Part shown: positions 1 to 64,000 of the stretch, piece by piece
How positions within the stretch are numbered: the first letter of the stretch is position 1
How the letters are laid out: each line of letters begins with the position of its first letter
From: Halodesulfovibrio aestuarii DSM 17919 = ATCC 29578
GTDB lineage: Bacteria; Desulfobacterota; Desulfovibrionia; Desulfovibrionales; Desulfovibrionaceae
DNA: 64,000 bases
Direction of reading: 5' to 3'
Assembly (NCBI RefSeq): GCF_000384815.1
Contig: NZ_ARQF01000018.1
Location: 62,001 to 126,000, forward strand
Translations under genes and position numbers: made by a program
Notes under the pieces: generated by a model
What the model was told of the DNA's origin: nothing
Databases searched by the model: none
What the model saw: the letters and a program-made list of their open reading frames with translations, nothing else

Positions 1-685
1 GTGGATTGTTGAAGAACTCATGTGGCGTGTTCTCTTCAACTAACAACCCATCATCCATGAAGATAACGCGATCGGCAACTTCACGGGCAAATCCCATTTC
101 GTGCGTCACGCACGCCATGGTCATCCCTTCGCGGGCAAGTGCTTTCATTACGTCAAGAACCTCATTGATCATTTCAGGATCAAGGGCGGACGTAGGTTCA
201 TCAAAAAGCATGATTTTCGGTTTCATAGCAAGCCCGCGGGCAATTGCAACACGCTGTTGCTGTCCACCGGAAAGCTGACTAGGAAATGCTCCGGCTTTGT
301 CTGGAATATTAACTTTTTCGAGTAGTTCCATGCCAAGTCGGTCTGCCTCAGCGCGAGGCATGTTGCGTACCATTGTCGGCGCAAGTGTAATGTTTTCCAA
401 AACTGTCATATGAGGGTACAGGTTGAACTGTTGGAATACAAAACCGATTTCAGCGCGCAGCGTTGTCAGGTCAAGACGTGGGTTGTGCAGATCCATGCCA
501 TCGACAATAATTTTACCTTGCTGAATGGGTTCAAGCCTGTTTATGCAGCGAATAAGAGTTGATTTCCCAGACCCGGAAGGTCCACATATTACAACTACTT
601 CGCCCTGTTTTATTTCAAGGTTAATATCTTTAAGCACATGGTGGTCACTACCGTACCACTTATTCACTTGTTCGAAACGAATCAC
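1..685 (-). CDS. polar amino acid ABC transporter ATP-binding protein (3' end outside window)
   Basis: ATPase subunit of a GlnQ/HisP-type importer that powers uptake of polar amino acids at the inner membrane. The reverse strand reads from a GTG at 685 with a Shine-Dalgarno TTTGGAG just upstream; the first residues are [20 protein letters not shown]. The Walker A motif GPSGSGKST follows near residue 38. Farther on are the signature region, Walker B with [13 protein letters not shown] and the switch histidine in [15 protein letters not shown], so about 228 of roughly 242 residues are present. The permease and binding protein are not in the window and probably lie beyond its left edge. Family assignment is firm; the exact substrate cannot be told. 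Confidence 0.93.
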
Positions 686-1086
686 AGAGTACTCCAAAGT
701 AATAGCACAAAAAATATTCAAGTCTGTCTTCGCTGCTATCAGAAAAAGCTGACCAAATGCAAACAAAAAGTATCGTTTAACAAATTTGTTAATCTGTTTC
801 GATTATCTGGTCAATCACTCAAAGTCTTATAAAACAGTGTATTATGTTATTTGACTTGATGTGATGAGTTGAAAGTAAGTTTTTTTTTGAAAGAATACTC
901 AATATATGTTGATTATTTTTATGAGATATTAGTTTTTTAACACTCTTGTAAAACATGTGTATGTCATAAGGTGCTGCGGTTATTTCTGATGAGGAATACA
1001 GGGATCAAAAAAAAGAGGTGGTAGCAGGTAGGTAGGATATATGGTAGTCCCGAATTCAATATGGGAAAGGAAAGAGGTGGTAACGA
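686..1086. other. gene-free AT-rich divergent spacer
   Basis: About 400 bp between two divergent genes. Apart from the palindrome at 777-792 it shows only AT-rich promoter-like DNA, and a duplicated AAGAGGTGGTA motif near 1011 and 1073, of which the second is the likely ribosome binding site of the following gene. No coding sequence or RNA gene is recognised. Confidence 0.6.
777..792. promoter_or_regulatory. 16-bp perfect palindrome upstream of the ABC transporter gene
   Basis: TTAACAAATTTGTTAA is a perfect inverted repeat about 100 bp upstream of the GTG of the amino-acid ATPase gene. Its position fits an operator for a dimeric repressor or activator. This is inferred from symmetry and place only; no regulator is identified and AT-rich DNA gives such palindromes by chance sometimes. 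Confidence 0.35.
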
Positions 1087-1839
1087 ATGAAGCAGTCAAT
1101 GCGAACAAAGTGGAACGAACTGCGTGGTGTTCTTGCCGTACAGTGTCGGTCATTCTGGATGATGTGGGGTGTATGTCTATTGCTGCTCGCGAGTGCATTC
1201 TATGCTGCCGGTAGTGTGTTTGCGGCTATTGCGTTTGGAGGCATCCTGGGATGTGTTGGAGCCATGTTGCTAGGTGAACTGGGTGCATTTGTCCAAGATG
1301 GTGAGTTTGATACTGTAAGTGCAGGGATCGCTATTCTGGCAGCAGTAATGGCTAGTGCCGGTTTTTTTGTGCCTGTTAAATGGACAGTCGTGGCAGGGTG
1401 TCTGCTCAGTTCCGGATTACTGTTGTGCTTTCTGCTCAAGCGCCTTGATCACGAGACTGGTATGAATATTCAGTCTGGAATGTGGCTTGGGTCTGTATTG
1501 ACGGCGATGCTTTGTGTGTTTTTGTATGCGGGGCCATATTCACAGTTTGTTCATCTGTCCGCATATTTGCTTTCTGTAGGGCTTTATGGCCTGTTTTTGC
1601 TTAATCTGGCAAATGGGGCAGAACAGGGCTTACAAGCTGCATGGTACGTTGCTTTGATTATCGGCATTGCATGCCTTGGTGGAACAGCATTTAACCTGCT
1701 TAAGATTGATCCTGATCCAGAAATTATCTTCAGTGGTCTTGCAACAGGGCTTGGGTGTACAATGCTTTATTCCCCGATTAAGCAGCTGCTGGCAACCATG
1801 GCGAAAAGACACGAGGAAGATTGGAAAGATTTTTTATGA
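1087..1839 (+). CDS. multi-pass inner-membrane protein of unknown function
   Basis: A 250-residue protein that is almost entirely hydrophobic. I count about seven to eight probable membrane spans, beginning at residues 25-50 (MMWGVCLLLLASAFYAAG) and ending near 225, with a short charged N-terminus (MKQSMRTKWNEL) and a charged C-terminal tail (KRHEEDWKDF). The start is chosen at the ATG preceded by AAGAGGTGGTAACGA. It stands alone with its own terminator at 1864-1891. I do not recognise the family; it could be a small transporter or an assembly protein, but no motif supports either. Confidence 0.75.
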   Translation: MKQSMRTKWNELRGVLAVQCRSFWMMWGVCLLLLASAFYAAGSVFAAIAFGGILGCVGAMLLGELGAFVQDGEFDTVSAGIAILAAVMASAGFFVPVKWTVVAGCLLSSGLLLCFLLKRLDHETGMNIQSGMWLGSVLTAMLCVFLYAGPYSQFVHLSAYLLSVGLYGLFLLNLANGAEQGLQAAWYVALIIGIACLGGTAFNLLKIDPDPEIIFSGLATGLGCTMLYSPIKQLLATMAKRHEEDWKDFL

Positions 1840-1863
1840 CCAAATGTTATTTGCCAAAAAGGA

Positions 1864-1891
1864 AACCCGCTAGAGCTAGCGGGTTTTTTTT
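1864..1891 (+). terminator. rho-independent terminator
   Basis: Hairpin AACCCGCTAGAGCTAGCGGG followed by a run of T, 25 bp after the membrane protein gene. It lies between two convergent genes and could also stop the TetR transcript. Confidence 0.9.
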
Positions 1892-1895
1892 ATTG

Positions 1896-2516
1896 CTAAC
1901 AGACTGGTGTTGTTGTGAGCATGTGGACTGCTGCGATGATAGTAGCTACTGCTCGCTCTGACGTGGTTGCGCGATTTCCTTTAGGTTGCATGCTGACCAT
2001 TAATGCGAGATGGAGTCCCAGTTCTATAATAAACTGTATCAGACTGCGTTCAATGTGCAGGGCAAAACGCTCTTCTAAAGCGTCACAAAGGAGAGAAAAA
2101 GTCTGTTCATCATGTGTCTTGTCCAGTTCGTGAATATGCTGGTTCATGACGGCTGCTTTGGTTAGTTCCACTGCGATTGTATGATCTTCGTCAGAGTGAC
2201 TTTCGATATATTCTTTAAGTAGTTGACCTAAAAATTCATCAGCGCTGTTCCATGTGGTGGTATTAGCAAGGTATGTGGTGAGAAAACTGATAGATTCTTC
2301 TAAGCGCTTTTTGTAGAGCTGAATAATGATTTTCTCTTTATCCGGAAAATAGCGATATATCGTCCCGATATTAAGGCTTGAAGCAGTTGCAACGCGATTG
2401 GTGGTGAATTTTTCGTACCCTTCGGAAATTAAAACGCGTTTAGAAGCTTCAAGAATTTTGTCGATAGTCGTTATCGCACGCTCTTGTTGCGGATTGGTGC
2501 GTAGCGTGTTGTTCAT
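1896..2516 (-). CDS. TetR/AcrR family transcriptional regulator
   Basis: Dimeric one-component repressor, 206 residues. The N-terminal TetR helix-turn-helix is clear: ATTIDKILEASKRVLISEGY, then FTTNRVATASSLNIGTIYRY and FPDKEKI at about residues 14-65. The C-terminal ligand domain is divergent, as usual. The ATG at 2516 is preferred to an in-frame ATG at 2588 because it is preceded by AAGGAGCAAGAC. The target genes and ligand are unknown; there is no efflux pump next to it, which is where such regulators often act. Confidence 0.9.
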   Translation of the reverse strand: MNNTLRTNPQQERAITTIDKILEASKRVLISEGYEKFTTNRVATASSLNIGTIYRYFPDKEKIIIQLYKKRLEESISFLTTYLANTTTWNSADEFLGQLLKEYIESHSDEDHTIAVELTKAAVMNQHIHELDKTHDEQTFSLLCDALEERFALHIERSLIQFIIELGLHLALMVSMQPKGNRATTSERAVATIIAAVHMLTTTPVC

Positions 2517-2698
2517 GTCTTGCTCCTTAGTGCCAGACTCATAGCCTGACAATTGCGTTGATTCAAGGGGCATAAGGAAAACAAGCAAAAGGTTAATTCT
2601 TCAGTTATGAGAATGAGATGAAGGCAATGGGAGCGGGGGGTGCGGGTAGAAAGGAAAACTGGTTGGACATGTCCTTTTTACTGGCAAATATAGGATAC

Positions 2699-2730
2699 AA
2701 AAAAAACTCCGAAGCGTTAAGCTTCGGAGT
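2699..2730 (-). terminator. terminator of tRNA-Ser copy 1
   Basis: Perfect 10-bp stem ACTCCGAAGC/GCTTCGGAGT with an A-run on its left, which is a T-run on the reverse strand. It lies 12 bp after the 3' end of the first tRNA-Ser gene. Confidence 0.9.
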
Positions 2731-2742
2731 ATATTTTTATGC

Positions 2743-2837
2743 TGGCGGAGAGGGAGAGATTCGAACTCTCGGTACCAGTTTTGCTAGTACACACGATTTC
2801 CAATCGTGCTCCTTCGGCCGGGCTCGGACACCTCTCC
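2743..2837 (-). tRNA. tRNA-Ser (anticodon GGA), copy 1
   Basis: Reads codons UCC and UCU. On the reverse strand the gene starts GGAGAGGTGTCCGAG and ends CCTCTCCGCCA; acceptor stem GGAGAGG/CCTCTCC, discriminator G, and CCA encoded. The anticodon stem is CACGA/TCGTG around the loop TTGGAAA, giving GGA. A long variable arm (TGTACTAGCAAAACTGGTAC) marks it as a class II serine tRNA, and the T arm contains GTTCGAATC. It is base-for-base the same as the copies at 3041 and 4337. Confidence 0.97.
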
Positions 2838-2994
2838 GCGTTGCGAATGTGTTGCTATCAAAGGCGGGGCATACTTGCAAGAAAAAAGTATAACAAACTT
2901 TAAATTGATGACCGGTTGAAGTGGTTTTGTCCCGTATTGCCCCTCCGTGACGTGCATAGCATTCTGGATGAAGTAAATTGTGAAGAGGGGGGAT

Positions 2995-3031
2995 AAAAAA
3001 AGACGCATACTTTGCAGTATACGTCTTTTTT
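2995..3031 (-). terminator. terminator of tRNA-Ser copy 2
   Basis: Stem GACGCATACT/AGTATACGTC with a TTGC loop and A/T runs on both sides. The single imperfect pair becomes a G-U wobble only in the reverse-strand transcript, which agrees with a role behind the second tRNA-Ser gene. Confidence 0.88.
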
Positions 3032-3040
3032 GAAGTCATC

Positions 3041-3135
3041 TGGCGGAGAGGGAGAGATTCGAACTCTCGGTACCAGTTTTGCTAGTACACACGATTTCCA
3101 ATCGTGCTCCTTCGGCCGGGCTCGGACACCTCTCC
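3041..3135 (-). tRNA. tRNA-Ser (anticodon GGA), copy 2
   Basis: Identical over all 95 bases, including the encoded CCA, to the copy at 2743-2837. Identity stops within three bases of either end of the gene; the flanks differ completely, so only the tRNA itself is conserved. Confidence 0.97.
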
Positions 3136-3260
3136 GCGATGTGGAGATACTCACTATATAAAAGAGAAGCGACTGGCAAGTAAAAAATGACTTTCTAGAG
3201 CCCATAGTGGGAGAAATGATGCATAAACTTGTTGCGTCGCTATCTCAAGTGGTCGCCTTG

Positions 3261-3593
3261 CTAGGCAGCTTCTCTTACAGCTTCCGGTTCGAGAACAGCG
3301 ATGCCAAGACGGGCTTTTACTTCTTCAATGGTCAGTTTGCCACCATCAGTGATTTCGTAGCCTTTCTCGATTAGTCCGAGAGCGTAGCGTTTGTTGTAGA
3401 TAAAGCAGAAAACAAGGCCTGCAAGTCCCATAGTGAGACAAGACAGTACAAGCATGAGAATTGCGTTTTTCCAGTCACTTCTGAAGACAGCAGGGAAGAA
3501 GCTGAAAAAAAATGTAGTCCAGGAGAAGCCAATAGGGGCTTTCTTTTGAATACCAGTGGTTGGGTGTACAAGAGTCGCAGTAGTAGCAGCCAT
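3261..3593 (-). CDS. small two-helix membrane protein, HrgC-like, paralogue A
   Basis: 110 residues. An N-terminal segment VHPTTGIQKKAPIGFSWTTF precedes two hydrophobic helices at about residues 28-40 and 45-68, then FIYNKRYALGLIEKGYEITD and a soluble tail rich in charged residues. The layout resembles the HrgC/DUF family of small membrane proteins of unknown role; that match is from memory and should be taken as tentative. The ATG at 3593 has AAGGAATTTAT before it. It is clearly paralogous to the gene at 3783-4088 (IGFSWTT, FNKRYAL-type and ITDGGKL blocks are shared) and both sit among the tRNA-Ser and SRP RNA genes. Confidence 0.8.
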   Translation of the reverse strand: MAATTATLVHPTTGIQKKAPIGFSWTTFFFSFFPAVFRSDWKNAILMLVLSCLTMGLAGLVFCFIYNKRYALGLIEKGYEITDGGKLTIEEVKARLGIAVLEPEAVREAA

Positions 3594-3782
3594 ATAAATT
3601 CCTTTATCAGAGCAGATTGTTTAACGAAGTCGGGAATGTAAAAAAAAGTGAATGCCTTGTAAATAAAAAAAATAGTGAGTCCTCACAACCTTACTACAAC
3701 ATTCTGTTTTTAACATTTTGTCTGATGAGCGGGAAAAGGTTAAAAGTCTGCCACGCTTAGTTGGTGAAATTTAGATAGATTG

Positions 3783-4088
3783 TTATGAAGGTACGATCCC
3801 GAGTCTTGCTTTTATCGCTTCTATCGAAAGCTTTCCTCCATCAGTGATGATATACCCTTGCTCGATTAATGAAAGTGCATAGCGCTTGTTGTAGACAAAG
3901 CTGATGATGAATCCAGCAAAATTGTAGGTAGTAATGGATAGGATAAGAATAAGTAATGCATCTTTCCAGTTTCCTCTAAGGAGGGCAGGAAAGAAGTTGA
4001 AGAAGAGTGTTGTCCATGAAAAGCCGATAGGACATTTTTTTTCTATTTGTGTAATTGGATGTGTGAATGTTGCAGTGGTGTAAGCCAT
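3783..4088 (-). CDS. small two-helix membrane protein, HrgC-like, paralogue B
   Basis: 101 residues, start at the ATG at 4088 with AAGAGGACTTAT upstream; an in-frame ATG at 4247 would run into the SRP RNA gene and is rejected. It shares with paralogue A the blocks THPITQIEKKCPIGFSWTT, FFNFFPALLRGNWKDALLIL, FVYNKRYALSLIEQGY and ITDGGKLSIE.IKARLGI. It appears to be a tandem duplicate of A with divergence in the membrane helices. Function unknown. The pair could be transcribed from separate promoters, since the spacer between them (3594-3782) is 189 bp. Confidence 0.8.
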   Translation of the reverse strand: MAYTTATFTHPITQIEKKCPIGFSWTTLFFNFFPALLRGNWKDALLILILSITTYNFAGFIISFVYNKRYALSLIEQGYIITDGGKLSIEAIKARLGIVPS

Positions 4089-4189
4089 ATAAGTCCTCTT
4101 TATCAATAATAAAAGAGAAGTGTTACTGGGTGACTGTTGGTATGTAAAGAGAAGAATAACTGGAATGGTGAGGAAGAAGTAGTGCATGC

Positions 4190-4228
4190 AAAAAAAAGAA
4201 GGCACAAACATTTCTGCTTGCGCCTTCT
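4190..4228 (-). terminator. terminator of the SRP RNA gene
   Basis: Hairpin AGAAGGCGCAAGC...GTTTGTGCCTTCT followed by eight T on the reverse strand, beginning directly at the 3' end of the SRP RNA. Confidence 0.88.
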
Positions 4229-4313
4229 GGGAGTCGGACACCCACATACAACTGCTACGGCTGCTTTCTCTCGAACCTGACCGGGTTGACAGCGTATATG
4301 CCGTCCGACTCCC
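4229..4313 (-). ncRNA. ffs: 4.5S signal recognition particle RNA
   Basis: RNA of the signal recognition particle, which with Ffh targets membrane proteins to the translocon. The reverse strand folds into one long hairpin: the 5' end GGGAGTCGGAC pairs with the 3' end GTCCGACTCCC. The apex carries the universally conserved domain IV core, CCGGTCAGGTTCGAGAGAA followed by AGCAGCCGTAGCAG, with a GAGA-type tetraloop where E. coli has GGAA. The size, about 85 nt, is that of the short bacterial type. It lies 23 bp after tRNA-Ser copy 3 and may be cut from the same transcript. Confidence 0.95.
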
Positions 4314-4336
4314 TACTCAATTAGGGTAAATTTGAC

Positions 4337-4431
4337 TGGCGGAGAGGGAGAGATTCGAACTCTCGGTACCAGTTTTGCTAGTACACACGATTTCCAATCG
4401 TGCTCCTTCGGCCGGGCTCGGACACCTCTCC
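4337..4431 (-). tRNA. tRNA-Ser (anticodon GGA), copy 3
   Basis: Third identical copy of the class II serine tRNA, CCA encoded. It is followed after 23 bp by the SRP RNA gene and has no terminator of its own, unlike the other two copies, so tRNA and SRP RNA may be one primary transcript. Confidence 0.97.
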
Positions 4432-4492
4432 GCGTCGAGAGGGATAACTAGCAAACAGCATAGTACTTGGCAAGCGAAAAAGCAAAAAAAAT

Positions 4493-4523
4493 AAAAAAAG
4501 GGCGGCAAATATGCCGCCCTTTT
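4493..4523 (-). terminator. terminator after the UGA-containing small gene
   Basis: GGGCGGC/GCCGCCC stem around AAATAT with T runs on either strand. On the reverse strand it begins 6 bp after the TAG at 4529, not after the in-frame TGA at 4613, which supports the longer reading frame. Confidence 0.9.
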
Positions 4524-4528
4524 ACTAA

Positions 4529-4705
4529 CTATTTACAGTTATGCTTTTTCTTATTTGCAGAACTGCATGAGCATCCTGACGAGGAGCCTCCCCGTCCGTC
4601 AAAGCTTATGCCTCACCCCGAGGGTTTATGGCCTTTGGGAACAACTTTGATACAGACGAGTGCTATAACAACTAATCCAATAATGGGAATTAGGTATCCA
4701 AGCAT
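4529..4705 (-). CDS. putative small membrane selenoprotein (in-frame UGA read as Sec31)
   Basis: Reading from ATG at 4705, with CAGGAGACCCT directly upstream, 30 codons give MLGYLIPIIGLVVIALVCIK then VVPKGHKPSG. Codon 31 is TGA (4613-4615). The same frame then continues GISFDGRGGSSSGCSCSSAN followed by KKKHNCK and ends at TAG, with a terminator at once behind it. The result would be a 58-residue protein with one N-terminal membrane helix (residues 3-22) and a small tail holding Sec31, Cys44, Cys46 and Cys57. A stem-loop suited to a bacterial SECIS follows the UGA (4578-4596). The gene is the last of the hisD-purC-fabI run, 24 bp after fabI. Selenoproteins are known in Desulfovibrio. I do not recognise the family; some small Cys-rich membrane proteins linked to iron uptake look similar. 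If UGA is a true stop, the product is a 30-residue membrane peptide. Confidence 0.65.
4578..4596 (-). promoter_or_regulatory. candidate bacterial SECIS element
   Basis: In the transcript GACGGGG pairs with CCUCGUC (one G-U pair) around the loop AGGCU. The stem starts 16 nt and the loop 23 nt after the UGA, and the loop has G at its second position, all as expected for SelB-dependent elements in bacteria. Energy and covariation were not computed. Confidence 0.6.
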
Positions 4706-4729
4706 AGGGTCTCCTGAGAAGGCTCTTTA

Positions 4730-5518
4730 CTATTTTTTGTCTTCGTTTCTGATACCGATACCTACGGTGTGGTAACCACAGTCAACGTGGAGTACTTCAC
4801 CGGTAACGCCGGCAGAAAGGTCAGAAGCAAGATACAGTGCGCTTTTACCAACATCTTGAGTAGTAACGTTGCGCTGCATCGGAGCGTTTTCTTCGATGTA
4901 GTTAAGGATCTTACGGAAGCCACCGATGCCGGAAGCAGCAAGAGTCTTAATAGGTCCTGCGCTGATAGCATTAATGCGAATGTTCTTTGCGCCGAGATCG
5001 ACTGCAAGGTAGCGTACGCTAGCTTCAAGGGCTGCTTTTGCAACGCCCATTACGTTATAGTTTGTAATAACTTTTTCTGAGCCATAATAGGACATAGTGA
5101 TAACTGACGCATTGTCAGTTAACAGGTGCTCAAATGCACCGCAGACAGCGGTCAAAGAGTAAGCAGAAATATCCATCGCAAGTTTAAAGCCGTCACGGGA
5201 GGTTTCAATGAAACGACCCTGAAGGTCTTTGCGGTCAGCGAAGCCGATGGAGTGAACAAGAATATCCACGCCGCCCCATTTCTCTTCAACCAATTTTACT
5301 GCTGCAGCGATTTCTTCATCGCTGCTTACATCACACTGGAAGATGAAATCGCCATCAAGCTCTTCACAGATAGGCTCAACACGCTTTTTCAGAGCATCAC
5401 CAAGAAAGTTAAACGCTAGTTTAGCGCCATTTTCCTTAAATTCTTTGGCAATGCCGTATGCAATGCTTTTGTTGTTGGCAACGCCCAAAACGAGGGCTCG
5501 TTTCCCTTCAAGAAGCAT
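4730..5518 (-). CDS. fabI: enoyl-[acyl-carrier-protein] reductase (NADH)
   Basis: Reduces the enoyl-ACP double bond in the last step of each fatty-acid elongation cycle in the cytosol. 262 residues, the normal FabI length. Seen: N-terminal dinucleotide-binding region LLEGKRALVLGVANNKSIAY, the SDR-type catalytic pair in SYYGSEKV (Tyr and Lys with the FabI spacing, YNVMGVAKAALE), and ISAGPIKTLAASGI near residue 190. The C-terminus is VDCGYHTVGIGIRNEDKK. It follows purC by 63 bp and precedes the UGA-containing gene by 24 bp on the same strand, so the four genes probably form one operon. Confidence 0.97.
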   Translation of the reverse strand: MLLEGKRALVLGVANNKSIAYGIAKEFKENGAKLAFNFLGDALKKRVEPICEELDGDFIFQCDVSSDEEIAAAVKLVEEKWGGVDILVHSIGFADRKDLQGRFIETSRDGFKLAMDISAYSLTAVCGAFEHLLTDNASVITMSYYGSEKVITNYNVMGVAKAALEASVRYLAVDLGAKNIRINAISAGPIKTLAASGIGGFRKILNYIEENAPMQRNVTTQDVGKSALYLASDLSAGVTGEVLHVDCGYHTVGIGIRNEDKK

Positions 5519-5581
5519 ATGAACTCCATTTCAGTTTGTCTGCCGGGTAGCAGACTTCTTAGGTAATTATTGTGGTTGCAC

Positions 5582-6481
5582 TTATTTGAATAGCAGTGTT
5601 TGCCCTGTAAGTATAGTGTAGGCCTCAGCGTACTTTTTGCCTGTTTCGGCAACAACTTCGTCAGGCAGAGCAGGCGCTGGCGGGGTTTTGTCCCAGTCCT
5701 GAGCGCTAAGCCAGTTACGCAAGTATTGTTTGTCGAAGCTAGGCTGGCCCTGACCAGGGGTGTAGCTGGACTTAGGCCAGAAGCGGGAGGAGTCAGGAGT
5801 GAGAACTTCGTCGATGAGAGTCAGTTCTCCATCAATAATGCCGAACTCGAATTTTGTGTCAGCAATGATGATGCCTTTCTCTTCTGCATAGTCACGGCCT
5901 TCGGAGAAAATGCGCAAACTTACATCTGCTACTTTATCAGCAAGTTCTTTGCCGATCATTTCTGTAGCACGTTCTACAGAAATATTTTCGTCGTGGTCGC
6001 CCAGTTCTGCTTTTGTGGAAGGGGTGAAGAGCGGAGTCGGGAATTTTTCGGACTCAAGCATTCCTTCCGGCAGTTCATAGCCGCACACAGAACCGGTTTT
6101 GCAGTAGTCTTTCCATCCGGAGCCGGAAATATGACCACGAACAATACATTCAATTGGAAGAGGCTTTGCTTTTTTAACAAGTACAGAGCGTCCTTCCAAT
6201 TCATCTGCATATTTCTGCAGCGGTTCAGGGAAATCTTTTACATCAGATGCGATGAGGTGATTGGCAATGATGTGTTCAAACTTTTTCATCCAGAACAAGG
6301 TGATCTGGTTAAGGATAACACCTTTGTACGGGATAGGTTCTGCCATGATCACATCGAATGCGGACATGCGGTCGGTAGTAACAATAAGCAGACTGGATTC
6401 ATCAATTTCGTAGATATCGCGAACTTTACCGCGGGAAAGAAGAGGGTAATCCGTAATAGTTGTTTTCGTAACGACTTTCAT
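5582..6481 (-). CDS. purC: phosphoribosylaminoimidazole-succinocarboxamide synthase
   Basis: Joins aspartate to CAIR to make SAICAR in purine synthesis. 299 residues, which is the longer SAICAR-synthase type rather than the 237-residue E. coli type. Conserved stretches are [47 protein letters not shown] and IADTKFEFG near residue 205. The long form is also marked by the C-terminal [11 protein letters not shown] and WDKTPPAP. Start at 6481 has CAGGAGTTCTCAT before it. It follows hisD by 20 bp. Confidence 0.97.
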
Positions 6482-6500
6482 ATGAGAACTCCTGCAAGGG

Positions 6501-7808
6501 CTATTTCTTTAAGCGGGTTTCTGCGGAACGGGCGTGTGCTTCCAGTCCTTCAAGACGGGCAAGACGCGCAATTTTTGGCGCATTCTTTTGCGTGAATGAA
6601 GCAGACGCAGCAATAATGCTGGATTTTTTTGTGAAGGTATCAACAGATAATGCTGATGAAAAACGCGCAGTGCCATTGGTAGGCAATACGTGATTCGGGC
6701 CTGCAAAGTAGTCGCCGACAGGTTCCGGTGAGTTGGCGCCCATAAAAATAGCGCCAGCATTACGGATGGCCGGTAACAACGCCCAAGGGTCTTCAACAAT
6801 TATTTCCAGATGCTCGGGTGCAACTTTGTTGGAAAGCTCTACTGCTGTAGCCATGTCCGGAGTAACAACAATAGCGCTCCAGTCTTTAAGGGCTGTTGCA
6901 GCAATTTCATTGCGCGGGAGCAAACCTGTTTGCGTGCCAAGTTCGTCACAAACAGCTTTTGCAAGTTGTTCATCGTCAGTAACTAACATGGCGGATGCAA
7001 GCGGGTCATGTTCTGCTTGAGACAGCATATCTGCTGCAATTTGCACAGGGTTTCCGGTTTTATCTGCAAGAATAAGAATCTCGCTAGGACCGGCAACCAT
7101 GTCGATGCCAACCGTGCCGATAAACAGGCGTTTAGCGGTGGTTACAAAGATATTACCAGGGCCGGCAATAACATCTACAGCAGGAATGGTCTCAGTGCCA
7201 TACGCAAGAGCAGCAATTGCCCATGCACTGCCACAGGCAAATACATTGGTTATGCCAAGATGATGTGCGGCTGCCAGAATATACTGGTTGGGAACGCCAT
7301 CTGCGCGGGGAGGTGACACAACGCAAATTTCTTCTACGCCGGCAACCTGTGCGGGGATAACGTTCATAAGCATACTGGAGATAAGAGGGGTGTCGCCTCC
7401 TTGGCCGCCCGGGACGTACAGTCCGGCACGGTCAACAGGGCGTACAACCTGTCCCAAAATTGTTCCGTCTTCGCTTGTTGTAAACCAGGATTTCTCTTTC
7501 TGGTTTTCGTGGAACGTGCGGATATTGAGCGCAGCTTCTTTGATAATATCAAAATCTTCTGCGGGAATGTCTTGAGCAGCCTTTGCTAAGGTTTCCTTAG
7601 ACACTCGCACCATATCTTCCGTAAACGAAGGGCAGTCAAACTTTTGCGTGTAATGAACAAGAGCCTTATCCCCTTCTGTATGCACATGATGCAGAATATC
7701 ACGCACCACAGGTTCAACAGAATTCTCAGGGTTATCCCGTCCAGCGAGAAGGTCCCTGATTCCCTTCCAATCCTCTTTGGACTGGTAGCTGATCATACGA
7801 CAGGGCAT
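6501..7808 (-). CDS. hisD: histidinol dehydrogenase
   Basis: Oxidises L-histidinol to L-histidine in two NAD-dependent steps; zinc enzyme of the cytosol. 435 residues, typical. Seen: [63 protein letters not shown] with the zinc ligands Gln/His, and [11 protein letters not shown] with the catalytic Glu-His, then [16 protein letters not shown] with the catalytic His. It is first in the hisD-purC-fabI run. No other his gene is nearby, so histidine genes are dispersed here. Confidence 0.97.
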
Positions 7809-7926
7809 ACTGGCTCCTAATCAAATAAGGTTCATAAAACTAAATCCGACGCCCCATCCTTATAAGAGGGTGTCAGAAAAGTCGAGTAGCATTACGATGA
7901 TAAAAATTACACCAGAGAGGTGAAAT

Positions 7927-9351
7927 TTAGAACTGATAATCCCAAAGGAGTACTGCGCGGTACGCATCACGAGTGTTGGAGGTTCCCCACACTTGAGGAT
8001 CGACTTCTATGTGGATATATCCGAGGCGTAAAATTAAACTGAGATGTTCGTATACCTTAAACGTGGTTTCAGAATCAATTTCGATGAGCCAGTCTTTGGT
8101 AGTGAGATATGTTCCCCAATTGTTTCTGTACCCCCCTTGAAGCAGTTCAGGAGAGAAACGGTTGTTTTTGACGGCATCAGTGTTGTTTGTCCCACGCATA
8201 TAGAGAAGCTTGCATGACGTGGATAAATCATCAGTGAAAGCAAGATCGTCAACAGTAAGCCCCAGTGTCCATCGGCCTGTGGCGTCTTGTATGAGCAATG
8301 CAGACTCTGTTGTTATCGCATACTTGTAGTACCCGAAGTCCGTAAGGCCCCACTGGTTAGTGATAAAGGGCATTCTGCCTGCACCGTCTTCATATGCGTT
8401 GTTACTATCACCGCTTCCCCACCAGCCTAGAATGCCAATGGTCATGAAGTTAAGTGCCCAATCCAATTCCCCTAATAGAACAGCTCCCTGTCTGCTTGCA
8501 GCATCGTTGCCGCCGTATAGTGTTCCCCACATGAGGTCGCTTTTTGCAATGAGGTTACAGGGGCTGTGATAACGCCCCGAAAATCCGGCCCAAAATGCCC
8601 ATGGATTTCCGGAGAAGTTTGAGAATCCGTTCCATAGTCCAATATTGCCACCATCAACCCAGGCAATACCTAAAGGATCTCCTGAAACGTTTTTACCAAA
8701 TTCAGTATAGGCAACATACGGTGTGAAGATATTGTCTTTCGGCGTATAAGAAAATGTTGCCGCAAAAATATCCATCGTCTCGTTTGAAAAAGCTGGGTCG
8801 GAGTTGGTATATGGCCTGCCCCAAATTACGGTGCCGTTTATTGTGTCTGTAAATTCGTATCCCAAGGTTACAGCGGCTATGTTGTCGTCAAGAATGATGG
8901 AGCCGCCAATCTGGTTAGGGAGAGAAGCAGAAATAAGACCGGCTCTTCCGTCCAGTGGTAGCTGATCGGGTTTAACATGAATGAACATGAACGTCGTTTG
9001 TATGTTGGCACCATCTGTGCCTATTTGTCCTCCTGCGAATTCGCCATATCCATTCCCTTCATCCACTCCCCAGTAGGTGTCTACTTCAAAGAGGGCCGTG
9101 CCGGAGACCTCTTCGTGCGGATTAATGTCGAACTGAAAGCGGTAATATTGGGCTGCTCGAAAATCGTTGTTGATTTCCTCTTCTGCGTAAGGAGAAGCAA
9201 ATCCCAGCGTGGAACCAGTTGACCATTGGGTGAATACTTGTAATGTCCCAGAGGGGTGTATTTCCAATGCAACGCATGTATCCGCTATACACAGAAGTGA
9301 TGCGGTAATGATACAGAGTTTAATGACGTATGAAATAGGATGTTTTTTCAT
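7927..9351 (-). CDS. outer-membrane trimeric porin, Desulfovibrio type
   Basis: General diffusion porin of the outer membrane. 474 residues with a signal peptide (hydrophobic core SYVIKLCIITASLLCI, cleavage near CVALEI). The mature part is a run of amphipathic beta strands with alternating aromatic and polar residues, for instance FRAAQYYRFQFDINPHEEVS and FTPYVAYTEFGKNVSGD, and ends in a typical terminal strand, YRAVLLWDYQF, whose last residue is Phe as needed for BAM insertion. It resembles the porins abundant in Desulfovibrio outer membranes. No strong ribosome binding site is seen before the ATG at 9351. Confidence 0.85.
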   Translation of the reverse strand: MKKHPISYVIKLCIITASLLCIADTCVALEIHPSGTLQVFTQWSTGSTLGFASPYAEEEINNDFRAAQYYRFQFDINPHEEVSGTALFEVDTYWGVDEGNGYGEFAGGQIGTDGANIQTTFMFIHVKPDQLPLDGRAGLISASLPNQIGGSIILDDNIAAVTLGYEFTDTINGTVIWGRPYTNSDPAFSNETMDIFAATFSYTPKDNIFTPYVAYTEFGKNVSGDPLGIAWVDGGNIGLWNGFSNFSGNPWAFWAGFSGRYHSPCNLIAKSDLMWGTLYGGNDAASRQGAVLLGELDWALNFMTIGILGWWGSGDSNNAYEDGAGRMPFITNQWGLTDFGYYKYAITTESALLIQDATGRWTLGLTVDDLAFTDDLSTSCKLLYMRGTNNTDAVKNNRFSPELLQGGYRNNWGTYLTTKDWLIEIDSETTFKVYEHLSLILRLGYIHIEVDPQVWGTSNTRDAYRAVLLWDYQF

Positions 9352-9493
9352 GGCATAACATGTTGGGATTTAAATCTATCATTAAGCTATGTATCATGGG
9401 TAGTATTGGAAATGATATTTATCCCCATGTCACAATTGATTAGTCTAAAAGCAACAGTAGGATACAACTTAGAAAGATGGTACACGAGTAGCT

Positions 9494-11344
9494 ATGGAAC
9501 CTATCGATTTAAAGACGATTCCCGTTTCTCCGGGAGTATATTTATATAAGGACGCGCATGGGCGCGTTGTGTATGTGGGGAAGGCAAAGCATCTTCGTAA
9601 GCGAGTTGCCTCGTACTTTCGTCCGCTTGAAACTCAAACTCCCAAAACACGGGCGATGCTTCGGCAGGCACAGTCTATAACAACACTGATCACCACAACG
9701 GAAAAGGAAGCGCTGTTGCTTGAGGCGAGCCTCATTAAGAAACATCGCCCGAGATACAATATTCTGTTGCGGGATGATAAACAGTATGTGCTGTTTAAAT
9801 TGAATAAGAAACATCGATGGCCCCGACTAACGCTCACCCGCAAGGTGCTTAAAGACGGCTCAAAATATTTTGGTCCGTTCACTTCGTCTCATTCAGCATG
9901 GGAAACTCTTAAAGCTGTTCATAAAGTATTCAAGTTGCGCAGGTGCTCAGACAGAGCATTTGCTAACAGAGTGCGACCTTGCCTGTATCATCATATAGGG
10001 CAGTGTCTTGCTCCATGCTGTCTGGAAATTTCTCACGATGATTATTCGGAGCAGGTACAGCGTGTAGAGCTGTTGCTTTCTGGAAAATCTAATGAACTTG
10101 TGGAGATACTCTCCGCAAAAATGTTCGCCGCTTCTGAGGCTATGGAATTTGAAACAGCCGCGCAGCTTCGTGATCAGATTAAGGCTATTGAATTGACGGT
10201 GGAGACGCAGGCTGCCGTAATCCCTACCGCACATGATGTGGATGTCATTGGTCTTGGTGAAACGGACAAAGGATTGGCTCTAGGCATTCTGTTTATTCGC
10301 GGCGGTATTCTTATCGACAAGAAATACTATTTTTGGGCAGGGCTTGGACTTGAAGAAGCGCCTGAACTACTTCAGTCTTTTGTTGCCCAGTATTATAGTG
10401 TGAACAGTTTTGTTCCGGCACGCGTTGTTGTCCCGTGGGGGAATGATGTGCTCGGAGATGAAACAAATATGGAGCCCCTTGCTGCCCATGCAGAGGCGCT
10501 GACAGAATTGCGTGGAATGCAGGTGCGAGTTGCTCCACCACGTAATGATACAGAAAGTAAGCTTGTGACCATGGCTACAGCAAACGCCATTGATGATTCA
10601 AGAAATAAGCGGAATATCAGCCCGCTTGCTATTCTGCAAAAACGGCTTGGTATGGCAGAAGAGCCGTATAGAACTGAAATTGTCGATGTGTCCCATACGT
10701 CGGGCAAAGACACCAGAGTGGGGATGGTTGTATTTGAAGGAGACTCACCTGCTAAGAGTGAGTATAGAACCTACGCTTTCACGGACGAAGAAGGTGGGGG
10801 AGACGACTATGGCGTATTGGCGCTATGGATGGAGCGGCGTCTGAATTCAGGGCCTCCCTGGCCGGATTTATTGTTGATAGATGGAGGTCGCGGACAGTTG
10901 AATGCTGTAGTGAGTGTTCTGGAAGCACACGGACAGGGTGATTTGTGTACTGTTATTTCCATTGCAAAAGCCCGTAAGGATGAATCCGGAAGAGCTGATA
11001 GACGCAAAGGAAATATTGAAGATAGAATTTTTCTTCCTGGGCGTTCCAACCCTCTTCAGTTAAAGGCGGGAGCTCCAGAATTATTGCTGTTGCAGCATAT
11101 GCGTGATCTTTGTCACGACTATTCGATTGGCAGGCATAGAAAGGCGCGCTCAGGGCGGGCCTTGTCTGGTGAGCTTCAGCGTATTCCCGGCATCGGTCCA
11201 TCGATGGCAAAAAAGTTGTGGGGGCACTACTCCTCTGTGAAGGAGATGGCAGAAGCATCCGTGGCCGACCTGATGCGAATTGATGGGGTCGGGAAGAAAA
11301 AAGCGGAAGCTATCCATGAAGGCCTTTCTGTTTTTAGAGGGTGA
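9494..11344 (+). CDS. uvrC: excinuclease ABC subunit C
   Basis: Makes both incisions in nucleotide excision repair together with UvrB. 616 residues, normal. Order: GIY-YIG nuclease at the N-terminus (VSPGVYLYKD, VVYVGKAKHLRKRVASYF), Cys-rich region near RRCSDRAFANRVRPCLYHH, UVR motif around residue 205-240 (KMFAASEAMEFETAAQLRDQ) that binds UvrB, then the RNase H-like C-terminal nuclease (EIVDVSHTSGKDTRVGMVVF and DLLLIDGGRGQLNAV) and two helix-hairpin-helix motifs (LQRIPGIGPSMAKKL, LMRIDGVGKKKAEAI). Convergent or divergent neighbours give no operon. Confidence 0.98.
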   Translation: MEPIDLKTIPVSPGVYLYKDAHGRVVYVGKAKHLRKRVASYFRPLETQTPKTRAMLRQAQSITTLITTTEKEALLLEASLIKKHRPRYNILLRDDKQYVLFKLNKKHRWPRLTLTRKVLKDGSKYFGPFTSSHSAWETLKAVHKVFKLRRCSDRAFANRVRPCLYHHIGQCLAPCCLEISHDDYSEQVQRVELLLSGKSNELVEILSAKMFAASEAMEFETAAQLRDQIKAIELTVETQAAVIPTAHDVDVIGLGETDKGLALGILFIRGGILIDKKYYFWAGLGLEEAPELLQSFVAQYYSVNSFVPARVVVPWGNDVLGDETNMEPLAAHAEALTELRGMQVRVAPPRNDTESKLVTMATANAIDDSRNKRNISPLAILQKRLGMAEEPYRTEIVDVSHTSGKDTRVGMVVFEGDSPAKSEYRTYAFTDEEGGGDDYGVLALWMERRLNSGPPWPDLLLIDGGRGQLNAVVSVLEAHGQGDLCTVISIAKARKDESGRADRRKGNIEDRIFLPGRSNPLQLKAGAPELLLLQHMRDLCHDYSIGRHRKARSGRALSGELQRIPGIGPSMAKKLWGHYSSVKEMAEASVADLMRIDGVGKKKAEAIHEGLSVFRG

Positions 11345-11885
11345 TAATGCTTTTGGGGGAATAGTTAGCCTGAGTACTAAATGTTGTGGTGAATGTTTTA
11401 CTTTGATTAATAACAGTTTTTCTTTCAGCTATCCTATGAAAATATTTTAATTAGTTGCAAAATCATACGGAAAAACGCTACAAAGTGGTTAGACCATTTG
11501 TAGCGGGATTAATAGAATAACCGATATTTGATAATAAATACAACAAAAATAGCTGGTTACGAAATAGGTTGAGTGTCGCTTAAAATGGCGTTATGTAAGT
11601 AATTATTTATATAATAAAATAAGATGCTATTTTTTAAGAAACTTTTGCCAAGATTATGGACGGAAACATTTTATTGGTGTATCTGAAAAAAAGCTTTATA
11701 TTTAGGAGTTTGTATAGGGTGTTGCTTTAACAAGAACATGAGGGGGAGATTGTCACATTAGGCGTAGTGTGGCGATTTGAAAAAGCACATTGGTTTTACA
11801 CGTTCTCATCTATGAAACCTTATATGGCGTATTAAGGTGTGTTAGAGCCGGGTGTGACTCCTCGTAGCAATGTGTAGGGAGAGTT
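11345..11885. other. gene-free AT-rich stretch with a strong hairpin
   Basis: About 540 bp without a credible reading frame on either strand. The notable element is the hairpin at 11471-11505 described separately. The right part presumably holds the promoter of the CII-like gene at 11886, but no clear -35/-10 pair stands out. Confidence 0.6.
11471..11505 (-). terminator. strong hairpin, terminator-like on the reverse strand
   Basis: CGCTACAAA/TTTGTAGCG plus TGGT/ACCA gives 13 base pairs with one bulge and a three-base loop. On the reverse strand it is followed by five T. No reverse-strand gene is visible upstream of it, so it may end an unknown short RNA or be a remnant. Confidence 0.5.
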
Positions 11886-12176
11886 ATGATGCGTTCTGAG
11901 TTAACTAAGATTGTCCATGAACTAGTGTTAAACAGTCCAATTCCAGCAAAAGCACTAGCAAAAGAAATCGGCAAGCCGTATTCAACCTTGCTTCGCGAAG
12001 TGAATCCGTATGATGCCGGAGCTAAGTTGGGCGTTGAAACGTTAATGGACATAATGAAGAAGACTGGAAACATTGAACCATTAGAGTACATTGCTCAAGA
12101 AATGGGATTTGCAATTGTGAATCCACAACTTATGGAAGAGCCGAGTAATACTGCTAATCTTGCCGAAATCGCATAG
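11886..12176 (+). CDS. phage CII-like regulatory protein, orphan
   Basis: 96 residues, start at ATG ATG preceded by GGGAGAGTT. The first half has a helix-turn-helix: IPAKALAKEIGKPYSTLLRE and then VNPYDAGAKLGVETLMDIMK. This pattern matches the phage regulatory CII (CP76-type) family found in temperate phages. No other phage gene adjoins; the gene has its own terminator and a 540-bp gap in front. It may be a domesticated phage regulator. Targets are unknown. Confidence 0.75.
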   Translation: MMRSELTKIVHELVLNSPIPAKALAKEIGKPYSTLLREVNPYDAGAKLGVETLMDIMKKTGNIEPLEYIAQEMGFAIVNPQLMEEPSNTANLAEIA

Positions 12177-12228
12177 CGAGTAATCACTAATGTGATAGGC
12201 TGAGGTTTTCAGTCTCTGCTAATCTTTA

Positions 12229-12260
12229 AGAGACTTGTAGTAATACAGGTCTCTTTTATT
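12229..12260 (+). terminator. terminator of the CII-like gene
   Basis: AGAGACTTGTA/TACAGGTCTCT stem with one G-U pair on the plus strand, then TTTTATTTT. Confidence 0.85.
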
Positions 12261-12265
12261 TTGGA

Positions 12266-12299
12266 TAAAAAAAGCTTCTGATATTATCAGAAGCTTTTT
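12266..12299 (-). terminator. terminator of mnmA (bidirectional)
   Basis: Stem AAAAGCTTCTGAT/ATCAGAAGCTTTT with T runs on both strands, 7 bp after the mnmA stop. Confidence 0.9.
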
Positions 12300-12305
12300 G
12301 AATTT

Positions 12306-13343
12306 TTATTGGATGGAGCTTTTAATAATGCCACCGCCTAGCACGGTGAGATCTTTGTCATATACACAACATACTTGGCCACTTGCAGGAGGGGACTGCG
12401 GTTCATTGTACGTGACAATGAGCATATCGTCCTGTTCGCTGATGGTTACCGGAATAGGCTGTTGTCTGTAACGGGTTCGAACCAAAAGATTTTCCCCCCA
12501 GTGTTTTTTAGAAACAAGGTAATTCATGTTGCTTACGATACAGCCTGTTGAAAGAAGTTCTGCTTTAGGACCTACAAGAAGAACGTTTTTCTCAAGTTCC
12601 TTGCAGATCACGTAGAGCGGTTCTTTCCATGCAATACCAAGACCTTTGCGCTGGCCTTCCGTATACTGCCACAGCCCATTGTGTTTGCCGACAACAGTTC
12701 CGTCCGTTAACTCCATATTTCCGCCGGAACCAAGGGTGGCACCTCGGTTAATTAAAAAAGCGCGGTAGTCATCGTTTGGAACAAAGCAAATCTCCTGACT
12801 TTCACTTGGGTACGCAGGAGCAATTCCACGTTCTTCGAGTTCTGCTTTAATGTCTTCTTTTTTCTTTTTGCCAAGCGGGAAGAGTGCCTTTTTCAGCTGT
12901 TGCTTTGGTACAAGCGATAAAAAATAGCTTTGGTCCTTTTTAGGGTCGTGTCCTCGGGAAAGCGTACGCCCGTAAACCGGATGGTTTTCCAGAACAGCAT
13001 AATGTCCCGTCGCAATCTGTTCCGCGCCAAGTTTTTCGGCCTCACGCAGCAGTGCTCCGAACTTCATGGTGGCATTGCATAACGCACACGGGTTCGGAGT
13101 ACGTCCATGTATGTATTCATCCATAAATGGAGTAACAACAAATCGTTCAAATTCTTCGTGCAGATCAACAGCATGAAAAGGAATACCCAACGTTGCGCAC
13201 ATGGCACCAATAGCCTCTTCTCTTTCTTTGCATGGTGCAAGAAAGTGAGCATGGAGCGCAAAAATGTCGTATCCCTGTTCTTTCAATGTGAGCAGAGCGT
13301 ACAAAGAATCTATTCCGCCGCTTACTGCAACTGCAATGGTCAT
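12306..13343 (-). CDS. mnmA: tRNA-specific 2-thiouridylase
   Basis: Adds the 2-thio group to U34 of tRNAs for Lys, Glu and Gln. 345 residues. Seen: PP-loop ATP site VAVSGGIDSLYALLTLKEQG at residues 4-20, first catalytic Cys in TPNPCALCNATMKFG, ATGHYA, and the second Cys in SESQEICFVPNDDYRAF with the following GLWQYTEGQRKGLG. The C-terminal beta-barrel is slightly shorter than in E. coli MnmA (368 residues). It is the last gene of a same-strand run after gatA, with 135 bp between them. Confidence 0.95.
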   Translation of the reverse strand: MTIAVAVSGGIDSLYALLTLKEQGYDIFALHAHFLAPCKEREEAIGAMCATLGIPFHAVDLHEEFERFVVTPFMDEYIHGRTPNPCALCNATMKFGALLREAEKLGAEQIATGHYAVLENHPVYGRTLSRGHDPKKDQSYFLSLVPKQQLKKALFPLGKKKKEDIKAELEERGIAPAYPSESQEICFVPNDDYRAFLINRGATLGSGGNMELTDGTVVGKHNGLWQYTEGQRKGLGIAWKEPLYVICKELEKNVLLVGPKAELLSTGCIVSNMNYLVSKKHWGENLLVRTRYRQQPIPVTISEQDDMLIVTYNEPQSPPASGQVCCVYDKDLTVLGGGIIKSSIQ

Positions 13344-13478
13344 AGCTATTCCTGAGCGTTTTTTTAATGCCTTCGGTGAACCGCAGGAGACAAATGTACC
13401 TTGTTAATAAACGAAGGGAAGCCTGCCGCACAGACTTCCCTTCAGTGTATCATAATTACGGGTCAGGCTTGGTTATTG

Positions 13479-14942
13479 TTATAGTCCTGCTGGTGCGCCG
13501 AGCTTTTCGGTATTTTTTTCAAGAAGCGAAGCAACTCCGTAAAGGGTCGCTTCGTCAAATTCTTTACCAAGAAGTTGGAGACCTACCGGCATATTGCTAT
13601 CTGCTCCCAAACCTACTGGAAGGGACAAGCCCGGAAGTCCTGCAAGGTTGAGGGAGATTGTGTAGATATCCAGAAGGTACATCTTGAGCGGATCGCTGGT
13701 AAATTCTCCAACTTTCCAAGCTGTGACTGGTGACGCAGGGCCAACAAGCACATCACATTTTTCAAGAGCCTTCAGGTAGTCTTCGCGTATAAGGCGACGA
13801 ACTTGTGCAGCTTTTTTGTAGTATGCATCGTAGTAGCCGGAGGAGAGCACGTAAGTGCCGAGCATAATGCGACGCTGCACTTCATCTCCGAAACCTTCGG
13901 AGCGGGACTTCACGTAGATGTCGAGCAGGTCTTCAGCATTATCGCTACGGTAACCGTACCGCACACCGTCAAAGCGCGCGAGGTTGGAGCTGGCTTCAGC
14001 CATGGCGATAATATAGTATGTCGCAATTGCGTAAGATGAATGCGGAAGCTCAACTTCAACGAGTTCTGCGCCGAGTTCTTCCAGTTTTGCAACGGCAGTT
14101 CGACATGCAGATTCGACTTCAGCATCCAGACCTTCAGCCCAGAATTCTTTAGGAAGACCTACTTTAAGACCTTTGAGGTCTTCGCGATGTAAGGCTGCAA
14201 GGTAGTTGTCCACAGGAACGTCCACACTTGTAGAATCTTTTTCATCATGTCCTGCAATAACCTGCAACATACGCGCATTATCTTCAACAGAACGGGTCAT
14301 AGGACCTATTTGATCAAGAGAAGAGCCGTACGCAACCATGCCGCGACGGGAAACACGACCATAGGTCGGCTTGAGACCAACACAACCACAGAGGCTTGCT
14401 GGCTGACGGATAGAGCCGCCAGTGTCGGTACCGAGGGTGCCAAAAACCTGTGAGGCGGTGACAGATGCCGCAGAACCACCGGAAGAGCCACCTGGAACTT
14501 TATTCAGATCCCAAGGGTTCTTGGTAGCTTTGTAGGCAGAGCTTTCTGTGGAAGACCCCATGGCGAATTCGTCCATGTTTGTTTTTCCAAGAAGAACTGC
14601 GCCAGCTTCTTTAAGCTTTGCGATGGCAAATGCATCATAAAATGGCTCAAAGTTTTCAAGAATTTTAGAACCGCAGGTAGTTTTAGTTCCTTTGGTACAA
14701 AGGAGGTCCTTTACGGTAAGCGGAACGCCCCATAACGGCTTGCTTGCATCTGGACCTGCTTCATCCATGGCACGAGCTTGTTCGAGAGCTTCTTCAGCCT
14801 GAACGGAAATGAGTGCTTGAATGGACGGTTCAGTTTCTTCAATGCGTTTTAAGCACGCTTCTACTACTTCTGTAACAGTAAGCTCTTTTGCCAACAGCTG
14901 GGAGCGAATTTCACTCAGGGATTTTTCGTACAAAAATGACAT
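13479..14942 (-). CDS. gatA: Asp-tRNA(Asn)/Glu-tRNA(Gln) amidotransferase subunit A
   Basis: Glutaminase subunit that supplies ammonia to turn Glu-tRNA(Gln), and possibly Asp-tRNA(Asn), into the correct aminoacyl-tRNA. 487 residues. The amidase signature is present: the Lys of [11 protein letters not shown], and [20 protein letters not shown] with the cis-Ser and catalytic Ser in [14 protein letters not shown]. It follows gatC by 18 bp. GatB, the kinase and amidating subunit, is 30 kb away at 45501. Confidence 0.97.
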
Positions 14943-14960
14943 GTGATAAAAACTCCGCTG

Positions 14961-15245
14961 TTAAACAATCTTAGGAACGATAAAGAACTGGCCATCTGTT
15001 TCCGGTGCGTTGGAAACAATGTCTTCGCGTGCAAAGCGTTTTTCCACTTTATCTTCACGTAAAGGCGTAGGCTGTTCTACGGGACTGTACAACGGTTCTG
15101 TACCGGCAGTGTCTAGCCCGTTCAGCGTGTCCATATATGAAAGAATATCTTCAAACTGGCCTGCAAACAGGCGCTGTTTTTCATCGTCGAGTTCAAGTCG
15201 GGCCAGCTTGGCAATTTGTGCTACCCGTTCAGGAGTAATACTCAT
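14961..15245 (-). CDS. gatC: Asp-tRNA(Asn)/Glu-tRNA(Gln) amidotransferase subunit C
   Basis: Small subunit that wraps the GatA-GatB interface. 94 residues with the usual N-terminal pattern [20 protein letters not shown], the [16 protein letters not shown] helix and the belt segment [10 protein letters not shown]. Located 14 bp after the lipoprotein gene and 18 bp before gatA on the same strand, so translation is likely coupled. Confidence 0.95.
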
Positions 15246-15259
15246 AGAGGTGTCTCCGG

Positions 15260-17467
15260 TTATTGAGAAGTGGCTGGCGTAGTTTCAAAAGAGAACAAGC
15301 CGTATTTTTCAGCTTCGGCAGTTGTTATAGGTCGTGTACTGCTGGCTGCTGTTGCCTGCTGCCTGCGGTACTCTTCCAAAGAAATGCCGAGTTCTTCAGC
15401 TTTTTTTGTATCTGCTTCATCCATCATCATCTGGATACGTTCATCGTGGCGAATGCGCACGGTGTTAACGCGGTTTGAAAATGATTCTGGATTAACTGGT
15501 ACAAAACCGTTTTTGGAAGGACGGAACAGAAATAAATTTTCAGTAGCGTTGCCATCTGCATCCCATGTGATTGGAGCAATACTCCAGTCCATATGTTGTG
15601 CTGAGGCGAGCTCTGCATTTACTGTATCGTCATCCCAGTCAGCAGGCATGGAGCCCATGCTTGCTGCGAGGCGGATAAAGTCATATCCAAGACCAACCCA
15701 TGCATCCGGCTTACCAAGACCTGCGTCATCCATTTCCTCTACCAGCTGCTTGGAAGCATTTGTAGGAGTAAATGGATTCCAGATGCCTGGGAATACTGCT
15801 AGCTTGTAGTAGCGGGATTCCAGCTTTCTGCCAGCAGATAATCCTTGTTCCCATAATGCGGTGCCAAGGAAAACTGCACGGTCTTCCTGATGGAAAAAGA
15901 AATGTGGAATAATAGATTCCATATTCTTCCAGCTATCCGGAAGGAACACTGCCTGAAATGCCGGTTGGTATGGCATATCTTCATATTGGCCTGTGTTCAT
16001 TTTGGCATACAACGGATTTTCTACATTCCCATTAACAGCTCGCAGTTCTTTGTTTTCCTGATCGCTTTTTATGAGAAGGTTTTTAACATTTTTTGACCAG
16101 CCTTGGGGGTCTTTCGGTGCGTAGCTTGCTGTCAGAACAGAGGATTGTGTCTGTTGTTGTGCAAGTTCTGCAAATAGTTGCGCCATATGTTTACCATAAT
16201 TTTCATTAGGGTAGAGCGCCGCAAACTTATTAATGCCTAGATCAAACTGTGCAAAGTTAAGCAATGTTTGAACCTGATCTTTAGGGCTGGAGAAGAATCT
16301 CCAAGCATCGTTACCTTCTGTTCCTGCAGGAAGAGAGGAAAGGAAGCTGAAGAACGCATGTTTTTCTGTAAGATCACGCTCGTAGATTCTACGGAAAATT
16401 TCTTTTCGAAGCGGACCGCCTACAATGGTGAAACCTTCCGGCAGAGCCGCAAGTTCCTGCTCCCACGTCGGGGATTCGGTATTAATAACTTTAAGTGCAA
16501 AGTTATACCCGTTGTTGGTGAGTTGCCAGTGTGCAATACCGGCACCGCGAAGAATTTTCCAGCCGATGTTTCCGTACGGTCCGGTAAGCGGTAATGCCAG
16601 TGCAATGCCTTGTGTCGGTTCACCGAATTCCTGTTGCAATGGGGCCAGCACAGAGTCGATAATAGTCGGGTCTGCCAGCTTTCCCAGTGTACGAAGACGC
16701 TCGATAGCCGCCCACGCAGACGGCCAATTCTGCTTATCTCCGGCAGCGCGATGCGCTTTTTCCAGCAGGATAAGAGAGTACGGGTACGTAATCTCGTTTT
16801 CCGGAGTTAGGAAACCGGAAAGGGTTGCAAGCAACTGGGCATCGGCATCTTTTAATTCTGAAAAAAGACGACGTTCCAGCGCAGCTCTGTATTTAGTATT
16901 GGGTGCCTTAGCATACAGGCTTTCAAGGGATGTAAGCGCCGCGCCTGTATTCCCTTTTTTCCATTCAACTCCGGCAAGGAGAAGGGCTGCGTTTGCACGC
17001 AAACCCCAAGGTTTTGATGTATTGTTGTAGGTGGACTCAAGAATGGTAAGGGCTTTGTTTTGTGGAAGTTGCTTAACTGCCAATACCCATGCGTCCTGCC
17101 ATTCTGTGGTGTCAATTGCATTGGGTTGGCTGGCCTGCCACTTGTCCAGAGCCTGTAACCCAAGGAATGCTTTACCACTTTTAATGGTGCTGAGCGCAAA
17201 GTAGCGCCATGCACTGCGTTTTTCTGGTTCAGACAAATTCTTTTTTTGCAGAAGCCTGTCAAAAAGCGAACTGGCTGAGATGTAGTCTCCGCTGTCATAG
17301 GCAGCACGAGCCTGCTTATACAGCTGTTGCTCTGCGCCTCTTGGAGAAGTGGCTTGTGGAGTTACAATCACTTGTTTTCCACAGCCGGAAAGAGAAGCCA
17401 CAGTAAGTGCCATAACCATGAGTGTAATAGTTACACCGCGTAAAGAAAGAGAAGATGTATATTTCAT
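15260..17467 (-). CDS. LppC-family lipoprotein, penicillin-binding protein activator type
   Basis: 735 residues. Outer-membrane lipoprotein with an N-terminal tetratricopeptide-like half ([20 protein letters not shown] and following) and a C-terminal periplasmic-binding fold ([47 protein letters not shown]). This is the layout of LpoA/LppC, which stimulates PBP1A, and I infer a role in peptidoglycan synthesis. The start at 17467 gives a lipoprotein signal with lipobox LSGC; an in-frame ATG at 17503 lies inside the dnaK terminator hairpin and is rejected. It heads the run with gatC, gatA and mnmA. Confidence 0.88.
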
Positions 17468-17482
17468 AGCATAATACCGTAT

Positions 17483-17520
17483 AAAAAATGGCCTGATCCG
17501 CATAAGTGCGAATCAGGCCA
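17483..17520 (-). terminator. terminator of dnaK
   Basis: Imperfect 13-bp stem GGCCTGATTCGCA...TGCGGATCAGGCC followed by six T on the reverse strand, about 80 bp after the dnaK stop. Confidence 0.88.
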
Positions 17521-17599
17521 AGGTAATCATATCAACCAGCAATTGCAAGAGCATGATGCGGGTAAGCGGTGTTATTACCCCTTGCCGGTAATTTTGTAA

Positions 17600-19534
17600 T
17601 TATTTTACTTCAGTGTAGTCAGCATCAACGACGTCTTCGTCGTCTTTTTTCTGCTGAGCACCCGCTCCAGCGTCTGCGCCGCCGCCGCAAGTGCCGCCTG
17701 CACATCCACCTTCAGCACCCTGAGCCTGCTGTGCGTAAAGCTGTTCAGCAAGTTTGTGGGATGCCTGAGAAAGCTCTTCAGTAGCAGCTTTTACAGCGTC
17801 TACGTCGATTGTTTCAGCTTCGAGCAGCTTTTTAAGTGCTTCTGCTTTGCCTTCGAGTTCAGCTTTCAGATCAGCGTCAAGTTTATCACCAAGCTCATTA
17901 ACTGATTTTTCAGTTGTGTAGATAAGGGTGTCAGCCTGGTTACGAACTTCGATCGCTTCCTGCTTTTTCTTATCTTCATCAGCGTGTGCTTCTGCTTCTT
18001 TAACGAGGTTTTCAATTTCTTCGTCAGAGAGACCGGAAGAAGCGGTGATGCGGATAGACTGTTCTTTACCGGTACCAAGGTCTTTCGCGGATACGCTTAC
18101 GATACCGTTAGCATCGATGTCGAAAGTTACTTCGATCTGCGGAACACCGCGTGGAGCTGCTGGAATACCAGTCAGTTCGAAACGACCGAGAGTCATGTTG
18201 TCACTGGCCATTGGGCGTTCACCCTGCAGTACGTGAATAGATACTGAAGGCTGGTTGTCAGCAGCAGTGGTAAAGGTCTGAGACTTCTTGGTAGGGATAG
18301 TGGTGTTACGCTCGATGAGCTTAGTAGCCACGCCGCCAAGAGTTTCAATACCAAGGGACAGAGGAGAAACGTCGAGGAGAAGAACGTCCTTAACGTCACC
18401 TGCAAGGATACCACCCTGAATTGCTGCACCCATGGATACAACTTCGTCCGGGTTAACAGAGCGGTTAGGCTCTTTACCGAAGAAGTCGGAAACAACTTTC
18501 TGTACGAGAGGCATACGGGTCATACCACCGACGAGGATTACTTCGTCAATGTCGCCTGCTTTGAGACCTGCGTCAGCAAGAGCTTTCTGGCAAGGGCCTT
18601 GAGTGCGTTTTACAAGATCACCAACAAGGGTTTCAAGTTTAGCACGGGAAAGCTTAAGCATAAGGTGCTTAGGGCCAGTCTGGTCTGCAGTGATAAACGG
18701 CAGGTTGATTTCTGATTCCATGGAAGTGGAAAGGTCTTTCTTTGCTTTTTCTGCTGCTTCTTTAAGACGCTGCAGAGCCATACGGTCAGTAGAAAGATCA
18801 AGGCCTGCATTTTCGTTTTTGAACTCTTCAACAAGGTAGTTGATGATTGCGAGGTCAAAATCTTCACCGCCGAGGAAGGTGTCACCGTTAGTTGCAAGTA
18901 CTTCAACAACGTTGTCGCCAACTTCGAGGATAGAGATATCGAAAGTACCGCCGCCAAGGTCGAATACTGCGATTTTTTCGTTTGCTTTTTTATCGAGACC
19001 GTATGCAAGGGAAGCTGCAGTAGGTTCGTTAATGATACGTTTAACTTCAAGACCGGCAATTTTACCTGCGTCTTTAGTAGCCTGACGCTGGGAGTCGTTG
19101 AAGTATGCTGGAACAGTAATAACTGCTTCAGTTACTGCTTCACCGAGGTATGCTTCAGCATCAGCTTTAAGTTTACCAAGTACCATAGCAGATACTTCGG
19201 CAGGGGAGTAACTACGGCCTTCAACTTCAACATAAGCTTCGCCGTTTTTACCCTCTACGATTTTGTAAGGAGAGTGGTCAGCCCAACGTTTTACTTCCGG
19301 GGTGTTAAACTGACGACCAACAAGGCGTTTAATTGCGAATATAGTACGCTCAGGGTTGGTTACAGCCTGACGTTTAGCAATGTCGCCAACGAGACGCTCT
19401 TTATCGGTGAAACCTACAATAGAAGGTGTAGTACGACCACCCTCTGGGTTGGTTACGCACTTAGGATCTTTACCTTCCATGATGTAGACACAAGAGTTAG
19501 TTGTGCCGAGGTCGATACCAATAATTTTACCCAT
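17600..19534 (-). CDS. dnaK: chaperone protein DnaK (Hsp70)
   Basis: ATP-driven chaperone of the cytosol, working with DnaJ and GrpE. 644 residues. Seen: phosphate loop [66 protein letters not shown] in the ATPase domain; substrate domain with [16 protein letters not shown] and RNTTIPT; lid ending in [13 protein letters not shown]. An oddity is two cysteines in the disordered tail (Cys611 and Cys616, GGCAGGTCGGG), where most DnaK proteins have none. GrpE is the next gene upstream but a terminator and 387 bp separate them, so each has its own promoter. DnaJ is not in the window. Confidence 0.98.
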
Positions 19535-19844
19535 GTTTAAACCTCCTCATGAGAAAACTCTCACGAATATTATCTTAAATTATAAAGAACCAGAGTAATC
19601 TGGCTTTTAGTCTTTGATGTTCCAAAATTTAAGCACGTTTTTTTTGCGGGCAAGGGGCACTTGTTATTTTTTTTTACCAAAGTTGATGTGTCAGTTGCTG
19701 TTATTCATGCTTTGTTGGTGAAAATGTTTTTAGAATCAGTGTGTTACGCGTTTTGCTGTATGTGGTAAAAAAAACTCAAAAAGTTGAGAAAAGATTACTG
19801 GACAGCCAAGTGACGATGACGTTTTATTCTATTTTGAATAAATG
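19535..19844. other. dnaK upstream region
   Basis: Gene-free. On the reverse strand AGGAGGTTTAAAC precedes the dnaK ATG. A TATAAT-like box lies about 45 bp upstream, next to the small inverted repeat CCAGATTACTCTGG. No CIRCE element and no clear sigma-32 promoter was found by eye. Confidence 0.5.
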
Positions 19845-19875
19845 AAAAATGGCTGCCGATAAAAATCGGCAGCCA
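19845..19875 (-). terminator. terminator of grpE
   Basis: Perfect stem TGGCTGCCGAT/ATCGGCAGCCA followed by TTTTTCATTT on the reverse strand. Confidence 0.9.
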
Positions 19876-19921
19876 TAGAAATCTAAATAATGCGTGAAGC
19901 GCAAGATATTGTTGTAGCGAA

Positions 19922-20479
19922 TTATTTGCCGCCGGAAACAATAACTTTTGCAGGACGTAAGAGGCGTTCTTTAAGTTTGTAACCACGTTGCATTATTTGT
20001 TTAACGTGACCCTCAGGTACATCTTCACAGTTTTCCTGACCAACGGCTTCATGGACTTCAGGGTTGAATTCGTCATTTACATTGCCAAGCGGGCAAAGAC
20101 CGTGTCGCTCGATAGCTTCAAGGAGGAGCTTCTGGGTCATTTCAACGCCGATGAGCATATTCTCACAACCTTCAAGGTTGCGGCCGTAGTCAATAGCAAG
20201 CTGGAGATTGTCCAGAGTAGGGAGCAAGTCGCTCAGCACAGATTCTGTTGCATACTTGAACTGTTCTTCACGTTCTCGCTGGAGACGTTTTTTGAAATTT
20301 TCCATTTCTGCAAGGCAGCGGAGGCGAACTTCTTCAGCATCCTGCATGGTGTTACAGTCAGGGCATACGCGTTCTTTTGAAAGTTGCTGCAACTCTTCGT
20401 CAGAGATTACAATTTCAGAAGTCTGTTCCTGTTCTGTGTTTTCTGCTGTTTCTTCTGGTTTCACAGTATCTTCACCCAT
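19922..20479 (-). CDS. grpE: nucleotide exchange factor GrpE
   Basis: Releases ADP from DnaK. 185 residues: acidic disordered head (residues 1-35), long dimer coiled coil (RLRCLAEMENFKKRLQRERE), and the C-terminal beta domain with GVEMTQKLLLEAIERHGL, NPEVHEAV and VKQIMQRGYKLKERLLRPAK. Unusual are the cysteines: a CPDC motif at 39-42, Cys55 in the coiled coil, and Cys residues in EGCENML, GLCPLG and QENCED, which gives six or more where E. coli GrpE has none. Redox or metal sensing is possible but unproven. It lies upstream of dnaK on the same strand. Confidence 0.96.
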   Translation of the reverse strand: MGEDTVKPEETAENTEQEQTSEIVISDEELQQLSKERVCPDCNTMQDAEEVRLRCLAEMENFKKRLQREREEQFKYATESVLSDLLPTLDNLQLAIDYGRNLEGCENMLIGVEMTQKLLLEAIERHGLCPLGNVNDEFNPEVHEAVGQENCEDVPEGHVKQIMQRGYKLKERLLRPAKVIVSGGK

Positions 20480-20876
20480 TCTGCTAGCTCCTTATATCCT
20501 TATGCTGCTTTACAGTAATAGTAAAAGCAGTGACGAATTATTAGTGCAAATATATTTTTCCCAAACGTACGTTGTTCGGGTTTCAGACAACGTTGTATGC
20601 TTTTTCAGTATACATTATTGAGACGCAAGTTCCCACATATCCTAGCACATCGTGAACAGACGGGTAACAACGAGGTAACTACCTGTCAAGATGCGGGGTT
20701 GCGTATGTTATCTGTCTTGTTTGTTAATGTCTTGAAATTATTTAATTAAAATTGAAATGTGTTTGCATAATATTTTCAACCGATATTGTGCAAGCGAGTG
20801 CTGTTGAACCACGAGGCTCGTAGAGCATGTGAGGTGAGTCGTTCTATATTTCATGTTTCTTTTTTCTGTGAATAAG
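20480..20876. other. gene-free spacer between the AsmA-like gene and grpE
   Basis: Roughly 400 bp of AT-rich DNA holding, presumably, the grpE promoter next to 20480. I see no coding sequence, no tRNA and no convincing -35/-10 pair. Confidence 0.5.
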
Positions 20877-20910
20877 AAAAAGGCTGTCCAATGCATATGG
20901 ACAGCCTTTT
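20877..20910 (-). terminator. terminator of the AsmA-like gene
   Basis: AAAAGGCTGTCC/GGACAGCCTTTT stem with a 9-base loop, T runs on either side. Confidence 0.88.
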
Positions 20911-20953
20911 GTTTTTTAATGTCAGCTTCAATATTACGTGGCTGATTTATACG

Positions 20954-23092
20954 TTATTTGAAAAGATTCTTTAATCCTTTCTCCAGTTGTTTAAGTGGGT
21001 TTTCGTCTTTGTTTTCTTTGTTGAGCAACGTCTTGGCGATGTCTTCCACTGAAGATCCGAGGAAGCGTTTCATATCAACTTTGTAATTTGGCTTTGAGAG
21101 TTTGCCACTGATGACCACAGGGATAACAGGGACGTTATCAAATTTAAGGTCAGCCTTATAGTGGATCGAGTCTGATGCAAGGTTTGCGAAACCGCTGCCG
21201 TTTGCGTTCAGTTCAGTTGCTTTCATGATGAAGTCGTTGTTGGAGATACGTCCGTTTTTAGCGAACAATGTGCCACGGATAACCTGATATGGTTGTGCGG
21301 TAAGTGAGCTTTTCACTTTTTTCTGCAGGGAACCTTCCAGAAGCTCAAGGGTTCCCGGAGGAAGAATTTTCAGGCCTGTCAGGGTGCCGTCAGTTGCGTT
21401 GAATGTGGCTTTACCGTTCAGTGTACTGCTCACTGTTTCCTGTGTAGTTCCATATGCGGAAAGGGATGCATTAACAAAGAGCTTACCGCTTGCGTATTCG
21501 GTTCCGGTAAATGTTTTTGTAATGTTCGCCAGATTCATTTTATCTGTAGTCAGCGTAATAGATGATACAGGCAGGGCACCACGTAAATCGGTTTTAAGTG
21601 TACTGGCTACATCACCTTCAAAGACGCGGAATTGAAGAGGGTTAATTGTGATAACACCGTCTTTGCCTTTTCCCAGCGCTTTTATATTTGAGATTGTAAG
21701 GTCGTTTACAAGCAGTTTGTTGATGGTAATATCAACATTTGCATTCAGTTTAGCAAGAGTCTTCGGTGCAACCGCTTTGGCAATATTTTGTTCAGCCTTG
21801 AGCTCGACATTAGTGCTACGAGCTTTGATTCTTGGCGAGGTGGCACTTGTTTTTGATTTAGTTGTGTCGTCAGAAGTCTCAGTGCGTTCTTTAAACAACT
21901 TACCAAGTGCGATGTATGGATCAAGGTTCAGGTGTTCTGCATTTAGACGCAGACGCAGTTGCGGTTTATTCCCGAAGTAGTACTGGAAATCTCCATTAAG
22001 CGGATGTCCTTCGAGGCTGCCCTGAATATCGTTGAGAGCAATGTTGTCCGGAATCAGTTTGAGCTGCATGGAAAGAATGAGCTCTGAATTGTTGTTAGCA
22101 GGTTGTGGTGAAGAAATACCAAGTGCCTTAGCAATTTTCCTGTAGTCGGCATGAAGGTTCAGATGGCCTGTAACATCTAATTCATTAGAGTACGCCACGT
22201 TACCTGTGAGGTTTACTACAGTATTGTATGCGGAGAGTTCGCCTTTATGTACAGTGATAGACTGGTCTTTAAGCTGCGCTGTAAGAGCTGTGCGGGCATG
22301 GATGCTTGCCTGTTCTCCCGGTACATCTTTGCCTTTCGGTTCAAGTGTTATATCAATATTTGTTACGTCAACAGTGCTAAGGTCTTCGGAAGGCGTTGCT
22401 TCAAGAGTCATCGAGAATGGAGACTCAATGGCCGGTTTTTGTGCCACAGCTATTCCGTTAACATTTAAGGTGAAAGATTCACCTGCACGGAATGCAGAAG
22501 AAGCAAGTGAAAGATCTTTAATAGAATACTTCTGTTCCTTGCGTTGATTTTCGTACGTGATGTTGGTGTCGGTAACTGACAGTGATTCAATAAGCAGAGC
22601 GGCAAGAGCCATGGATTCTGTTTGTGTTGCTTTAGGCTTTGGTGATTTTATAATAGAACCGTGATGCTTTGTTTTGTCTGGAGCAGACTTTGGCGGCGCG
22701 AATGTCCAGTTGTTCACACCCTTTTTATTCTCAATAAGATTAAGTGTTAAGCCATTCAGAACAACGTCTGAAAATTCAATCTTGCGGAAAAAGAGTGGCA
22801 GAACTTTAACGCTGGCTTTAGCCTGTGTGACAGACGCAAAAGCTTCGTCAGGAAATCCTTTCGGATTATTCATGGAGACTTCGCCAAGGCTTATACCGAA
22901 CCACGGGAAAAAGGTAAGGGAGATATCACCGTTAAAAGTGAGTTCCCTGCCGGTGGCGTCGTATACTGCACTGGAAATTTCCTGTTTGTAGTCGTTAGGG
23001 TCGACAAGGGTTGTGAGGGATATAGCTGCAATAACCAGTAGGGTTATGAGCGTGCCTGCGACTGCCAGAATAATTTTAGCTATCAGATTCAT
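20954..23092 (-). CDS. AsmA family protein
   Basis: 712 residues, anchored by one N-terminal membrane helix (LIAKIILAVAGTLITLLVIA) with the bulk in the periplasm. The AsmA N-terminal domain is plain (VDPNDYKQEISSAVYDATG, FFPWFGISLGEVSMNNPKGF) and the C-terminal AsmA domain is seen in LKILPPGTLELLEGSLQKK and GSGFANLASDSIHYKADL, ending KPNYKVDMKRFL. AsmA-like proteins are related to bridge proteins that move phospholipids to the outer membrane; a role in envelope lipid homeostasis is inferred. It is a single-gene unit. Confidence 0.92.
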   Translation of the reverse strand: MNLIAKIILAVAGTLITLLVIAAISLTTLVDPNDYKQEISSAVYDATGRELTFNGDISLTFFPWFGISLGEVSMNNPKGFPDEAFASVTQAKASVKVLPLFFRKIEFSDVVLNGLTLNLIENKKGVNNWTFAPPKSAPDKTKHHGSIIKSPKPKATQTESMALAALLIESLSVTDTNITYENQRKEQKYSIKDLSLASSAFRAGESFTLNVNGIAVAQKPAIESPFSMTLEATPSEDLSTVDVTNIDITLEPKGKDVPGEQASIHARTALTAQLKDQSITVHKGELSAYNTVVNLTGNVAYSNELDVTGHLNLHADYRKIAKALGISSPQPANNNSELILSMQLKLIPDNIALNDIQGSLEGHPLNGDFQYYFGNKPQLRLRLNAEHLNLDPYIALGKLFKERTETSDDTTKSKTSATSPRIKARSTNVELKAEQNIAKAVAPKTLAKLNANVDITINKLLVNDLTISNIKALGKGKDGVITINPLQFRVFEGDVASTLKTDLRGALPVSSITLTTDKMNLANITKTFTGTEYASGKLFVNASLSAYGTTQETVSSTLNGKATFNATDGTLTGLKILPPGTLELLEGSLQKKVKSSLTAQPYQVIRGTLFAKNGRISNNDFIMKATELNANGSGFANLASDSIHYKADLKFDNVPVIPVVISGKLSKPNYKVDMKRFLGSSVEDIAKTLLNKENKDENPLKQLEKGLKNLFK

Positions 23093-23268
23093 AGTGGAGC
23101 TCTCTTGTTGTTGGAGAAGATAGCGGGATTCAACTTTATTAATATATTCAGTAACATTACGTAAAAAATTCTACAAACATTATGGCATGATATATGATAT
23201 GTATTGTGTGTATGTGTCAAATCTGTATAACATGCTGACAATAAAGTGCTTTTTCGCACTGGTGGGTA

Positions 23269-24852
23269 ATGCAAAAAATAGGTACACACTTCGTTATGAA
23301 TAATACAGTCACTACATCCATTACGCCAGCTCTTATGTTGCAAGGTACTAGTTCCAATGCAGGAAAAAGCGTACTTACTGCCGCCCTTTGTCGCATTTTA
23401 TTGCAGGATGGGTTTTCCGTAGCTCCATTTAAGGCACAGAATATGGCGCTTAATTCTTTTGTAACACCCAATGGTGAAGAGATAGGCCGTGCGCAAGCTG
23501 TACAGGCTGCAGCATGTCGACTTGAACCTGACGTGCGGATGAACCCTGTGTTGTTGAAGCCTTCGTCTGATACAGGCTCTCAAGTTATTGTATTGGGTAA
23601 GCCTGTGGCAAATATGCGGGTGAAAGAATACATGAACTATAAGGCAACCGCCTTTCGACATGTCCAGACAGCCTATGATTCTATTGCAGCAGAGCACGAT
23701 GTTATGGTGCTTGAAGGTGCCGGAAGTCCTGCGGAAATAAACTTGAAGGCGCATGATATCGTCAATATGCAGATGGCACGGTACGCACGGGCAAAAGTAT
23801 TGCTCGTGGGTGATATCGATAGAGGAGGTGTTTTTGCATCTCTCGTAGGAACAATGGAGCTTTTGGATACATGGGAAAAAGATTTAGTTGCAGGCTTTAT
23901 CCTTAACCGCTTCCGTGGTGACGTAACATTACTTGATTCTGCCCTCGAATTTACAACAAACCGAACAAACAAGCCGTTCTTTGGTGTAGTGCCATACCTG
24001 ATGCAGTTAGGACTCCCTGAAGAAGATTCTGTCACATTCAAGGAAGCAATAGGACGTCAGTTTCCGCTACGCGATGATGCTCTTGATATCGTGCTGCTTG
24101 ATCTTCCACATATTGCTAACTTTACAGATGTAGATGCGTTCAGCATTGAACCGGATGTTGCGTTGCGCGTGGTAAACTCCATTGAGCAGATCGGTAATCC
24201 AGACTGTATTATTATTCCCGGTTCTAAAAATACACCGGGTGACCTTCTCTGGTTGCACAAAAGTGGATTAGGTGCAGCCGTAAAGAATTTTGCAGAAGCC
24301 GGTGGTGTTGTTACAGGTATCTGCGGTGGTTTCCAAATGCTTGGCGATACAGTGTCAGATCCTGCATCGATCGAGTACGTGGAACAAGCTTCAAGCACAA
24401 AAGATACTAGTATACACGCCACACAACAGGGGCTTGGATTATTGCCATTGCGCACTGTAATGGGGGAAGAAAAAGTTCTTACCAGAGTTACAGGTACGCA
24501 TGTGCCAACGGGGAATACTGTAACTGGATATGAAATTCATCACGGTGTGACAGAAGCAGCAGGGTCTCAAAAAATGCAGTCTGCAATTGCACGCGAAGAT
24601 GGAACAATCATCGGGTACGGCTTAGCAGACAGCCATAGTTTCCAAAGTGTATGGGGAACGTACCTGCATGGTGTATTTGATAACGACGAGTTTCGTAGAG
24701 CGTTCCTCAACGATCTTCGAATCCGTAAAGGGCTTTCTCCGTTGCAGGGAGTGCAAGCCTCTTTTTCTATTGATCCGGCTCTGGACAGGCTTGCCTACAC
24801 AGTGCGTGAGGCGCTTGATATGAAAAAAGTCTATGAAGTTCTTGGTCTGTAG
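23269..24852 (+). CDS. cobQ: cobyric acid synthase
   Basis: Amidates adenosyl-cobyrinate a,c-diamide at four positions in cobalamin synthesis. 527 residues from the first ATG, or 518 from the ATG at 23296; neither has a good ribosome binding site. N-terminal synthetase domain: [20 protein letters not shown] (ATP loop), [31 protein letters not shown]-terminal glutaminase of the class I type: nucleophile Cys in [10 protein letters not shown], and the His of [13 protein letters not shown]. No other cobalamin gene is next to it, and no cobalamin riboswitch was recognised in the leader. Confidence 0.95.
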
Positions 24853-24989
24853 AGACACTGCCACACAAAGCTATCGCACATAAAAATAGAAAATTTGTAC
24901 ATCACTCCACGTTGTACCCCTTGGGTAGGACTGCTCATTGTGTATGGTAACCCGAAAAGTAGAGTAAATTTTTAGGGTACGGAGGATGT

Positions 24990-26072
24990 ATGACCATATC
25001 AAGTCAGCGAACAATTCATAGGTATGTTGGTGACGGCGCACAAGATAAGTGGCCAGTGCTGTTCAGGTTTCTTGAACCAGAGCATGTGAAGGCAATCAGG
25101 ACATCAGTTGATGGAGTGGATATCCCGTTGGTGTACGGAGCGGAATATTCCGTTGAAGTGCTGGAAGGGGGTGGTGGCCGTTGTGTGGCCGCGTTGGCGC
25201 AGGATGAACAGATTACACTGTTTCTTGATGTACCTTTGACGCAGGAAACAGACTTGCGGAATGCTGGGAAGTTGAGTGCTGAAGCTATTGAACGGATGTC
25301 TGACAAGCTGACGCTTGCGTTGCAGCAGCAACGGGAAGATTTAGAACGATGTGTACAGGTTCCTACAACGTCTTCGGCAACGCCGGAGCAATTAATGCAG
25401 GAACTGACCGACTCGGCTTCGACTGCTGTGAGTGCAAAGGAAGAACTGACCGTCATTAAAGAACAGACGTTGCAGCTTAAGAACGAAAGCGCAGCGCAAG
25501 TTGGTCTGGCTGCGTCAGAGGTGGTAAAGGCGCAGGAGGTGGTGTCTGATGCAGCGGTGTTGGTTTCAGATGCACAGAGTTTGATTAAAAGTGCACAGAA
25601 TTTGATAGAACAGGCCACTGGTGATTCCGGGAATACAGCTGTTGAAGAATTGCTAAGCGGCATGGTTATTCCGTTTAACGGAACAGTGAATAGCGCAGGA
25701 CATCCCGTAAGCAGAATGACCGGTGCGGAAGATGTGAAGTATGCGTTGTGTGATGGACGAACTTACGCGGCGCCAGATGGAGCATTTGTGGTTACACCGG
25801 ATTTGCGTGACAAATTTATTGCCGGTGCAGGTAAGGTCTATGCGCAGGGTGAAACTGGCGGCTCAAATACCGTAGAGCTGACCGTGGCACAGCTACCAGC
25901 GCACTCACATTCTATTCGTGCGTATAAGAATGATGGCACAACAACATATAACGATTTAATGACATCTGCCCGTACTACCACGGCAGAGCGAAATGTTAGC
26001 GAAAGCGGTGGGTCGGAACCGCATGAAAACCGTCCGCCATTTTATGCTTTGGCGTATTTGATGAAGCTATAG
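24990..26072 (+). CDS. orphan phage tail-fibre / collar-type protein
   Basis: 360 residues with the parts of a trimeric fibre. The N-terminal ~100 residues (SSQRTIHRYVGDGAQDKWPV, later LFLDVPLTQETDL) look like the head-binding domain of T7-like tail fibres. Residues 135-215 are an Ala/Val-rich heptad region, probably a coiled coil. The C-terminal ~140 residues are a phage tail collar domain: YALCDGRTYAAPDG, TPDLRDKFIAGAG, ELTVAQLPAHSHSI and ENRPPFYALAYLMKL. Start chosen by ACGGAGGATGT before the ATG. No baseplate, sheath or chaperone gene is near, so it is a stranded structural gene or has been put to another use. A microcystin-dependent-protein-like surface role is the alternative. Confidence 0.82.
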   Translation: MTISSQRTIHRYVGDGAQDKWPVLFRFLEPEHVKAIRTSVDGVDIPLVYGAEYSVEVLEGGGGRCVAALAQDEQITLFLDVPLTQETDLRNAGKLSAEAIERMSDKLTLALQQQREDLERCVQVPTTSSATPEQLMQELTDSASTAVSAKEELTVIKEQTLQLKNESAAQVGLAASEVVKAQEVVSDAAVLVSDAQSLIKSAQNLIEQATGDSGNTAVEELLSGMVIPFNGTVNSAGHPVSRMTGAEDVKYALCDGRTYAAPDGAFVVTPDLRDKFIAGAGKVYAQGETGGSNTVELTVAQLPAHSHSIRAYKNDGTTTYNDLMTSARTTTAERNVSESGGSEPHENRPPFYALAYLMKL

Positions 26073-26127
26073 CGGTAACTGTGGCACTGGTTATTGTTGA
26101 CGGACAGTGCGCTAAAGAAATGTACTG

Positions 26128-26156
26128 AAAGCAGGGGGGATTCCCCCTGCTTTTTT
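26128..26156 (+). terminator. terminator between convergent genes
   Basis: GCAGGGGG/CCCCCTGC stem followed by TTTTTT; A run on the left lets it work for the reverse-strand gene too. Confidence 0.9.
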
Positions 26157-26168
26157 ATGTATTGAAAT

Positions 26169-27113
26169 TTATTTGTGGAAGATTGCGTGGCTTCCCCGTT
26201 TTCGCCATGTTTTCCAAGGACTATTAAGAGTGCCGTTTGAATAGACAGTGTAATCGTCGTTCTTATGAAGGATGTAGTTGAAGACAGCCATGTCGTTGAG
26301 TTTTTCTGTGATGTTTAATCGTTCCATCTCGGAACAGGCAGTTTTTAGAAGTGAAAGAACATCTGGCTTACGTCCTCCGATGATTCCGCAGTTTCGAATA
26401 GGCTTGGCCGCAAATTCTGGAAACTGTCGGCCATAAATTGTCTGAAATTGCTCCAGCATCCATGGATTTTGACCAATGGAATTTACTTCCCCTCCTACGA
26501 ACAGGGAGTAAGAGTAGCGTTCTCTCCATACTGTTCTTTGGCTGGTCAGGAACTCACGCATTGATGATATATTGCGGGTGGCATTGAGTAGGCGTGATGT
26601 GTCAAAGTAGTCCCATATGTTGCGGCGGAGTATGAGGTTGGCGGGGTTTTTGTTAAACCATGCGTCGGAAATATCTACAATGAATGCGGTGCGGCAGTCA
26701 GGCAGGACGTCAAGTAAATCGCGCGCTGCAAAAAATCGTTCGTCTGCGATGGTGAACTTTCCCGGTGAATAGGGGACAAAATGTAGGCTGCCTGTGTGAT
26801 GTGACGGTGTGCTTAATGAAAAAATAAGACGGCATTTGTCCATGAATTTATCAGACAATCCATCGTGAAGAATTACCATATTCAGCCCGAGTCGAATGGC
26901 ACTGTGGAACCAGTCTGCAATGTAATCAAATGATGCGGGCTGAACAGAGATATTGTGTTGTGGATGTATTTTTTGAGTGAAATAGGCACCGATGACAATA
27001 TCTTTACAGGTTAGCACGTGGTTCAGTGTTCTGGCTTGTTCTGGCGTACATTGAAGTTCGCCTGAGTTCGTAGCGGACGGAAAAGGGTGGTCAGCAATAC
27101 GGGCTGCCTGCAT
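26169..27113 (-). CDS. glycosyltransferase-like protein of a PqqD-associated cluster
   Basis: 314 residues. No signal peptide or membrane span. The order of motifs suggests a GT-A-fold nucleotide-sugar transferase: a strand-loop RTAFIVDISDAWFNKNPANL near residue 145 that could be the metal-binding DxD-like turn, RNCGIIGGRKPDVLSLL near 245, and KLNDMAVFNYILHKNDD near 275, similar in spirit to glycosyltransferases with a D..DxxxFN motif. The fold call is inferred. The ATG overlaps the stop of the PqqD-like gene (TAATG) with AAGGAG upstream, so translation is coupled. It is last in a three-gene operon. Confidence 0.65.
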   Translation of the reverse strand: MQAARIADHPFPSATNSGELQCTPEQARTLNHVLTCKDIVIGAYFTQKIHPQHNISVQPASFDYIADWFHSAIRLGLNMVILHDGLSDKFMDKCRLIFSLSTPSHHTGSLHFVPYSPGKFTIADERFFAARDLLDVLPDCRTAFIVDISDAWFNKNPANLILRRNIWDYFDTSRLLNATRNISSMREFLTSQRTVWRERYSYSLFVGGEVNSIGQNPWMLEQFQTIYGRQFPEFAAKPIRNCGIIGGRKPDVLSLLKTACSEMERLNITEKLNDMAVFNYILHKNDDYTVYSNGTLNSPWKTWRKRGSHAIFHK

Positions 27114-27514
27114 TATCTTGCTCCTTCTTTCAAACCTATGATGCCCCGTTTCCCCAGTTGGCGAATAAATTGGCTCACTGCAACCCGGGCTTCTTCCGGA
27201 TGCAGTTGGTAGGTTTTGGAAAGCTCTGTTGCGATTCCCTGTACGGAGCGTTTGTCGTTAATCAACGACCAGCAGAACGTCCCGAGCTCGTCGAGTTCAA
27301 GGCGTTTTTTTTGTTCAGGAGGGGCATGACCAAACGCTGTGGTAAATTTGCTGAACCACGGGCGCATGCGGAGTGGGAAGGACAAGGTAACGGTTTTTGC
27401 TGAGCGGTTGACTTCTTCAACCAGCAAATTACGGACAGGTACACAGGCCATTGCCTTTTGCATAGACAACGCCTGTGTGACCTGTTGATTTTTTTTTCTA
27501 GTCGACTTCCACAT
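27113..27514 (-). CDS. PqqD-like peptide-binding protein
   Basis: 133 residues from the ATG at 27514, which overlaps the preceding gene by 17 bp. The C-terminal half (LELDELGTFCWSLINDKRSV and then IATELSKTYQLHPEEARVAV) has the PqqD/RiPP recognition-element pattern: a winged-helix with the DELGxFxW and EARxxVxxFIxxL motifs. PqqD-like domains bind leader peptides for a radical SAM or other modifying enzyme. No radical SAM protein and no clear precursor peptide is seen in the window. An upstream in-frame start at 27613 would add about 33 residues and lies inside the next gene. Confidence 0.75.
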   Translation of the reverse strand: MWKSTRKKNQQVTQALSMQKAMACVPVRNLLVEEVNRSAKTVTLSFPLRMRPWFSKFTTAFGHAPPEQKKRLELDELGTFCWSLINDKRSVQGIATELSKTYQLHPEEARVAVSQFIRQLGKRGIIGLKEGAR

Positions 27515-28406
27515 GGGTGCAAATAGATTCCAAAAACGAACTTGATATTGGGGCGTTCGACCGTATTTGTACGGTAACGAGCTTGTTTTGACCCTCTGCA
27601 ATCCACGCTGCACCCCGAATATGTTGCTGGTGACCCAGCCCTGAAGAACGGAATATGCGTTTCATGAAAGAAGGTTCCTCTACATGCTCCCAATGATAAC
27701 GTTTTTTTGCTCCCGTGGGGAGTATGGATTTATCTTTGCGGAAGTTTTCTAATGGCAAGTTGTACTTAGCGTGCAACCATCTACGGAATGGTTTACCTTC
27801 CAGAACTACGTTGGCAGGCCCCAGCCGCGTGATGCAGATGGTTGATGCTCCGGATTGTAGCTCAAGAATAAATTCACCCGGTTTAAATGAATGGCGCACG
27901 AGAGTGGAACCAGCAGGAAGAGCACAGCGTAATCCGAACATACTGAATGTCACGGGTTCATCAGCCTTGGTGACAGTTAGCGAGGCAAGAATTTGCCGGA
28001 TAACGTCCGTGTACTGATCGATTGGTGCGTGAACCTGAAGTACCAGAATTGTTTTTGAAGGAGAATGGATGCAGATAGCACCACTGCCTTTTGCATGTGA
28101 GAAGGGCTGAACTTTCAGTAAGGGTTGTAGCGTATCTGTGATAGATTTCCACTGCTTTGTGATAGCACTTTGTTCAGTGCTAAACCCTTTCAGTCGTTTC
28201 AGTTGACGGGTAATGTCGCCTTCTTTTTTTGGCAGCGAAGTAGAGTCGGAAACTCTATGCCATTTGATTTCCAGCGCTGGATGTGAGTTACGAGAAAAAA
28301 GAAGATAACGCTGCTCAATTGCAGCAGGAATCCAGTTGTCAGGCATGGTCAGCGTAATGCCGTTCCATGCGGTGGGACTACCGGATATCTCCGATTGGGG
28401 GTCCAT
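27498..28406 (-). CDS. unknown protein, first gene of the PqqD-like operon
   Basis: 302 residues, soluble, no signal peptide. It appears to contain two related halves: each begins with a short beta segment like WNGITLTMPDNW (residues 14-25) and TFSMFGLRCALPAGSTLVRH (about 150-170), and each has a strand such as SRNSHPALEIKWHRVSD and PGEFILELQSGASTICITRL. That would suggest an internal duplication of an alpha-beta domain; this is by eye. No enzyme motif recognised. Start ATG at 28406 follows AAGGAAAA. The gene overlaps the PqqD-like gene by 17 bp, so the two proteins are likely made together. Confidence 0.7.
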   Translation of the reverse strand: MDPQSEISGSPTAWNGITLTMPDNWIPAAIEQRYLLFSRNSHPALEIKWHRVSDSTSLPKKEGDITRQLKRLKGFSTEQSAITKQWKSITDTLQPLLKVQPFSHAKGSGAICIHSPSKTILVLQVHAPIDQYTDVIRQILASLTVTKADEPVTFSMFGLRCALPAGSTLVRHSFKPGEFILELQSGASTICITRLGPANVVLEGKPFRRWLHAKYNLPLENFRKDKSILPTGAKKRYHWEHVEEPSFMKRIFRSSGLGHQQHIRGAAWIAEGQNKLVTVQIRSNAPISSSFLESICTHVEVD

Positions 28407-28458
28407 GCATTTTTCCTTAGTTATAGTTGCACAACGATACTTACAGACAAAAATCGGA

Positions 28459-28476
28459 TGCAGAATGCATTCTGCA
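28459..28476. promoter_or_regulatory. 18-bp perfect palindrome, possible operator
   Basis: TGCAGAATGCATTCTGCA reads the same on both strands. It lies 53 bp in front of the ATG of the first gene of the PqqD-like operon, where an operator would be expected. Regulator unknown. Confidence 0.45.
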
Positions 28477-28498
28477 ATCCCTTCAGGACAGTCTAGTT

Positions 28499-28523
28499 GG
28501 TATCTTCCCGCAGGGCGGGTACC
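28499..28523 (-). promoter_or_regulatory. hairpin upstream of the PqqD-like operon
   Basis: GGTA + CCCGC / GCGGG + TACC with a 4-base bulge and a 3-base loop. Nine pairs, mostly G-C. No T-run follows, so it is not a simple terminator; it may sit in the 5' leader of the reverse-strand operon. Confidence 0.35.
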
Positions 28524-28860
28524 GTGAATCTAAAAATAGTCTTCATTGGTCTGATTGCCGATATATCATTAATCTGATTTTTTGAGGACTACTTACATAT
28601 TTGAACTACTTCTGAATCGTGGTCAAGCATATTTATCGAGTTGTGTGCTATTGTGTGTTGTATCAACAGCATTCTCAAATTCTTTGTGTAATATCTGATG
28701 GTTACGGAGGCTGTTGTGGTGCAGCGATGGAGTGCTTGTTTGTAGTGTGGTTAGTAATGTTGCTTTGTAATGTACCAGTTGTCGTAACTTTTTTACCGTA
28801 GAATATTCAGGTTACAATGCATTACGGAATAGCAGATTATGATACCGCACAGGAGAAGTT

Positions 28861-30411
28861 ATGCGTGCATTTTTGCTTTATTTTATCGCTTTCATTCTTA
28901 TCTATGTCTATAACGGTAGAATCTGTCCTTTTGTGTCCACATTGTCTGCGCAGGAGATAGGTTTTGTTGTCTTTGTCCCGCTTGCTATTTCCTATTTTTT
29001 TCGGACAGTTTTGTATGCAAAGTTTATTAAAAAGCAGAAGCTTGATGTGCAGGCAGTCGCAATAGGGTGGGGAGATTTTTTACTGTTTGTTGCGTCTGGG
29101 CTTAGCATAGTTTTGTTTAACCGAATTGTGTATGGCTTTCCGTTTTTTGAGAGTGGGCTTAAAATCTTCTTGGGTGCGTTAACCATAGGCTTTTTTGTAT
29201 CTGTGGATCTTGCTCTGGAACATAATCGCAAGGTTATGCGGGTGGCGGGCAATATGGAATGGACGTATGCGCTGCCGCAGGTTTATTATCCCATCACAAC
29301 AAAATTTTTTCTATTTGGAACAATAACTGTACTCTTGTTTGCCTCGTTGGTTGTTGCTGTTATCGCACGCGATCTATATTTGCTTGGTTCCATGTCGGTT
29401 CAGGTTAGTAAAGTACACATTCTGCTTACCCGAAAATCTATTATTGTAGACGTCGTTTTTATTATGGTTGTGCTCCTCGGTTTTATTGTCAATCTCCTAT
29501 ACTCGTACTCTCTCAATTTACGTATGTTGTTTAAAAGTCAGACCGGGGTGCTGGAGCGGGTGAGCCGGGGAGATATGGATGATTTTGTGCCCGTAATGAC
29601 TTCTGATGAATTTGGAATAATAGCCGGACACACCAATACGATGATTACCGGTTTGCGTGATCGTATCCGGATGATGGAAGGGCTTAAGGTTGCAGCAGAA
29701 ATGCAACAGGCGCTCTTTCCTAAAAAGCAGGTCAAATTCACTGGGGTTGATATCGCAGCTTCATCTGTTTTTAGTGACGAAACCGGGGGAGATTTTTTTG
29801 ATTTTTTGGAAAAACTCGGGCCCGAAAAGAATGAAATGGTGGTTGTGCTTGGTGATGTGACAGGCCATGGTATTGGTGCTGCCCTTCTTATGGCATCCAC
29901 ACGGGCATATCTTCGGATGCAGGCAGAGTATGAATATTCTCCGTCGGATCTCCTTGCTAATGCTAACAGGCTGCTCGCGTATGACAGTTATGGTACTGGG
30001 CGTTTCGTAACGCTGTTTTGTCTGCATATTGCTGGAGAAAACTGTGCTATGAAATGGGCAAGTGCAGGACATGACCCGGCAATTATTTATGATCCAGAAA
30101 AATCAGAGTTTCGGGAACTGAAGGCGCACGGTCTGCCTCTCGGAGTATTGCCTGATTCAGAGTATGAAGAAGTTTGCTGCGATACACTTCGTTCCGGTAA
30201 TGTGCTGGTTATTGGAACAGATGGCATTTGGGAAGCGCTGGCTCCTGACGGTGAGATGTTTGGCAAGGAGCGTTTAAAGGAAGTTGTTCGTATGAATCAT
30301 GATAAGCCTGCGACAGAAATTTTGCATGCAGTAGTAGATGCGGTGAAGGTGTTTCAGGATGGTGAGCCACAGTTGGATGACATTACGATTGTAATACTGA
30401 AAGCTGAGTGA
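28861..30411 (+). CDS. membrane-bound PP2C (SpoIIE-type) serine phosphatase with HAMP domain
   Basis: 516 residues. N-terminal membrane part with about six spans up to residue 220. A HAMP linker follows (FKSQTGVLERVSRGDMDDFV and PVMTSDEFGIIAGHTNTM). The SpoIIE/RsbU-like phosphatase domain runs from about residue 275: MQQALFPKK, ETGGDFFDFLE, VVLGDVTGHGIGAALLMAST, WASAGHDPAIIY, LPLGVLPDSEYEE, LVIGTDGIWEA and DDITIVILK. Metal-binding Asp residues are present. It probably dephosphorylates an anti-sigma antagonist in response to a membrane signal, though no such partner is next to it. Start follows AGGAGAAGTT. Confidence 0.93.
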   Translation: MRAFLLYFIAFILIYVYNGRICPFVSTLSAQEIGFVVFVPLAISYFFRTVLYAKFIKKQKLDVQAVAIGWGDFLLFVASGLSIVLFNRIVYGFPFFESGLKIFLGALTIGFFVSVDLALEHNRKVMRVAGNMEWTYALPQVYYPITTKFFLFGTITVLLFASLVVAVIARDLYLLGSMSVQVSKVHILLTRKSIIVDVVFIMVVLLGFIVNLLYSYSLNLRMLFKSQTGVLERVSRGDMDDFVPVMTSDEFGIIAGHTNTMITGLRDRIRMMEGLKVAAEMQQALFPKKQVKFTGVDIAASSVFSDETGGDFFDFLEKLGPEKNEMVVVLGDVTGHGIGAALLMASTRAYLRMQAEYEYSPSDLLANANRLLAYDSYGTGRFVTLFCLHIAGENCAMKWASAGHDPAIIYDPEKSEFRELKAHGLPLGVLPDSEYEEVCCDTLRSGNVLVIGTDGIWEALAPDGEMFGKERLKEVVRMNHDKPATEILHAVVDAVKVFQDGEPQLDDITIVILKAE

Positions 30412-30428
30412 TTGATATTAGGAGAATA

Positions 30429-30476
30429 AACGCCCCATGATGGATTGTGGTACACAATCAGCATGGGGCGTTTTTT
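30429..30476 (+). terminator. terminator between convergent genes
   Basis: CGCCCCATG/CATGGGGCG plus GATTGTG/CACAATC inner stem, followed by TTTTTT. Confidence 0.9.
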
Positions 30477-30491
30477 GTAAGTTGTAGGCTG

Positions 30492-31238
30492 TTAATAGGT
30501 TTGCACTGGAGAGGTTCCTTCGCGCATTGGAGCGTTAAGTAGGTAGTTTTGATTGTAGTTAGAATTTGATTGTTGCGGTGAGCGGTAACCTTTTGGCATT
30601 CGTTTTGTGCTTTTCTGCATAGGTTGGCCACTTTTCATTTCTTGAAGTTTGTGCAGAAGCATTTCGCGTTCAGTAATATCCAGACAGAAACGTCTTTTGA
30701 GAATAGCTCGCTGTTTTTTAAGGTTTTTCATGAGTGCGCAGCGTACATTTTCTCTTTTTATTTCAATGGTAGCGAGGACTTCTGGAGGGGTAGTTGAAAT
30801 ACGTTTTAATTCGGCATGCTTTTGTTTGAGCCTTGTGAGTTCATCAAACATGGGTTGGTTCTGAATTGAGAACTCATAAAGTGTCATCATAAGCTGCATG
30901 CGCTGTTCCTGTGTCAACTGCGCTGCTCGAATTTTTGCACACATAGGGCAACGGGATGCTTTATGCAAAAAGTTCATTTGAGTATAAGGAACACCCTGCT
31001 GCTGCATCTGCATTTCTGGTGTGTAATGTTTGGTGATGCCGTTTGGGGAAGTATAATACCTAGGGGTTGCGTTAGTCTGGTTGCTGGCAACAGCAGAAGA
31101 TATTGGTTGTATTTGCGGAGTTGTTCCTTGCTGCATCACGCTATAATCTTGTGTTGATGTTTCCTCAGCCAGAACGGCCTGTGGTGCAAAAAAAACCACT
31201 GCGCAAAATATAAGAATACTAATCTTTACCACTCTCAT
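30492..31238 (-). CDS. periplasmic Spy/CpxP-like protein with CxxC motif
   Basis: 248 residues. Signal peptide with core ISILIFCAVVFFAPQAVLAE. A Gln/Pro/Thr-rich linker (residues 25-90) is followed by CPMCAKIRAAQLTQEQRMQL, where LTQEQR resembles the LTxxQ motif of Spy/CpxP, then a helical region and a second Cys pair (ENVRCALM, KRRFCLDIT). The rest (KSTKRMPKGYRSPQQSNSNY) is low-complexity. A periplasmic metal or stress protein is inferred. A comparable protein, shorter, occurs in the ECF sigma operon at 54268. Confidence 0.7.
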   Translation of the reverse strand: MRVVKISILIFCAVVFFAPQAVLAEETSTQDYSVMQQGTTPQIQPISSAVASNQTNATPRYYTSPNGITKHYTPEMQMQQQGVPYTQMNFLHKASRCPMCAKIRAAQLTQEQRMQLMMTLYEFSIQNQPMFDELTRLKQKHAELKRISTTPPEVLATIEIKRENVRCALMKNLKKQRAILKRRFCLDITEREMLLHKLQEMKSGQPMQKSTKRMPKGYRSPQQSNSNYNQNYLLNAPMREGTSPVQTY

Positions 31239-31562
31239 GGTAGAAACTCCTCAAAGTTGTGTGTTTCGAATCTAAGACCCTAAAGAGAGTAAAGCGCATT
31301 TTCGGTTTGTATTAAAAGTATTATCGGCTCATTCCACTACCGTTTAGCTATTAAATACCAAGGCTCAACGAAGTAACAAAAGGTAGGCGGCCCGTCGGTA
31401 TTTCACACTTGTCAGAGTTAGACTTTACAGACAGAATGGCGTATGTAAGCACGTTCAACAAGTTACGAAAATAATGGGGCTGTAATCATACTTATGAGTG
31501 CGGCTTCTTACATGTACTAGACTTTTACAGGAGGAGTGCCGGAAACGGCCGTCCGATACTAT
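31239..31562. other. lepA upstream region
   Basis: About 320 bp. No gene. Contains, near its right end, AGGAGGA (31529-31535) and the small hairpin GCCG-GAAA-CGGC (31538-31549) just upstream of the lepA start. Confidence 0.5.
31538..31549 (+). promoter_or_regulatory. GNRA-tetraloop hairpin between Shine-Dalgarno and lepA start
   Basis: GCCG GAAA CGGC folds into a four-pair stem capped by a GNRA loop, placed between the only good ribosome binding site (AGGAGGA, 31529-31535) and the ATG at 31563. It would shorten the effective spacing from 27 to about 15 bases. Inference from sequence only. Confidence 0.4.
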
Positions 31563-33368
31563 ATGGCGAAACTGGATAACATTCGAAATTTCAGCATTAT
31601 TGCACACATTGATCATGGTAAATCTACTCTTGCGGACCGTATTCTTGAAATTACCGGTCTGGTAAGCGAGAGAGACCAACGTGAGCAATATCTTGACCGC
31701 ATGGATCTCGAGCGTGAGCGCGGCATTACCATCAAGGCACAGGCGGTACGTATTCCGTACAAGGCAAAGAACGGCGAAGAATACGTTTTGAACCTTATTG
31801 ATACTCCGGGTCACGTTGACTTTGGCTACGAAGTATCTCGCTCTCTTGCAGCTTGTGAAGGCTCTTTGCTTGTTGTGGACTCAACTCAGGGGGTAGAAGC
31901 GCAGACACTTGCTAACGTTTATCTGGCACTGGATCATGATCACGAAATCATTCCTGTGCTGAACAAGATTGATCTTCCAAGTGCTGATGTTGATCGGGTT
32001 TCTTCTGAAATTGAAGAAAGTATCGGTCTTGATTCGACCGAGGCCGTTGGCGTAAGCGCTAAAACAGGCCTGAACGTGGATCAGGTGCTTGAAGCTATCG
32101 TAAATCGTCTCCCTGCTCCTAAAGGGGATAGGGACGCACCTCTTAAAGCCCTCATCTTTGACTCCTGGTATGATTCATATCAGGGCGTTATTGTTATGTT
32201 TCGTATAATTGATGGTTCCGTGAAAAAAGGCGATAAAATTCGTCTCATGGCGACTAAAAAGGACTACGAAGTCACACGAGTTGGCGTATTCAGTCCTGAA
32301 ATGATTGATATGAAGGAATTGTCTGCCGGTGAAGTAGGATTCCTTTGCGCGACCATTAAAGAGCTGGGCGATGCAAAAGTTGGTGACACCATTACGCTTG
32401 CCAACAACCCGGCAAGCGGCGCAATTGCCGGATTTAAAGAAGTACAGCCAATGGTTTACTGCGGCCTGTATCCTTCTGAATCTCAGGATTATGAGAACCT
32501 TAAGTACGCACTCGAAAAATTACAGTTAAACGACGCTGCGTTCCAGTATGAAGCAGAGACCTCTCAGGCTCTTGGTTTTGGTTTCCGCTGTGGCTTCCTT
32601 GGGCTGTTGCACATGGAAATTATTCAGGAACGTATTGAGCGTGAGTTTAATATTGATCTTATCGCAACTGCGCCTTCAGTAATCTACAAGGTTAAAACGG
32701 TCGACGGTGCTACCATTGAAGTGGACAACCCGGCAAAGCTGCCGGATCCTACTAAGACAGAAGCATTGTACGAACCATTTATTCGCTGTGAAATTCATGT
32801 TCCGGACGAATATGTTGGTAACGTACTTAAATTATGTGAGGAGAAACGTGGTATTCAGAAGGATATGAAATATCTGACCACAAATCGTGTTATCATCACA
32901 TATGAATTGCCGTTTGCTGAAATTGTGTACGATTTCTTTGACAAATTAAAGTCTTACACTAAAGGCTACGCTTCGATGGATTACGAGATTATCGATTACC
33001 GTGAAGCAAATCTTGTTAAACTGGATATGCTTATTAACGGTGATCCTGTAGATGCCCTTGCAACGATCGTCCATAAAGACAATGCATACCATCAGGGCCG
33101 TGCTGTTGCTTTGAAGTTAAAGCGCAGCATTCCTCGTCAGCTGTATGAAGTTGTCATACAGGCTGCTATCGGGCAGAAAATTATTGCTAGAGAGCGTAAC
33201 GCGCCGTTGCGTAAAAACGTTACCGCGAAATGTTACGGTGGTGACATTTCCCGTAAGAGAAAACTGCTCGAAAAGCAGAAGGCTGGTAAGAAACGCATGA
33301 AACGTATGGGCAACATTGAATTGCCACAGGAAGCGTTCCTTGCTGCTCTTAAAATTGGTGACGATTAG
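31563..33368 (+). CDS. lepA: elongation factor 4 (back-translocating GTPase)
   Basis: GTPase that binds the 70S ribosome and moves mis-translocated tRNAs back. 601 residues with the normal order: GTPase domain ([44 protein letters not shown]), EF-Tu-like domain II, EF-G-like domain III-V, and the LepA-specific C-terminus ([31 protein letters not shown]-like segment, [13 protein letters not shown]). ATG at 31563 matches family length; a GTG at 31536 would add nine residues. It is 44 bp in front of lepB, as in many bacteria. Confidence 0.97.
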
Positions 33369-33412
33369 ATGAGACTGCCCGTGCCGCGGGCTAACTAAGC
33401 AGGTATAGAAGA

Positions 33413-34072
33413 ATGGGTAATACATCAGGTAAAAGTGGATTGAGAGAATATGTGGAAGCACTCGGCGTAGCGCTGATTTTAGCGCTGATTATTCGCTCTT
33501 TTGTTGTTCAGGCATTTACTATTCCGTCAGGCTCCATGCTTCAGACCTTGCAGATTGGTGACTATTTGCTGGTTAATAAGTTTGCCTATGGTGTTCGGTT
33601 CCCGTTTTCAATTAAAGAGACAAATCCGGACGCACCGTCTGTGTGGGCCCGTTACTCTGTAGTTCAGGGTGGCGAAATGATCTCCGTAGGTGATCCGGAA
33701 CGCGAAGATATCGTGGTATTTGAATACCCGAAAAATCCCTCCGTTCATTATATCAAGCGTGTCATAGGTATCCCAGGGGATACGATTGAAATTCGTAATA
33801 AGGTATTATACCGAAATGGCCTCAGGGTTAATGAACCGTATGTTCAGCATACGAAGGTAATGCCCGGCCCCGGTGATAACTTTGGCCCCGTACTTGTACC
33901 TGAGGGCAAATATCTTATGCTCGGGGATAACCGCGATGAATCATACGATTCCCGATTCTGGGGATTTGTTGAGCGAGATGCGATTGTTGGTAACGCTCTG
34001 ATTATTTACTGGTCTATGGATGGCGTACGGTCTATTCGCTGGAACAGATTAGGAATGCTAGTCCAGCAGTAG
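33413..34072 (+). CDS. lepB: signal peptidase I
   Basis: Cleaves signal peptides of secreted proteins at the outer face of the inner membrane. 219 residues. One N-terminal membrane helix (EYVEALGVALILALIIRSFV), then the catalytic Ser in IPSGSMLQTLQIGDYLLVNK, the catalytic Lys in HYIKRVIGIPGDTIEI, and the box GDNRDESYDSRFWGFV. These are the family's four conserved boxes. It sits directly after lepA on the same strand. Confidence 0.97.
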   Translation: MGNTSGKSGLREYVEALGVALILALIIRSFVVQAFTIPSGSMLQTLQIGDYLLVNKFAYGVRFPFSIKETNPDAPSVWARYSVVQGGEMISVGDPEREDIVVFEYPKNPSVHYIKRVIGIPGDTIEIRNKVLYRNGLRVNEPYVQHTKVMPGPGDNFGPVLVPEGKYLMLGDNRDESYDSRFWGFVERDAIVGNALIIYWSMDGVRSIRWNRLGMLVQQ

Positions 34073-34086
34073 TTGTGACAAAGAAT

Positions 34087-34125
34087 AAAAAAATCCCTGA
34101 CAGAAAACTGTCAGGGATTTTTTTT
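34087..34125 (+). terminator. terminator of lepA-lepB (bidirectional)
   Basis: AAATCCCTGACAG/CTGTCAGGGATTT with an AAAA loop and T run on both strands; it also ends the convergent chemoreceptor gene. Confidence 0.93.
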
Positions 34126-34152
34126 ATTCTATGGTTATATGACGATTGTTGG

Positions 34153-35886
34153 CTAGTTAACACCCTTTGAAGTAAGAAAACCGGTGTACTGTTTGTCAGT
34201 TCCTTTGATGTGGTGGGTGAGCCAGTCTTTGAGGAATTTCATGACATCCATGGTTACAGTTAGTTTTCCAGAGCGAACGCCTTTTTCAAAGTCGACAACG
34301 TCTGAAACAAACTTACGATGCTGTACTAGGTGTGCCGGAGTGTCAGGATAGCCATGTTTTGCAAACAGGTCTTCTTCGTAGCCGAAGTGGGTAACTGTGT
34401 AGTTCTTTAAGTTGTCGATAACAACAAGGATGTCATCCTGACTGCGACGGGCCTTCATAGCTGCATGCAGTTCGTTAATCAGTGAAATAAGAACTTTGTG
34501 TTGCTCGTCTATAGAGTTAATTCCAACAGAAAGATCGTCACTCCAGATAAAGAGAGGGCCATCGCTGGCTGCGGCGTTTTCAAGATCTCCTGTGGAGAGG
34601 CTTGAGATCATGGAGTCCAGTTCTTCGACAAGGCCGGAAAGCTCAACGATAGCATTAGCCGCATTACTCATGCCTACGGCAGTTTCAGAGGCAACACGGG
34701 TCACATCTGAAATTGCACTGTTAATTTCTTCGGATGTTGCAGATTGTTCTTCGGATGCAGTCGCAATGGAAGCTACCTGAATTGCCGTTTCATCCACTAT
34801 ATTCACAATCTCTTCCATAAAACGGCCGGATTCTGTAGCGGCTTGGGTAGATAGGGCAATATCGTGTGCTGCCAGTTCGACTGCCTGTACGTTTTGTTGG
34901 GCATGAGTTTGAATCAGTCCGACAGCATCACCCACTTCCTGTGTCGCCTGCATTGTTTTTTCAGCAAGCTTGCGAACTTCATCTGCAACTACTGCGAATC
35001 CACGACCCGCTTCTCCTGCACGTGCTGCTTCGATGGCAGCGTTAAGTGCCAGTAGGTTGGTTTGATCTGCAATGTCGGAAATTGTTACCATGATCTGGCT
35101 AATGGCATCGGCTTGCATGCCGAGCTGCCCCATGGTTTCTTTCAGGTTCACTATGCGTTGTTCCATCTGCATGATGGATTCAACAGCACGCCGTACACCA
35201 TCCGCACCTGTTTCAGCATTGTTTTTAGATTCAGAAGCTGAATTTGCCGCATTGGAAGCGTTCTGAGCAACTTCAAGAACTGTGCAGTTCATTTCTTCCA
35301 TTGCAGTGGCAGTTTCAGTCATGCGTTCATGCTGGACATCAACACCGGCATTAACTTGCTCTATCTGCGAAGACAGTTCATGTACTGCTCCGAATGCATT
35401 GGTAGAAAGAGTGTGCGCACGACTTGCCACATCGCGCATGGACATAAGCATTTTCTGTACTTTCTCATCCTGCTCTTTTGCAGCCTTGAGTGCTCGTTGG
35501 GACTGCTCTTCAGTAATTTTGATAAGCTCGTTACTTTTTTGAGCCTGTGACATCTGTTCTTTGAAGTTGGAAACAATACCCAACAGTGAATTTTGAAGGT
35601 CTTGAAATTCAAAATGGAAGGAGCCTTCAAGACGAGCATCAAAATCACCCTTATGGATTTTTGCTGCATAGTCGTGAATGTTGTTAAGCGGAGTAATGAG
35701 CTGAGAGCGTACGTTTAAAATAGTTAAAAGCATTACTACGAACGCGGCAACAGCAAGAGCTCCCTGGACTATATGTCGAATAAACTCATTATCTGCACCG
35801 GCCATAAATGAATTAGTGACGAGTATCAGTACCACGGTGCTGAAAAGAAAAGTTACAGATGCTGTAATTCTGTTTTGTAGTGTCAT
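34153..35886 (-). CDS. methyl-accepting chemotaxis protein with C-terminal hemerythrin (DcrH-like)
   Basis: 577 residues. Two N-terminal membrane helices (residues 7-28 and 38-60), HAMP ([20 protein letters not shown]), and a long MCP signalling coil with the hairpin tip [20 protein letters not shown] then [20 protein letters not shown]. From about residue 445 a bacteriohemerythrin domain follows with di-iron ligands: His in SIDEQHKVL, His and Glu in HFGYEEDLF, two His in HLVQHRKF, and His plus Asp in [11 protein letters not shown]. In Desulfovibrio such receptors (DcrH) sense oxygen. No periplasmic sensor domain is present between the two helices, so the sensory input is probably the cytoplasmic hemerythrin. 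Start follows AAGGACGTCTAT. Confidence 0.95.
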
Positions 35887-36170
35887 ATAGACGTCCTTTG
35901 TGAGAGTAGCTTTGTCTTTACACTTAGAGTGTTTTTTGTTTCCGAAAAGTTAACAATGCGTTTTTGTTGCCTTTTACATTGTGAAGACGAAAAGACTCTC
36001 TCCCCCCTAAAATGGTAGTTGAAAAAAATCAGTATAAAAATGAAACCTGAAAGCTGATGTAATCCTAGTCTAATTTATCGGTTTGATTGCGCTATTCTTT
36101 AAAAATATATAGCATTTTGTCCGATTACGTTCCGATTGTATTGATTTCTTATGATAATTGCGAGGACAAT

Positions 36171-37691
36171 GTGATTACAGTTGTTTCCTGTGCTGCTCTA
36201 GCTGGAATTGATGCCTTTACAGTAGAGATGGAAGTAGACTTAACCCGTTCCGGGTTGCCTGCGTTTACAATGGTTGGACTTGCGGAAGGTGCTGTACGCG
36301 AAGCGAAAGAGCGGGTGATGTCAGCTTTAAAAAATACGGGGCACAAGCTTCCGCCGTCACGTATTACCGTAAACCTTGCTCCGGCGGATAAACGTAAGGC
36401 CGGGAGTGGATATGATTTAGCACTGGCACTTGGTTTGCTTGGTGCCTCCGGCGTGATTTCTACAGAAGCGCTGCAAGGCTGGGTTTTTGTGGGTGAGCTT
36501 TCTCTTACAGGAGAATTGAAGCCGGTACCGGGAGTTCTTCCCATTGCAATCCATGCTCGTGAAATAGGAGCGAAGGGACTGGTTGTTGCACCTGACAATG
36601 CTGAAGAAGCCGCGGTGGTGGAAGGGCTGCCTGTATACTCTATGGCAACACTTGGAGAAGTCGTCGAGCATGTAGTGGGGACGACTGTTTTTGAACCTGC
36701 AACCCCGCCAAAAGCAAAAGAAAGTACTGTATCAGGGTGGATGCATGATTTTGCAGAAGTGAAGGGGCAGGAGCATGCTAAGCGCGCTATTGAAATTGCA
36801 GCAGCGGGCAATCATAACCTGCTTTTTGTTGGCCCTCCGGGAAGCGGTAAGACCATGCTTGCCAAACGGATTCCCACCGTACTGCCCCGATTGACATTTG
36901 ATGAGACACTGGAAGTTACAAAGATTTATTCTGTTTCCGGTTTGCTTAGTAAGAAGCGTTCACTCATAACAGAGCGGCCATACCGTTCCCCCCATCACAC
37001 GATTTCAGATGTTGGCCTTGTTGGAGGTGGAACATATCCGAAGCCGGGAGAGGTCTCCCTTGCGCACCGGGGCGTCCTTTTTCTCGATGAGCTTCCGGAG
37101 TTCAAGAAATCTGTATTGGAAGTAATGCGCCAGCCGCTTGAAGATGGCAGTGTTACTATATGCCGTTCCAGTATTTCGTTGTCATTCCCTTCAGATTTTA
37201 TGCTGGTAGCAGCTATGAACCCGTGTCCTTGCGGGTATCTTACTGATGACCGGCATCCCTGTACCTGTAACAGCAGACAGGTGGCGAATTATCGTTCAAA
37301 ACTCTCCGGACCGTTATTGGATAGGATTGATTTGCATGTGGAAGTGCCTGCAGTAAAGTATGATGATTTGCAGACGAATAGCGGTATCAGTTCACAAGAA
37401 ATGCGCAGCCGAATAGAGGCAGCAAGAAAAATTCAGGAAGAGCGTTATAAAGGGACACCGCTGAAGACAAATGCTGATCTTTCAGGACGTTGGCTTGAAA
37501 AGTTTACATCAATTACTGAAACGGAAAATGCCTTTTTGCGCAACGCTGTTGAATCGCTCGGGCTTTCAGCGAGAGCGTATACCCGTGTGTTGCGCATTTC
37601 TCGCACAATCGCTGATTTAGAAGGCGCAAAAGATATTGCTGTTACGCATATTGCTGAAGCAATTAACTGTAGAACGCTGGATAGAGAGTAG
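36171..37691 (+). CDS. YifB/ComM family Mg chelatase-like AAA ATPase
   Basis: 506 residues from the GTG at 36171, which has GAGGACAAT before it and gives the normal family length; an upstream in-frame start at 36087 is less likely. N-terminal domain of the Lon-like chelatase type (GLPAFTMVGLAEGAVREAKE, VNLAPADKRKAGSGYDLALA), then a Mg_chelatase AAA domain with Walker A VGPPGSGKTMLAKRI, Walker B GVLFLDELPEF, and a C-terminal helical domain (LSARAYTRVLRISRTIADLE). ComM in other bacteria is a helicase for branch migration of integrated DNA during transformation. Whether it serves uptake here is unknown. Confidence 0.94.
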   Translation: MITVVSCAALAGIDAFTVEMEVDLTRSGLPAFTMVGLAEGAVREAKERVMSALKNTGHKLPPSRITVNLAPADKRKAGSGYDLALALGLLGASGVISTEALQGWVFVGELSLTGELKPVPGVLPIAIHAREIGAKGLVVAPDNAEEAAVVEGLPVYSMATLGEVVEHVVGTTVFEPATPPKAKESTVSGWMHDFAEVKGQEHAKRAIEIAAAGNHNLLFVGPPGSGKTMLAKRIPTVLPRLTFDETLEVTKIYSVSGLLSKKRSLITERPYRSPHHTISDVGLVGGGTYPKPGEVSLAHRGVLFLDELPEFKKSVLEVMRQPLEDGSVTICRSSISLSFPSDFMLVAAMNPCPCGYLTDDRHPCTCNSRQVANYRSKLSGPLLDRIDLHVEVPAVKYDDLQTNSGISSQEMRSRIEAARKIQEERYKGTPLKTNADLSGRWLEKFTSITETENAFLRNAVESLGLSARAYTRVLRISRTIADLEGAKDIAVTHIAEAINCRTLDRE

Positions 37692-37695
37692 GACT

Positions 37696-37732
37696 ACATG
37701 TGCTTGCCGTTCGTTAGACGGCAAGCACATGT
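37696..37732. terminator. 15-bp hairpin between convergent genes
   Basis: ACATGTGCTTGCCGT/ACGGCAAGCACATGT with a 7-base loop. T-poor on the plus strand, so it may act as a weak terminator for both neighbours. Confidence 0.65.
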
Positions 37733-37734
37733 TA

Positions 37735-38373
37735 TTATTCAGTGGCAGCCAGTTTAATTCCAAGCCCAATAAGAATAGAGCCTGCTGTGGCTTCGATGTA
37801 TGAGCGGCTCTTAGGGGCAGATACAACTTCTTTGGCTTTTCCTACAATGCTGGCGAGCAGGCATTGCCAGATGAAAGAGATGCAAAAGTGGATACTGGTA
37901 AGAAAGAAAATTTGTGTGATGGGGTTGCTGCCTGAACTCATAAACTGTGGCATGAACGTGAGGTAGAATACTGCAGTTTTTGGGTTCAGCACGTTAGAGA
38001 GAACCCCTTCTCTGAGTGAGCGGGAAATTCGGAGTGTTTCCGAACGAGCAGAAATTTCTTCGATGCCTTTGGCGCTTGAGTATCGCTTTTTAGCATCCCA
38101 TAAGTTTTGAAAACCGAGCCATACAATATAGAATGCGCCGATTATTTTAATAAAGTGATACAGTTGAGCTGATTGGTAGAGGATGAGTGCAAGTCCGCAA
38201 CCGGAAATAGTAGCGTGGAAAAAAAGTCCTGAGCAGATTCCGACACTTGTAATTGCGCCGTCAGTAAAGCCCCCTCGGATGCTGTTGCGGATAACCATCA
38301 TGGTGTCTGCACCGGGAATCATTGCAAGAATAGTGATTGCGATTAAAAATTCACCAAAATTATCCGGTATCAT
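37735..38373 (-). CDS. LysE/RhtB family amino acid exporter, copy 1
   Basis: 212 residues with six probable membrane helices. The LysE signature is seen at MIPGADTMMVIRNSIRGGFT near residue 18, followed by IWQ/WLGFQNLWDAKKRY and NVLNPKTAVFYLTFMPQF. Such proteins pump out amino acids such as lysine, arginine or homoserine lactones; the substrate cannot be told. A second, clearly related copy lies just upstream on the same strand. Confidence 0.9.
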   Translation of the reverse strand: MIPDNFGEFLIAITILAMIPGADTMMVIRNSIRGGFTDGAITSVGICSGLFFHATISGCGLALILYQSAQLYHFIKIIGAFYIVWLGFQNLWDAKKRYSSAKGIEEISARSETLRISRSLREGVLSNVLNPKTAVFYLTFMPQFMSSGSNPITQIFFLTSIHFCISFIWQCLLASIVGKAKEVVSAPKSRSYIEATAGSILIGLGIKLAATE

Positions 38374-38436
38374 TTAGAACTCCTACACACTGAATTTGAA
38401 AAGTATCTGGCCGCAATAATATGTTGTAAAAAATGA

Positions 38437-39063
38437 TTAATCGGAAACAGCGAGCTCAACGCCTAGGCCGATTAGGGCGACTCCTGCCACGGTATCAATT
38501 CGGGAGCGTACCTTTGCCTTTGAGATGAGTGCCTTTGCTTTATGTACAAAACCTGCGATGGCGCACTGCCAGCAGAGAAAAATAGTACAGTGTACTCCCG
38601 CTAAAATACATGCCTGTAAGAGCAGGTTGCCATTAGCATCCATGAACTGTGGTAAAAATGCCATATAGAAGATGCATGTTTTGGGGTTCAGGATGTTAAA
38701 TACGATGCCCTCTGTAAAAGACTTACGGATTGAGCATTGAGCGAAACAAATTTGCTGGTCTGTCCCAGACACGTTGTTTTTTATGGCGTTGCGTAGACTT
38801 TGGATACCCATCCAGATGATGTAGGCGGCACCGCAAAATTTGATTGCATGATAGAGTTGGGCTGAGTGATAGAGAATAAGCGCAAGTCCACAGGTTGAAA
38901 CCGCAGCGTGGATAAAAAATCCTGCCCCGATTCCTGCACTGGTGGCAGTGCCGTCGATGAAGCCTCCCCGAACGCTGTTCTTGATTGTCATCATCGTATT
39001 GGCACCGGGGATTAAGCAAAAGATTGTTACCGCAAAAAGATATTCGGTTAAATGTTCAGGCAT
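38437..39063 (-). CDS. LysE/RhtB family amino acid exporter, copy 2
   Basis: 208 residues. Same layout as its neighbour: LIPGANTMMTIKNSVRGGFI, IWMGIQSLRNAIK, NILNPKTCIFYMAFLPQF, RSRIDTVAGVALIGLGVEL at the end. The ATG at 39063 is preferred to one at 39099 since ACGGAGCCTGTAAG precedes it. The two genes are 63 bp apart and look like a tandem duplication whose copies have diverged substantially. Confidence 0.9.
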   Translation of the reverse strand: MPEHLTEYLFAVTIFCLIPGANTMMTIKNSVRGGFIDGTATSAGIGAGFFIHAAVSTCGLALILYHSAQLYHAIKFCGAAYIIWMGIQSLRNAIKNNVSGTDQQICFAQCSIRKSFTEGIVFNILNPKTCIFYMAFLPQFMDANGNLLLQACILAGVHCTIFLCWQCAIAGFVHKAKALISKAKVRSRIDTVAGVALIGLGVELAVSD

Positions 39064-39228
39064 CTTACAGGCTCCGTAAGAGCGTGTCCGTTCGGGCATG
39101 GTAGAAGATTAATGAATGAGCGCAAACAGTGACAGAAACACTTTTTGTATGCAATGGGGAAAATGCATTTTTTGCCAATTTTGTAAAAATAGTTTTTTTA
39201 ATGTTGATGCACGATTTGCTTTTTAAAA

Positions 39229-39261
39229 TAAAAAATGCGGAGAAAATTCTCCGCATTTTTT
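39229..39261 (-). terminator. terminator of rsgA
   Basis: AAAATGCGGAGAA/TTCTCCGCATTTT perfect stem with a short loop and T run on the reverse strand, touching the rsgA stop codon. Confidence 0.88.
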
Positions 39262-40369
39262 ATTTCTTTTTCTTCTTTTTTCCGTTTTTCTTTCCGCCAC
39301 CAGTGCGTCTTTTGGGCTTGCCGCCTGTTTTGGGACGTGGAGGCATCTGGCGTTCCTGTCGCTTGGTGTAGGTGCGTTCTGTTCCAGTGCGTGCCTGTTC
39401 CTCAATAAGTTTATGGTAGTTATCAACTCTACGCTGAGTCAGCACGCCCGCTGCAATAGCCTGTTGTACAGCACAGTCTGGTTCCTGATCGTGTTGACAA
39501 TCTATGAACGCGCACTTCTCGATAAGTTCCTGAATATCGTGAAAGACCTTTTTTACGCCATCTTCACAAGCTGGAAGTTGGAGTTCCCGAAAACCCGGAA
39601 CGTCCATGATTGTGCCGCCACATGGCATTACATACAGAGTTCGGCTGGATGTAGTGTGTCTTCCTTTGCTGTCTATGTCTCTAATCGCTCCTGTGAGGGT
39701 AACTTCCTCTTTCATCATTGTGTTGATGAGGGTGGATTTACCTACGCCCGATGAACCGACAAGAGCAATAGAGTGACCATGGCTGCACCAGTTTTTGAGC
39801 AGAGTTGCTGTGTTATCTTCTCTACCGTCGACAGCAATAACAGGTACATTTTTATAAAGTTGCTTTGCGTCTGCAACGCAACTTTTGACAAATGATTGGT
39901 CTGCCTCATCCGCTTTGGTCAGGATTATGACCGGCTCAGCCCCGCACTGGATCGCGAGCGCAAGATAACGTTCAAGACGGGAAAGGCTGAAGTCATGGTT
40001 TAGTGAGGAAACAATAAAAACTGTGTCAAGGTTTGCCGCAACGAGCTGTACAGTTTTTTCATTCTGCGGAGAACGACGTACAAAAACAGTTTTTCGTTCC
40101 AGCATGCGCACAGGATATTGCTTGTTTTTATCAAGCACCAGCCAGTCTCCGACAGTCGGCTTAGCTTCTGCTTTACCGCCAAGCCAGTTTCCCGGTAGTG
40201 GCATTTGCACTTTTCCGAATTCGCCCCAAACATTCATGAGCACCGCATGAATGCTACAGACGCGGCCTACATGTTCTGTCGATTCGTCTTCGGAAAGTTG
40301 CTGGCTGAAATGATCAGACCAGCCAAGTGTGCTGAGAATCGTGTTTTTTTGCGTATCGTCCATCTGCAA
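39260..40369 (-). CDS. rsgA: ribosome biogenesis GTPase RsgA (YjeQ)
   Basis: GTPase that checks the maturing 30S subunit. 369 residues: N-terminal OB domain, circularly permuted GTPase with VDGREDNTATLLK, GSSGVGKSTLINTMM (Walker A), DSKGRHTTSSRTLYVMPCG and DVPGFRELQLP, then a zinc finger (CAFIDCQHDQEPDCAVQQA). The tail ends in an extreme Lys run (GKKKKKK), longer than usual and possibly for rRNA binding. The most likely start is TTG at 40369, eight bases after GGAGGAGA; an ATG six bases later is the alternative. Confidence 0.95.
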   Translation of the reverse strand: MQMDDTQKNTILSTLGWSDHFSQQLSEDESTEHVGRVCSIHAVLMNVWGEFGKVQMPLPGNWLGGKAEAKPTVGDWLVLDKNKQYPVRMLERKTVFVRRSPQNEKTVQLVAANLDTVFIVSSLNHDFSLSRLERYLALAIQCGAEPVIILTKADEADQSFVKSCVADAKQLYKNVPVIAVDGREDNTATLLKNWCSHGHSIALVGSSGVGKSTLINTMMKEEVTLTGAIRDIDSKGRHTTSSRTLYVMPCGGTIMDVPGFRELQLPACEDGVKKVFHDIQELIEKCAFIDCQHDQEPDCAVQQAIAAGVLTQRRVDNYHKLIEEQARTGTERTYTKRQERQMPPRPKTGGKPKRRTGGGKKNGKKKKKK

Positions 40370-40482
40370 GAGTGTTGTCTCCTCCGGTCATATAAAAGAA
40401 ACCGGTACGTAATATTGTTGAAGTTGTGTGTGCAGTATAGCAGAGCGTGCGTCAAGTCCCAAATGCCCGCTGCTGACTGCAC

Positions 40483-40525
40483 AAAAAAATAGCGGATGAA
40501 CCATATCGGTTCATCCGCTATTTTT
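40483..40525 (-). terminator. terminator of hemC
   Basis: AATAGCGGATGAACC/GGTTCATCCGCTATT with T run on both strands. Confidence 0.93.
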
Positions 40526-40551
40526 GATGTAATTATTTGTGAAGCAACACG

Positions 40552-41496
40552 TTAGTTCTTAACTGCGTTTTCAGAAGCGTATACTTCTTCAAGGATGGCG
40601 TCCGCGCCTTTCCCTTTTACTACTTCAGCAAGGTCAAGACCTACCTGCCGTGCGTTTTCTTCATTACCGGTTGCTGTTTCACGGATTTTACGAACTCCTT
40701 CGAGGTCAGCTACAAAGCCTACCATTTCGAAGTTGTCGTTGTCTTTCATGGTTGCAAAACCTGCGATAGGCACCTGACAACCGCCCTGTAAGCCGAAGAG
40801 GAAGCCGCGTTCTGCTTCAACACATATGCGGGTCGGTCGGTGCTCAAGGAAAGCAAGCATTTCGTGCAGGTCTTTACGATCCTGATGGAATTCAATACCG
40901 AGCGCACCCTGACCTACAGCTGGAAGGAAGCGCGGCGCACCAAGAATTTCATTCTTTGGTGCAGAAAGGCCGAGGCGTTTAAGGCCGGAGGTCGCCATGA
41001 TGATTGCATCAAACTCGCCATCCATGAGCTTGCGTAGACGTGTGTCTACGTTCCCGCGCAGGGAAACGATGTTGAGGTCAGGACGGAGAGCCAGCAACTG
41101 AGACTGACGGCGCAGCGAGCTTGTGCCCACTGTTGCACCTTCCGGCAGGTCATCAAGAGAATCGTACTGTACGGAAAGGAATGTGTCTGAAGGGTTTTCA
41201 CGTTCAGGGATGCAACCGAGAATCAAACCTTCAGGAAGCTCCATAGGAACATCTTTCATGGAATGCACAGCAATGTCTGCGCGCCCATCAAGCAGTGCTT
41301 CTTCGATTTCTTTAACAAAAAGTCCTTTGCCGCCAACTTTCGCAAGTGGAACATCAAGGATGATGTCGCCTTTTGTTTTGAGAATCAGAAGCTCAACAGT
41401 AGTTTCTTCGTGTTCTTTTTCAATACAGTCTTTAATATGGTTAGCCTGCCAAAGAGCAAGCTTGGAACCTCGGGTAGCAATAACGATTTTCTTCAT
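40552..41496 (-). CDS. hemC: hydroxymethylbilane synthase (porphobilinogen deaminase)
   Basis: Joins four porphobilinogens into hydroxymethylbilane, precursor of heme, siroheme and B12. 314 residues from the ATG at 41496 ([20 protein letters not shown]). Seen: [46 protein letters not shown], and the dipyrromethane-binding Cys in [14 protein letters not shown]. It follows the FmdB-type gene by 44 bp on the same strand and probably shares its transcript. Confidence 0.96.
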
Positions 41497-41540
41497 GTCG
41501 TGTCCGAAAGTGCTTGGTAGTTCGAGTGTGGGTCTGCGAA

Positions 41541-41768
41541 TTAGCCGCAGGTAGAACAATTGCCGCCGGAGCAACCGGAACAGCTGGAACCGCCGGAAGA
41601 ACCGGTTGGGGCGGAGATGCTGCCTCCGGACATTTTAAACTTGGTTGCAGAGAGTAACTTGTGTGTATTGGAAGACTTGCATTCTGGGCATTCTGGAGTT
41701 TCGTCACCAAAAACAAGTTCTTCAAACTCTTTGCCACAGTCTTCGCATGCGTATTCGTACAAAGGCAT
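41541..41768 (-). CDS. FmdB family zinc-ribbon protein
   Basis: 75 residues. The FmdB regulatory-type zinc ribbon is complete: [17 protein letters not shown], then TPECPECKS, i.e. CxxC-x(n)-CxxC at residues 8-34. The remainder is a Gly/Ser/Cys-rich tail ([15 protein letters not shown]) with three more Cys pairs. FmdB-like proteins are named from formamidase regulation, but their role in most bacteria is unknown. It lies directly before hemC. Confidence 0.88.
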
Positions 41769-41848
41769 AGCCGTTGCTCCTTAACTATCTATTTTGGCGA
41801 ATAGATAGTGCGAAATTAAAAAAGGTCAATATATACAGCTGAAAAAAA

Positions 41849-42469
41849 TTATTTACCGGCGTCTAACTCTACTTGTAGTGCCACTGCATCTTCAAACAGG
41901 TAGTAGTCCGTGAGCTGGCAGAGGAGGTGCCCGATAGTAAGCTGCACTTCCTGAATAAGCGGTGTGTGTGAGTGTGGGACATCTAGTAAGTAGTCACACA
42001 GTTCGGTCATTTGGCCGCCGCCGTTGCCTGTAATACCTACAGTAACAAGGCGACGTTCGCGGGCTGCATTGAGTGCATTGATGATATTGGTGGAGTTGCC
42101 TGAAGTGGAAATGCCAACAAGGATATCATTTTCATTCCCGAGAGCTTGAACCTGTTTGGAGAATACAAAATCATAACCGTAGTCGTTACCAATAGCTGTG
42201 AGAATAGAACTGTCAGTTGTCAAGGCAATGGACGGCAGCGGAGGGCGTTCGATTAAAAAACGATTCACAAATTCTGCTGCAAGATGTTGAGCGTCTGCCG
42301 CGCTTCCGCCGTTACCGCAAAACATAATTTTGCCGCCTTTTGCAAGACAGACAGCAAATTTTCGCGCAACAATATCTATGTCTTCTGAGTGCTTAGAAAA
42401 ATATTCTTCACGCAGACGTGCGCCTTCGCGTGCATGTTCAATAATAGTGTCTATTGCTTTTTGAGTCAT
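41849..42469 (-). CDS. gmhA: phosphoheptose isomerase
   Basis: Turns sedoheptulose 7-phosphate into D-glycero-D-manno-heptose 7-phosphate for lipopolysaccharide core. 206 residues from the ATG at 42469 (CTGGAGAATTA before it). SIS-domain motifs: GNGGSAADAQHLAAEFVNRF near residue 62, GISTSGNSTNIINALN and GITGNGGGQMTELCDYLLDV. A longer in-frame reading up to 42700 has no ribosome binding site and low-quality sequence. Monocistronic as far as can be seen. Confidence 0.95.
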   Translation of the reverse strand: MTQKAIDTIIEHAREGARLREEYFSKHSEDIDIVARKFAVCLAKGGKIMFCGNGGSAADAQHLAAEFVNRFLIERPPLPSIALTTDSSILTAIGNDYGYDFVFSKQVQALGNENDILVGISTSGNSTNIINALNAARERRLVTVGITGNGGGQMTELCDYLLDVPHSHTPLIQEVQLTIGHLLCQLTDYYLFEDAVALQVELDAGK

Positions 42470-42769
42470 TAATTCTCCAGACGCATTGGTGTGCGTACGA
42501 TATTGTATACAGGTCAGTAGCACCTGACGAAAAGGAAGTACACTATATACGCCGGAGTGACAATGTGCGAAGAAGAGTGAAGAAATATGAATAATACTGG
42601 TATGGTATATGTGTGTTATGGTGTTTCTGTTGGCTTGACTGCTAGAAAACACAATTGAATAATCAGATTTACTGTTGTCCGAAAAAAGCTGGTGGTACAA
42701 TTGGAATTATGCGATTCATTTTATCATACATTTCTTGAAGTCATAGCCGGTTTTTACTAGAGAACTGCG

Positions 42770-43621
42770 ATGCACCATAAAATTTCTAATATTTGTATTG
42801 TAACTAAAGCCTCACATACAGCCGCGGCTGCACTCGGACAGGAATTGCTCGAGTGGTTTGCTGCGCGTAATGTACGGGGCGTTATTTGCGAAAATAGCAC
42901 ACCGGAATGGGGATACATCCGCGAAGCTGTCCAATGCGATCTTGTCCTTGTTCTTGGTGGTGATGGCACGCTGCTCAGTGTGGCACGGCATCTTATCGGA
43001 CGTGAGATTCCTCTTGTAGGAGTCAATATGGGAAAGGTCGGTTTTCTTGCAGAAATACCGAGCGATGCATGGGAAGAGCGTTTACAGGCAATTCTTGACG
43101 GCGAAGTGGAATTTCGTCGAAGGCTTGCTCTTTCCTGTACTGTCACCCGTGGGGATGAGATTGTGTTCAGTGGTGTTGCTGCAAATGACTTTGTTATCAA
43201 CAGGGGGGCTCTTGCCCGTGTTGTCAGCCTTGACCTTTCTGTAAATGGAAACTCCATGGGAGAAATCCGTGCAGATGGTTTTATCATCGCCTCACCTTCC
43301 GGTTCAACAGGGTATGCTATTTCTGCCGGAGGCCCGCTTGTGCATCCAGATATGGATGCATACTCTGTTACACCTATCTGTGCTTTCTTACGTAGTTTTT
43401 ACCCTATGGTTTTACCCGGAGAGCACGTCTTCACTGCCGCAGTATGCACGCACGATACAGAGCTTTTTCTGACGCAGGATGGACAGGAAGCTGTTTTGCT
43501 GCAGACTGATGATGTTGTTTCTATCACGAAAGCACAGGGCGGTCTGTTGTATGCTGAATTTGATGACAATTCTTATTATAACAAACTTCTTAAAAGAGGC
43601 TTTATTCGCGAAAACTGCTAG
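42770..43621 (+). CDS. nadK: NAD kinase
   Basis: Phosphorylates NAD to NADP. 283 residues. Motifs: LVLGGDGTLLSVARHL (GGDGT), GVNMGKVGFLAEI, FSGVAANDFVINRGALARVV (NE/D), IIASPSGSTGYAISAGGPLV and the C-terminal sheet DGQEAVLLQTDDVVSI. The ATG at 42770 follows CTAGAGAACTGCG. The next gene starts 35 bp on, on the same strand, and gatB follows it, giving an apparent nadK-unknown-gatB operon. Confidence 0.96.
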   Translation: MHHKISNICIVTKASHTAAAALGQELLEWFAARNVRGVICENSTPEWGYIREAVQCDLVLVLGGDGTLLSVARHLIGREIPLVGVNMGKVGFLAEIPSDAWEERLQAILDGEVEFRRRLALSCTVTRGDEIVFSGVAANDFVINRGALARVVSLDLSVNGNSMGEIRADGFIIASPSGSTGYAISAGGPLVHPDMDAYSVTPICAFLRSFYPMVLPGEHVFTAAVCTHDTELFLTQDGQEAVLLQTDDVVSITKAQGGLLYAEFDDNSYYNKLLKRGFIRENC

Positions 43622-43656
43622 TCTGGGACTGCTGCAATATATGAGGGAGAATCAAG

Positions 43657-45405
43657 ATGGGGAAAGTACTGCCTGCCGTTGTGTCCGCCAGAGATGTTCG
43701 ATGGGGACAGGACGCAGCGATGGATGCATGGCTGCATCATTTTAAGACAGAAAATAACATTGAGCACCTCATGAATCCTGAAAACGTTGCTTCTGACGAG
43801 CAACTGAAGTTCATGGTTGCCCTTGATAAGCAGCAAATTTTTATTCCATGTTCTGATGAAACGCTGATGTGTTTGATGGAGGAAAATCCGTCGGATGATC
43901 TGATGCGTGAATATGGAAGTATCTGGCTGCACACTGTCCGTCTTATTCGTAAGCACTCATTCAATAAATATCATGAACGTAAAGTGATGGAGTTTTGCCG
44001 GTTGCGTTTTAAAACGCATTTGTCTTCGCGGATTATGATTCCTTCACGCTTATTGAAGCGTATGAACAGTATAGTACTTACGCAGTGTTCTCTGGTTGAT
44101 CCTTCCAGTGAGGCAAAACTGTCTGCCAACCGGAATGCCATTGATTATTTTACAAATCCTGCAACTGACAGGATGCTGTACTCCACCCCTTCTGAATGCA
44201 TGTATAACCCTGACCTGCGTAATTTGCGGTCAGAGTTGGATCTTATTGAACTTGTGCGTCTTATGTATCTGTCTACTATGCCGGAGTTATGGAGCGGGAA
44301 TACGCCTTCATATCTTGATATAGAGAAGGAAATGAATAAGCCGTGCCCGACTTCGCATGCGCTTGAAGTACTTCTTGGCTCAGAAAAGGATGACAGAAAA
44401 ACAATCTTGTTTTTGCCGGAAAGCAGCGGTGGGATTATATTTGATCTCTACTTTATTCGGGCGTTACTTAGTCAGGGACATAAGGTTATTCTGGCTTTGA
44501 AAGAAGGGTTTTTATTTGATTCACCTACGTACTGGGATGCCATGCAGGATCCAGTGCTGGTTGAACTGTGCAAGACCGCAAAAATGGTACCCAATGACAC
44601 CATTTCAAAAAACTTGCTGCTTGCACTTTTGCGTTCGCACCGTTTTCTTATTATCTCTGATGGGATGCGTGAGAAGTTGAACCTGTATAAAACAAATGTG
44701 ACCTTTTCCCGTGCATGGAAAGAGTGCGATATTGTTTTTGCAAAAGGTGCAGATAACTATGACAACTTATTGAATTGCGGACATAGTTTTACACGTGATG
44801 TCTTAGGTTTTTATAGAAAGGCTGATGGTACGTTCGTTCTTGAAGCAAAGCCTCGCGCAAGCAAGATTCGTAAATTTAGCGAAGAAGCTATTAATGATAT
44901 GGCAAATCGTATCATTGAGAGTATGCGCAAAGAAAAGCAAAAAGGGCGAAGCGTTATGTTTTATAGCGCAGTCATCGGCTCTATTCCCGGCGAAACGGAT
45001 ACCGCAATTAAGGTTGTGAATACTTTCGTTGCCCATTTGCGAACACGTCTGGATAGTACATTTATCATAAATCCCGCAGAACACTTTGAAGAAGGTATGG
45101 ACGGGGATGACTTGATGTTTATGTGGGAGCAGGTTCAGCGAAGCGGCCTGCTCGACGTCTGGCGTTTTCAGACAGTTGAAGATATAGAAACAAGCTTTGC
45201 CTTGCTTGATCGTAAAGTACCGTCCATCTGGTCCGGTAAGGACTCTACGTTTTCCACCGGTTGTACAAAAGAAATGCGTATTGCATTGGATGTGCAGAAG
45301 AGGAATCCGGAGTTACAGATCATCGGGCCGAGTTCTGAAAAATTTTTCCGTAGAGCAGAATATGGCGTGGGTAAATATTATGACGCCGGTATTACCTCTA
45401 TGTAG
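43657..45405 (+). CDS. ARMT1/DUF89-like protein of unknown function
   Basis: 582 residues, cytosolic. The central and C-terminal part resembles the DUF89/ARMT1 damage-control phosphatase fold: TILFLPESSGGIIFDLYFIR, LSQGHKVILALKEGFLFDSP, LIISDGMREKLNLYKTNVTF and the typical DIVFAKGADNYDNLLN, where DUF89 proteins have AKGxxNxE. The N-terminal ~230 residues (SIWLHTVRLIRKHSFNKYHE and onward) are probably the helical DUF89 cap. The key motif is slightly changed, so catalysis is not assured. Its place between nadK and gatB may point to metabolite repair in NAD or nucleotide-sugar metabolism. Start follows GAGGGAGAATCAAG. Confidence 0.7.
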   Translation: MGKVLPAVVSARDVRWGQDAAMDAWLHHFKTENNIEHLMNPENVASDEQLKFMVALDKQQIFIPCSDETLMCLMEENPSDDLMREYGSIWLHTVRLIRKHSFNKYHERKVMEFCRLRFKTHLSSRIMIPSRLLKRMNSIVLTQCSLVDPSSEAKLSANRNAIDYFTNPATDRMLYSTPSECMYNPDLRNLRSELDLIELVRLMYLSTMPELWSGNTPSYLDIEKEMNKPCPTSHALEVLLGSEKDDRKTILFLPESSGGIIFDLYFIRALLSQGHKVILALKEGFLFDSPTYWDAMQDPVLVELCKTAKMVPNDTISKNLLLALLRSHRFLIISDGMREKLNLYKTNVTFSRAWKECDIVFAKGADNYDNLLNCGHSFTRDVLGFYRKADGTFVLEAKPRASKIRKFSEEAINDMANRIIESMRKEKQKGRSVMFYSAVIGSIPGETDTAIKVVNTFVAHLRTRLDSTFIINPAEHFEEGMDGDDLMFMWEQVQRSGLLDVWRFQTVEDIETSFALLDRKVPSIWSGKDSTFSTGCTKEMRIALDVQKRNPELQIIGPSSEKFFRRAEYGVGKYYDAGITSM

Positions 45406-45500
45406 CGTACCAATTATAAAATTAACTGGCTACCTTGTGCACTGCGCGTGGGGAAGCTGTTTTTCGGTATTTTCCGGAAGATAGATGTAAGGAGAGTATT

Positions 45501-46928
45501 ATGGCTGATTTTGAAGTTGTCATCGGGCTTGAGGTTCACGCTCAGCTCAAGACGGAATCAAAATTATTCTGTTCCTGTTCGACCCGTTTCGGGTCTGATC
45601 CGAATGAAAATGTTTGTGAAGTATGTTCCGGTATGCCGGGTGCGTTGCCTGTACTGAACGCTAAGGCCGTGGAGTTTGCAACAAAAATGGGACTTGCAAT
45701 GAATTGTACTGTAAGCCTCAATTCTATTTTTGAACGTAAAAACTACTTCTATCCTGATTCTCCTAACGGCTATCAGATTTCTCAGCTCGATAATGCAATT
45801 TGCCAGAACGGTCATATTGAAATTCCAGTTGGTGACTCTTTGAAGCGCGTGGGAATTACTCGTATTCAGCTTGAAAACGATGCTGGTAAGTCTATTCATT
45901 CTCAGGCAGAGAATCTATCTTATGTCGATTTCAACCGTACAGGTGTGCCGCTTATTGAGATTGTTTCTGATCCTGACATGCGAAGCGCAGAACAGGCAGT
46001 TTCTTACCTTAAGACACTGCACTCCATTTTGCTGTACCTTGATATTTGTGATGGGAACATGGAAGAGGGTAGCTTCCGTTGTGATGCAAACGTTTCTTTG
46101 CGTCCACGCGGTCAGGAAGAATTCGGTACTCGTGTTGAATTAAAGAACATGAACTCCTTCCGTAACGTACAGCGTGGTATTGAATACGAAATTGCCCGTC
46201 AGGAAGATCTTATTCTGGATGGTGAAGACGTGATTCAGGAAACCCGACTGTACAACGCAGAAAAGAATATTACGGCTTCTATGCGCGGCAAGGAAGAAGC
46301 ACATGACTACCGTTACTTCCCGGATCCTGATCTGATCCCTATCAAGTTGACTGAAGAACAGGTTGCAACGTGGAGAAGCGAACTTCCGGAACTTCCGCTT
46401 GAAAAACGTGCTCGCTTTGAAGCTGAATTTGGTTTGCCGGAATACGATGCAAACTTGCTTACGCAAGATAGAGCCATTGCTGAATACTTTGAATCAGCTG
46501 TAAAAGCTTTTAATAATCCTAAAAAGTTAAGTAACTTTATGATGGGTCAGTTCATGCGCGAATTGAATGAGCGTAATATAACAGTTACTGACGTTGCACT
46601 TGAGCCGGAAAACTTTGCAGAATTGGTTAGAATTGTTGAAGAGGGTATGATTTCTACTAAGATCGGGAATGATGTTTTGCCTGAACTTATGGAACAGGGT
46701 GGTTCTGCAGAAGCATTTGTAAAAGCCAAAGGTATGGTTCAGATTTCAGATTCTTCTGAATTAGAAGCAGTTGTGGATGAAGTAATAGCGGAAAATCCAT
46801 CAGAAGCAGAAGCTTACCGAGGTGGTAAGCATAAGTTACAAAGCTTTTTTGTTGGTCAGGTTATGCGTAAAACGCGAGGAAAGGCTAACCCTGCTCTTGT
46901 TAATGAACTACTACAGAAGAAATTATAG
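45501..46928 (+). CDS. gatB: Asp-tRNA(Asn)/Glu-tRNA(Gln) amidotransferase subunit B
   Basis: Binds misacylated tRNA and activates its side chain with ATP for amidation. 475 residues from the ATG at 45501 (AAGGAGAGTATT before it). Seen: [95 protein letters not shown] and the C-terminal YqeY-like tRNA tail ([20 protein letters not shown]). Pairs with gatC/gatA at 13479-15245, which are encoded elsewhere. Confidence 0.98.
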
Positions 46929-46950
46929 TAAGATACATAAAAGTATAAAT

Positions 46951-46979
46951 AAGGACGCCGTAACAGGCGTCCTTTTTTG
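46951..46979 (+). terminator. terminator of the nadK-gatB run
   Basis: AAGGACGCC/GGCGTCCTT stem around GTAACA followed by TTTTTT, 22 bp after gatB. Confidence 0.9.
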
Positions 46980-47333
46980 TTTGATTAAAACAGTTGGTCA
47001 GATAAGCAATAGAAGAGGTAGTGCATTCTATATTGACGACAAAAGGATTGTAAGTACCAATGAACAACATGCTAAGTAGAAAATAAAAAAAAATATATGA
47101 AAGAAACATGATGATATTTATTTTGTGATGAAGTGAATATTAATTAAACAAGAATGCTCTTTTATGCCTACACTGACATAGTAAAATAATGCCGTGAAAA
47201 AAGTATTAAAAATAAAAAGTGCTTTGTTTGACGAGGGTTAAAAGAACATGTATTCAAGCGAAGGTTAGTATTTACATAACGCAAAAAAGTTGTGCCTAGT
47301 CGTTGAGCAATAGTATTTCATGAGGTGCATTAA
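46980..47333. other. gene-free AT-rich spacer before the MucR-like gene
   Basis: About 350 bp of strongly AT-rich DNA with no reading frame of note. It probably holds the promoter of the MucR-like gene; many TTGACA/TATAAT-like boxes occur by chance so none is assigned. Confidence 0.5.
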
Positions 47334-47732
47334 ATGGAAGACTACTTAAAAGAAGCGTTGGAAATTGTTAAGGCGCAAGCTAGTGTGCGGACCATGACAG
47401 AGGAAGAAATTACCTCTATGGTGAAAACACTTGCGTCTGGCATCAGAGTTATTAGCGAAGCAGATGCTTTTGCTGAGGAAACACAGGAAGCTGCAGTTGA
47501 TCCGAAAAAGTCTATTAAGGAAAAAACAGTCACATGTCTTGAATGTGGAAAGACTTTTAAGATCTTAACAAAGCGGCATCTTGCGTTACACGATCTTGAT
47601 GCAATTTCTTATCGTGAAAAGTGGGGGCTGAAAAAGAATACGCCGTTGGTTTGTAAAGCACTACAACGTGAACGACGTAAAAAAATGAACAATATGAAGT
47701 TGTGGGAAAGAAGACGTAAAAACGAAGCATAG
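47334..47732 (+). CDS. MucR/Ros family zinc-finger transcriptional regulator
   Basis: 132 residues. The C-terminal half carries the Ros/MucR zinc finger: TCLECGKTFKILTKRHLALH, a C-x2-C-x10-H-x3-H pattern, followed by the family segments SYREKWGLKKNTPLV and ERRKKMNNMKLWERRRK. N-terminal helices (residues 1-40) would mediate oligomerisation. MucR proteins are xenogeneic silencers in alphaproteobacteria; the role in this group is not established. The start at 47334 follows GAGGTGCATTAA. Confidence 0.9.
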   Translation: MEDYLKEALEIVKAQASVRTMTEEEITSMVKTLASGIRVISEADAFAEETQEAAVDPKKSIKEKTVTCLECGKTFKILTKRHLALHDLDAISYREKWGLKKNTPLVCKALQRERRKKMNNMKLWERRRKNEA

Positions 47733-47874
47733 TAATATGTTCAGTATGCTGTAGCAGGCGCAGGAACAGTGCTCTACAGTATTACTATCTGCCGTATTCT
47801 TACTACAATTTGTTAACATACAGTTAAATGTGATAGTCACATGTATCTGTACAGAACGGGATGTGTAGCACATG

Positions 47875-47903
47875 AAAAAACGCCTCTAATGAGGCGTTTT
47901 TTT
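47875..47903 (+). terminator. terminator between convergent genes
   Basis: AAACGCCTC/GAGGCGTTT hairpin with a 4-base loop and T run on both strands. Confidence 0.9.
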
Positions 47904-47911
47904 CGTTTTGG

Positions 47912-48523
47912 CTATATGAGGGCGGGAGGACCTTGAACGATCATCTCAGCGAGAGTGAGGTTGACTCGGGGGAGTGTCTTGAGAGCAGCCCCTGCATATT
48001 TCATTTCCAGTTGAGCCAGTTCCTGATAAAACGGGGTGCGGTTTAACATTGGGATTAAAAATTCATCCATCCCTTCCACTTGTTCCCGGAACCTGTAGCA
48101 CCCCTGAAAATATCGTTGTTCACCGTTAGGGAGTATCATTAAATTTTTTGTGCCGTGCATGCGGCAAATCATAAGCCGGTAGTCATATAAGCCGCAAAGG
48201 CCATCTTCATTCAGCGGACACATAACATGAGGGCGTTCTTTTTTAGCAATGGCCTCATTGTACTGTGTGACAACATCCTTTGCCCGTTGGATAAAATACT
48301 CACGTTTATCTTCTGGAAGTGCATTCAGCCCTTTCCATAAGTATGCCCATTCAATGTACGTATGGTGCTGAAAGTAGCTGTAGCAACAGTTGTCGTTACA
48401 ACCGGCACAGGAGAGTCCTGCTTCTGCGGCTGTTTTAGAATAGGCATCAGCCATATTCTTATACAGCTTTGCAAGCTTGCCGAAGGTGCCTACAGTTGCC
48501 GTACGTTTATTTTTCTTTTTCAT
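47912..48523 (-). CDS. YkgJ-like cysteine-cluster protein
   Basis: 203 residues. Cys motifs of the YkgJ family: LSCAGCNDNCCYSYFQHHTY near residue 40, and VMCPLNEDGLCGLYDYRLMI followed by CRMHGT near 110, giving about six conserved Cys likely to bind iron-sulphur or zinc. Function in the family is unknown. It overlaps the shikimate kinase gene upstream by 17 bp (48507-48523), so the two are translationally coupled. Confidence 0.88.
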   Translation of the reverse strand: MKKKNKRTATVGTFGKLAKLYKNMADAYSKTAAEAGLSCAGCNDNCCYSYFQHHTYIEWAYLWKGLNALPEDKREYFIQRAKDVVTQYNEAIAKKERPHVMCPLNEDGLCGLYDYRLMICRMHGTKNLMILPNGEQRYFQGCYRFREQVEGMDEFLIPMLNRTPFYQELAQLEMKYAGAALKTLPRVNLTLAEMIVQGPPALI

Positions 48524-49043
48524 GACTGCACTCCAAAGCTGCCAGTAGAGCCGTTACGCATTGTTCGGGTGTTTTGTTATCGCACTGAACGCTGATCTCA
48601 GCGTATTTCTTGTATAATGCAGCACGCTCATTGTAGAGATCTTCAATGGTCTGTCCTGGTGCAATTGCAAGACCGCGATCAGGCTTTTCACCAATGCGTT
48701 TGATAATTTTTGGCAGACTGACATCCAGATGGCATATCGGTCCTAAAGAACGCAGGTGTTCCATTGCTTTTTCTCTGTACACAACACTTCCACCTGTAGC
48801 TATGACGCAGCGTTTTGCGCGCAACGCACAGATCACAGCGCATTCGACATCAAGAAACTCTTCTTTTGTCATAGAGTCGGTGACAGCTTGCAAGTTAGTT
48901 CCGTATTGGCCTTCGATAAGATGGTCGGTGTCAATAAATACCCACCCAAGCTGGTGTGCGAGAATTTTTCCTAAGGTTGATTTGCCTGCGCTTGCCATGC
49001 CGATAAGGGTTATGCAATCAGTTTCGTTCGGGTAATCTGCCAT
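48507..49043 (-). CDS. shikimate kinase
   Basis: 178 residues of the shikimate kinase/AroK fold: P-loop TLIGMASAGKSTLGKILAHQ at residues 12-30, FIDTDHLIEGQYG with the shikimate-binding Asp, FLDVECAVICALRAKRCVIA then TGGSVVYREKAM, and the lid region EKPDRGLAIAPGQTIEDLYN then ERAALYKKYAEI. The Gly-Thr-Gly region of the usual P-loop (GxxGxGKST) is varied to GMASAGKST, still a normal Walker A. Substrate is very probably shikimate, but the sequence is distant enough to leave another small kinase possible. Coupled to the YkgJ-like gene. Confidence 0.85.
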   Translation of the reverse strand: MADYPNETDCITLIGMASAGKSTLGKILAHQLGWVFIDTDHLIEGQYGTNLQAVTDSMTKEEFLDVECAVICALRAKRCVIATGGSVVYREKAMEHLRSLGPICHLDVSLPKIIKRIGEKPDRGLAIAPGQTIEDLYNERAALYKKYAEISVQCDNKTPEQCVTALLAALECSHEKEK

Positions 49044-49141
49044 GAATAAGTTTCCTTGCTAATCTGGTTATCACCTCTTGTTCTGCCTGTAGAGACAGGC
49101 TCTGTCAATAATGCGGGGCGGTGGTCAGGAGCGCGGATAAT

Positions 49142-49172
49142 AAAAAAAGGCAGGTTCGTATGAACCTGCCTT
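49142..49172 (-). terminator. distant terminator downstream of nadE
   Basis: AAGGCAGGTTC/GAACCTGCCTT around GTAT with T run on the reverse strand. It lies 200 bp after the nadE stop, leaving a long 3' untranslated stretch. Confidence 0.88.
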
Positions 49173-49372
49173 GAAGATCGAGCAGTTAATATCGTCGATG
49201 TGGATTCAGCCAAGTTGTCTTATGTTATGTCATAGTTAGAAAAATATGACTGAGACGTTTAAAAATTTTATAGGCAACTGCTTCAATTTAACCACATGTT
49301 CACTGGGGAATAGGAGACATTGTGTAAAATAATTAAAGAAGCTCGAAGACAACATATGGATATACAGAGCAA

Positions 49373-50365
49373 CTAGCATCGAATGGCTGATCCGTAGCTG
49401 CCGTTAACCGGAGAGATTTCGTGCGGTGACATACGCTTCCATTTTGACAGGCGCATCAGGTCGATAATATCGACTACGTCCTTTTGGGGAATGCCAAGAG
49501 CCGAAATTTCTTCTAACGTAAGACCACGATCCAGCCCGTCGATGACGGTATCGACAATACAGTATTCATGGCCTATGCCGAACTCGTCAGTTACCCCTTT
49601 TGCCATATCCGGTGAGGGGATCTGCTTGCGGATTTTTTCGGGTAACTCTAGCTCTTCGGCCAGTTGGCGTATCTGTGTTTTAAAAAGTCCTGTCAGAGGC
49701 TGTACCGGTATATCGTCAATTCCATCTTTAACAAACCAGCCGACTTCGCACTCGGATCGATTAGCAGCTCCGATAAGAGATAAGTTTCGTTCTTCTGCAA
49801 TGCGTTCAAGAATGTTGCGTCGAAAAATATGACGCTGGATGAAGCCGGCTTCAACATGACGCATGGTCATGTTAAATAGTAAACGCTTGTACCAAGGTCG
49901 CAAGGTTTCACCGCCACCGACTCGCAGTGTGGATTTAAACGGTGTTTCACCGCAGATAATTCTGTAGCATGCCGTAGTGATCTTTGCCACGAGACCGGAA
50001 AGCCGCAATAGTTTCGTGAAGGCTGATGCGTACACGCCACGCTTCGACATATCTTCTGAGATATCTAATTCTTCAAGATTTAAGCCTAGGTTATCCGCAA
50101 TATGTCGTGCGTTTCGCGCGATATTGGGATCACTGTCTTGATCAAAAATGTAGACAACGGTCACCGACTGAGGCCCCAGAGCGCGCACGGCCAGTGTTGC
50201 CAGAATACAAGAATCCATCCCGCCGCTCAGGCCGAGAGCAACCCCGCGTGAATTTTCACGTTCTACGATTTGTTTTAGATATTTCAGAATTTCGCCGACA
50301 ACCTTAGTTCCATCTACATGTAGATCAAGCATAACGGGATTATCTCCAATTCGTTTATCCGTCAT
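49373..50365 (-). CDS. nadE: ammonia-dependent NAD+ synthetase
   Basis: Amidates deamido-NAD to NAD. 330 residues, without the N-terminal glutaminase domain of the longer type. Motifs: GVALGLSGGMDSCILATLAV (PP-loop SGGxDS), LSLIGAANRSECEVGWFVKD and GDIPVQPLTGLFKTQIRQLA-like segment, then DMAKGVTDEFGIGHEYCIVD. It is longer than typical NH3-type NadE (about 275) because of an extra middle segment at residues ~140-190 with Cys-rich bits (TTACYRIICGETPFKS). Start follows AAATGACGG... with no strong ribosome binding site. Confidence 0.93.
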   Translation of the reverse strand: MTDKRIGDNPVMLDLHVDGTKVVGEILKYLKQIVERENSRGVALGLSGGMDSCILATLAVRALGPQSVTVVYIFDQDSDPNIARNARHIADNLGLNLEELDISEDMSKRGVYASAFTKLLRLSGLVAKITTACYRIICGETPFKSTLRVGGGETLRPWYKRLLFNMTMRHVEAGFIQRHIFRRNILERIAEERNLSLIGAANRSECEVGWFVKDGIDDIPVQPLTGLFKTQIRQLAEELELPEKIRKQIPSPDMAKGVTDEFGIGHEYCIVDTVIDGLDRGLTLEEISALGIPQKDVVDIIDLMRLSKWKRMSPHEISPVNGSYGSAIRC

Positions 50366-50753
50366 TTCCCAAGCTGAGCGTCCCGCCTTTTCCTGTATTC
50401 GTTATTGCGCCTACAGCATGGCTCTCGGGCTGCTCCATTTAAGTTGGTGGAAGTGGCTTAATGGGGCTTTTTTTATCAATGGATAGGTTAGCATTCTAAG
50501 ATTAAGAAATAATTTGTTTTGAAGTACGTTACGATCTTATCATCTTGGTGCAATATAGGGGCAGGATAATACTAAGGGATGCACGTAGGAATCTGGAAAG
50601 ATGTTTGTCATAACGACGCTATTCAGCTCATTATCCAGTTAAAAAATATTAATGATAAATAGTTGTATCATCTTTTTGTGGTATGAATGGGGCTGAATAT
50701 TATAAGAGAATTACAATCATGATGTGTTCAAGCGTCCAAAGAAGATTGAGAAC
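50366..50753. other. gene-free spacer upstream of nadE
   Basis: About 390 bp between nadE and the rpsI terminator, both on the reverse strand. No reading frame, RNA gene or repeat recognised. Confidence 0.55.
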
Positions 50754-50787
50754 AAAAAAAACCCCTTGTGGTAACAAGGGGTTTTTC
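50754..50787 (-). terminator. terminator of rplM-rpsI
   Basis: AAAACCCCTTGT/ACAAGGGGTTTT with GGTA loop and T run on both strands. Confidence 0.93.
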
Positions 50788-50819
50788 TTTGTTTTGTCGA
50801 GCAGTAAACTCGAAGCGGA

Positions 50820-51212
50820 TTAACGCTTGGAGTACTGGAAGCGAGCACGAGCTCCACGCTGACCGTATTTTTTACGCTCTTTCTTACGAGCGTCACGGGT
50901 CAGGAAGCCTGCTTTTTTGAGTGCTGGACGCATGTCTGCATCAATTTCGAGCAGCGCACGGGAAATACCATGACGAACTGCAAGAGCCTGACCGGACATA
51001 CCGCCGCCAGCTACGTTTACTTTGATGTCAAATTTCTCGAGCATTTTAACAAGCTCGAGAGGCTGACGAATGATCATCTGAAGAGTCTTGCGTGGGAAGT
51101 ACTCATCGTAAGGACGACCGTTAACAGTGATCTGACCGCTACCAGCGTAGAGGCGGGTACGAGCAGTAGCGTTCTTTCTTCTGCCTGTGCCGTAATCGAA
51201 TTCGTTGGACAT
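50820..51212 (-). CDS. rpsI: 30S ribosomal protein S9
   Basis: 130 residues, small-subunit protein whose C-terminal tail reaches the P-site tRNA. Recognised from [52 protein letters not shown], and the end [24 protein letters not shown]. The C-terminal Lys-Arg is the canonical tail. It follows rplM by 20 bp. Confidence 0.98.
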
Positions 51213-51232
51213 AGTAATCTCCTACCTCTAAT

Positions 51233-51667
51233 CTAGTACTTAAGCTCAAGAGTCTGAGGGTTCTGAGCAGCGTGTGGGTGCTCGGTACCAACGTAGATTT
51301 TGAGCTTCTTCATGATAGCGCGACCAAGACGGTTCTTTGGAAGCATGCCCTGAACAGCTTTACGGATAACATCTTCAGGTTTCTTCTCAAGCATGGTCTC
51401 AAGGTTAGCTTCTTTGAGGCCACCTGGGAAACCGGTGTGACGGTAGTACATTTTGTCTGCCATCTTGTTACCGGTAACTTTGATTTTTTCACAATTCACG
51501 ACTACGATGAAGTCACCGTTGTCAACGTGAGGTGCGAATTCTGGCTTATGTTTGCCACGAAGGCGGTGTGCGATCTGGGTTGCGAGGCGACCGAGGATCT
51601 GGTCCTCAGCGTCAACTACAAACCACTCGCGGGTGATATCTTCAGGCTTAGGGCTGAAAGTTTTCAT
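51233..51667 (-). CDS. rplM: 50S ribosomal protein L13
   Basis: 144 residues, early-assembly protein of the large subunit. Motifs: [79 protein letters not shown]. First gene of the rplM-rpsI operon; a promoter is proposed at 51699-51727. The leader is only about 30 bases, too short for a structured autoregulatory element. Confidence 0.98.
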
Positions 51668-51698
51668 CTATATTACTCCTAGTGTCGAAACACGTTGG

Positions 51699-51727
51699 CT
51701 CTTATGGAGTTCTTGTTTCCATGTCAA
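51699..51727 (-). promoter_or_regulatory. candidate sigma-70 promoter of rplM-rpsI
   Basis: On the reverse strand TTGACA, a 17-base spacer and TAAGAG, ending 32 bp before the rplM ATG. The -35 is perfect and the -10 weak. Confidence 0.5.
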
Positions 51728-51895
51728 TAAAACAATAAGATTGGTCAGCCCAAAACCGGCGGTTGTAAACGGGGGGATCCAGATTCTTTTACAAATCCTG
51801 GAAAAGTACCTCCGGCTTCGTGCGGAAACACCGTACTTATACCATGACCGACTCGTTGCCAAGTGATTTTTGTGAAAAAATGAGGATTTTTTATC

Positions 51896-53137
51896 ATGTC
51901 AAGTATTCGTAAGGGATTGTTGCAGACCGTTTTTTCCGGCGCGTACATGAAACGCTGGAATGATAAGTTGCGTCCGGCAGAGTTGTATGAGGTAGATAAG
52001 CAGGCACATAAAATGATAATCGCCTGGCTGCTGTTGCAGGAAAATGCACGTGATCTGGAGGCCGAAGAGCGTCGTGAGCTAAGTGATAGAATTGCCGAGT
52101 GGGGGATTTTTGATTACCTCTTCCGGCTTGTCATTACAGATATCAAGCCTCCTGTCTATTATCGGATTAAAGAAAATCCGGAACATCATCGGCAACTGGT
52201 TGAATGGGTGCAGGGGGAGCTTGAACCAGTCTTGAGTACGCTAGGGGATGATTTTTGGATGCGTTTTATAGCGTACTTCGATCCGCATAGAAAGCGGGAG
52301 CTTGCGGATGATATCCTTGCTGCCGCACATTTTTATGCAAGTAGCTGGGAATTTAAGCTCATTGAAGGGTTGAATGCTTTTGATGATGAACTGGACGAGA
52401 TCCGTGAATCATTTGTGGAACAACAGGCTTCTTTTCAGAAACTTAAAGGCTTTCATGAGCTGATGAGGCCTAAAGCCCATGCGCTGGGTAAACTGGCCAA
52501 CCTCTGCGGGCAATTGCGTTTTCAGAAGCGATGGTCGCAGATGCCGCGTATTCCTGAAACGTCTGTTATGGGGCATATGTTTCTGGTGGCATGCTATAGC
52601 TATTTCTTTTCTGTTGTACAGGATGCATGTCCTACCCGTCGGCAGAACAACTTTTTTTGTGGGTTGTTCCATGACCTGCCGGAGATGTTGACTCGTGATA
52701 TTATTTCACCGGTAAAAAAATCAGTGAAGGAACTGGATGCCCTTATCAAAGCATATGAGGATGAGGAGTTGGAACGACGGGTTTTTGAACCGCTACGCGA
52801 AGAAGGGTATTCGGATATTGCGGACAGACTGGGATATCTTCTCGGGACTGCAACCGGGTCAGAATTTCATGATTGCATAGAACGTGATGGAAAAGTCGAA
52901 CAGGTTACCTTTGAGGAACTCCAGTCCTTATATAATGATGACATATACAATCCGAAAGATGGCGAGATGCTAAAAGTCTGCGATGAACTTGCAGCGTACA
53001 TTGAAGCCTATACTGCTGTACGTAACGGTATATCAATCAATGAATTGAATCAGGCTATGTGGCGGTTAAGAGATAAATACCGGAAAAGATCTATCGGTAA
53101 GATTCACATTGGAGCTTTGATGTCGGATTTTGATTAG
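51896..53137 (+). CDS. HD-domain hydrolase (YfbR/HD_3-like)
   Basis: 413 residues. HD-type metal residues: His in PETSVMGHMFLVACYSYFFS, the HD pair in FFCGLFHDLPEMLTRDI and Glu/Asp in KVCDELAAYIEAY. That pattern places it among the HD_3/YfbR-like nucleotide hydrolases, enlarged by an N-terminal helical part (residues 1-190) of unknown role. Substrate unknown; 5'-deoxyribonucleotidase or phosphodiesterase activity is possible. GAGG lies ten bases before the ATG at 51896. Transcribed divergently from rplM. Confidence 0.82.
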   Translation: MSSIRKGLLQTVFSGAYMKRWNDKLRPAELYEVDKQAHKMIIAWLLLQENARDLEAEERRELSDRIAEWGIFDYLFRLVITDIKPPVYYRIKENPEHHRQLVEWVQGELEPVLSTLGDDFWMRFIAYFDPHRKRELADDILAAAHFYASSWEFKLIEGLNAFDDELDEIRESFVEQQASFQKLKGFHELMRPKAHALGKLANLCGQLRFQKRWSQMPRIPETSVMGHMFLVACYSYFFSVVQDACPTRRQNNFFCGLFHDLPEMLTRDIISPVKKSVKELDALIKAYEDEELERRVFEPLREEGYSDIADRLGYLLGTATGSEFHDCIERDGKVEQVTFEELQSLYNDDIYNPKDGEMLKVCDELAAYIEAYTAVRNGISINELNQAMWRLRDKYRKRSIGKIHIGALMSDFD

Positions 53138-53154
53138 ATTTACAGGTACTGCGA

Positions 53155-53186
53155 AACCTCCCCTCATCTGAGGGGAGGTTTTTTTG
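53155..53186 (+). terminator. terminator of the HD-domain gene
   Basis: AACCTCCCCTC/GAGGGGAGGTT stem with a 4-base loop then seven T. Confidence 0.93.
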
Positions 53187-53366
53187 AAAAAGTTATAAAA
53201 AGTGTAACCAAGGCATGAGCGGGTGCGATGTATTATGTAGACGGATGTATCAATAAAGATTTTCCCGTGGATACAACCTTTAACTACTAGTGTATATGTG
53301 GTCGTGATAAGAAGGTTATCGTTATGGTTTGTACCTTTTTGCTGCGTCAATAAAACTGGAGAGCTG

Positions 53367-53954
53367 ATGGAATCGGTCAATGAAGACTGGGATACAGTCC
53401 GCACCGTGCTGGAGGGTGAAACTGCAGCGTATGCGTTGATCATTGATCGACATCAGAAACATGTAGGTGCTGTTGTCGGAGCGCATGTGCCGCCACAGTA
53501 CGCGCCCGAGGTTGCGCACGAAACGTTTGTTCGAGCATATCGATCGCTCGCTTCGTATGAACCCCGAAAACCGTTTAAGCACTGGCTGACAACGATTGCT
53601 CTTCGTAGTTGCACAGACTTTTGGCGTTCCCATTATCGCAAAAAGGAATCGCCTCTTAGTGATTTTTCAAAGGATACTACTCAATGGCTTGATGCCGTTT
53701 GCTTTACCGAATCTGAAAGTGAATTCGAACGGTTGAGTCAGGCGCGTGAGGCGAAAGAAATTTTGAGTCTTGTACTCGATATGCTGGCGCCGTTAGATAG
53801 AATGATCTTGGTAATGACGCAACTTGAGGAATACTCAAGTAAAGAAACGGCTGAGCTGCTGGGAATAAGCTCCGCCAATGTTAAGGTTCGTGCTTTCAGG
53901 GCAAAGCGCACATTAAAGAAGCTTTTGAAAAAGCACGGGATAGAAGGTGCATAG
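53367..53954 (+). CDS. ECF-type RNA polymerase sigma factor
   Basis: 195 residues from the ATG at 53367 (CTGGAGAGCTG before it). Sigma region 2: YALIIDRHQKHVGAVVGAHV, VAHETFVRAYRSLASYEPRK and PFKHWLTTIALRSCTDFWRS; region 4: MLAPLDRMILVMTQLEEYSS followed by KETAELLGISSANVKVRAFR, a normal helix-turn-helix. The next gene starts 1 bp after its stop and codes for a small membrane protein, the likely anti-sigma factor. Target genes presumably include the downstream envelope proteins. Confidence 0.95.
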   Translation: MESVNEDWDTVRTVLEGETAAYALIIDRHQKHVGAVVGAHVPPQYAPEVAHETFVRAYRSLASYEPRKPFKHWLTTIALRSCTDFWRSHYRKKESPLSDFSKDTTQWLDAVCFTESESEFERLSQAREAKEILSLVLDMLAPLDRMILVMTQLEEYSSKETAELLGISSANVKVRAFRAKRTLKKLLKKHGIEGA

Positions 53955-53955
53955 C

Positions 53956-54258
53956 ATGGAAAATAATATGCTGAGTAAGTTGGTACATGTGTTGAAAAAA
54001 ACGCACGCCATGCAGGTAGATGTTTATTTACCTTCCGCCTGGAAGCAGGGGATTATGCATGATGTCTATGCAATGACTAGTATCCAGAGGCAGTCGCCGT
54101 TTGAGCGTTTTGCACCGCAGGTTGCTATGGTGGCCGTAATTATGCTGGTTGTTGTGTCTATCCCTTGCGTTCTTACTGTAAACAACGCGCTTTCATTGTT
54201 GGACTCGCAACTTATTGATGCTGGACGTGATTCCGCGCAGCTGTATTTATCCCTGTAG
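53956..54258 (+). CDS. small membrane protein, probable anti-sigma factor
   Basis: 100 residues. Start ATG at 53956, eight bases after AAGG. The N-terminal ~50 residues are cytosolic (LVHVLKKTHAMQVDVYLPSA, FERFAPQ), followed by one membrane helix (VAMVAVIMLVVVSIPCVLTV) and a short periplasmic tail. A single-span protein directly after an ECF sigma gene is the standard place and shape for its anti-sigma factor, but no zinc-binding HxxxCxxC motif is present, so this is inference from position. Confidence 0.7.
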   Translation: MENNMLSKLVHVLKKTHAMQVDVYLPSAWKQGIMHDVYAMTSIQRQSPFERFAPQVAMVAVIMLVVVSIPCVLTVNNALSLLDSQLIDAGRDSAQLYLSL

Positions 54259-54267
54259 GAGTGGGCA

Positions 54268-54675
54268 ATGAAAAACTGGAAAGTTTGGACGGCCTTTGTG
54301 CTTGTGTTTTTTCTTGGCGCAGCGTGCGGTGTTTGGGGGAACAGCTTTGTTGTCAAACAGCGCATAGCTAAATTTAAGGAATTGAAGGGAACCAGATTTG
54401 GTGGTGGAAAGCGGTTTTTACGTAAAATAGAATCGCAAGTTCAACCGGATGCAAAGACCATGAAAGAGATTCGTCGTATTGTTGCTGTGAATCAGGAACA
54501 TATCCGAGGGGTGAAGGATAAGGCGACAGATCAAGTGCTTGAGATCTTTAACACCACAGAGCAGGAAATTAATGCGCTTCTTACGCCAGAACAGCAGGGG
54601 CGTTTCGCGAAGATTATGGAACGTATTCGAAAGCGAATTCAACGTCTAAAGCTGTTGCGGTCGTTACAACGATAA
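54268..54675 (+). CDS. membrane-anchored Spy/CpxP-like periplasmic protein
   Basis: 135 residues. N-terminal anchor AFVLVFFLGAACGVWGNSFV (uncleaved), then a helical periplasmic part with FLRKIESQVQPDAKTMKEIR, and the LTPEQQGRFAKIMERIRKRI segment, which fits the LTxxQ-type motif of Spy/CpxP and zinc-resistance proteins. Together with the sigma and anti-sigma genes 1 and 9 bp apart it forms a three-gene operon, as for envelope-stress modules of the type rpoE-like sigma, anti-sigma and CpxP-like sensor. Confidence 0.82.
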   Translation: MKNWKVWTAFVLVFFLGAACGVWGNSFVVKQRIAKFKELKGTRFGGGKRFLRKIESQVQPDAKTMKEIRRIVAVNQEHIRGVKDKATDQVLEIFNTTEQEINALLTPEQQGRFAKIMERIRKRIQRLKLLRSLQR

Positions 54676-54762
54676 CACTCTTGGGGGAGTTTTACGCTGC
54701 AACGTGTAAAGGGATGGATCCCGTACCGCATGTCTGTACATGCACAGCAAAAAGGATGAGAA

Positions 54763-55323
54763 ATGAACACACTGAAGAAAGTAGTTTTGGTGCTGGTAAT
54801 GGCCTGCGCGTTCGTCACATTTGGGATGCATTACGATGCCAGTGCGTCCGGACATAGTCGCGACCTGTACGTGACAACACGAGCAAGCAACGTGTATCCC
54901 GATCTCAAAACGGTAGACCGTTTTTTGGATGTGGCAACGCATCGCCCTAAAAAAATGAAACGGTTTATGCACCGCAACGATGTCTATAAACTGGAAAGGG
55001 GTACACGTGTTATAAAGATGCGTTCAATATTGTTGGATGGGCTTGATGCAGTCGTGTATAAGGTTAAGATTCCAAGCCAGAGGCAATATGGTTATGTGTT
55101 TTCTCGTAATGTGAAAAAAGTTAACAACTGTTCAAGATATAAAGTAAAGCACCGAGAGAAGTTCAGTGGAAAGCACAGAGCGAAATTCAGAGGAAAGCAC
55201 AACGCAGCATATGAGTATGAAAAAAAGTGCGATGATAGATACGAAGAAAAATATAGAACAAAGTTTAGACCAAGGTTCAAGGCAACAATTAAAACTCCGG
55301 TTTTAGTTATCAACTTGTTATAA
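54763..55323 (+). CDS. secreted basic repeat protein, SH3-like N-terminal domain
   Basis: 186 residues. Signal peptide MNTLKKVVLVLVMACAFVTF and cleavage near ASASG. The first part (residues 35-125) has the look of a bacterial SH3-like fold (RASNVYPDLKTVDRFLDVAT to KIPSQRQYGYVFSRNVKKV). The C-terminal 60 residues are very basic and repetitive: YKVKHREKFSGKHRAKFRGK followed by HNAAYEYEKKCDDRYEEKY, an imperfect K-H-R-x-K-F-x-G-K repeat. It starts 87 bp after the Spy-like gene and could share its transcript. Function unknown; anionic surface or nucleic-acid binding is a guess. Confidence 0.7.
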   Translation: MNTLKKVVLVLVMACAFVTFGMHYDASASGHSRDLYVTTRASNVYPDLKTVDRFLDVATHRPKKMKRFMHRNDVYKLERGTRVIKMRSILLDGLDAVVYKVKIPSQRQYGYVFSRNVKKVNNCSRYKVKHREKFSGKHRAKFRGKHNAAYEYEKKCDDRYEEKYRTKFRPRFKATIKTPVLVINLL

Positions 55324-55331
55324 GGCTGGAT

Positions 55332-55459
55332 ATGAAAAATACCTTATCGTCCTCACTGTCGCGGGTGTGCTTTTTACATCTGCTGCGTGTAGGCAGAACC
55401 GGAAGGTTGTGATTATGGTCGAGCCGTCGGTACAGTATGCTGTGCCGCAAGTTGCCTAA
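55332..55459 (+). pseudogene. small lipoprotein gene with a one-base frameshift after the start
   Basis: An ATG at 55332 preceded by AAGGCTGGAT is followed by a run of five A. In the ATG frame translation stops after 26 codons with no sense. In the next frame, from 55343, the DNA codes LIVLTVAGVLFTSAACRQNR then KVVIMVEPSVQYAVPQVA and a stop, i.e. a lipoprotein signal with lipobox TSAAC. One more A in the run would give a clean 42-residue lipoprotein beginning MKKYLIVLTVAG. It is the last unit of the ECF sigma operon, with a terminator 16 bp behind. It may be a sequencing error, a true pseudogene or a phase-variable gene. Confidence 0.6.
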
Positions 55460-55474
55460 TTATATAATTAATAA

Positions 55475-55499
55475 AAAGCCCGTTCCGCGGGCTTTTTTT
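55475..55499 (+). terminator. terminator of the ECF sigma operon
   Basis: AAAGCCCG/CGGGCTTT around TTCCG, then TTTTTT. Confidence 0.9.
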
Positions 55500-55744
55500 A
55501 TGCTAAAATGCAAAGTAAATCATTTTTTTGAAGGGCAAAGTCTTGTTTGTTACTTTTTTCACAAAAAGTTATCAAATAATCTTTACGTATTGCTCACAAA
55601 TGTTTACCGTTGCTATAATACAAAGCAGTCATAATTGTTTTGATTGCAGTCCAGTGAAAGACATATACACCGTAACTTGCCAGTCCATAGGTTCTGGAAA
55701 GTGTGACAGACTAACCGTACTCTGAGAAATTGGGAGTTTCGATT

Positions 55745-56224
55745 ATGCTATTGCGAAGACGTGCGTGGGATATTTTACGTGATGATTACCCTGTTGTAAA
55801 AATAGATGATCCCCTTGCTGAGGCTATTCGTAAACTTAACGCATGTGCTTCAGAAGGATGCCTGTGTGCTTTAGTGGAAGATCATAATGGTCGCGTTAAG
55901 GGCGCAGTCTCAATTTGGGACACAATGCGTTTTATGGAAGATACCCTGCTGCGCGGTGACGGCTTGAAATGCCTTGATGAAAATCGTTATGAGCAGATGT
56001 TTACCAACGCTTGTAAGGTGTCCGGTTCTATCAGCGTAAAAGACGTTATGGATAAGGATATGACAGTAGTGCGTCCTGACGAGCCGCTTTTGCTTGTACT
56101 GGAAGATTTTGTGAAAAAAGGTCGCAGTTACGCGGTGGTGATGGAAGGTGGACATGTCATCGGTGTTATTATGATCAACGATATTTATAAAGAAATTAGT
56201 GATCAAATTCTAGCCCGCGGCTAA
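55745..56224 (+). CDS. CBS-domain pair protein
   Basis: 159 residues from the ATG at 55745, eight bases after GGGAG. Two CBS motifs fill the protein: DDYPVVKIDDPLAEAIRKLN with CLCALVEDHNGRVKGAVSIW, and VKDVMDKDMTVVRPDEPLLL with KGRSYAVVMEGGHVIGVIMI. CBS pairs bind adenosine nucleotides and often regulate another protein; as a free-standing pair its partner is unknown. It is one transcription unit with its own terminator. Confidence 0.92.
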   Translation: MLLRRRAWDILRDDYPVVKIDDPLAEAIRKLNACASEGCLCALVEDHNGRVKGAVSIWDTMRFMEDTLLRGDGLKCLDENRYEQMFTNACKVSGSISVKDVMDKDMTVVRPDEPLLLVLEDFVKKGRSYAVVMEGGHVIGVIMINDIYKEISDQILARG

Positions 56225-56238
56225 TTATGTACGTAAAT

Positions 56239-56276
56239 AAAGCCCTCTATTCCTTTAGGAATAGAGGGCTTTTCTT
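56239..56276 (+). terminator. terminator of the CBS gene
   Basis: AAGCCCTCTATTCC/GGAATAGAGGGCTT around TTTA with T runs on the right; convergent with the next gene. Confidence 0.93.
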
Positions 56277-56306
56277 TTGTCTTAGATGAATTGCGTGGCG
56301 AGTCGG

Positions 56307-57209
56307 CTACTTCAGCGGTACAATTTCACATTGTAGTGACTGAGCTCCGTCTACAAAACGGATACCGAAATTTGCCCAGAATGCTTCCATAATGTCGATG
56401 CCGTCAGAAAGGTCAGGGCTGCATTCGTCATATTTCAGGCGGAAGTATTCAAGAAGAACGCGGGTGTTGTTGTCCAGCATGGGTGCTTCGCTGATAAGCT
56501 GTTCTTTTTCGCGAAGGTACTCATAGTGGTCCATGGTTGCATACGCAAAAATGATGGAGAATGAGAGCTGGGAAATTTTCCCCTGAATCTGGGACAGGAA
56601 TTGCGAAATGTTTTTGTGCGTTGGAAATTCCTGCTGCTGGAATTTAATCAAGTCATAGTATTCAGGTTTATTGTTAATAAGGGCAAGGTTGCCCATAAGA
56701 GAGTTTTCAAGATCCGCACGCGCTGTGTCAGAAAGTTCTGTCTTAAGGACGTTCTTAACTAGAGCGTCGCGAAACTCAAAAGATTTGCGTGCTGCATCGT
56801 ACTGATCGAACAATTGATACAGGTTCATAAAGTAGTTTGCAAAGCGATCTAATTTATGGCGAGTAAGGACCGGGAAGCGCCCCTTGTTTACTATGAGGGC
56901 AAACTCATGCCAGTAAATAGAGAAGCGAACCTGATTGTCGTAATGTTTTGTGAACAGGTTGGGATGGAACAGCAGGTAGTAGCCTTTCTCATGAAAAATG
57001 CTTCGCGCAACAGGCTCTGCACCCGGAATAGATTTAAAATCTGTAGTGCCCTGAAGTTCGTTAACTTTGGCATCAAAGTTTTTAGGAACGATAATTTCAT
57101 GAATGCGAAAAGCCATAGTGGCATGCCGTGCCGCTTCTCTGATGATTCCAAGTTCATCTGTAATTTCTTTACGTTGATTGCTGTTTCCAATCTCAACAGT
57201 AATTTCCAT
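56307..57209 (-). CDS. unknown cytosolic protein
   Basis: 300 residues, no signal peptide or membrane span. N-terminal beta segment MEITVEIGNSNQRKEITDEL, a middle part with FHPNLFTKHYDNQVRFSIYW HEF (the His-Glu pair lacks the second His of a zinc protease motif), and a helical C-terminal half (YFMNLYQLFDQYDAARKSF and others). I do not recognise the family. The ATG at 57209 is preceded by AATGGAGCACCC, a good ribosome binding site. It is a single gene between two convergently and divergently placed neighbours. Confidence 0.7.
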   Translation of the reverse strand: MEITVEIGNSNQRKEITDELGIIREAARHATMAFRIHEIIVPKNFDAKVNELQGTTDFKSIPGAEPVARSIFHEKGYYLLFHPNLFTKHYDNQVRFSIYWHEFALIVNKGRFPVLTRHKLDRFANYFMNLYQLFDQYDAARKSFEFRDALVKNVLKTELSDTARADLENSLMGNLALINNKPEYYDLIKFQQQEFPTHKNISQFLSQIQGKISQLSFSIIFAYATMDHYEYLREKEQLISEAPMLDNNTRVLLEYFRLKYDECSPDLSDGIDIMEAFWANFGIRFVDGAQSLQCEIVPLK

Positions 57210-57542
57210 GGGTGCTCCATTATAACAAAAAGTTTGTGGGCTCTTGCCTACCCTGCCAAGCGGTTCCCTGCAAGTATGAATTGTGTACGTTAGAAAATTA
57301 CTGATGAATTTGGCCGAAAGTTTTTTTACTATGGCTATTTTTGTTTGAATGAATATAAAAGTACTTCGGTGTAATTAAAGGATAAATTGACTGGAGGCGA
57401 TGCCTTGTTATGTGTTTTTTTTACACAGGAGCAATCATCTGAAAACAACTGGTAGGGGGATAAAATCTGATTAAGTTCAGTTTGAGTCCTTGCCATCAAA
57501 GGGTCAAAACTGTATGGTGCGCACCTTCCGATTGGCAGAAAA
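57210..57542. other. spacer with a possible short RNA or leader
   Basis: Gene-free. From about 57381 a promoter-like pair TTGACT-16-TATGTG is followed by roughly 150 bp and the terminator at 57543-57575. This could yield a short untranslated RNA, or an attenuated leader of the gene at 57625. No known RNA family recognised. Confidence 0.35.
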
Positions 57543-57575
57543 CACGCCGCAGGTACAACCCTGTGGCGTTTTTCT
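57543..57575 (+). terminator. intrinsic terminator in front of the zinc-ribbon gene
   Basis: ACGCCGCAGG/CCTGTGGCGT stem around TACAAC then TTTTTCTT, 50 bp before the ATG at 57625. With no gene upstream on this strand it must end a noncoding transcript, or act as an attenuator. Confidence 0.75.
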
Positions 57576-57624
57576 TCCTGACTTATAATATTAGATATAA
57601 CGTTGCAATAAATAGAGATTGGAT

Positions 57625-58137
57625 ATGAGCAAAACAGGCAGCCTCTCTGCAGGTGATCGTATTGATACTAAATGCACGCGCTGTAGTGATATTACAGGGC
57701 ATGTAATTGTGGCAATGGTAGGTAGCGAAATTATTAAAGTGGAATGTCAGGCTTGCGGTAGTGTGCACAAATACCGTGAGGCTCGTGCGCCGAAAAGCAA
57801 AGCACAGGTTTCCACTGTAAAAAAAGTTCGTAATGGCGACTCCCGCAAAGAAGCAATTTCCGCTGCACGTTCAGCTGCTGCTAAAAAAGCTGCTCAGACC
57901 CGCGCTACTCAGCGTGCGAAGCAGGAAGCAGAAGCTGTTATGATTGCATGGAAAACTGCAATGGTTGCAAAAGGCTCTGAAGGAGCTCGTACATACAACA
58001 TGAATGAAACCTTCACAAAAGGTGATGTTGTACAGCATCCTACTTTTGGCATGGGCGAAGTACAGGTTGTTACTAAGCCTAATAAAATGGAAGTGTTATT
58101 TGAAGACGGTGTTAAAGTGTTGCGCTGTCGTGTATAG
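57625..58137 (+). CDS. zinc-ribbon protein with basic linker and C-terminal beta-barrel
   Basis: 170 residues. N-terminal zinc ribbon with two CxxC pairs (DTKCTRCSDITGHVIVAM and VECQACGSVHKY). A long Lys/Ala-rich helix (SAARSAAAKKAAQTRATQRA and so on, residues 70-112). C-terminal small barrel of CarD/KOW or Tudor look: KGDVVQHPTFGMGEVQVVTK and NKMEVLFEDGVKVLRC. This combination suggests a nucleic-acid or RNA polymerase-binding protein, but the family is unknown to me. A TATAAT box lies at about 57584-57589. Its terminator is at 58151. Confidence 0.72.
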   Translation: MSKTGSLSAGDRIDTKCTRCSDITGHVIVAMVGSEIIKVECQACGSVHKYREARAPKSKAQVSTVKKVRNGDSRKEAISAARSAAAKKAAQTRATQRAKQEAEAVMIAWKTAMVAKGSEGARTYNMNETFTKGDVVQHPTFGMGEVQVVTKPNKMEVLFEDGVKVLRCRV

Positions 58138-58150
58138 GTATGTTTTTTTA

Positions 58151-58189
58151 AAAACGGGGATGACTTGTTAGTCATCCCCGTTTTTTTTT
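58151..58189 (+). terminator. terminator of the zinc-ribbon gene
   Basis: AAAACGGGGATGAC/GTCATCCCCGTTTT around TTGTTA, then nine T. Confidence 0.95.
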
Positions 58190-58263
58190 ATCAACTGTAT
58201 GGGATAGGAGGCGTCGCTTTTCGTGGCATCCTGGCATCATACGGGTTGTAATCTGTCTTGTCT

Positions 58264-58563
58264 TTACATGTTCTTGGGCAAAGTATTCGAAAACCATTCT
58301 CTAATGGCTTCCGGAGAGGCTCTGTATATTCCGTCGGAGCATTTACGTACCGGAAAATTCTCTTCTTTGATCCACTTTTTGATAGTACTTGGCCCTGCAC
58401 CTACTGCTCTGCATATCGCTGTAAGTCCTACCAGAACAATTTGTCCATTTGATATATACGTGCGCGCTCTACCTTGCAGAACTGCAGACGGCGGAAGCGA
58501 ATATTCTGCACCCGGTTCAATTCCGCAGTTGTCGCAGGCATCGTTGTATCCATAAACGTTCAT
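58264..58563 (-). CDS. helix-turn-helix protein of the phage-type switch
   Basis: 99 residues. A CxxC pair near the N-terminus (NDACDNCGIEPGAEYSLPPS) and a C-terminal winged helix-turn-helix of the MerR/AlpA/excisionase type: LTAICRAVGAGPSTIKKWIK and VRKCSDGIYRASPEAIREWF. Start at 58563 with AAAGGACATGC before it. Third gene of the leftward operon that starts opposite the S24 repressor, 33 bp after the middle gene. It may be a phage DNA-packaging or regulatory protein; exact role not known. Confidence 0.7.
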   Translation of the reverse strand: MNVYGYNDACDNCGIEPGAEYSLPPSAVLQGRARTYISNGQIVLVGLTAICRAVGAGPSTIKKWIKEENFPVRKCSDGIYRASPEAIREWFSNTLPKNM

Positions 58564-58596
58564 GCATGTCCTTTGGATGGTATGTGGGGTGGTGAT

Positions 58597-59043
58597 TTAA
58601 AAGCCAAGTCCAATATCAGGCATGCGGAACAGGTCTCTGGCATATCTATCCGGTGGAATCTCGCCGGTAGCCCAAGGGTCTTCAAAGAGAGAGTACCCGC
58701 CTGCATTACTTCCATTTCTATGTTTTGCAAGACACGCGTTACTGCAAATTTTACTGCTTACACCGTGTGTAAATTTTTTTTCACACACGATGCAGTGTTT
58801 TTCATCAGTTCCATGTCTGTCATGTGCTGCATGGTTTGCAGAGGCTGCGCATGAGCGTGAGCAATAGACTTGCCCTGCACGCTTTACAAAGTGCCTTCCG
58901 CACCACGGGCAACTTACTGTTTGTTTAATGCGTTTGGCTTCGGCCGCGCATTTTCGGGAACAATATTTCCCTTTACCGGCATTGTGACGTGCCGGACGGA
59001 CATAAAACTCAGTTCCGCATTGGTTGCAAGGTACTACAGGCAT
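58597..59043 (-). CDS. multi-zinc-finger protein of the phage-type switch
   Basis: 148 residues with three Cys4-type knuckles: PCNQCGTEFYVRPARHNAGK followed by YCSRKCAAEA; SCPWCGRHFVKRAGQVYCSR then SCAASA; and HCIVCEKKFTHGVSSKICSN then ACLAKH. Each has the form CxxC...YCSxxC, which looks like the treble-clef knuckles of HNH-type phage proteins, yet no His-Asn-His nuclease motif follows. The C-terminus is LFEDPWATGEIPPDRYARDL. Start at 59043 has GGAGGACGGTC; it overlaps the end of the previous gene by 10 bp. Confidence 0.68.
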   Translation of the reverse strand: MPVVPCNQCGTEFYVRPARHNAGKGKYCSRKCAAEAKRIKQTVSCPWCGRHFVKRAGQVYCSRSCAASANHAAHDRHGTDEKHCIVCEKKFTHGVSSKICSNACLAKHRNGSNAGGYSLFEDPWATGEIPPDRYARDLFRMPDIGLGF

Positions 59044-59339
59044 GACCGTCCTCCATTATAGAACGTGTTGCATCGTTCAATTGCCCGCAAAATTGCGTGG
59101 CCAGAGTGGTTAGTTGGTGATGTATGGTGATTAAATTCAGCGTAGTACAACTGTAGTAAACGCTGGTGTTCTCCTACTTCGATCTGCACCATAGGCTGGT
59201 ATCCGCTTCCAGCACGAGGTTGATTGCATTCTGGGCAGATCGCAATTCCCACGCACGCCATTCTCCAAGGTCGGGAAAAGTTTCGACCACACACTGTGCA
59301 GCGAGTGCGTTCCGGGGCGTGAAAAGAATAAACGGACAT
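59034..59339 (-). CDS. small zinc-ribbon protein, first gene opposite the repressor
   Basis: 101 residues from the ATG at 59339 (CGGAGGAAAACTTAT). Zinc ribbon: TRCTVCGRNFSRPWRMACVG with AICPECNQP, then a helical part (MVQIEVGEHQRLLQLYYAEF and HAILRAIERCNTFYNGG). As the first gene under the promoter that the S24 repressor would control, it takes the place that Cro or a phage activator would have. No clear family. An in-frame ATG at 59408 lies upstream of the transcription control region and has no ribosome binding site. Confidence 0.65.
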   Translation of the reverse strand: MSVYSFHAPERTRCTVCGRNFSRPWRMACVGIAICPECNQPRAGSGYQPMVQIEVGEHQRLLQLYYAEFNHHTSPTNHSGHAILRAIERCNTFYNGGRSCL

Positions 59340-59427
59340 ATAAGTTTTCCTCCGAGTGTGCGTCAGAAAGTTTAAACAGTGCTTTCTGATTGCAAAAAAA
59401 ATGACCATGAAGTGGCGAAGTGATCAT

Positions 59428-59456
59428 ATTGTTCACAAAATGCACATCCACGTCAA
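59428..59456 (-). promoter_or_regulatory. leftward promoter of the switch operon
   Basis: On the reverse strand TTGACG, 17 bases, AACAAT. The spacer contains operator 1, so bound repressor would shut it. Leads into the three small genes at 59339-58264. Confidence 0.55.
59432..59446. promoter_or_regulatory. repressor operator 1
   Basis: TTCACAAAATGCACA, an imperfect copy of TGCACA-N3-TGTGCA. It lies within the leftward promoter. Its centre is 32 bp, about three helical turns, from that of operator 2. Confidence 0.6.
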
Positions 59457-59462
59457 GCATGT

Positions 59463-59490
59463 TTGTACATTTTGTGCAAAAAACTATTTT
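59463..59490 (+). promoter_or_regulatory. rightward promoter of the repressor gene
   Basis: TTGTAC, 16 bases, TATTTT, about 30 bp before the repressor ATG. Operator 2 lies in its -35 to spacer part, which suggests autoregulation. Confidence 0.45.
59464..59478. promoter_or_regulatory. repressor operator 2
   Basis: TGTACATTTTGTGCA, which read from the other strand is TGCACA-AAA-TGTACA, five of six bases matching in one half and six of six in the other. Confidence 0.6.
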
Positions 59491-59521
59491 ATTTTTTCTA
59501 ACATTGTGCTATTTCATCCCT

Positions 59522-60298
59522 ATGAACAAAGACTACAGCGAAGAAGAATGGCAGCTTCAGGAATTCATTGCCGAGTCCATTAAGCTAGTAGGTGGGGTCC
59601 CTAAACTTGCAGAAATTGCAGGAGTAAGCCCGCGTACTGTGTATGCATGGAAGAAGGGAGAACGATATCCCAACAGGCAGAATTTAAAGAAACTTACCAG
59701 ATATCTGGAAAAGGTCGCTGAACAGACTGAATCATCCACCGAACTTTACTTCCCTTTATCTGTAGGGGCAGAGCGTCGTGGTGCGTCTGAGCATGTCGGG
59801 CGCAGTGATGTTGCGCAGGTAGATGACGCTGCGACAACATTCCTTGCTCCACCGCGAGGCCCCGACGAAGTTCAAGACGAGTTTCTCTTTGTGGATAAAG
59901 CGGAGGCGCGTCCAAGTGCCGGTGGTGGATCACTTGCAACAAGCGACTATTCAGATGGGCGCTACGCATTTCGCTTAGATTGGATCTTGCACAAGACGCA
60001 GGATGTAAACAGTCTGAAGATAATGGAAGTTATGGGGCGCTCTATGGAGAGTACGTTACATAACGGTGATCTTTGTCTTGTGAATCAATCAGACAAGAAT
60101 CTTGTTGAAGACAGGGTGTATGTAGTGCGTCTAGACGATGAAATTTACGTAAAGCGCTTCTCCCGTATTCCGGGAAAATATTTATTCCGTGGTGACAACC
60201 GCGAGCTTGCATATCAGGATATAGAAATCGATCCCCGTGATGAGTCCCGAAGTTGGGAAGTCATCGGGCGGGTTATTTGGGCTGGAAAAGATTTATGA
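59522..60298 (+). CDS. phage-type repressor with S24 (LexA/CI-like) autoprotease domain
   Basis: 258 residues from the ATG at 59522. N-terminal helix-turn-helix of the XRE/CI kind (IKLVGGVPKLAEIAGVSPRT and VYAWKKGERYPN, residues 18-50). A linker with an Ala-Gly that may be the cleavage site (PSAGGGSLATSD, near 135). C-terminal S24 peptidase: catalytic Ser in VMGRSMESTLHNGDLCLVNQ and catalytic Lys in VYVVRLDDEIYVKRFSRI, followed by GKYLFRGDNRELAYQDI. This is the design of repressors that cut themselves when RecA is active, so the switch would be induced by DNA damage. It faces three small genes across the operators; no integrase is in the window. Confidence 0.92.
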   Translation: MNKDYSEEEWQLQEFIAESIKLVGGVPKLAEIAGVSPRTVYAWKKGERYPNRQNLKKLTRYLEKVAEQTESSTELYFPLSVGAERRGASEHVGRSDVAQVDDAATTFLAPPRGPDEVQDEFLFVDKAEARPSAGGGSLATSDYSDGRYAFRLDWILHKTQDVNSLKIMEVMGRSMESTLHNGDLCLVNQSDKNLVEDRVYVVRLDDEIYVKRFSRIPGKYLFRGDNRELAYQDIEIDPRDESRSWEVIGRVIWAGKDL

Positions 60299-60302
60299 TG
60301 CT

Positions 60303-60319
60303 ATGCACATAATGTGCAT
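60303..60319. promoter_or_regulatory. operator 3, perfect palindrome after the repressor gene
   Basis: ATGCACATAATGTGCAT is a perfect palindrome with the half-site TGCACA shared with operators 1 and 2. It starts five bases after the repressor stop. Possibly a third binding site that supports looping or controls the 3' side. Confidence 0.6.
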
Positions 60320-60354
60320 AAGACTGTATTGCTTTGTTTATCATTTTGGTCTGC

Positions 60355-60394
60355 AAAAGCGTTTTTGGGATTTTCCTGAAAGCGCTTTTTTTTT
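60355..60394 (+). terminator. terminator of the repressor gene
   Basis: AAAAGCG/CGCTTTT outer stem with a partly paired interior, then nine T. Confidence 0.75.
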
Positions 60395-60606
60395 GTATTA
60401 CTATTGAATGACTTTTGCTGGTAGAAGGAACTGCAAAGCAACTCAGCATGAGTGAGGGGGGGAGCCGTTTCATGGAGTATGTTAGACAAAATAATTCTAG
60501 AATCTTCCTTTTTTCTTTTCATGTGCTACTATTAAAGTATATTTTATCAGTGTAATAAGGTGATTATGTAAGTTGCTGATTGTATGGGTATAGTAAGGAG
60601 AGGTCT

Positions 60607-61098
60607 ATGAATTATCATAAAGCAGAAAGTATGACAGAGTTGTTTTGGCGAAAGTCGCGTAACCCACTCACGGTTTGGCCCCGTCTTCTTCTTAGCTTGC
60701 TTATTTTTATAGCATTCTGGTCACATTCTCTATGGTGGATCATTTTCTTATTCTTTTTGCAGACTGCAATACTTTTCTTTGCACCGCCTGCATCGAAATA
60801 TGAAAACTGCTTGACGCGGGCAGCTGACGGCTTCCGGATATGGACAGTGGTGCGTTCCGCGGAAGAACGTAATACGATGTTGCTTTTGTTTTTATTTTCA
60901 GCCGTTGCCTTTTTTGCTGCGCTTTGGGCACACTATCTTTTCTGGGTGTTCTTTTTTGGTGTACAGCTCGTAATTGCGAAGCTTTTGCTTATCCGAAGAT
61001 TTGCTGCCATGGCCAGACAAGTTGAATATGACGTGCACGTAGGACTCACTGCTGACGATTTGCAAGCGATAGTGAGCCGTTGCAATCTGACAAATTAA
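60607..61098 (+). CDS. membrane protein of unknown function
   Basis: 163 residues from the ATG at 60607 (AAGGAGAGGTCT before it). Four probable membrane helices (VWPRLLLSLLIFIAFWSHSL, WWIIFLFFLQTAILFFA, LLLFLFSAVAFFAALWAHYL, FWVFFFGVQLVIAKLLLI), many aromatic residues, charged N-terminus (ESMTELFWRKSRN) and C-terminal soluble tail. No family recognised. It starts 29 bp before the NlpC/P60 gene's start region on the same strand, so the two may be co-transcribed. Confidence 0.72.
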   Translation: MNYHKAESMTELFWRKSRNPLTVWPRLLLSLLIFIAFWSHSLWWIIFLFFLQTAILFFAPPASKYENCLTRAADGFRIWTVVRSAEERNTMLLLFLFSAVAFFAALWAHYLFWVFFFGVQLVIAKLLLIRRFAAMARQVEYDVHVGLTADDLQAIVSRCNLTN

Positions 61099-61126
61099 TA
61101 TAGAGTAGGGGACAAGGGGGCGCTTT

Positions 61127-62677
61127 GTGGCTGAATTAGTGCGAAATCTGCGAAAATGTCATAAGGGGCTCAGACTTGCGTTTGCTCTTGTTGTGCTCAT
61201 GGCAACGTGCGTAAGTCTCGCTGCGTGTAGCAAAACCGGTAGATATCCGGTGTGGGAGTATAATCGGCAGAATAATGTTGCCGATTTAGAAAACCTCTCG
61301 CAAAATCCTTCGGATTATTTGACACACAGTGCTCATACGCCTGTGATGACGTTAGCTGAACAGGCGGTGCAGTTTTCCGCGCTTAAGACGTACCATTATG
61401 CTCCGTGGCGTCAGACAAAACCTAGCCTTTCTAAAGAAGATGCCTTTTGGGGAAACTCTGCGTATCCCTATGGTCTTGGCTATGCAGAAAATCTGCTTCC
61501 ATGGACAGAAGCTGCCATGTCCAGACTTGTGGACAGTCAGTCCATGGAAACGTATCCAAGTATGGCGAGACATGCGATTACGGTACGTACTTCATCGTTG
61601 CGCGTATTGCCAACAGTGAAACCGTACTTTTTTAATCCAGCTCTACCTGGAGAGGGATTTCCATTTGATTATTATCAGAATTCAAGTGTCCATGCCGGAA
61701 CACCTCTTTTTATTTCGCACGCTTCTATCTCTGGAGAATGGCTCTATGCAGAAACCGCGTACGCAAGTGGTTGGATTCTCGCCAACGATGTTGCGTTCGT
61801 AACAAAAGAGCAAGAGCAGCTTGTTATGTCCGGAACATTGTATGCCATTATGTGCGATAATGTGACATTGCAAACAGCAGAAGGGCAGTATCTTTCCACA
61901 GGATTTGTGGGAGGTGTTTTTTCTAAAGCGCCAAAGTCAGGGGGAGAGTCTGTTTCGGCTGTAGCAGGCTCAGCTGAGGGGGAAAAAAAGGCAAGAACGA
62001 AGAAAGATGTAGTTGAATCGATGACGCAACATAAGCACGATGACATGCAATATAAAATGATATCTGCTATGGAGCCTCGTTCGTATGTTTCTTTATTGGT
62101 ACCTGCCCGTAATTCTCTGGGGCAGGCAGAGTTTTTTAGTGCCCCCGTTTGGACTGAGCAGGCGGCAGAAATTCCCGCACCCTTGACGCCAAGGGCAATG
62201 GCGGAGCTGGCTAAACATATTATCGGGCAACGGTACGGCTGGGGCGGGTTATATTTAGACAGGGACTGCTCTTCTACTATTCGTGATCTTTTTATGGCGT
62301 TTGGAGTGTGGTTACCACGTAACTCAGGCCCTCAGGCGGAAAGAGGTAAGAAAGTTATCTCGTTGAAAGGTCTGACTGCCAGTGAAAAGCGTGATGTGAT
62401 TATTGAAAACGGCATCCCCTTTTTCTCCCTTATCGGCCTGAGAGGCCATATTGGGCTCTACTTAGGATATGAACCTGTGACTAAAATGCCATTTATGTTG
62501 CACGACCTATGGGGAGTCCGCACATTTAATGCGGATCGTGAGAGCAGGGCGATTGTCGGTCGTATCTCCATCACAACGCTCAGGCCGGGTGAAGAACGGC
62601 GGGATGTAAAGAAGGACTATTTCTATAGCAGGATCCTTAAGTTACAAATAAAACCCGGAATGTGGGAAAATAAATAA
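61127..62677 (+). CDS. NlpC/P60 lipoprotein with SH3 domains
   Basis: 516 residues. Lipoprotein signal with lipobox LAAC at about residues 31-34 (LVVLMATCVSLAACSKTGRY). SH3-like regions follow: TVRTSSLRVLPTVKPYFFNP and SISGEWLYAETAYASGWILA. The NlpC/P60 peptidase lies at about residue 365: RYGWGGLYLDRDCSSTIRDL with the catalytic Cys, RNSGPQAERG, and IGLRGHIGLYLGYEPVT with the catalytic His. It is a cell-wall hydrolase that cuts peptide stems. The start is GTG at 61127; other starts are possible. The SH3-SH3-NlpC order matches a common deltaproteobacterial group. Confidence 0.93.
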   Translation: MAELVRNLRKCHKGLRLAFALVVLMATCVSLAACSKTGRYPVWEYNRQNNVADLENLSQNPSDYLTHSAHTPVMTLAEQAVQFSALKTYHYAPWRQTKPSLSKEDAFWGNSAYPYGLGYAENLLPWTEAAMSRLVDSQSMETYPSMARHAITVRTSSLRVLPTVKPYFFNPALPGEGFPFDYYQNSSVHAGTPLFISHASISGEWLYAETAYASGWILANDVAFVTKEQEQLVMSGTLYAIMCDNVTLQTAEGQYLSTGFVGGVFSKAPKSGGESVSAVAGSAEGEKKARTKKDVVESMTQHKHDDMQYKMISAMEPRSYVSLLVPARNSLGQAEFFSAPVWTEQAAEIPAPLTPRAMAELAKHIIGQRYGWGGLYLDRDCSSTIRDLFMAFGVWLPRNSGPQAERGKKVISLKGLTASEKRDVIIENGIPFFSLIGLRGHIGLYLGYEPVTKMPFMLHDLWGVRTFNADRESRAIVGRISITTLRPGEERRDVKKDYFYSRILKLQIKPGMWENK

Positions 62678-62679
62678 AA

Positions 62680-62719
62680 AGAAGCCCCTGAGATAATTTA
62701 AACTCAGGGGCTACATTTT
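62680..62719. terminator. bidirectional terminator
   Basis: AGCCCCTGAG/CTCAGGGGCT with a ten-base loop and T runs on both strands, between convergent genes. Confidence 0.9.
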
Positions 62720-63363
62720 TAGCAGCTATACTTTGATCGGTGCGACGATTTTATCTCTGCTGTTTTGGTTAATACTGGAACAGGTTGCCTACACTGGTAG
62801 AGAAAGGCAGGAGGGAAATTGTTCCAGACAATCCTGGATCTATCCACGTTGCAAAATGATTGTGCCAGTTGTTTGCGAAAAGCTGAAAAAGACGGAAGAA
62901 CAGCACCGCAAACATAGGCGTATGTAATAAATGTACCATTGGGCTTCAGGCTTGTTCGTATTGCCTGTGTAAGTTCGCGCTGTTGTTTTGAAGAGAATGA
63001 TGCCCAAGGTAGTGACGAAATAATAACGTCTGCTTTGCCCACAGACCTTTGTCGTAATATGGTAGGAAGATTTTCCGCACAATCGAGTAAAAAGTAAGAA
63101 TGGGGATGTTGAGCCACAAGCATCTTATAAAGATGTGGATTCTTTTCGATGGAAATAAATTCTGCTCCATCTTTCAATGATCGTAAAAGATGTTTTGAGA
63201 GACTCCCTGTGCCAGCCCCAAGTTCTACCACAACATCAGCATTAGTGATTCGTTCGTTGCCAGCTATTTCCTTGCAAAGACTCGGACTGCTGGAACAAAC
63301 GGTACCAGTTGAAAATGGGTCGCGTATGAATTCTCGTAACATGCTCCAACGGGATGAACGCAT
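62719..63363 (-). CDS. SAM-dependent methyltransferase, phospholipid N-methyltransferase/KsgA-like
   Basis: 214 residues. Class I methyltransferase: motif I DVVVELGAGTGSLSKHLLRS near residue 43, an acidic strand-end FISIEKNPHLYKMLVAQHP, ISSLPWASF as motif IV (a proline-containing variant of NPPW), and LKPNGTFITYAYVCG. Distribution of motifs resembles PmtA phosphatidylethanolamine N-methyltransferases and KsgA-type enzymes. Substrate unclear. No strong ribosome binding site before 63363. Confidence 0.82.
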   Translation of the reverse strand: MRSSRWSMLREFIRDPFSTGTVCSSSPSLCKEIAGNERITNADVVVELGAGTGSLSKHLLRSLKDGAEFISIEKNPHLYKMLVAQHPHSYFLLDCAENLPTILRQRSVGKADVIISSLPWASFSSKQQRELTQAIRTSLKPNGTFITYAYVCGAVLPSFSAFRKQLAQSFCNVDRSRIVWNNFPPAFLYQCRQPVPVLTKTAEIKSSHRSKYSC

Positions 63364-63959
63364 TTAATATCCTTTGCTTTTGCGACTGGCTGCATTTGTT
63401 TTCTTTGTGTCTTCGCTGAGGGAGGCGCAATCCCTTGATTATCAAGAAGACGCCCCTCCGACCGCGACTTATATTGCAGCCGTTATATAGTTCGAGTGAC
63501 AACCGTGCGGTAAGCATATTGTCTGCTATGGTAACAGCAAAAGAAGTACCGTTTGAATATAAATACAGGCTGGTTTGTCCTCATCTTTCGAATGTATTGA
63601 AATGACAACATGTTGTGTGTCAGGATTTTTTTTATCTGTTCTTTGAGGTGAAATACACATTCTCTGGACGTGATGTTACTTGCACAAAAAAAAGGGTAAT
63701 TTTTGTACATGACGTATAGAAATTATACGTTGCAGTGGACAAATATTTTTCTGAAAGCGTAGCCGCAGCGAGTATTATTTAAGAAGTATAGCTTCGCAGG
63801 TGTGAAGAGATGTTTTTCGTAAGGGAGCTGCCGTAGTGGGTGCCCCCTTGGAAAGATGTCGAATATCCATCGAAAGTCTCCCTATGTGTCTTACCAGTTG
63901 ACACCGCGCATTTTCCGGCTAGTCTGCAGAAGGCGACATTACGCCGGAGCAGAATTTGA
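63364..63959. other. gene-free stretch, right part may be structured RNA
   Basis: About 600 bp without a credible gene. From 63765 on it is richer in G and C, with possible stems: GGGAG (63821) to CTCCC (63880), a TCGA/TCGA hairpin near 63861, and GGCG-ACATTA-CGCC at 63932-63945 just before the next start. It may be a leader RNA of the gene at 63960. No family recognised. Confidence 0.35.
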
Positions 63960-64000
63960 ATGAGTGAATCATATACGTTTTACGCAGCAACATTGGGCTG
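63960..64000 (+). CDS. start of a probable MtaB-like tRNA methylthiotransferase (cut by window end)
   Basis: ATG at 63960 about ten bases after CGGAG. The 13 visible codons read MSESYTFYAATLG with the next likely Cys (TG at the window end). FYAATLGC matches the N-terminus of MtaB/MiaB-family radical SAM enzymes, which begin with FxxxTLGCKxNQ. MtaB would methylthiolate t6A37 in tRNA. Only the first residues can be seen, so this is a tentative call. Confidence 0.5.
   Translation, partial: MSESYTFYAATLG

Follow-up and report, generated by a model that had tools for sequence, protein, structure and literature searches.

The window, a 64,000-nucleotide stretch of the Halodesulfovibrio aestuarii genome, carries on its minus strand a row of genes formed by 6501..7808, which following the sequence-only reading we take to be hisD and which is the first of the conserved neighbours, purC (5582..6481), whose homologues are SAICAR synthetases in Pfam, and 4730..5518, presumably fabI by the same source. 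The gene taken as fabI stands directly upstream of a 58-codon minus-strand frame with one in-frame TGA (4529..4705), which sequence and comparison within the genus mark as a candidate small single-helix selenoprotein. The frame starts with an ATG at 4705, behind a GGAG-type ribosome-binding region read from the sequence (CAGGAGACCCT, 4706..4716), and after 58 residues ends in a TAG at 4531-4529, as described earlier from the sequence. With TGA as selenocysteine (Sec, U), it translates as MLGYLIPIIGLVVIALVCIKVVPKGHKPSGUGISFDGRGGSSSGCSCSSANKKKHNCK. The TGA, the proposed selenocysteine codon, is codon 31 (4613..4615). The cysteines are at 45, 47 and 57, of which only the last had been placed correctly, the other two having been given as 44 and 46. 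Folding finds a stem-loop 3' of the TGA, as claimed (4578..4596), with a stem of 8 bp instead of the 7 bp first described and a GGC loop that lies 24 nt downstream of the TGA. An intrinsic terminator of 12 pairs and a T run follows the gene (4496..4523); between the stop and its stem, which begins at 4523, lie five bases.

The window's hairpin alone is unremarkable (z -1.17, with 22 of 200 shuffles folding as well). Across the family described below, another frame stays open for longer after the TGA (median 35 versus 21 codons), so the open frame past the TGA is by itself no evidence. The signal comes from comparison.

Elsewhere in the window, three tRNA-Ser(GGA) genes are clustered on the minus strand (2743-2837, 3041-3135 and 4337-4431), and the frames 3261-3593 and 3783-4247 beside them look similar by eye; together they are perhaps a local duplication.

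Conservation within the genus and downstream of fabI

All 10 Halodesulfovibrio genomes, the window's own included, carry the frame with a single TGA at the corresponding position, and the other 49 of the 59 genomes searched with it gave nothing better than E 0.02. A genus profile run against 288 genomes of the family found the same 10, plus weak matches outside the genus (best E 4e-4), which when read appeared to be due to chance. Reading by eye set aside eleven weak loci from other genera as chance (L024, L034, L043-L048, L053, L056 and L057), L056 being one for which no matched segment was available to read. The genus profile found no relative among viral contigs, nor did two members among plasmids.

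Identity to the window protein falls to 42-55% in four genomes of the genus, and even there the U, Cys45, Cys47, Cys57 and a DGR motif are unchanged, as they are across the genus; this is the codon conservation past the TGA that the sequence-only reading had proposed to look for. In the six closest genomes, a 23-nt block containing the hairpin is identical and the flanking third positions vary. Between the end of the FabI match and the start of the gene lie 24-30 nt in every genome of the genus.

FabI matches (E<=1e-30) were present in 42 of the 59 genomes, own included, and 30 of the loci were read. Besides the 10 loci of the genus, six homologues elsewhere in the order lie downstream of fabI, each again interrupted by a single TGA that aligns with codon 31: five (L076-L080) belong to one other family and the sixth (L083) to another genus of the window's family. 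These proteins have 46-57 residues, with a helix followed by a PKLGxxG or PKLGxxT-like segment, the U and a Cys. No such gene was seen by eye downstream at 14 of the 30 loci read (only 50 bases were left at L090).

A family across the phylum

The six homologues opened the way to a wider family of proteins of about 45-60 residues, with one helix and the motif PKLGxxT/G-U. The searches read through every stop and covered the phylum Thermodesulfobacteriota and the order Desulfovibrionales as named by NCBI, from which the limits of the searched genome set may differ. A profile of the six matched 132 of 348 order genomes at E<=0.05, weak matches included. A 23-row profile run on the phylum at E<=0.01 had matches in 173 of 395 genomes; some of these matches lack a stop since they are clipped before the U, and those fetched carry TGA. 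At E<=1e-4, a 33-row profile matched 167 of 395 phylum genomes in 111 of 246 genera, figures that give prevalence and not an independent test, as the profile was built with members from the searched genomes. Among the matches listed for this profile, every row has one TGA and none has TAA or TAG in its place.

There are 172 member-bearing loci, and with repeated loci and identical sequences counted once they yield 149 distinct members, 148 with TGA and one with Cys at the U place (L212), which was kept apart from the Sec counts. Three loci (L044, L045 and L053), together with the L196 minus strand, were left out of the member and hairpin counts, and later counts are also without them, by the same exclusion or by a score limit. 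The motif is well kept among the 148, with P at -7 from the Sec in 127, G at -4 in 129 and T or G at -1 in 129. Four loci (L213-L216) stand apart as a sub-type that reads P-U-Q and ends in a stretch rich in Gly and Cys.

If UGA31 were a true stop, the gene would encode a 30-residue single-helix peptide and the hairpin would be a regulatory or 3'-end RNA element. The ordinary hairpin of the window would suit this reading, and an RNA constraint could imitate some of the coding conservation. Against it, the inner codon is TGA in 148 of 149 members, a proportion that leans towards TGA because extraction read through TGA and cut at TAA or TAG, and because 20 loci were picked from rows marked as having one TGA; yet the 148 frames themselves end in TAA (52), TAG (51) or TGA (45), 103 of them at a codon other than TGA, and with terminal stops so mixed the constant inner TGA is not simply these genomes' habit. 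Furthermore, a Cys after the U is retained in 145 of 148 members (5-7 residues on in 119, and absent in three), and the tail cysteines of the window protein and of its nearest relatives are not encoded within the hairpin. A Cys at the place of codon 31, which had been suggested as something to seek, occurs naturally in a single member, L212, and another genome of the same genus has the Sec form (L234). We regard a true stop as very improbable.

In 19 disjoint close pairs, differing codons after the TGA comprise 43 synonymous and 68 nonsynonymous cases (39% synonymous versus 20% for random changes), and those before the TGA 119 and 72 (62% of 191). The tail is less constrained than the helix part, and some of its conservation may be due to RNA, as the SECIS overlaps the tail.

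Whether the window's own gene belongs to this family was judged on several grounds, as the six-homologue, 23-row and 33-row profiles do not find it. It matches the family profile weakly (hhalign E 1.9e-4, probability 47%), it follows hisD-purC-(fabI) just as, for example, L083, from the same taxonomic family, and L076-L080, from another, do, and it has the same build of helix, U, Cys and hairpin. Because of this shared place and build and the weak profile match, we consider it likely, from sequence comparison, that the window gene is a divergent branch of the phylum-wide family.

The hairpin after the UGA

A perfect hairpin of at least 4 pairs follows the UGA in 124 of 127 members, some of these hairpins being weak, and three members have none. 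A hairpin was counted as strong when it reached -5 kcal/mol, had its loop 14-25 nt downstream of the TGA and carried a G at the first or second loop position; the loop conditions were chosen after the members had been seen. By this definition, strong hairpins occur in 81% of the 127 members, whereas 6.5% of 820 ordinary TGA stops have one, as do 6.0% of 1765 in-frame places in the same loci. When stability is the sole requirement, the three figures become 85%, 24% and 21%. The best hairpin averages -7.8 kcal/mol over the 127 members, which are related to one another, versus -2.8 in synonymous recodings. The hairpin is more stable than the mean of its own synonymous versions in 121 of these related members and lies within the best 5% of them in 66.

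Covariation, which had been named as a check on the proposed SECIS, was scored in 32 members of one geometry, picked for that geometry out of the 127. In this set the score is 0.852 versus 0.258 in shuffled alignments, all 7 stem pairs change on both sides (61 cells versus 14.7 in shuffles), and sliding the stem partner destroys the signal. The stem covaries in this set. Loops in the family include GGUCU and AGUUG, which we take to resemble the element of E. coli fdhF.

Selenocysteine machinery

The window's genome has all four sel genes whose presence had been suggested as a check on the Sec reading: selA, selB (386 bits, over the cut-off), selC (84.6 bits; ARAGORN names it tRNA-SeC) and selD. 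The selD gene of this genome (L256, C21:309978-310904) has itself one in-frame TGA, as in selenocysteine-containing SelD.

Across the phylum, SelB was matched in 353 of 395 genomes (E<=1e-60). Twenty of the 42 genomes without a SelB match are named, and 8 of these have a family match with the 23-row profile, one of them (G424) weak and not among the matches listed for the 33-row profile. Since SelB is nearly everywhere and the family is not depleted in SelB-less genomes, co-occurrence gives no support. Each of the 8 has a tRNA-Sec match of 69-79 bits (gathering score 47), and we suspect that SelB was missed in these assemblies. In one genome (G356, C17), a family member and a tRNA-Sec match are about 5 kb apart (L230 and L145).

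Of the features expected of a bacterial selenoprotein, we find a conserved UGA with coding sequence past it, a Cys homologue and selA, selB, selC and selD; the SECIS-type hairpin after the UGA is found for the family as a group, the window's hairpin alone not being significant. The claim that the UGA is read as Sec thus gains from the aligned TGA, conservation past it, the Cys form, hairpin covariation and the sel genes, and Sec decoding of UGA31 is well supported by sequence comparison. The gene very probably encodes a real small single-helix selenoprotein belonging to a family that spans the Thermodesulfobacteriota.

Neighbouring genes

The order hisD-purC-fabI also precedes family members in other genera, and purC homologues directly precede members at loci where no fabI was found. 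With flanks of 1.5-5 kb, this link is seen only in loci of the order. This changes the initial picture of a gene tied to a hisD-purC-fabI operon, and with relatives across the phylum the gene is no Halodesulfovibrio curiosity.

To this we added a Pfam scan of same-strand neighbours, covering 63 of 84 upstream and 51 of 57 downstream genes, with near-duplicates and fabI cases excluded and 124 opposite-strand genes outside its scope. Among the matches listed, the 63 upstream neighbours include 8 of purC type, 8 with histidine-kinase domains, 5 of glutamyl/glutaminyl-tRNA synthetase type, 5 of DegT type, 2 of DsbD type and one thioredoxin, and the 51 downstream neighbours include 2 thioredoxins. 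No common partner gene emerges among these matches on either side. CHASE4/histidine-kinase domains are noted here among the scanned upstream neighbours as a whole, as context to the P-U-Q sub-type (L213-L216).

Topology and possible function

The best 18-residue window of the members is hydrophobic (mean 2.45, lowest 1.36), and lysines and arginines after the helix exceed those before it in 132 of 148 members and are fewer in none. By the positive-inside rule, the basic side of a helix is cytoplasmic, which would have the Sec sit close to the membrane, at its cytoplasmic face.

In the mechanism we propose, SelB with Sec-tRNA(Sec) would bind the hairpin just after UGA31 and insert selenocysteine. 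The product would have a single membrane helix with its N-terminus probably outside and a short basic tail in the cytoplasm, and the Sec would lie near the membrane surface, after the conserved PKLG-type segment, with at least one Cys in the flexible tail. Sec and tail Cys could form a reversible selenylsulfide, and the protein, tethered to the membrane, could reduce a partner on the inner face or act as its redox switch. We offer this selenylsulfide mechanism tentatively, a selenol/thiol redox protein facing the cytoplasm being the likeliest of the roles considered; the simplest reading would be a stand-alone redox role with the partner encoded elsewhere.

A real selenoprotein of this build might instead use Sec and Cys to bind or deliver a metal or a sulfur/selenium species, without a redox role. 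Several tails are basic and have more than one Cys, and no conserved redox partner gene appears among the matches listed, which would both agree with such a task; however, the first Cys lies anywhere from 5 to 31 residues away from the Sec, and metal sites are usually of fixed spacing, making this role unlikely in our view. The helix could also dock on a larger membrane complex, with the protein a structural small subunit and the Sec an anchor or cofactor ligand. Conserved helix features, e.g. Trp, and the Asn-Arg/Lys of many members would fit, as would the size, which is typical of accessory subunits, but no recurrent complex-encoding neighbour is found among the matches listed, and we hold a structural role to be doubtful. 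From the earlier idea of a membrane-tethered redox or metal protein, the membrane and redox parts are those that we infer for the selenylsulfide mechanism, and the metal part finds no support beyond the cysteines.

Relation to known families

No Pfam or NCBIfam model exceeds its cut-off for family members or the window protein; none of the 33 members has a Pfam match at E<=0.01, and the window protein has no NCBIfam match up to E 10. The best matches, weak and at chance level, include one to an ATP synthase subunit B model (E 0.003, one of 33 members) and one of PP0621 (NF041023) to residues 1-21 of one member (E 0.006, 16.8 bits versus a cut-off of 45). A PDB search returned one match only (E 0.34). 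Table 1 of a 2026 survey of prokaryotic selenoproteins is stated to hold 119 families or subfamilies (PMC13188914). In the accessible part of that table, compared by names, models and motifs, we recognised no small single-helix family with a PKLGxxT/G-U motif and no shared domain model or Sec motif, the cd and PTHR models cited there lying outside the Pfam and NCBIfam scans. A literature search, with coverage mostly of papers open without subscription, found no description of such a protein.

Two listed families deserve comparison, as far as the accessible parts of the sources describe them. Hypothetical protein DG (NF049953, GUxG; PMC12013277, PMC13188914) is also an uncharacterised selenoprotein from the same NCBI phylum, but is reported with a number of Cys homologues (PMC12013277), whereas the members here have one Cys form and fall under every NCBIfam cut-off. 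Selenobacteriocin (TIGR04081; PMC13188914) has the motif SGUG and the window protein likewise reads S-G-U-G, unlike the other members, which are mostly T-U-M or G-U-G. PP0621 is also a small protein that starts with a helix and was matched only below the cut-off. The eukaryotic selenoproteins SELENOK and SELENOS are likewise small, cross the membrane once and have their Sec in a tail on the cytoplasmic side; their likeness to the window protein is one of general build, and they differ in having a eukaryotic SECIS and in the place of the Sec, near the C-terminal end. FeoB-associated Cys-rich small membrane proteins, with one helix and then a short Cys-rich tail, are also alike in build, but the 33 members have no Pfam match at the above threshold.

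Short genes, a UGA that looks like a stop and rare Cys homologues probably caused the family to be overlooked. In the parts of the sources available, the deep-Sep method is said to be liable to miss selenoproteins without Cys homologues and known selenoproteins now all seem to have such homologues (PMC12013277), and families without them have been judged scarce (PMC1914089). On balance, we favour the view that this is an overlooked family in about two fifths of the sampled genomes of the phylum, nearly always in Sec form, with a redox function at the membrane surface for which Cys would be a poor substitute. If this is true, the prokaryotic selenoproteome would gain a widespread family and a blind spot would come to light; with a single Cys form in 149 members, the need for selenium could be tested directly in a protein some 50 residues long.
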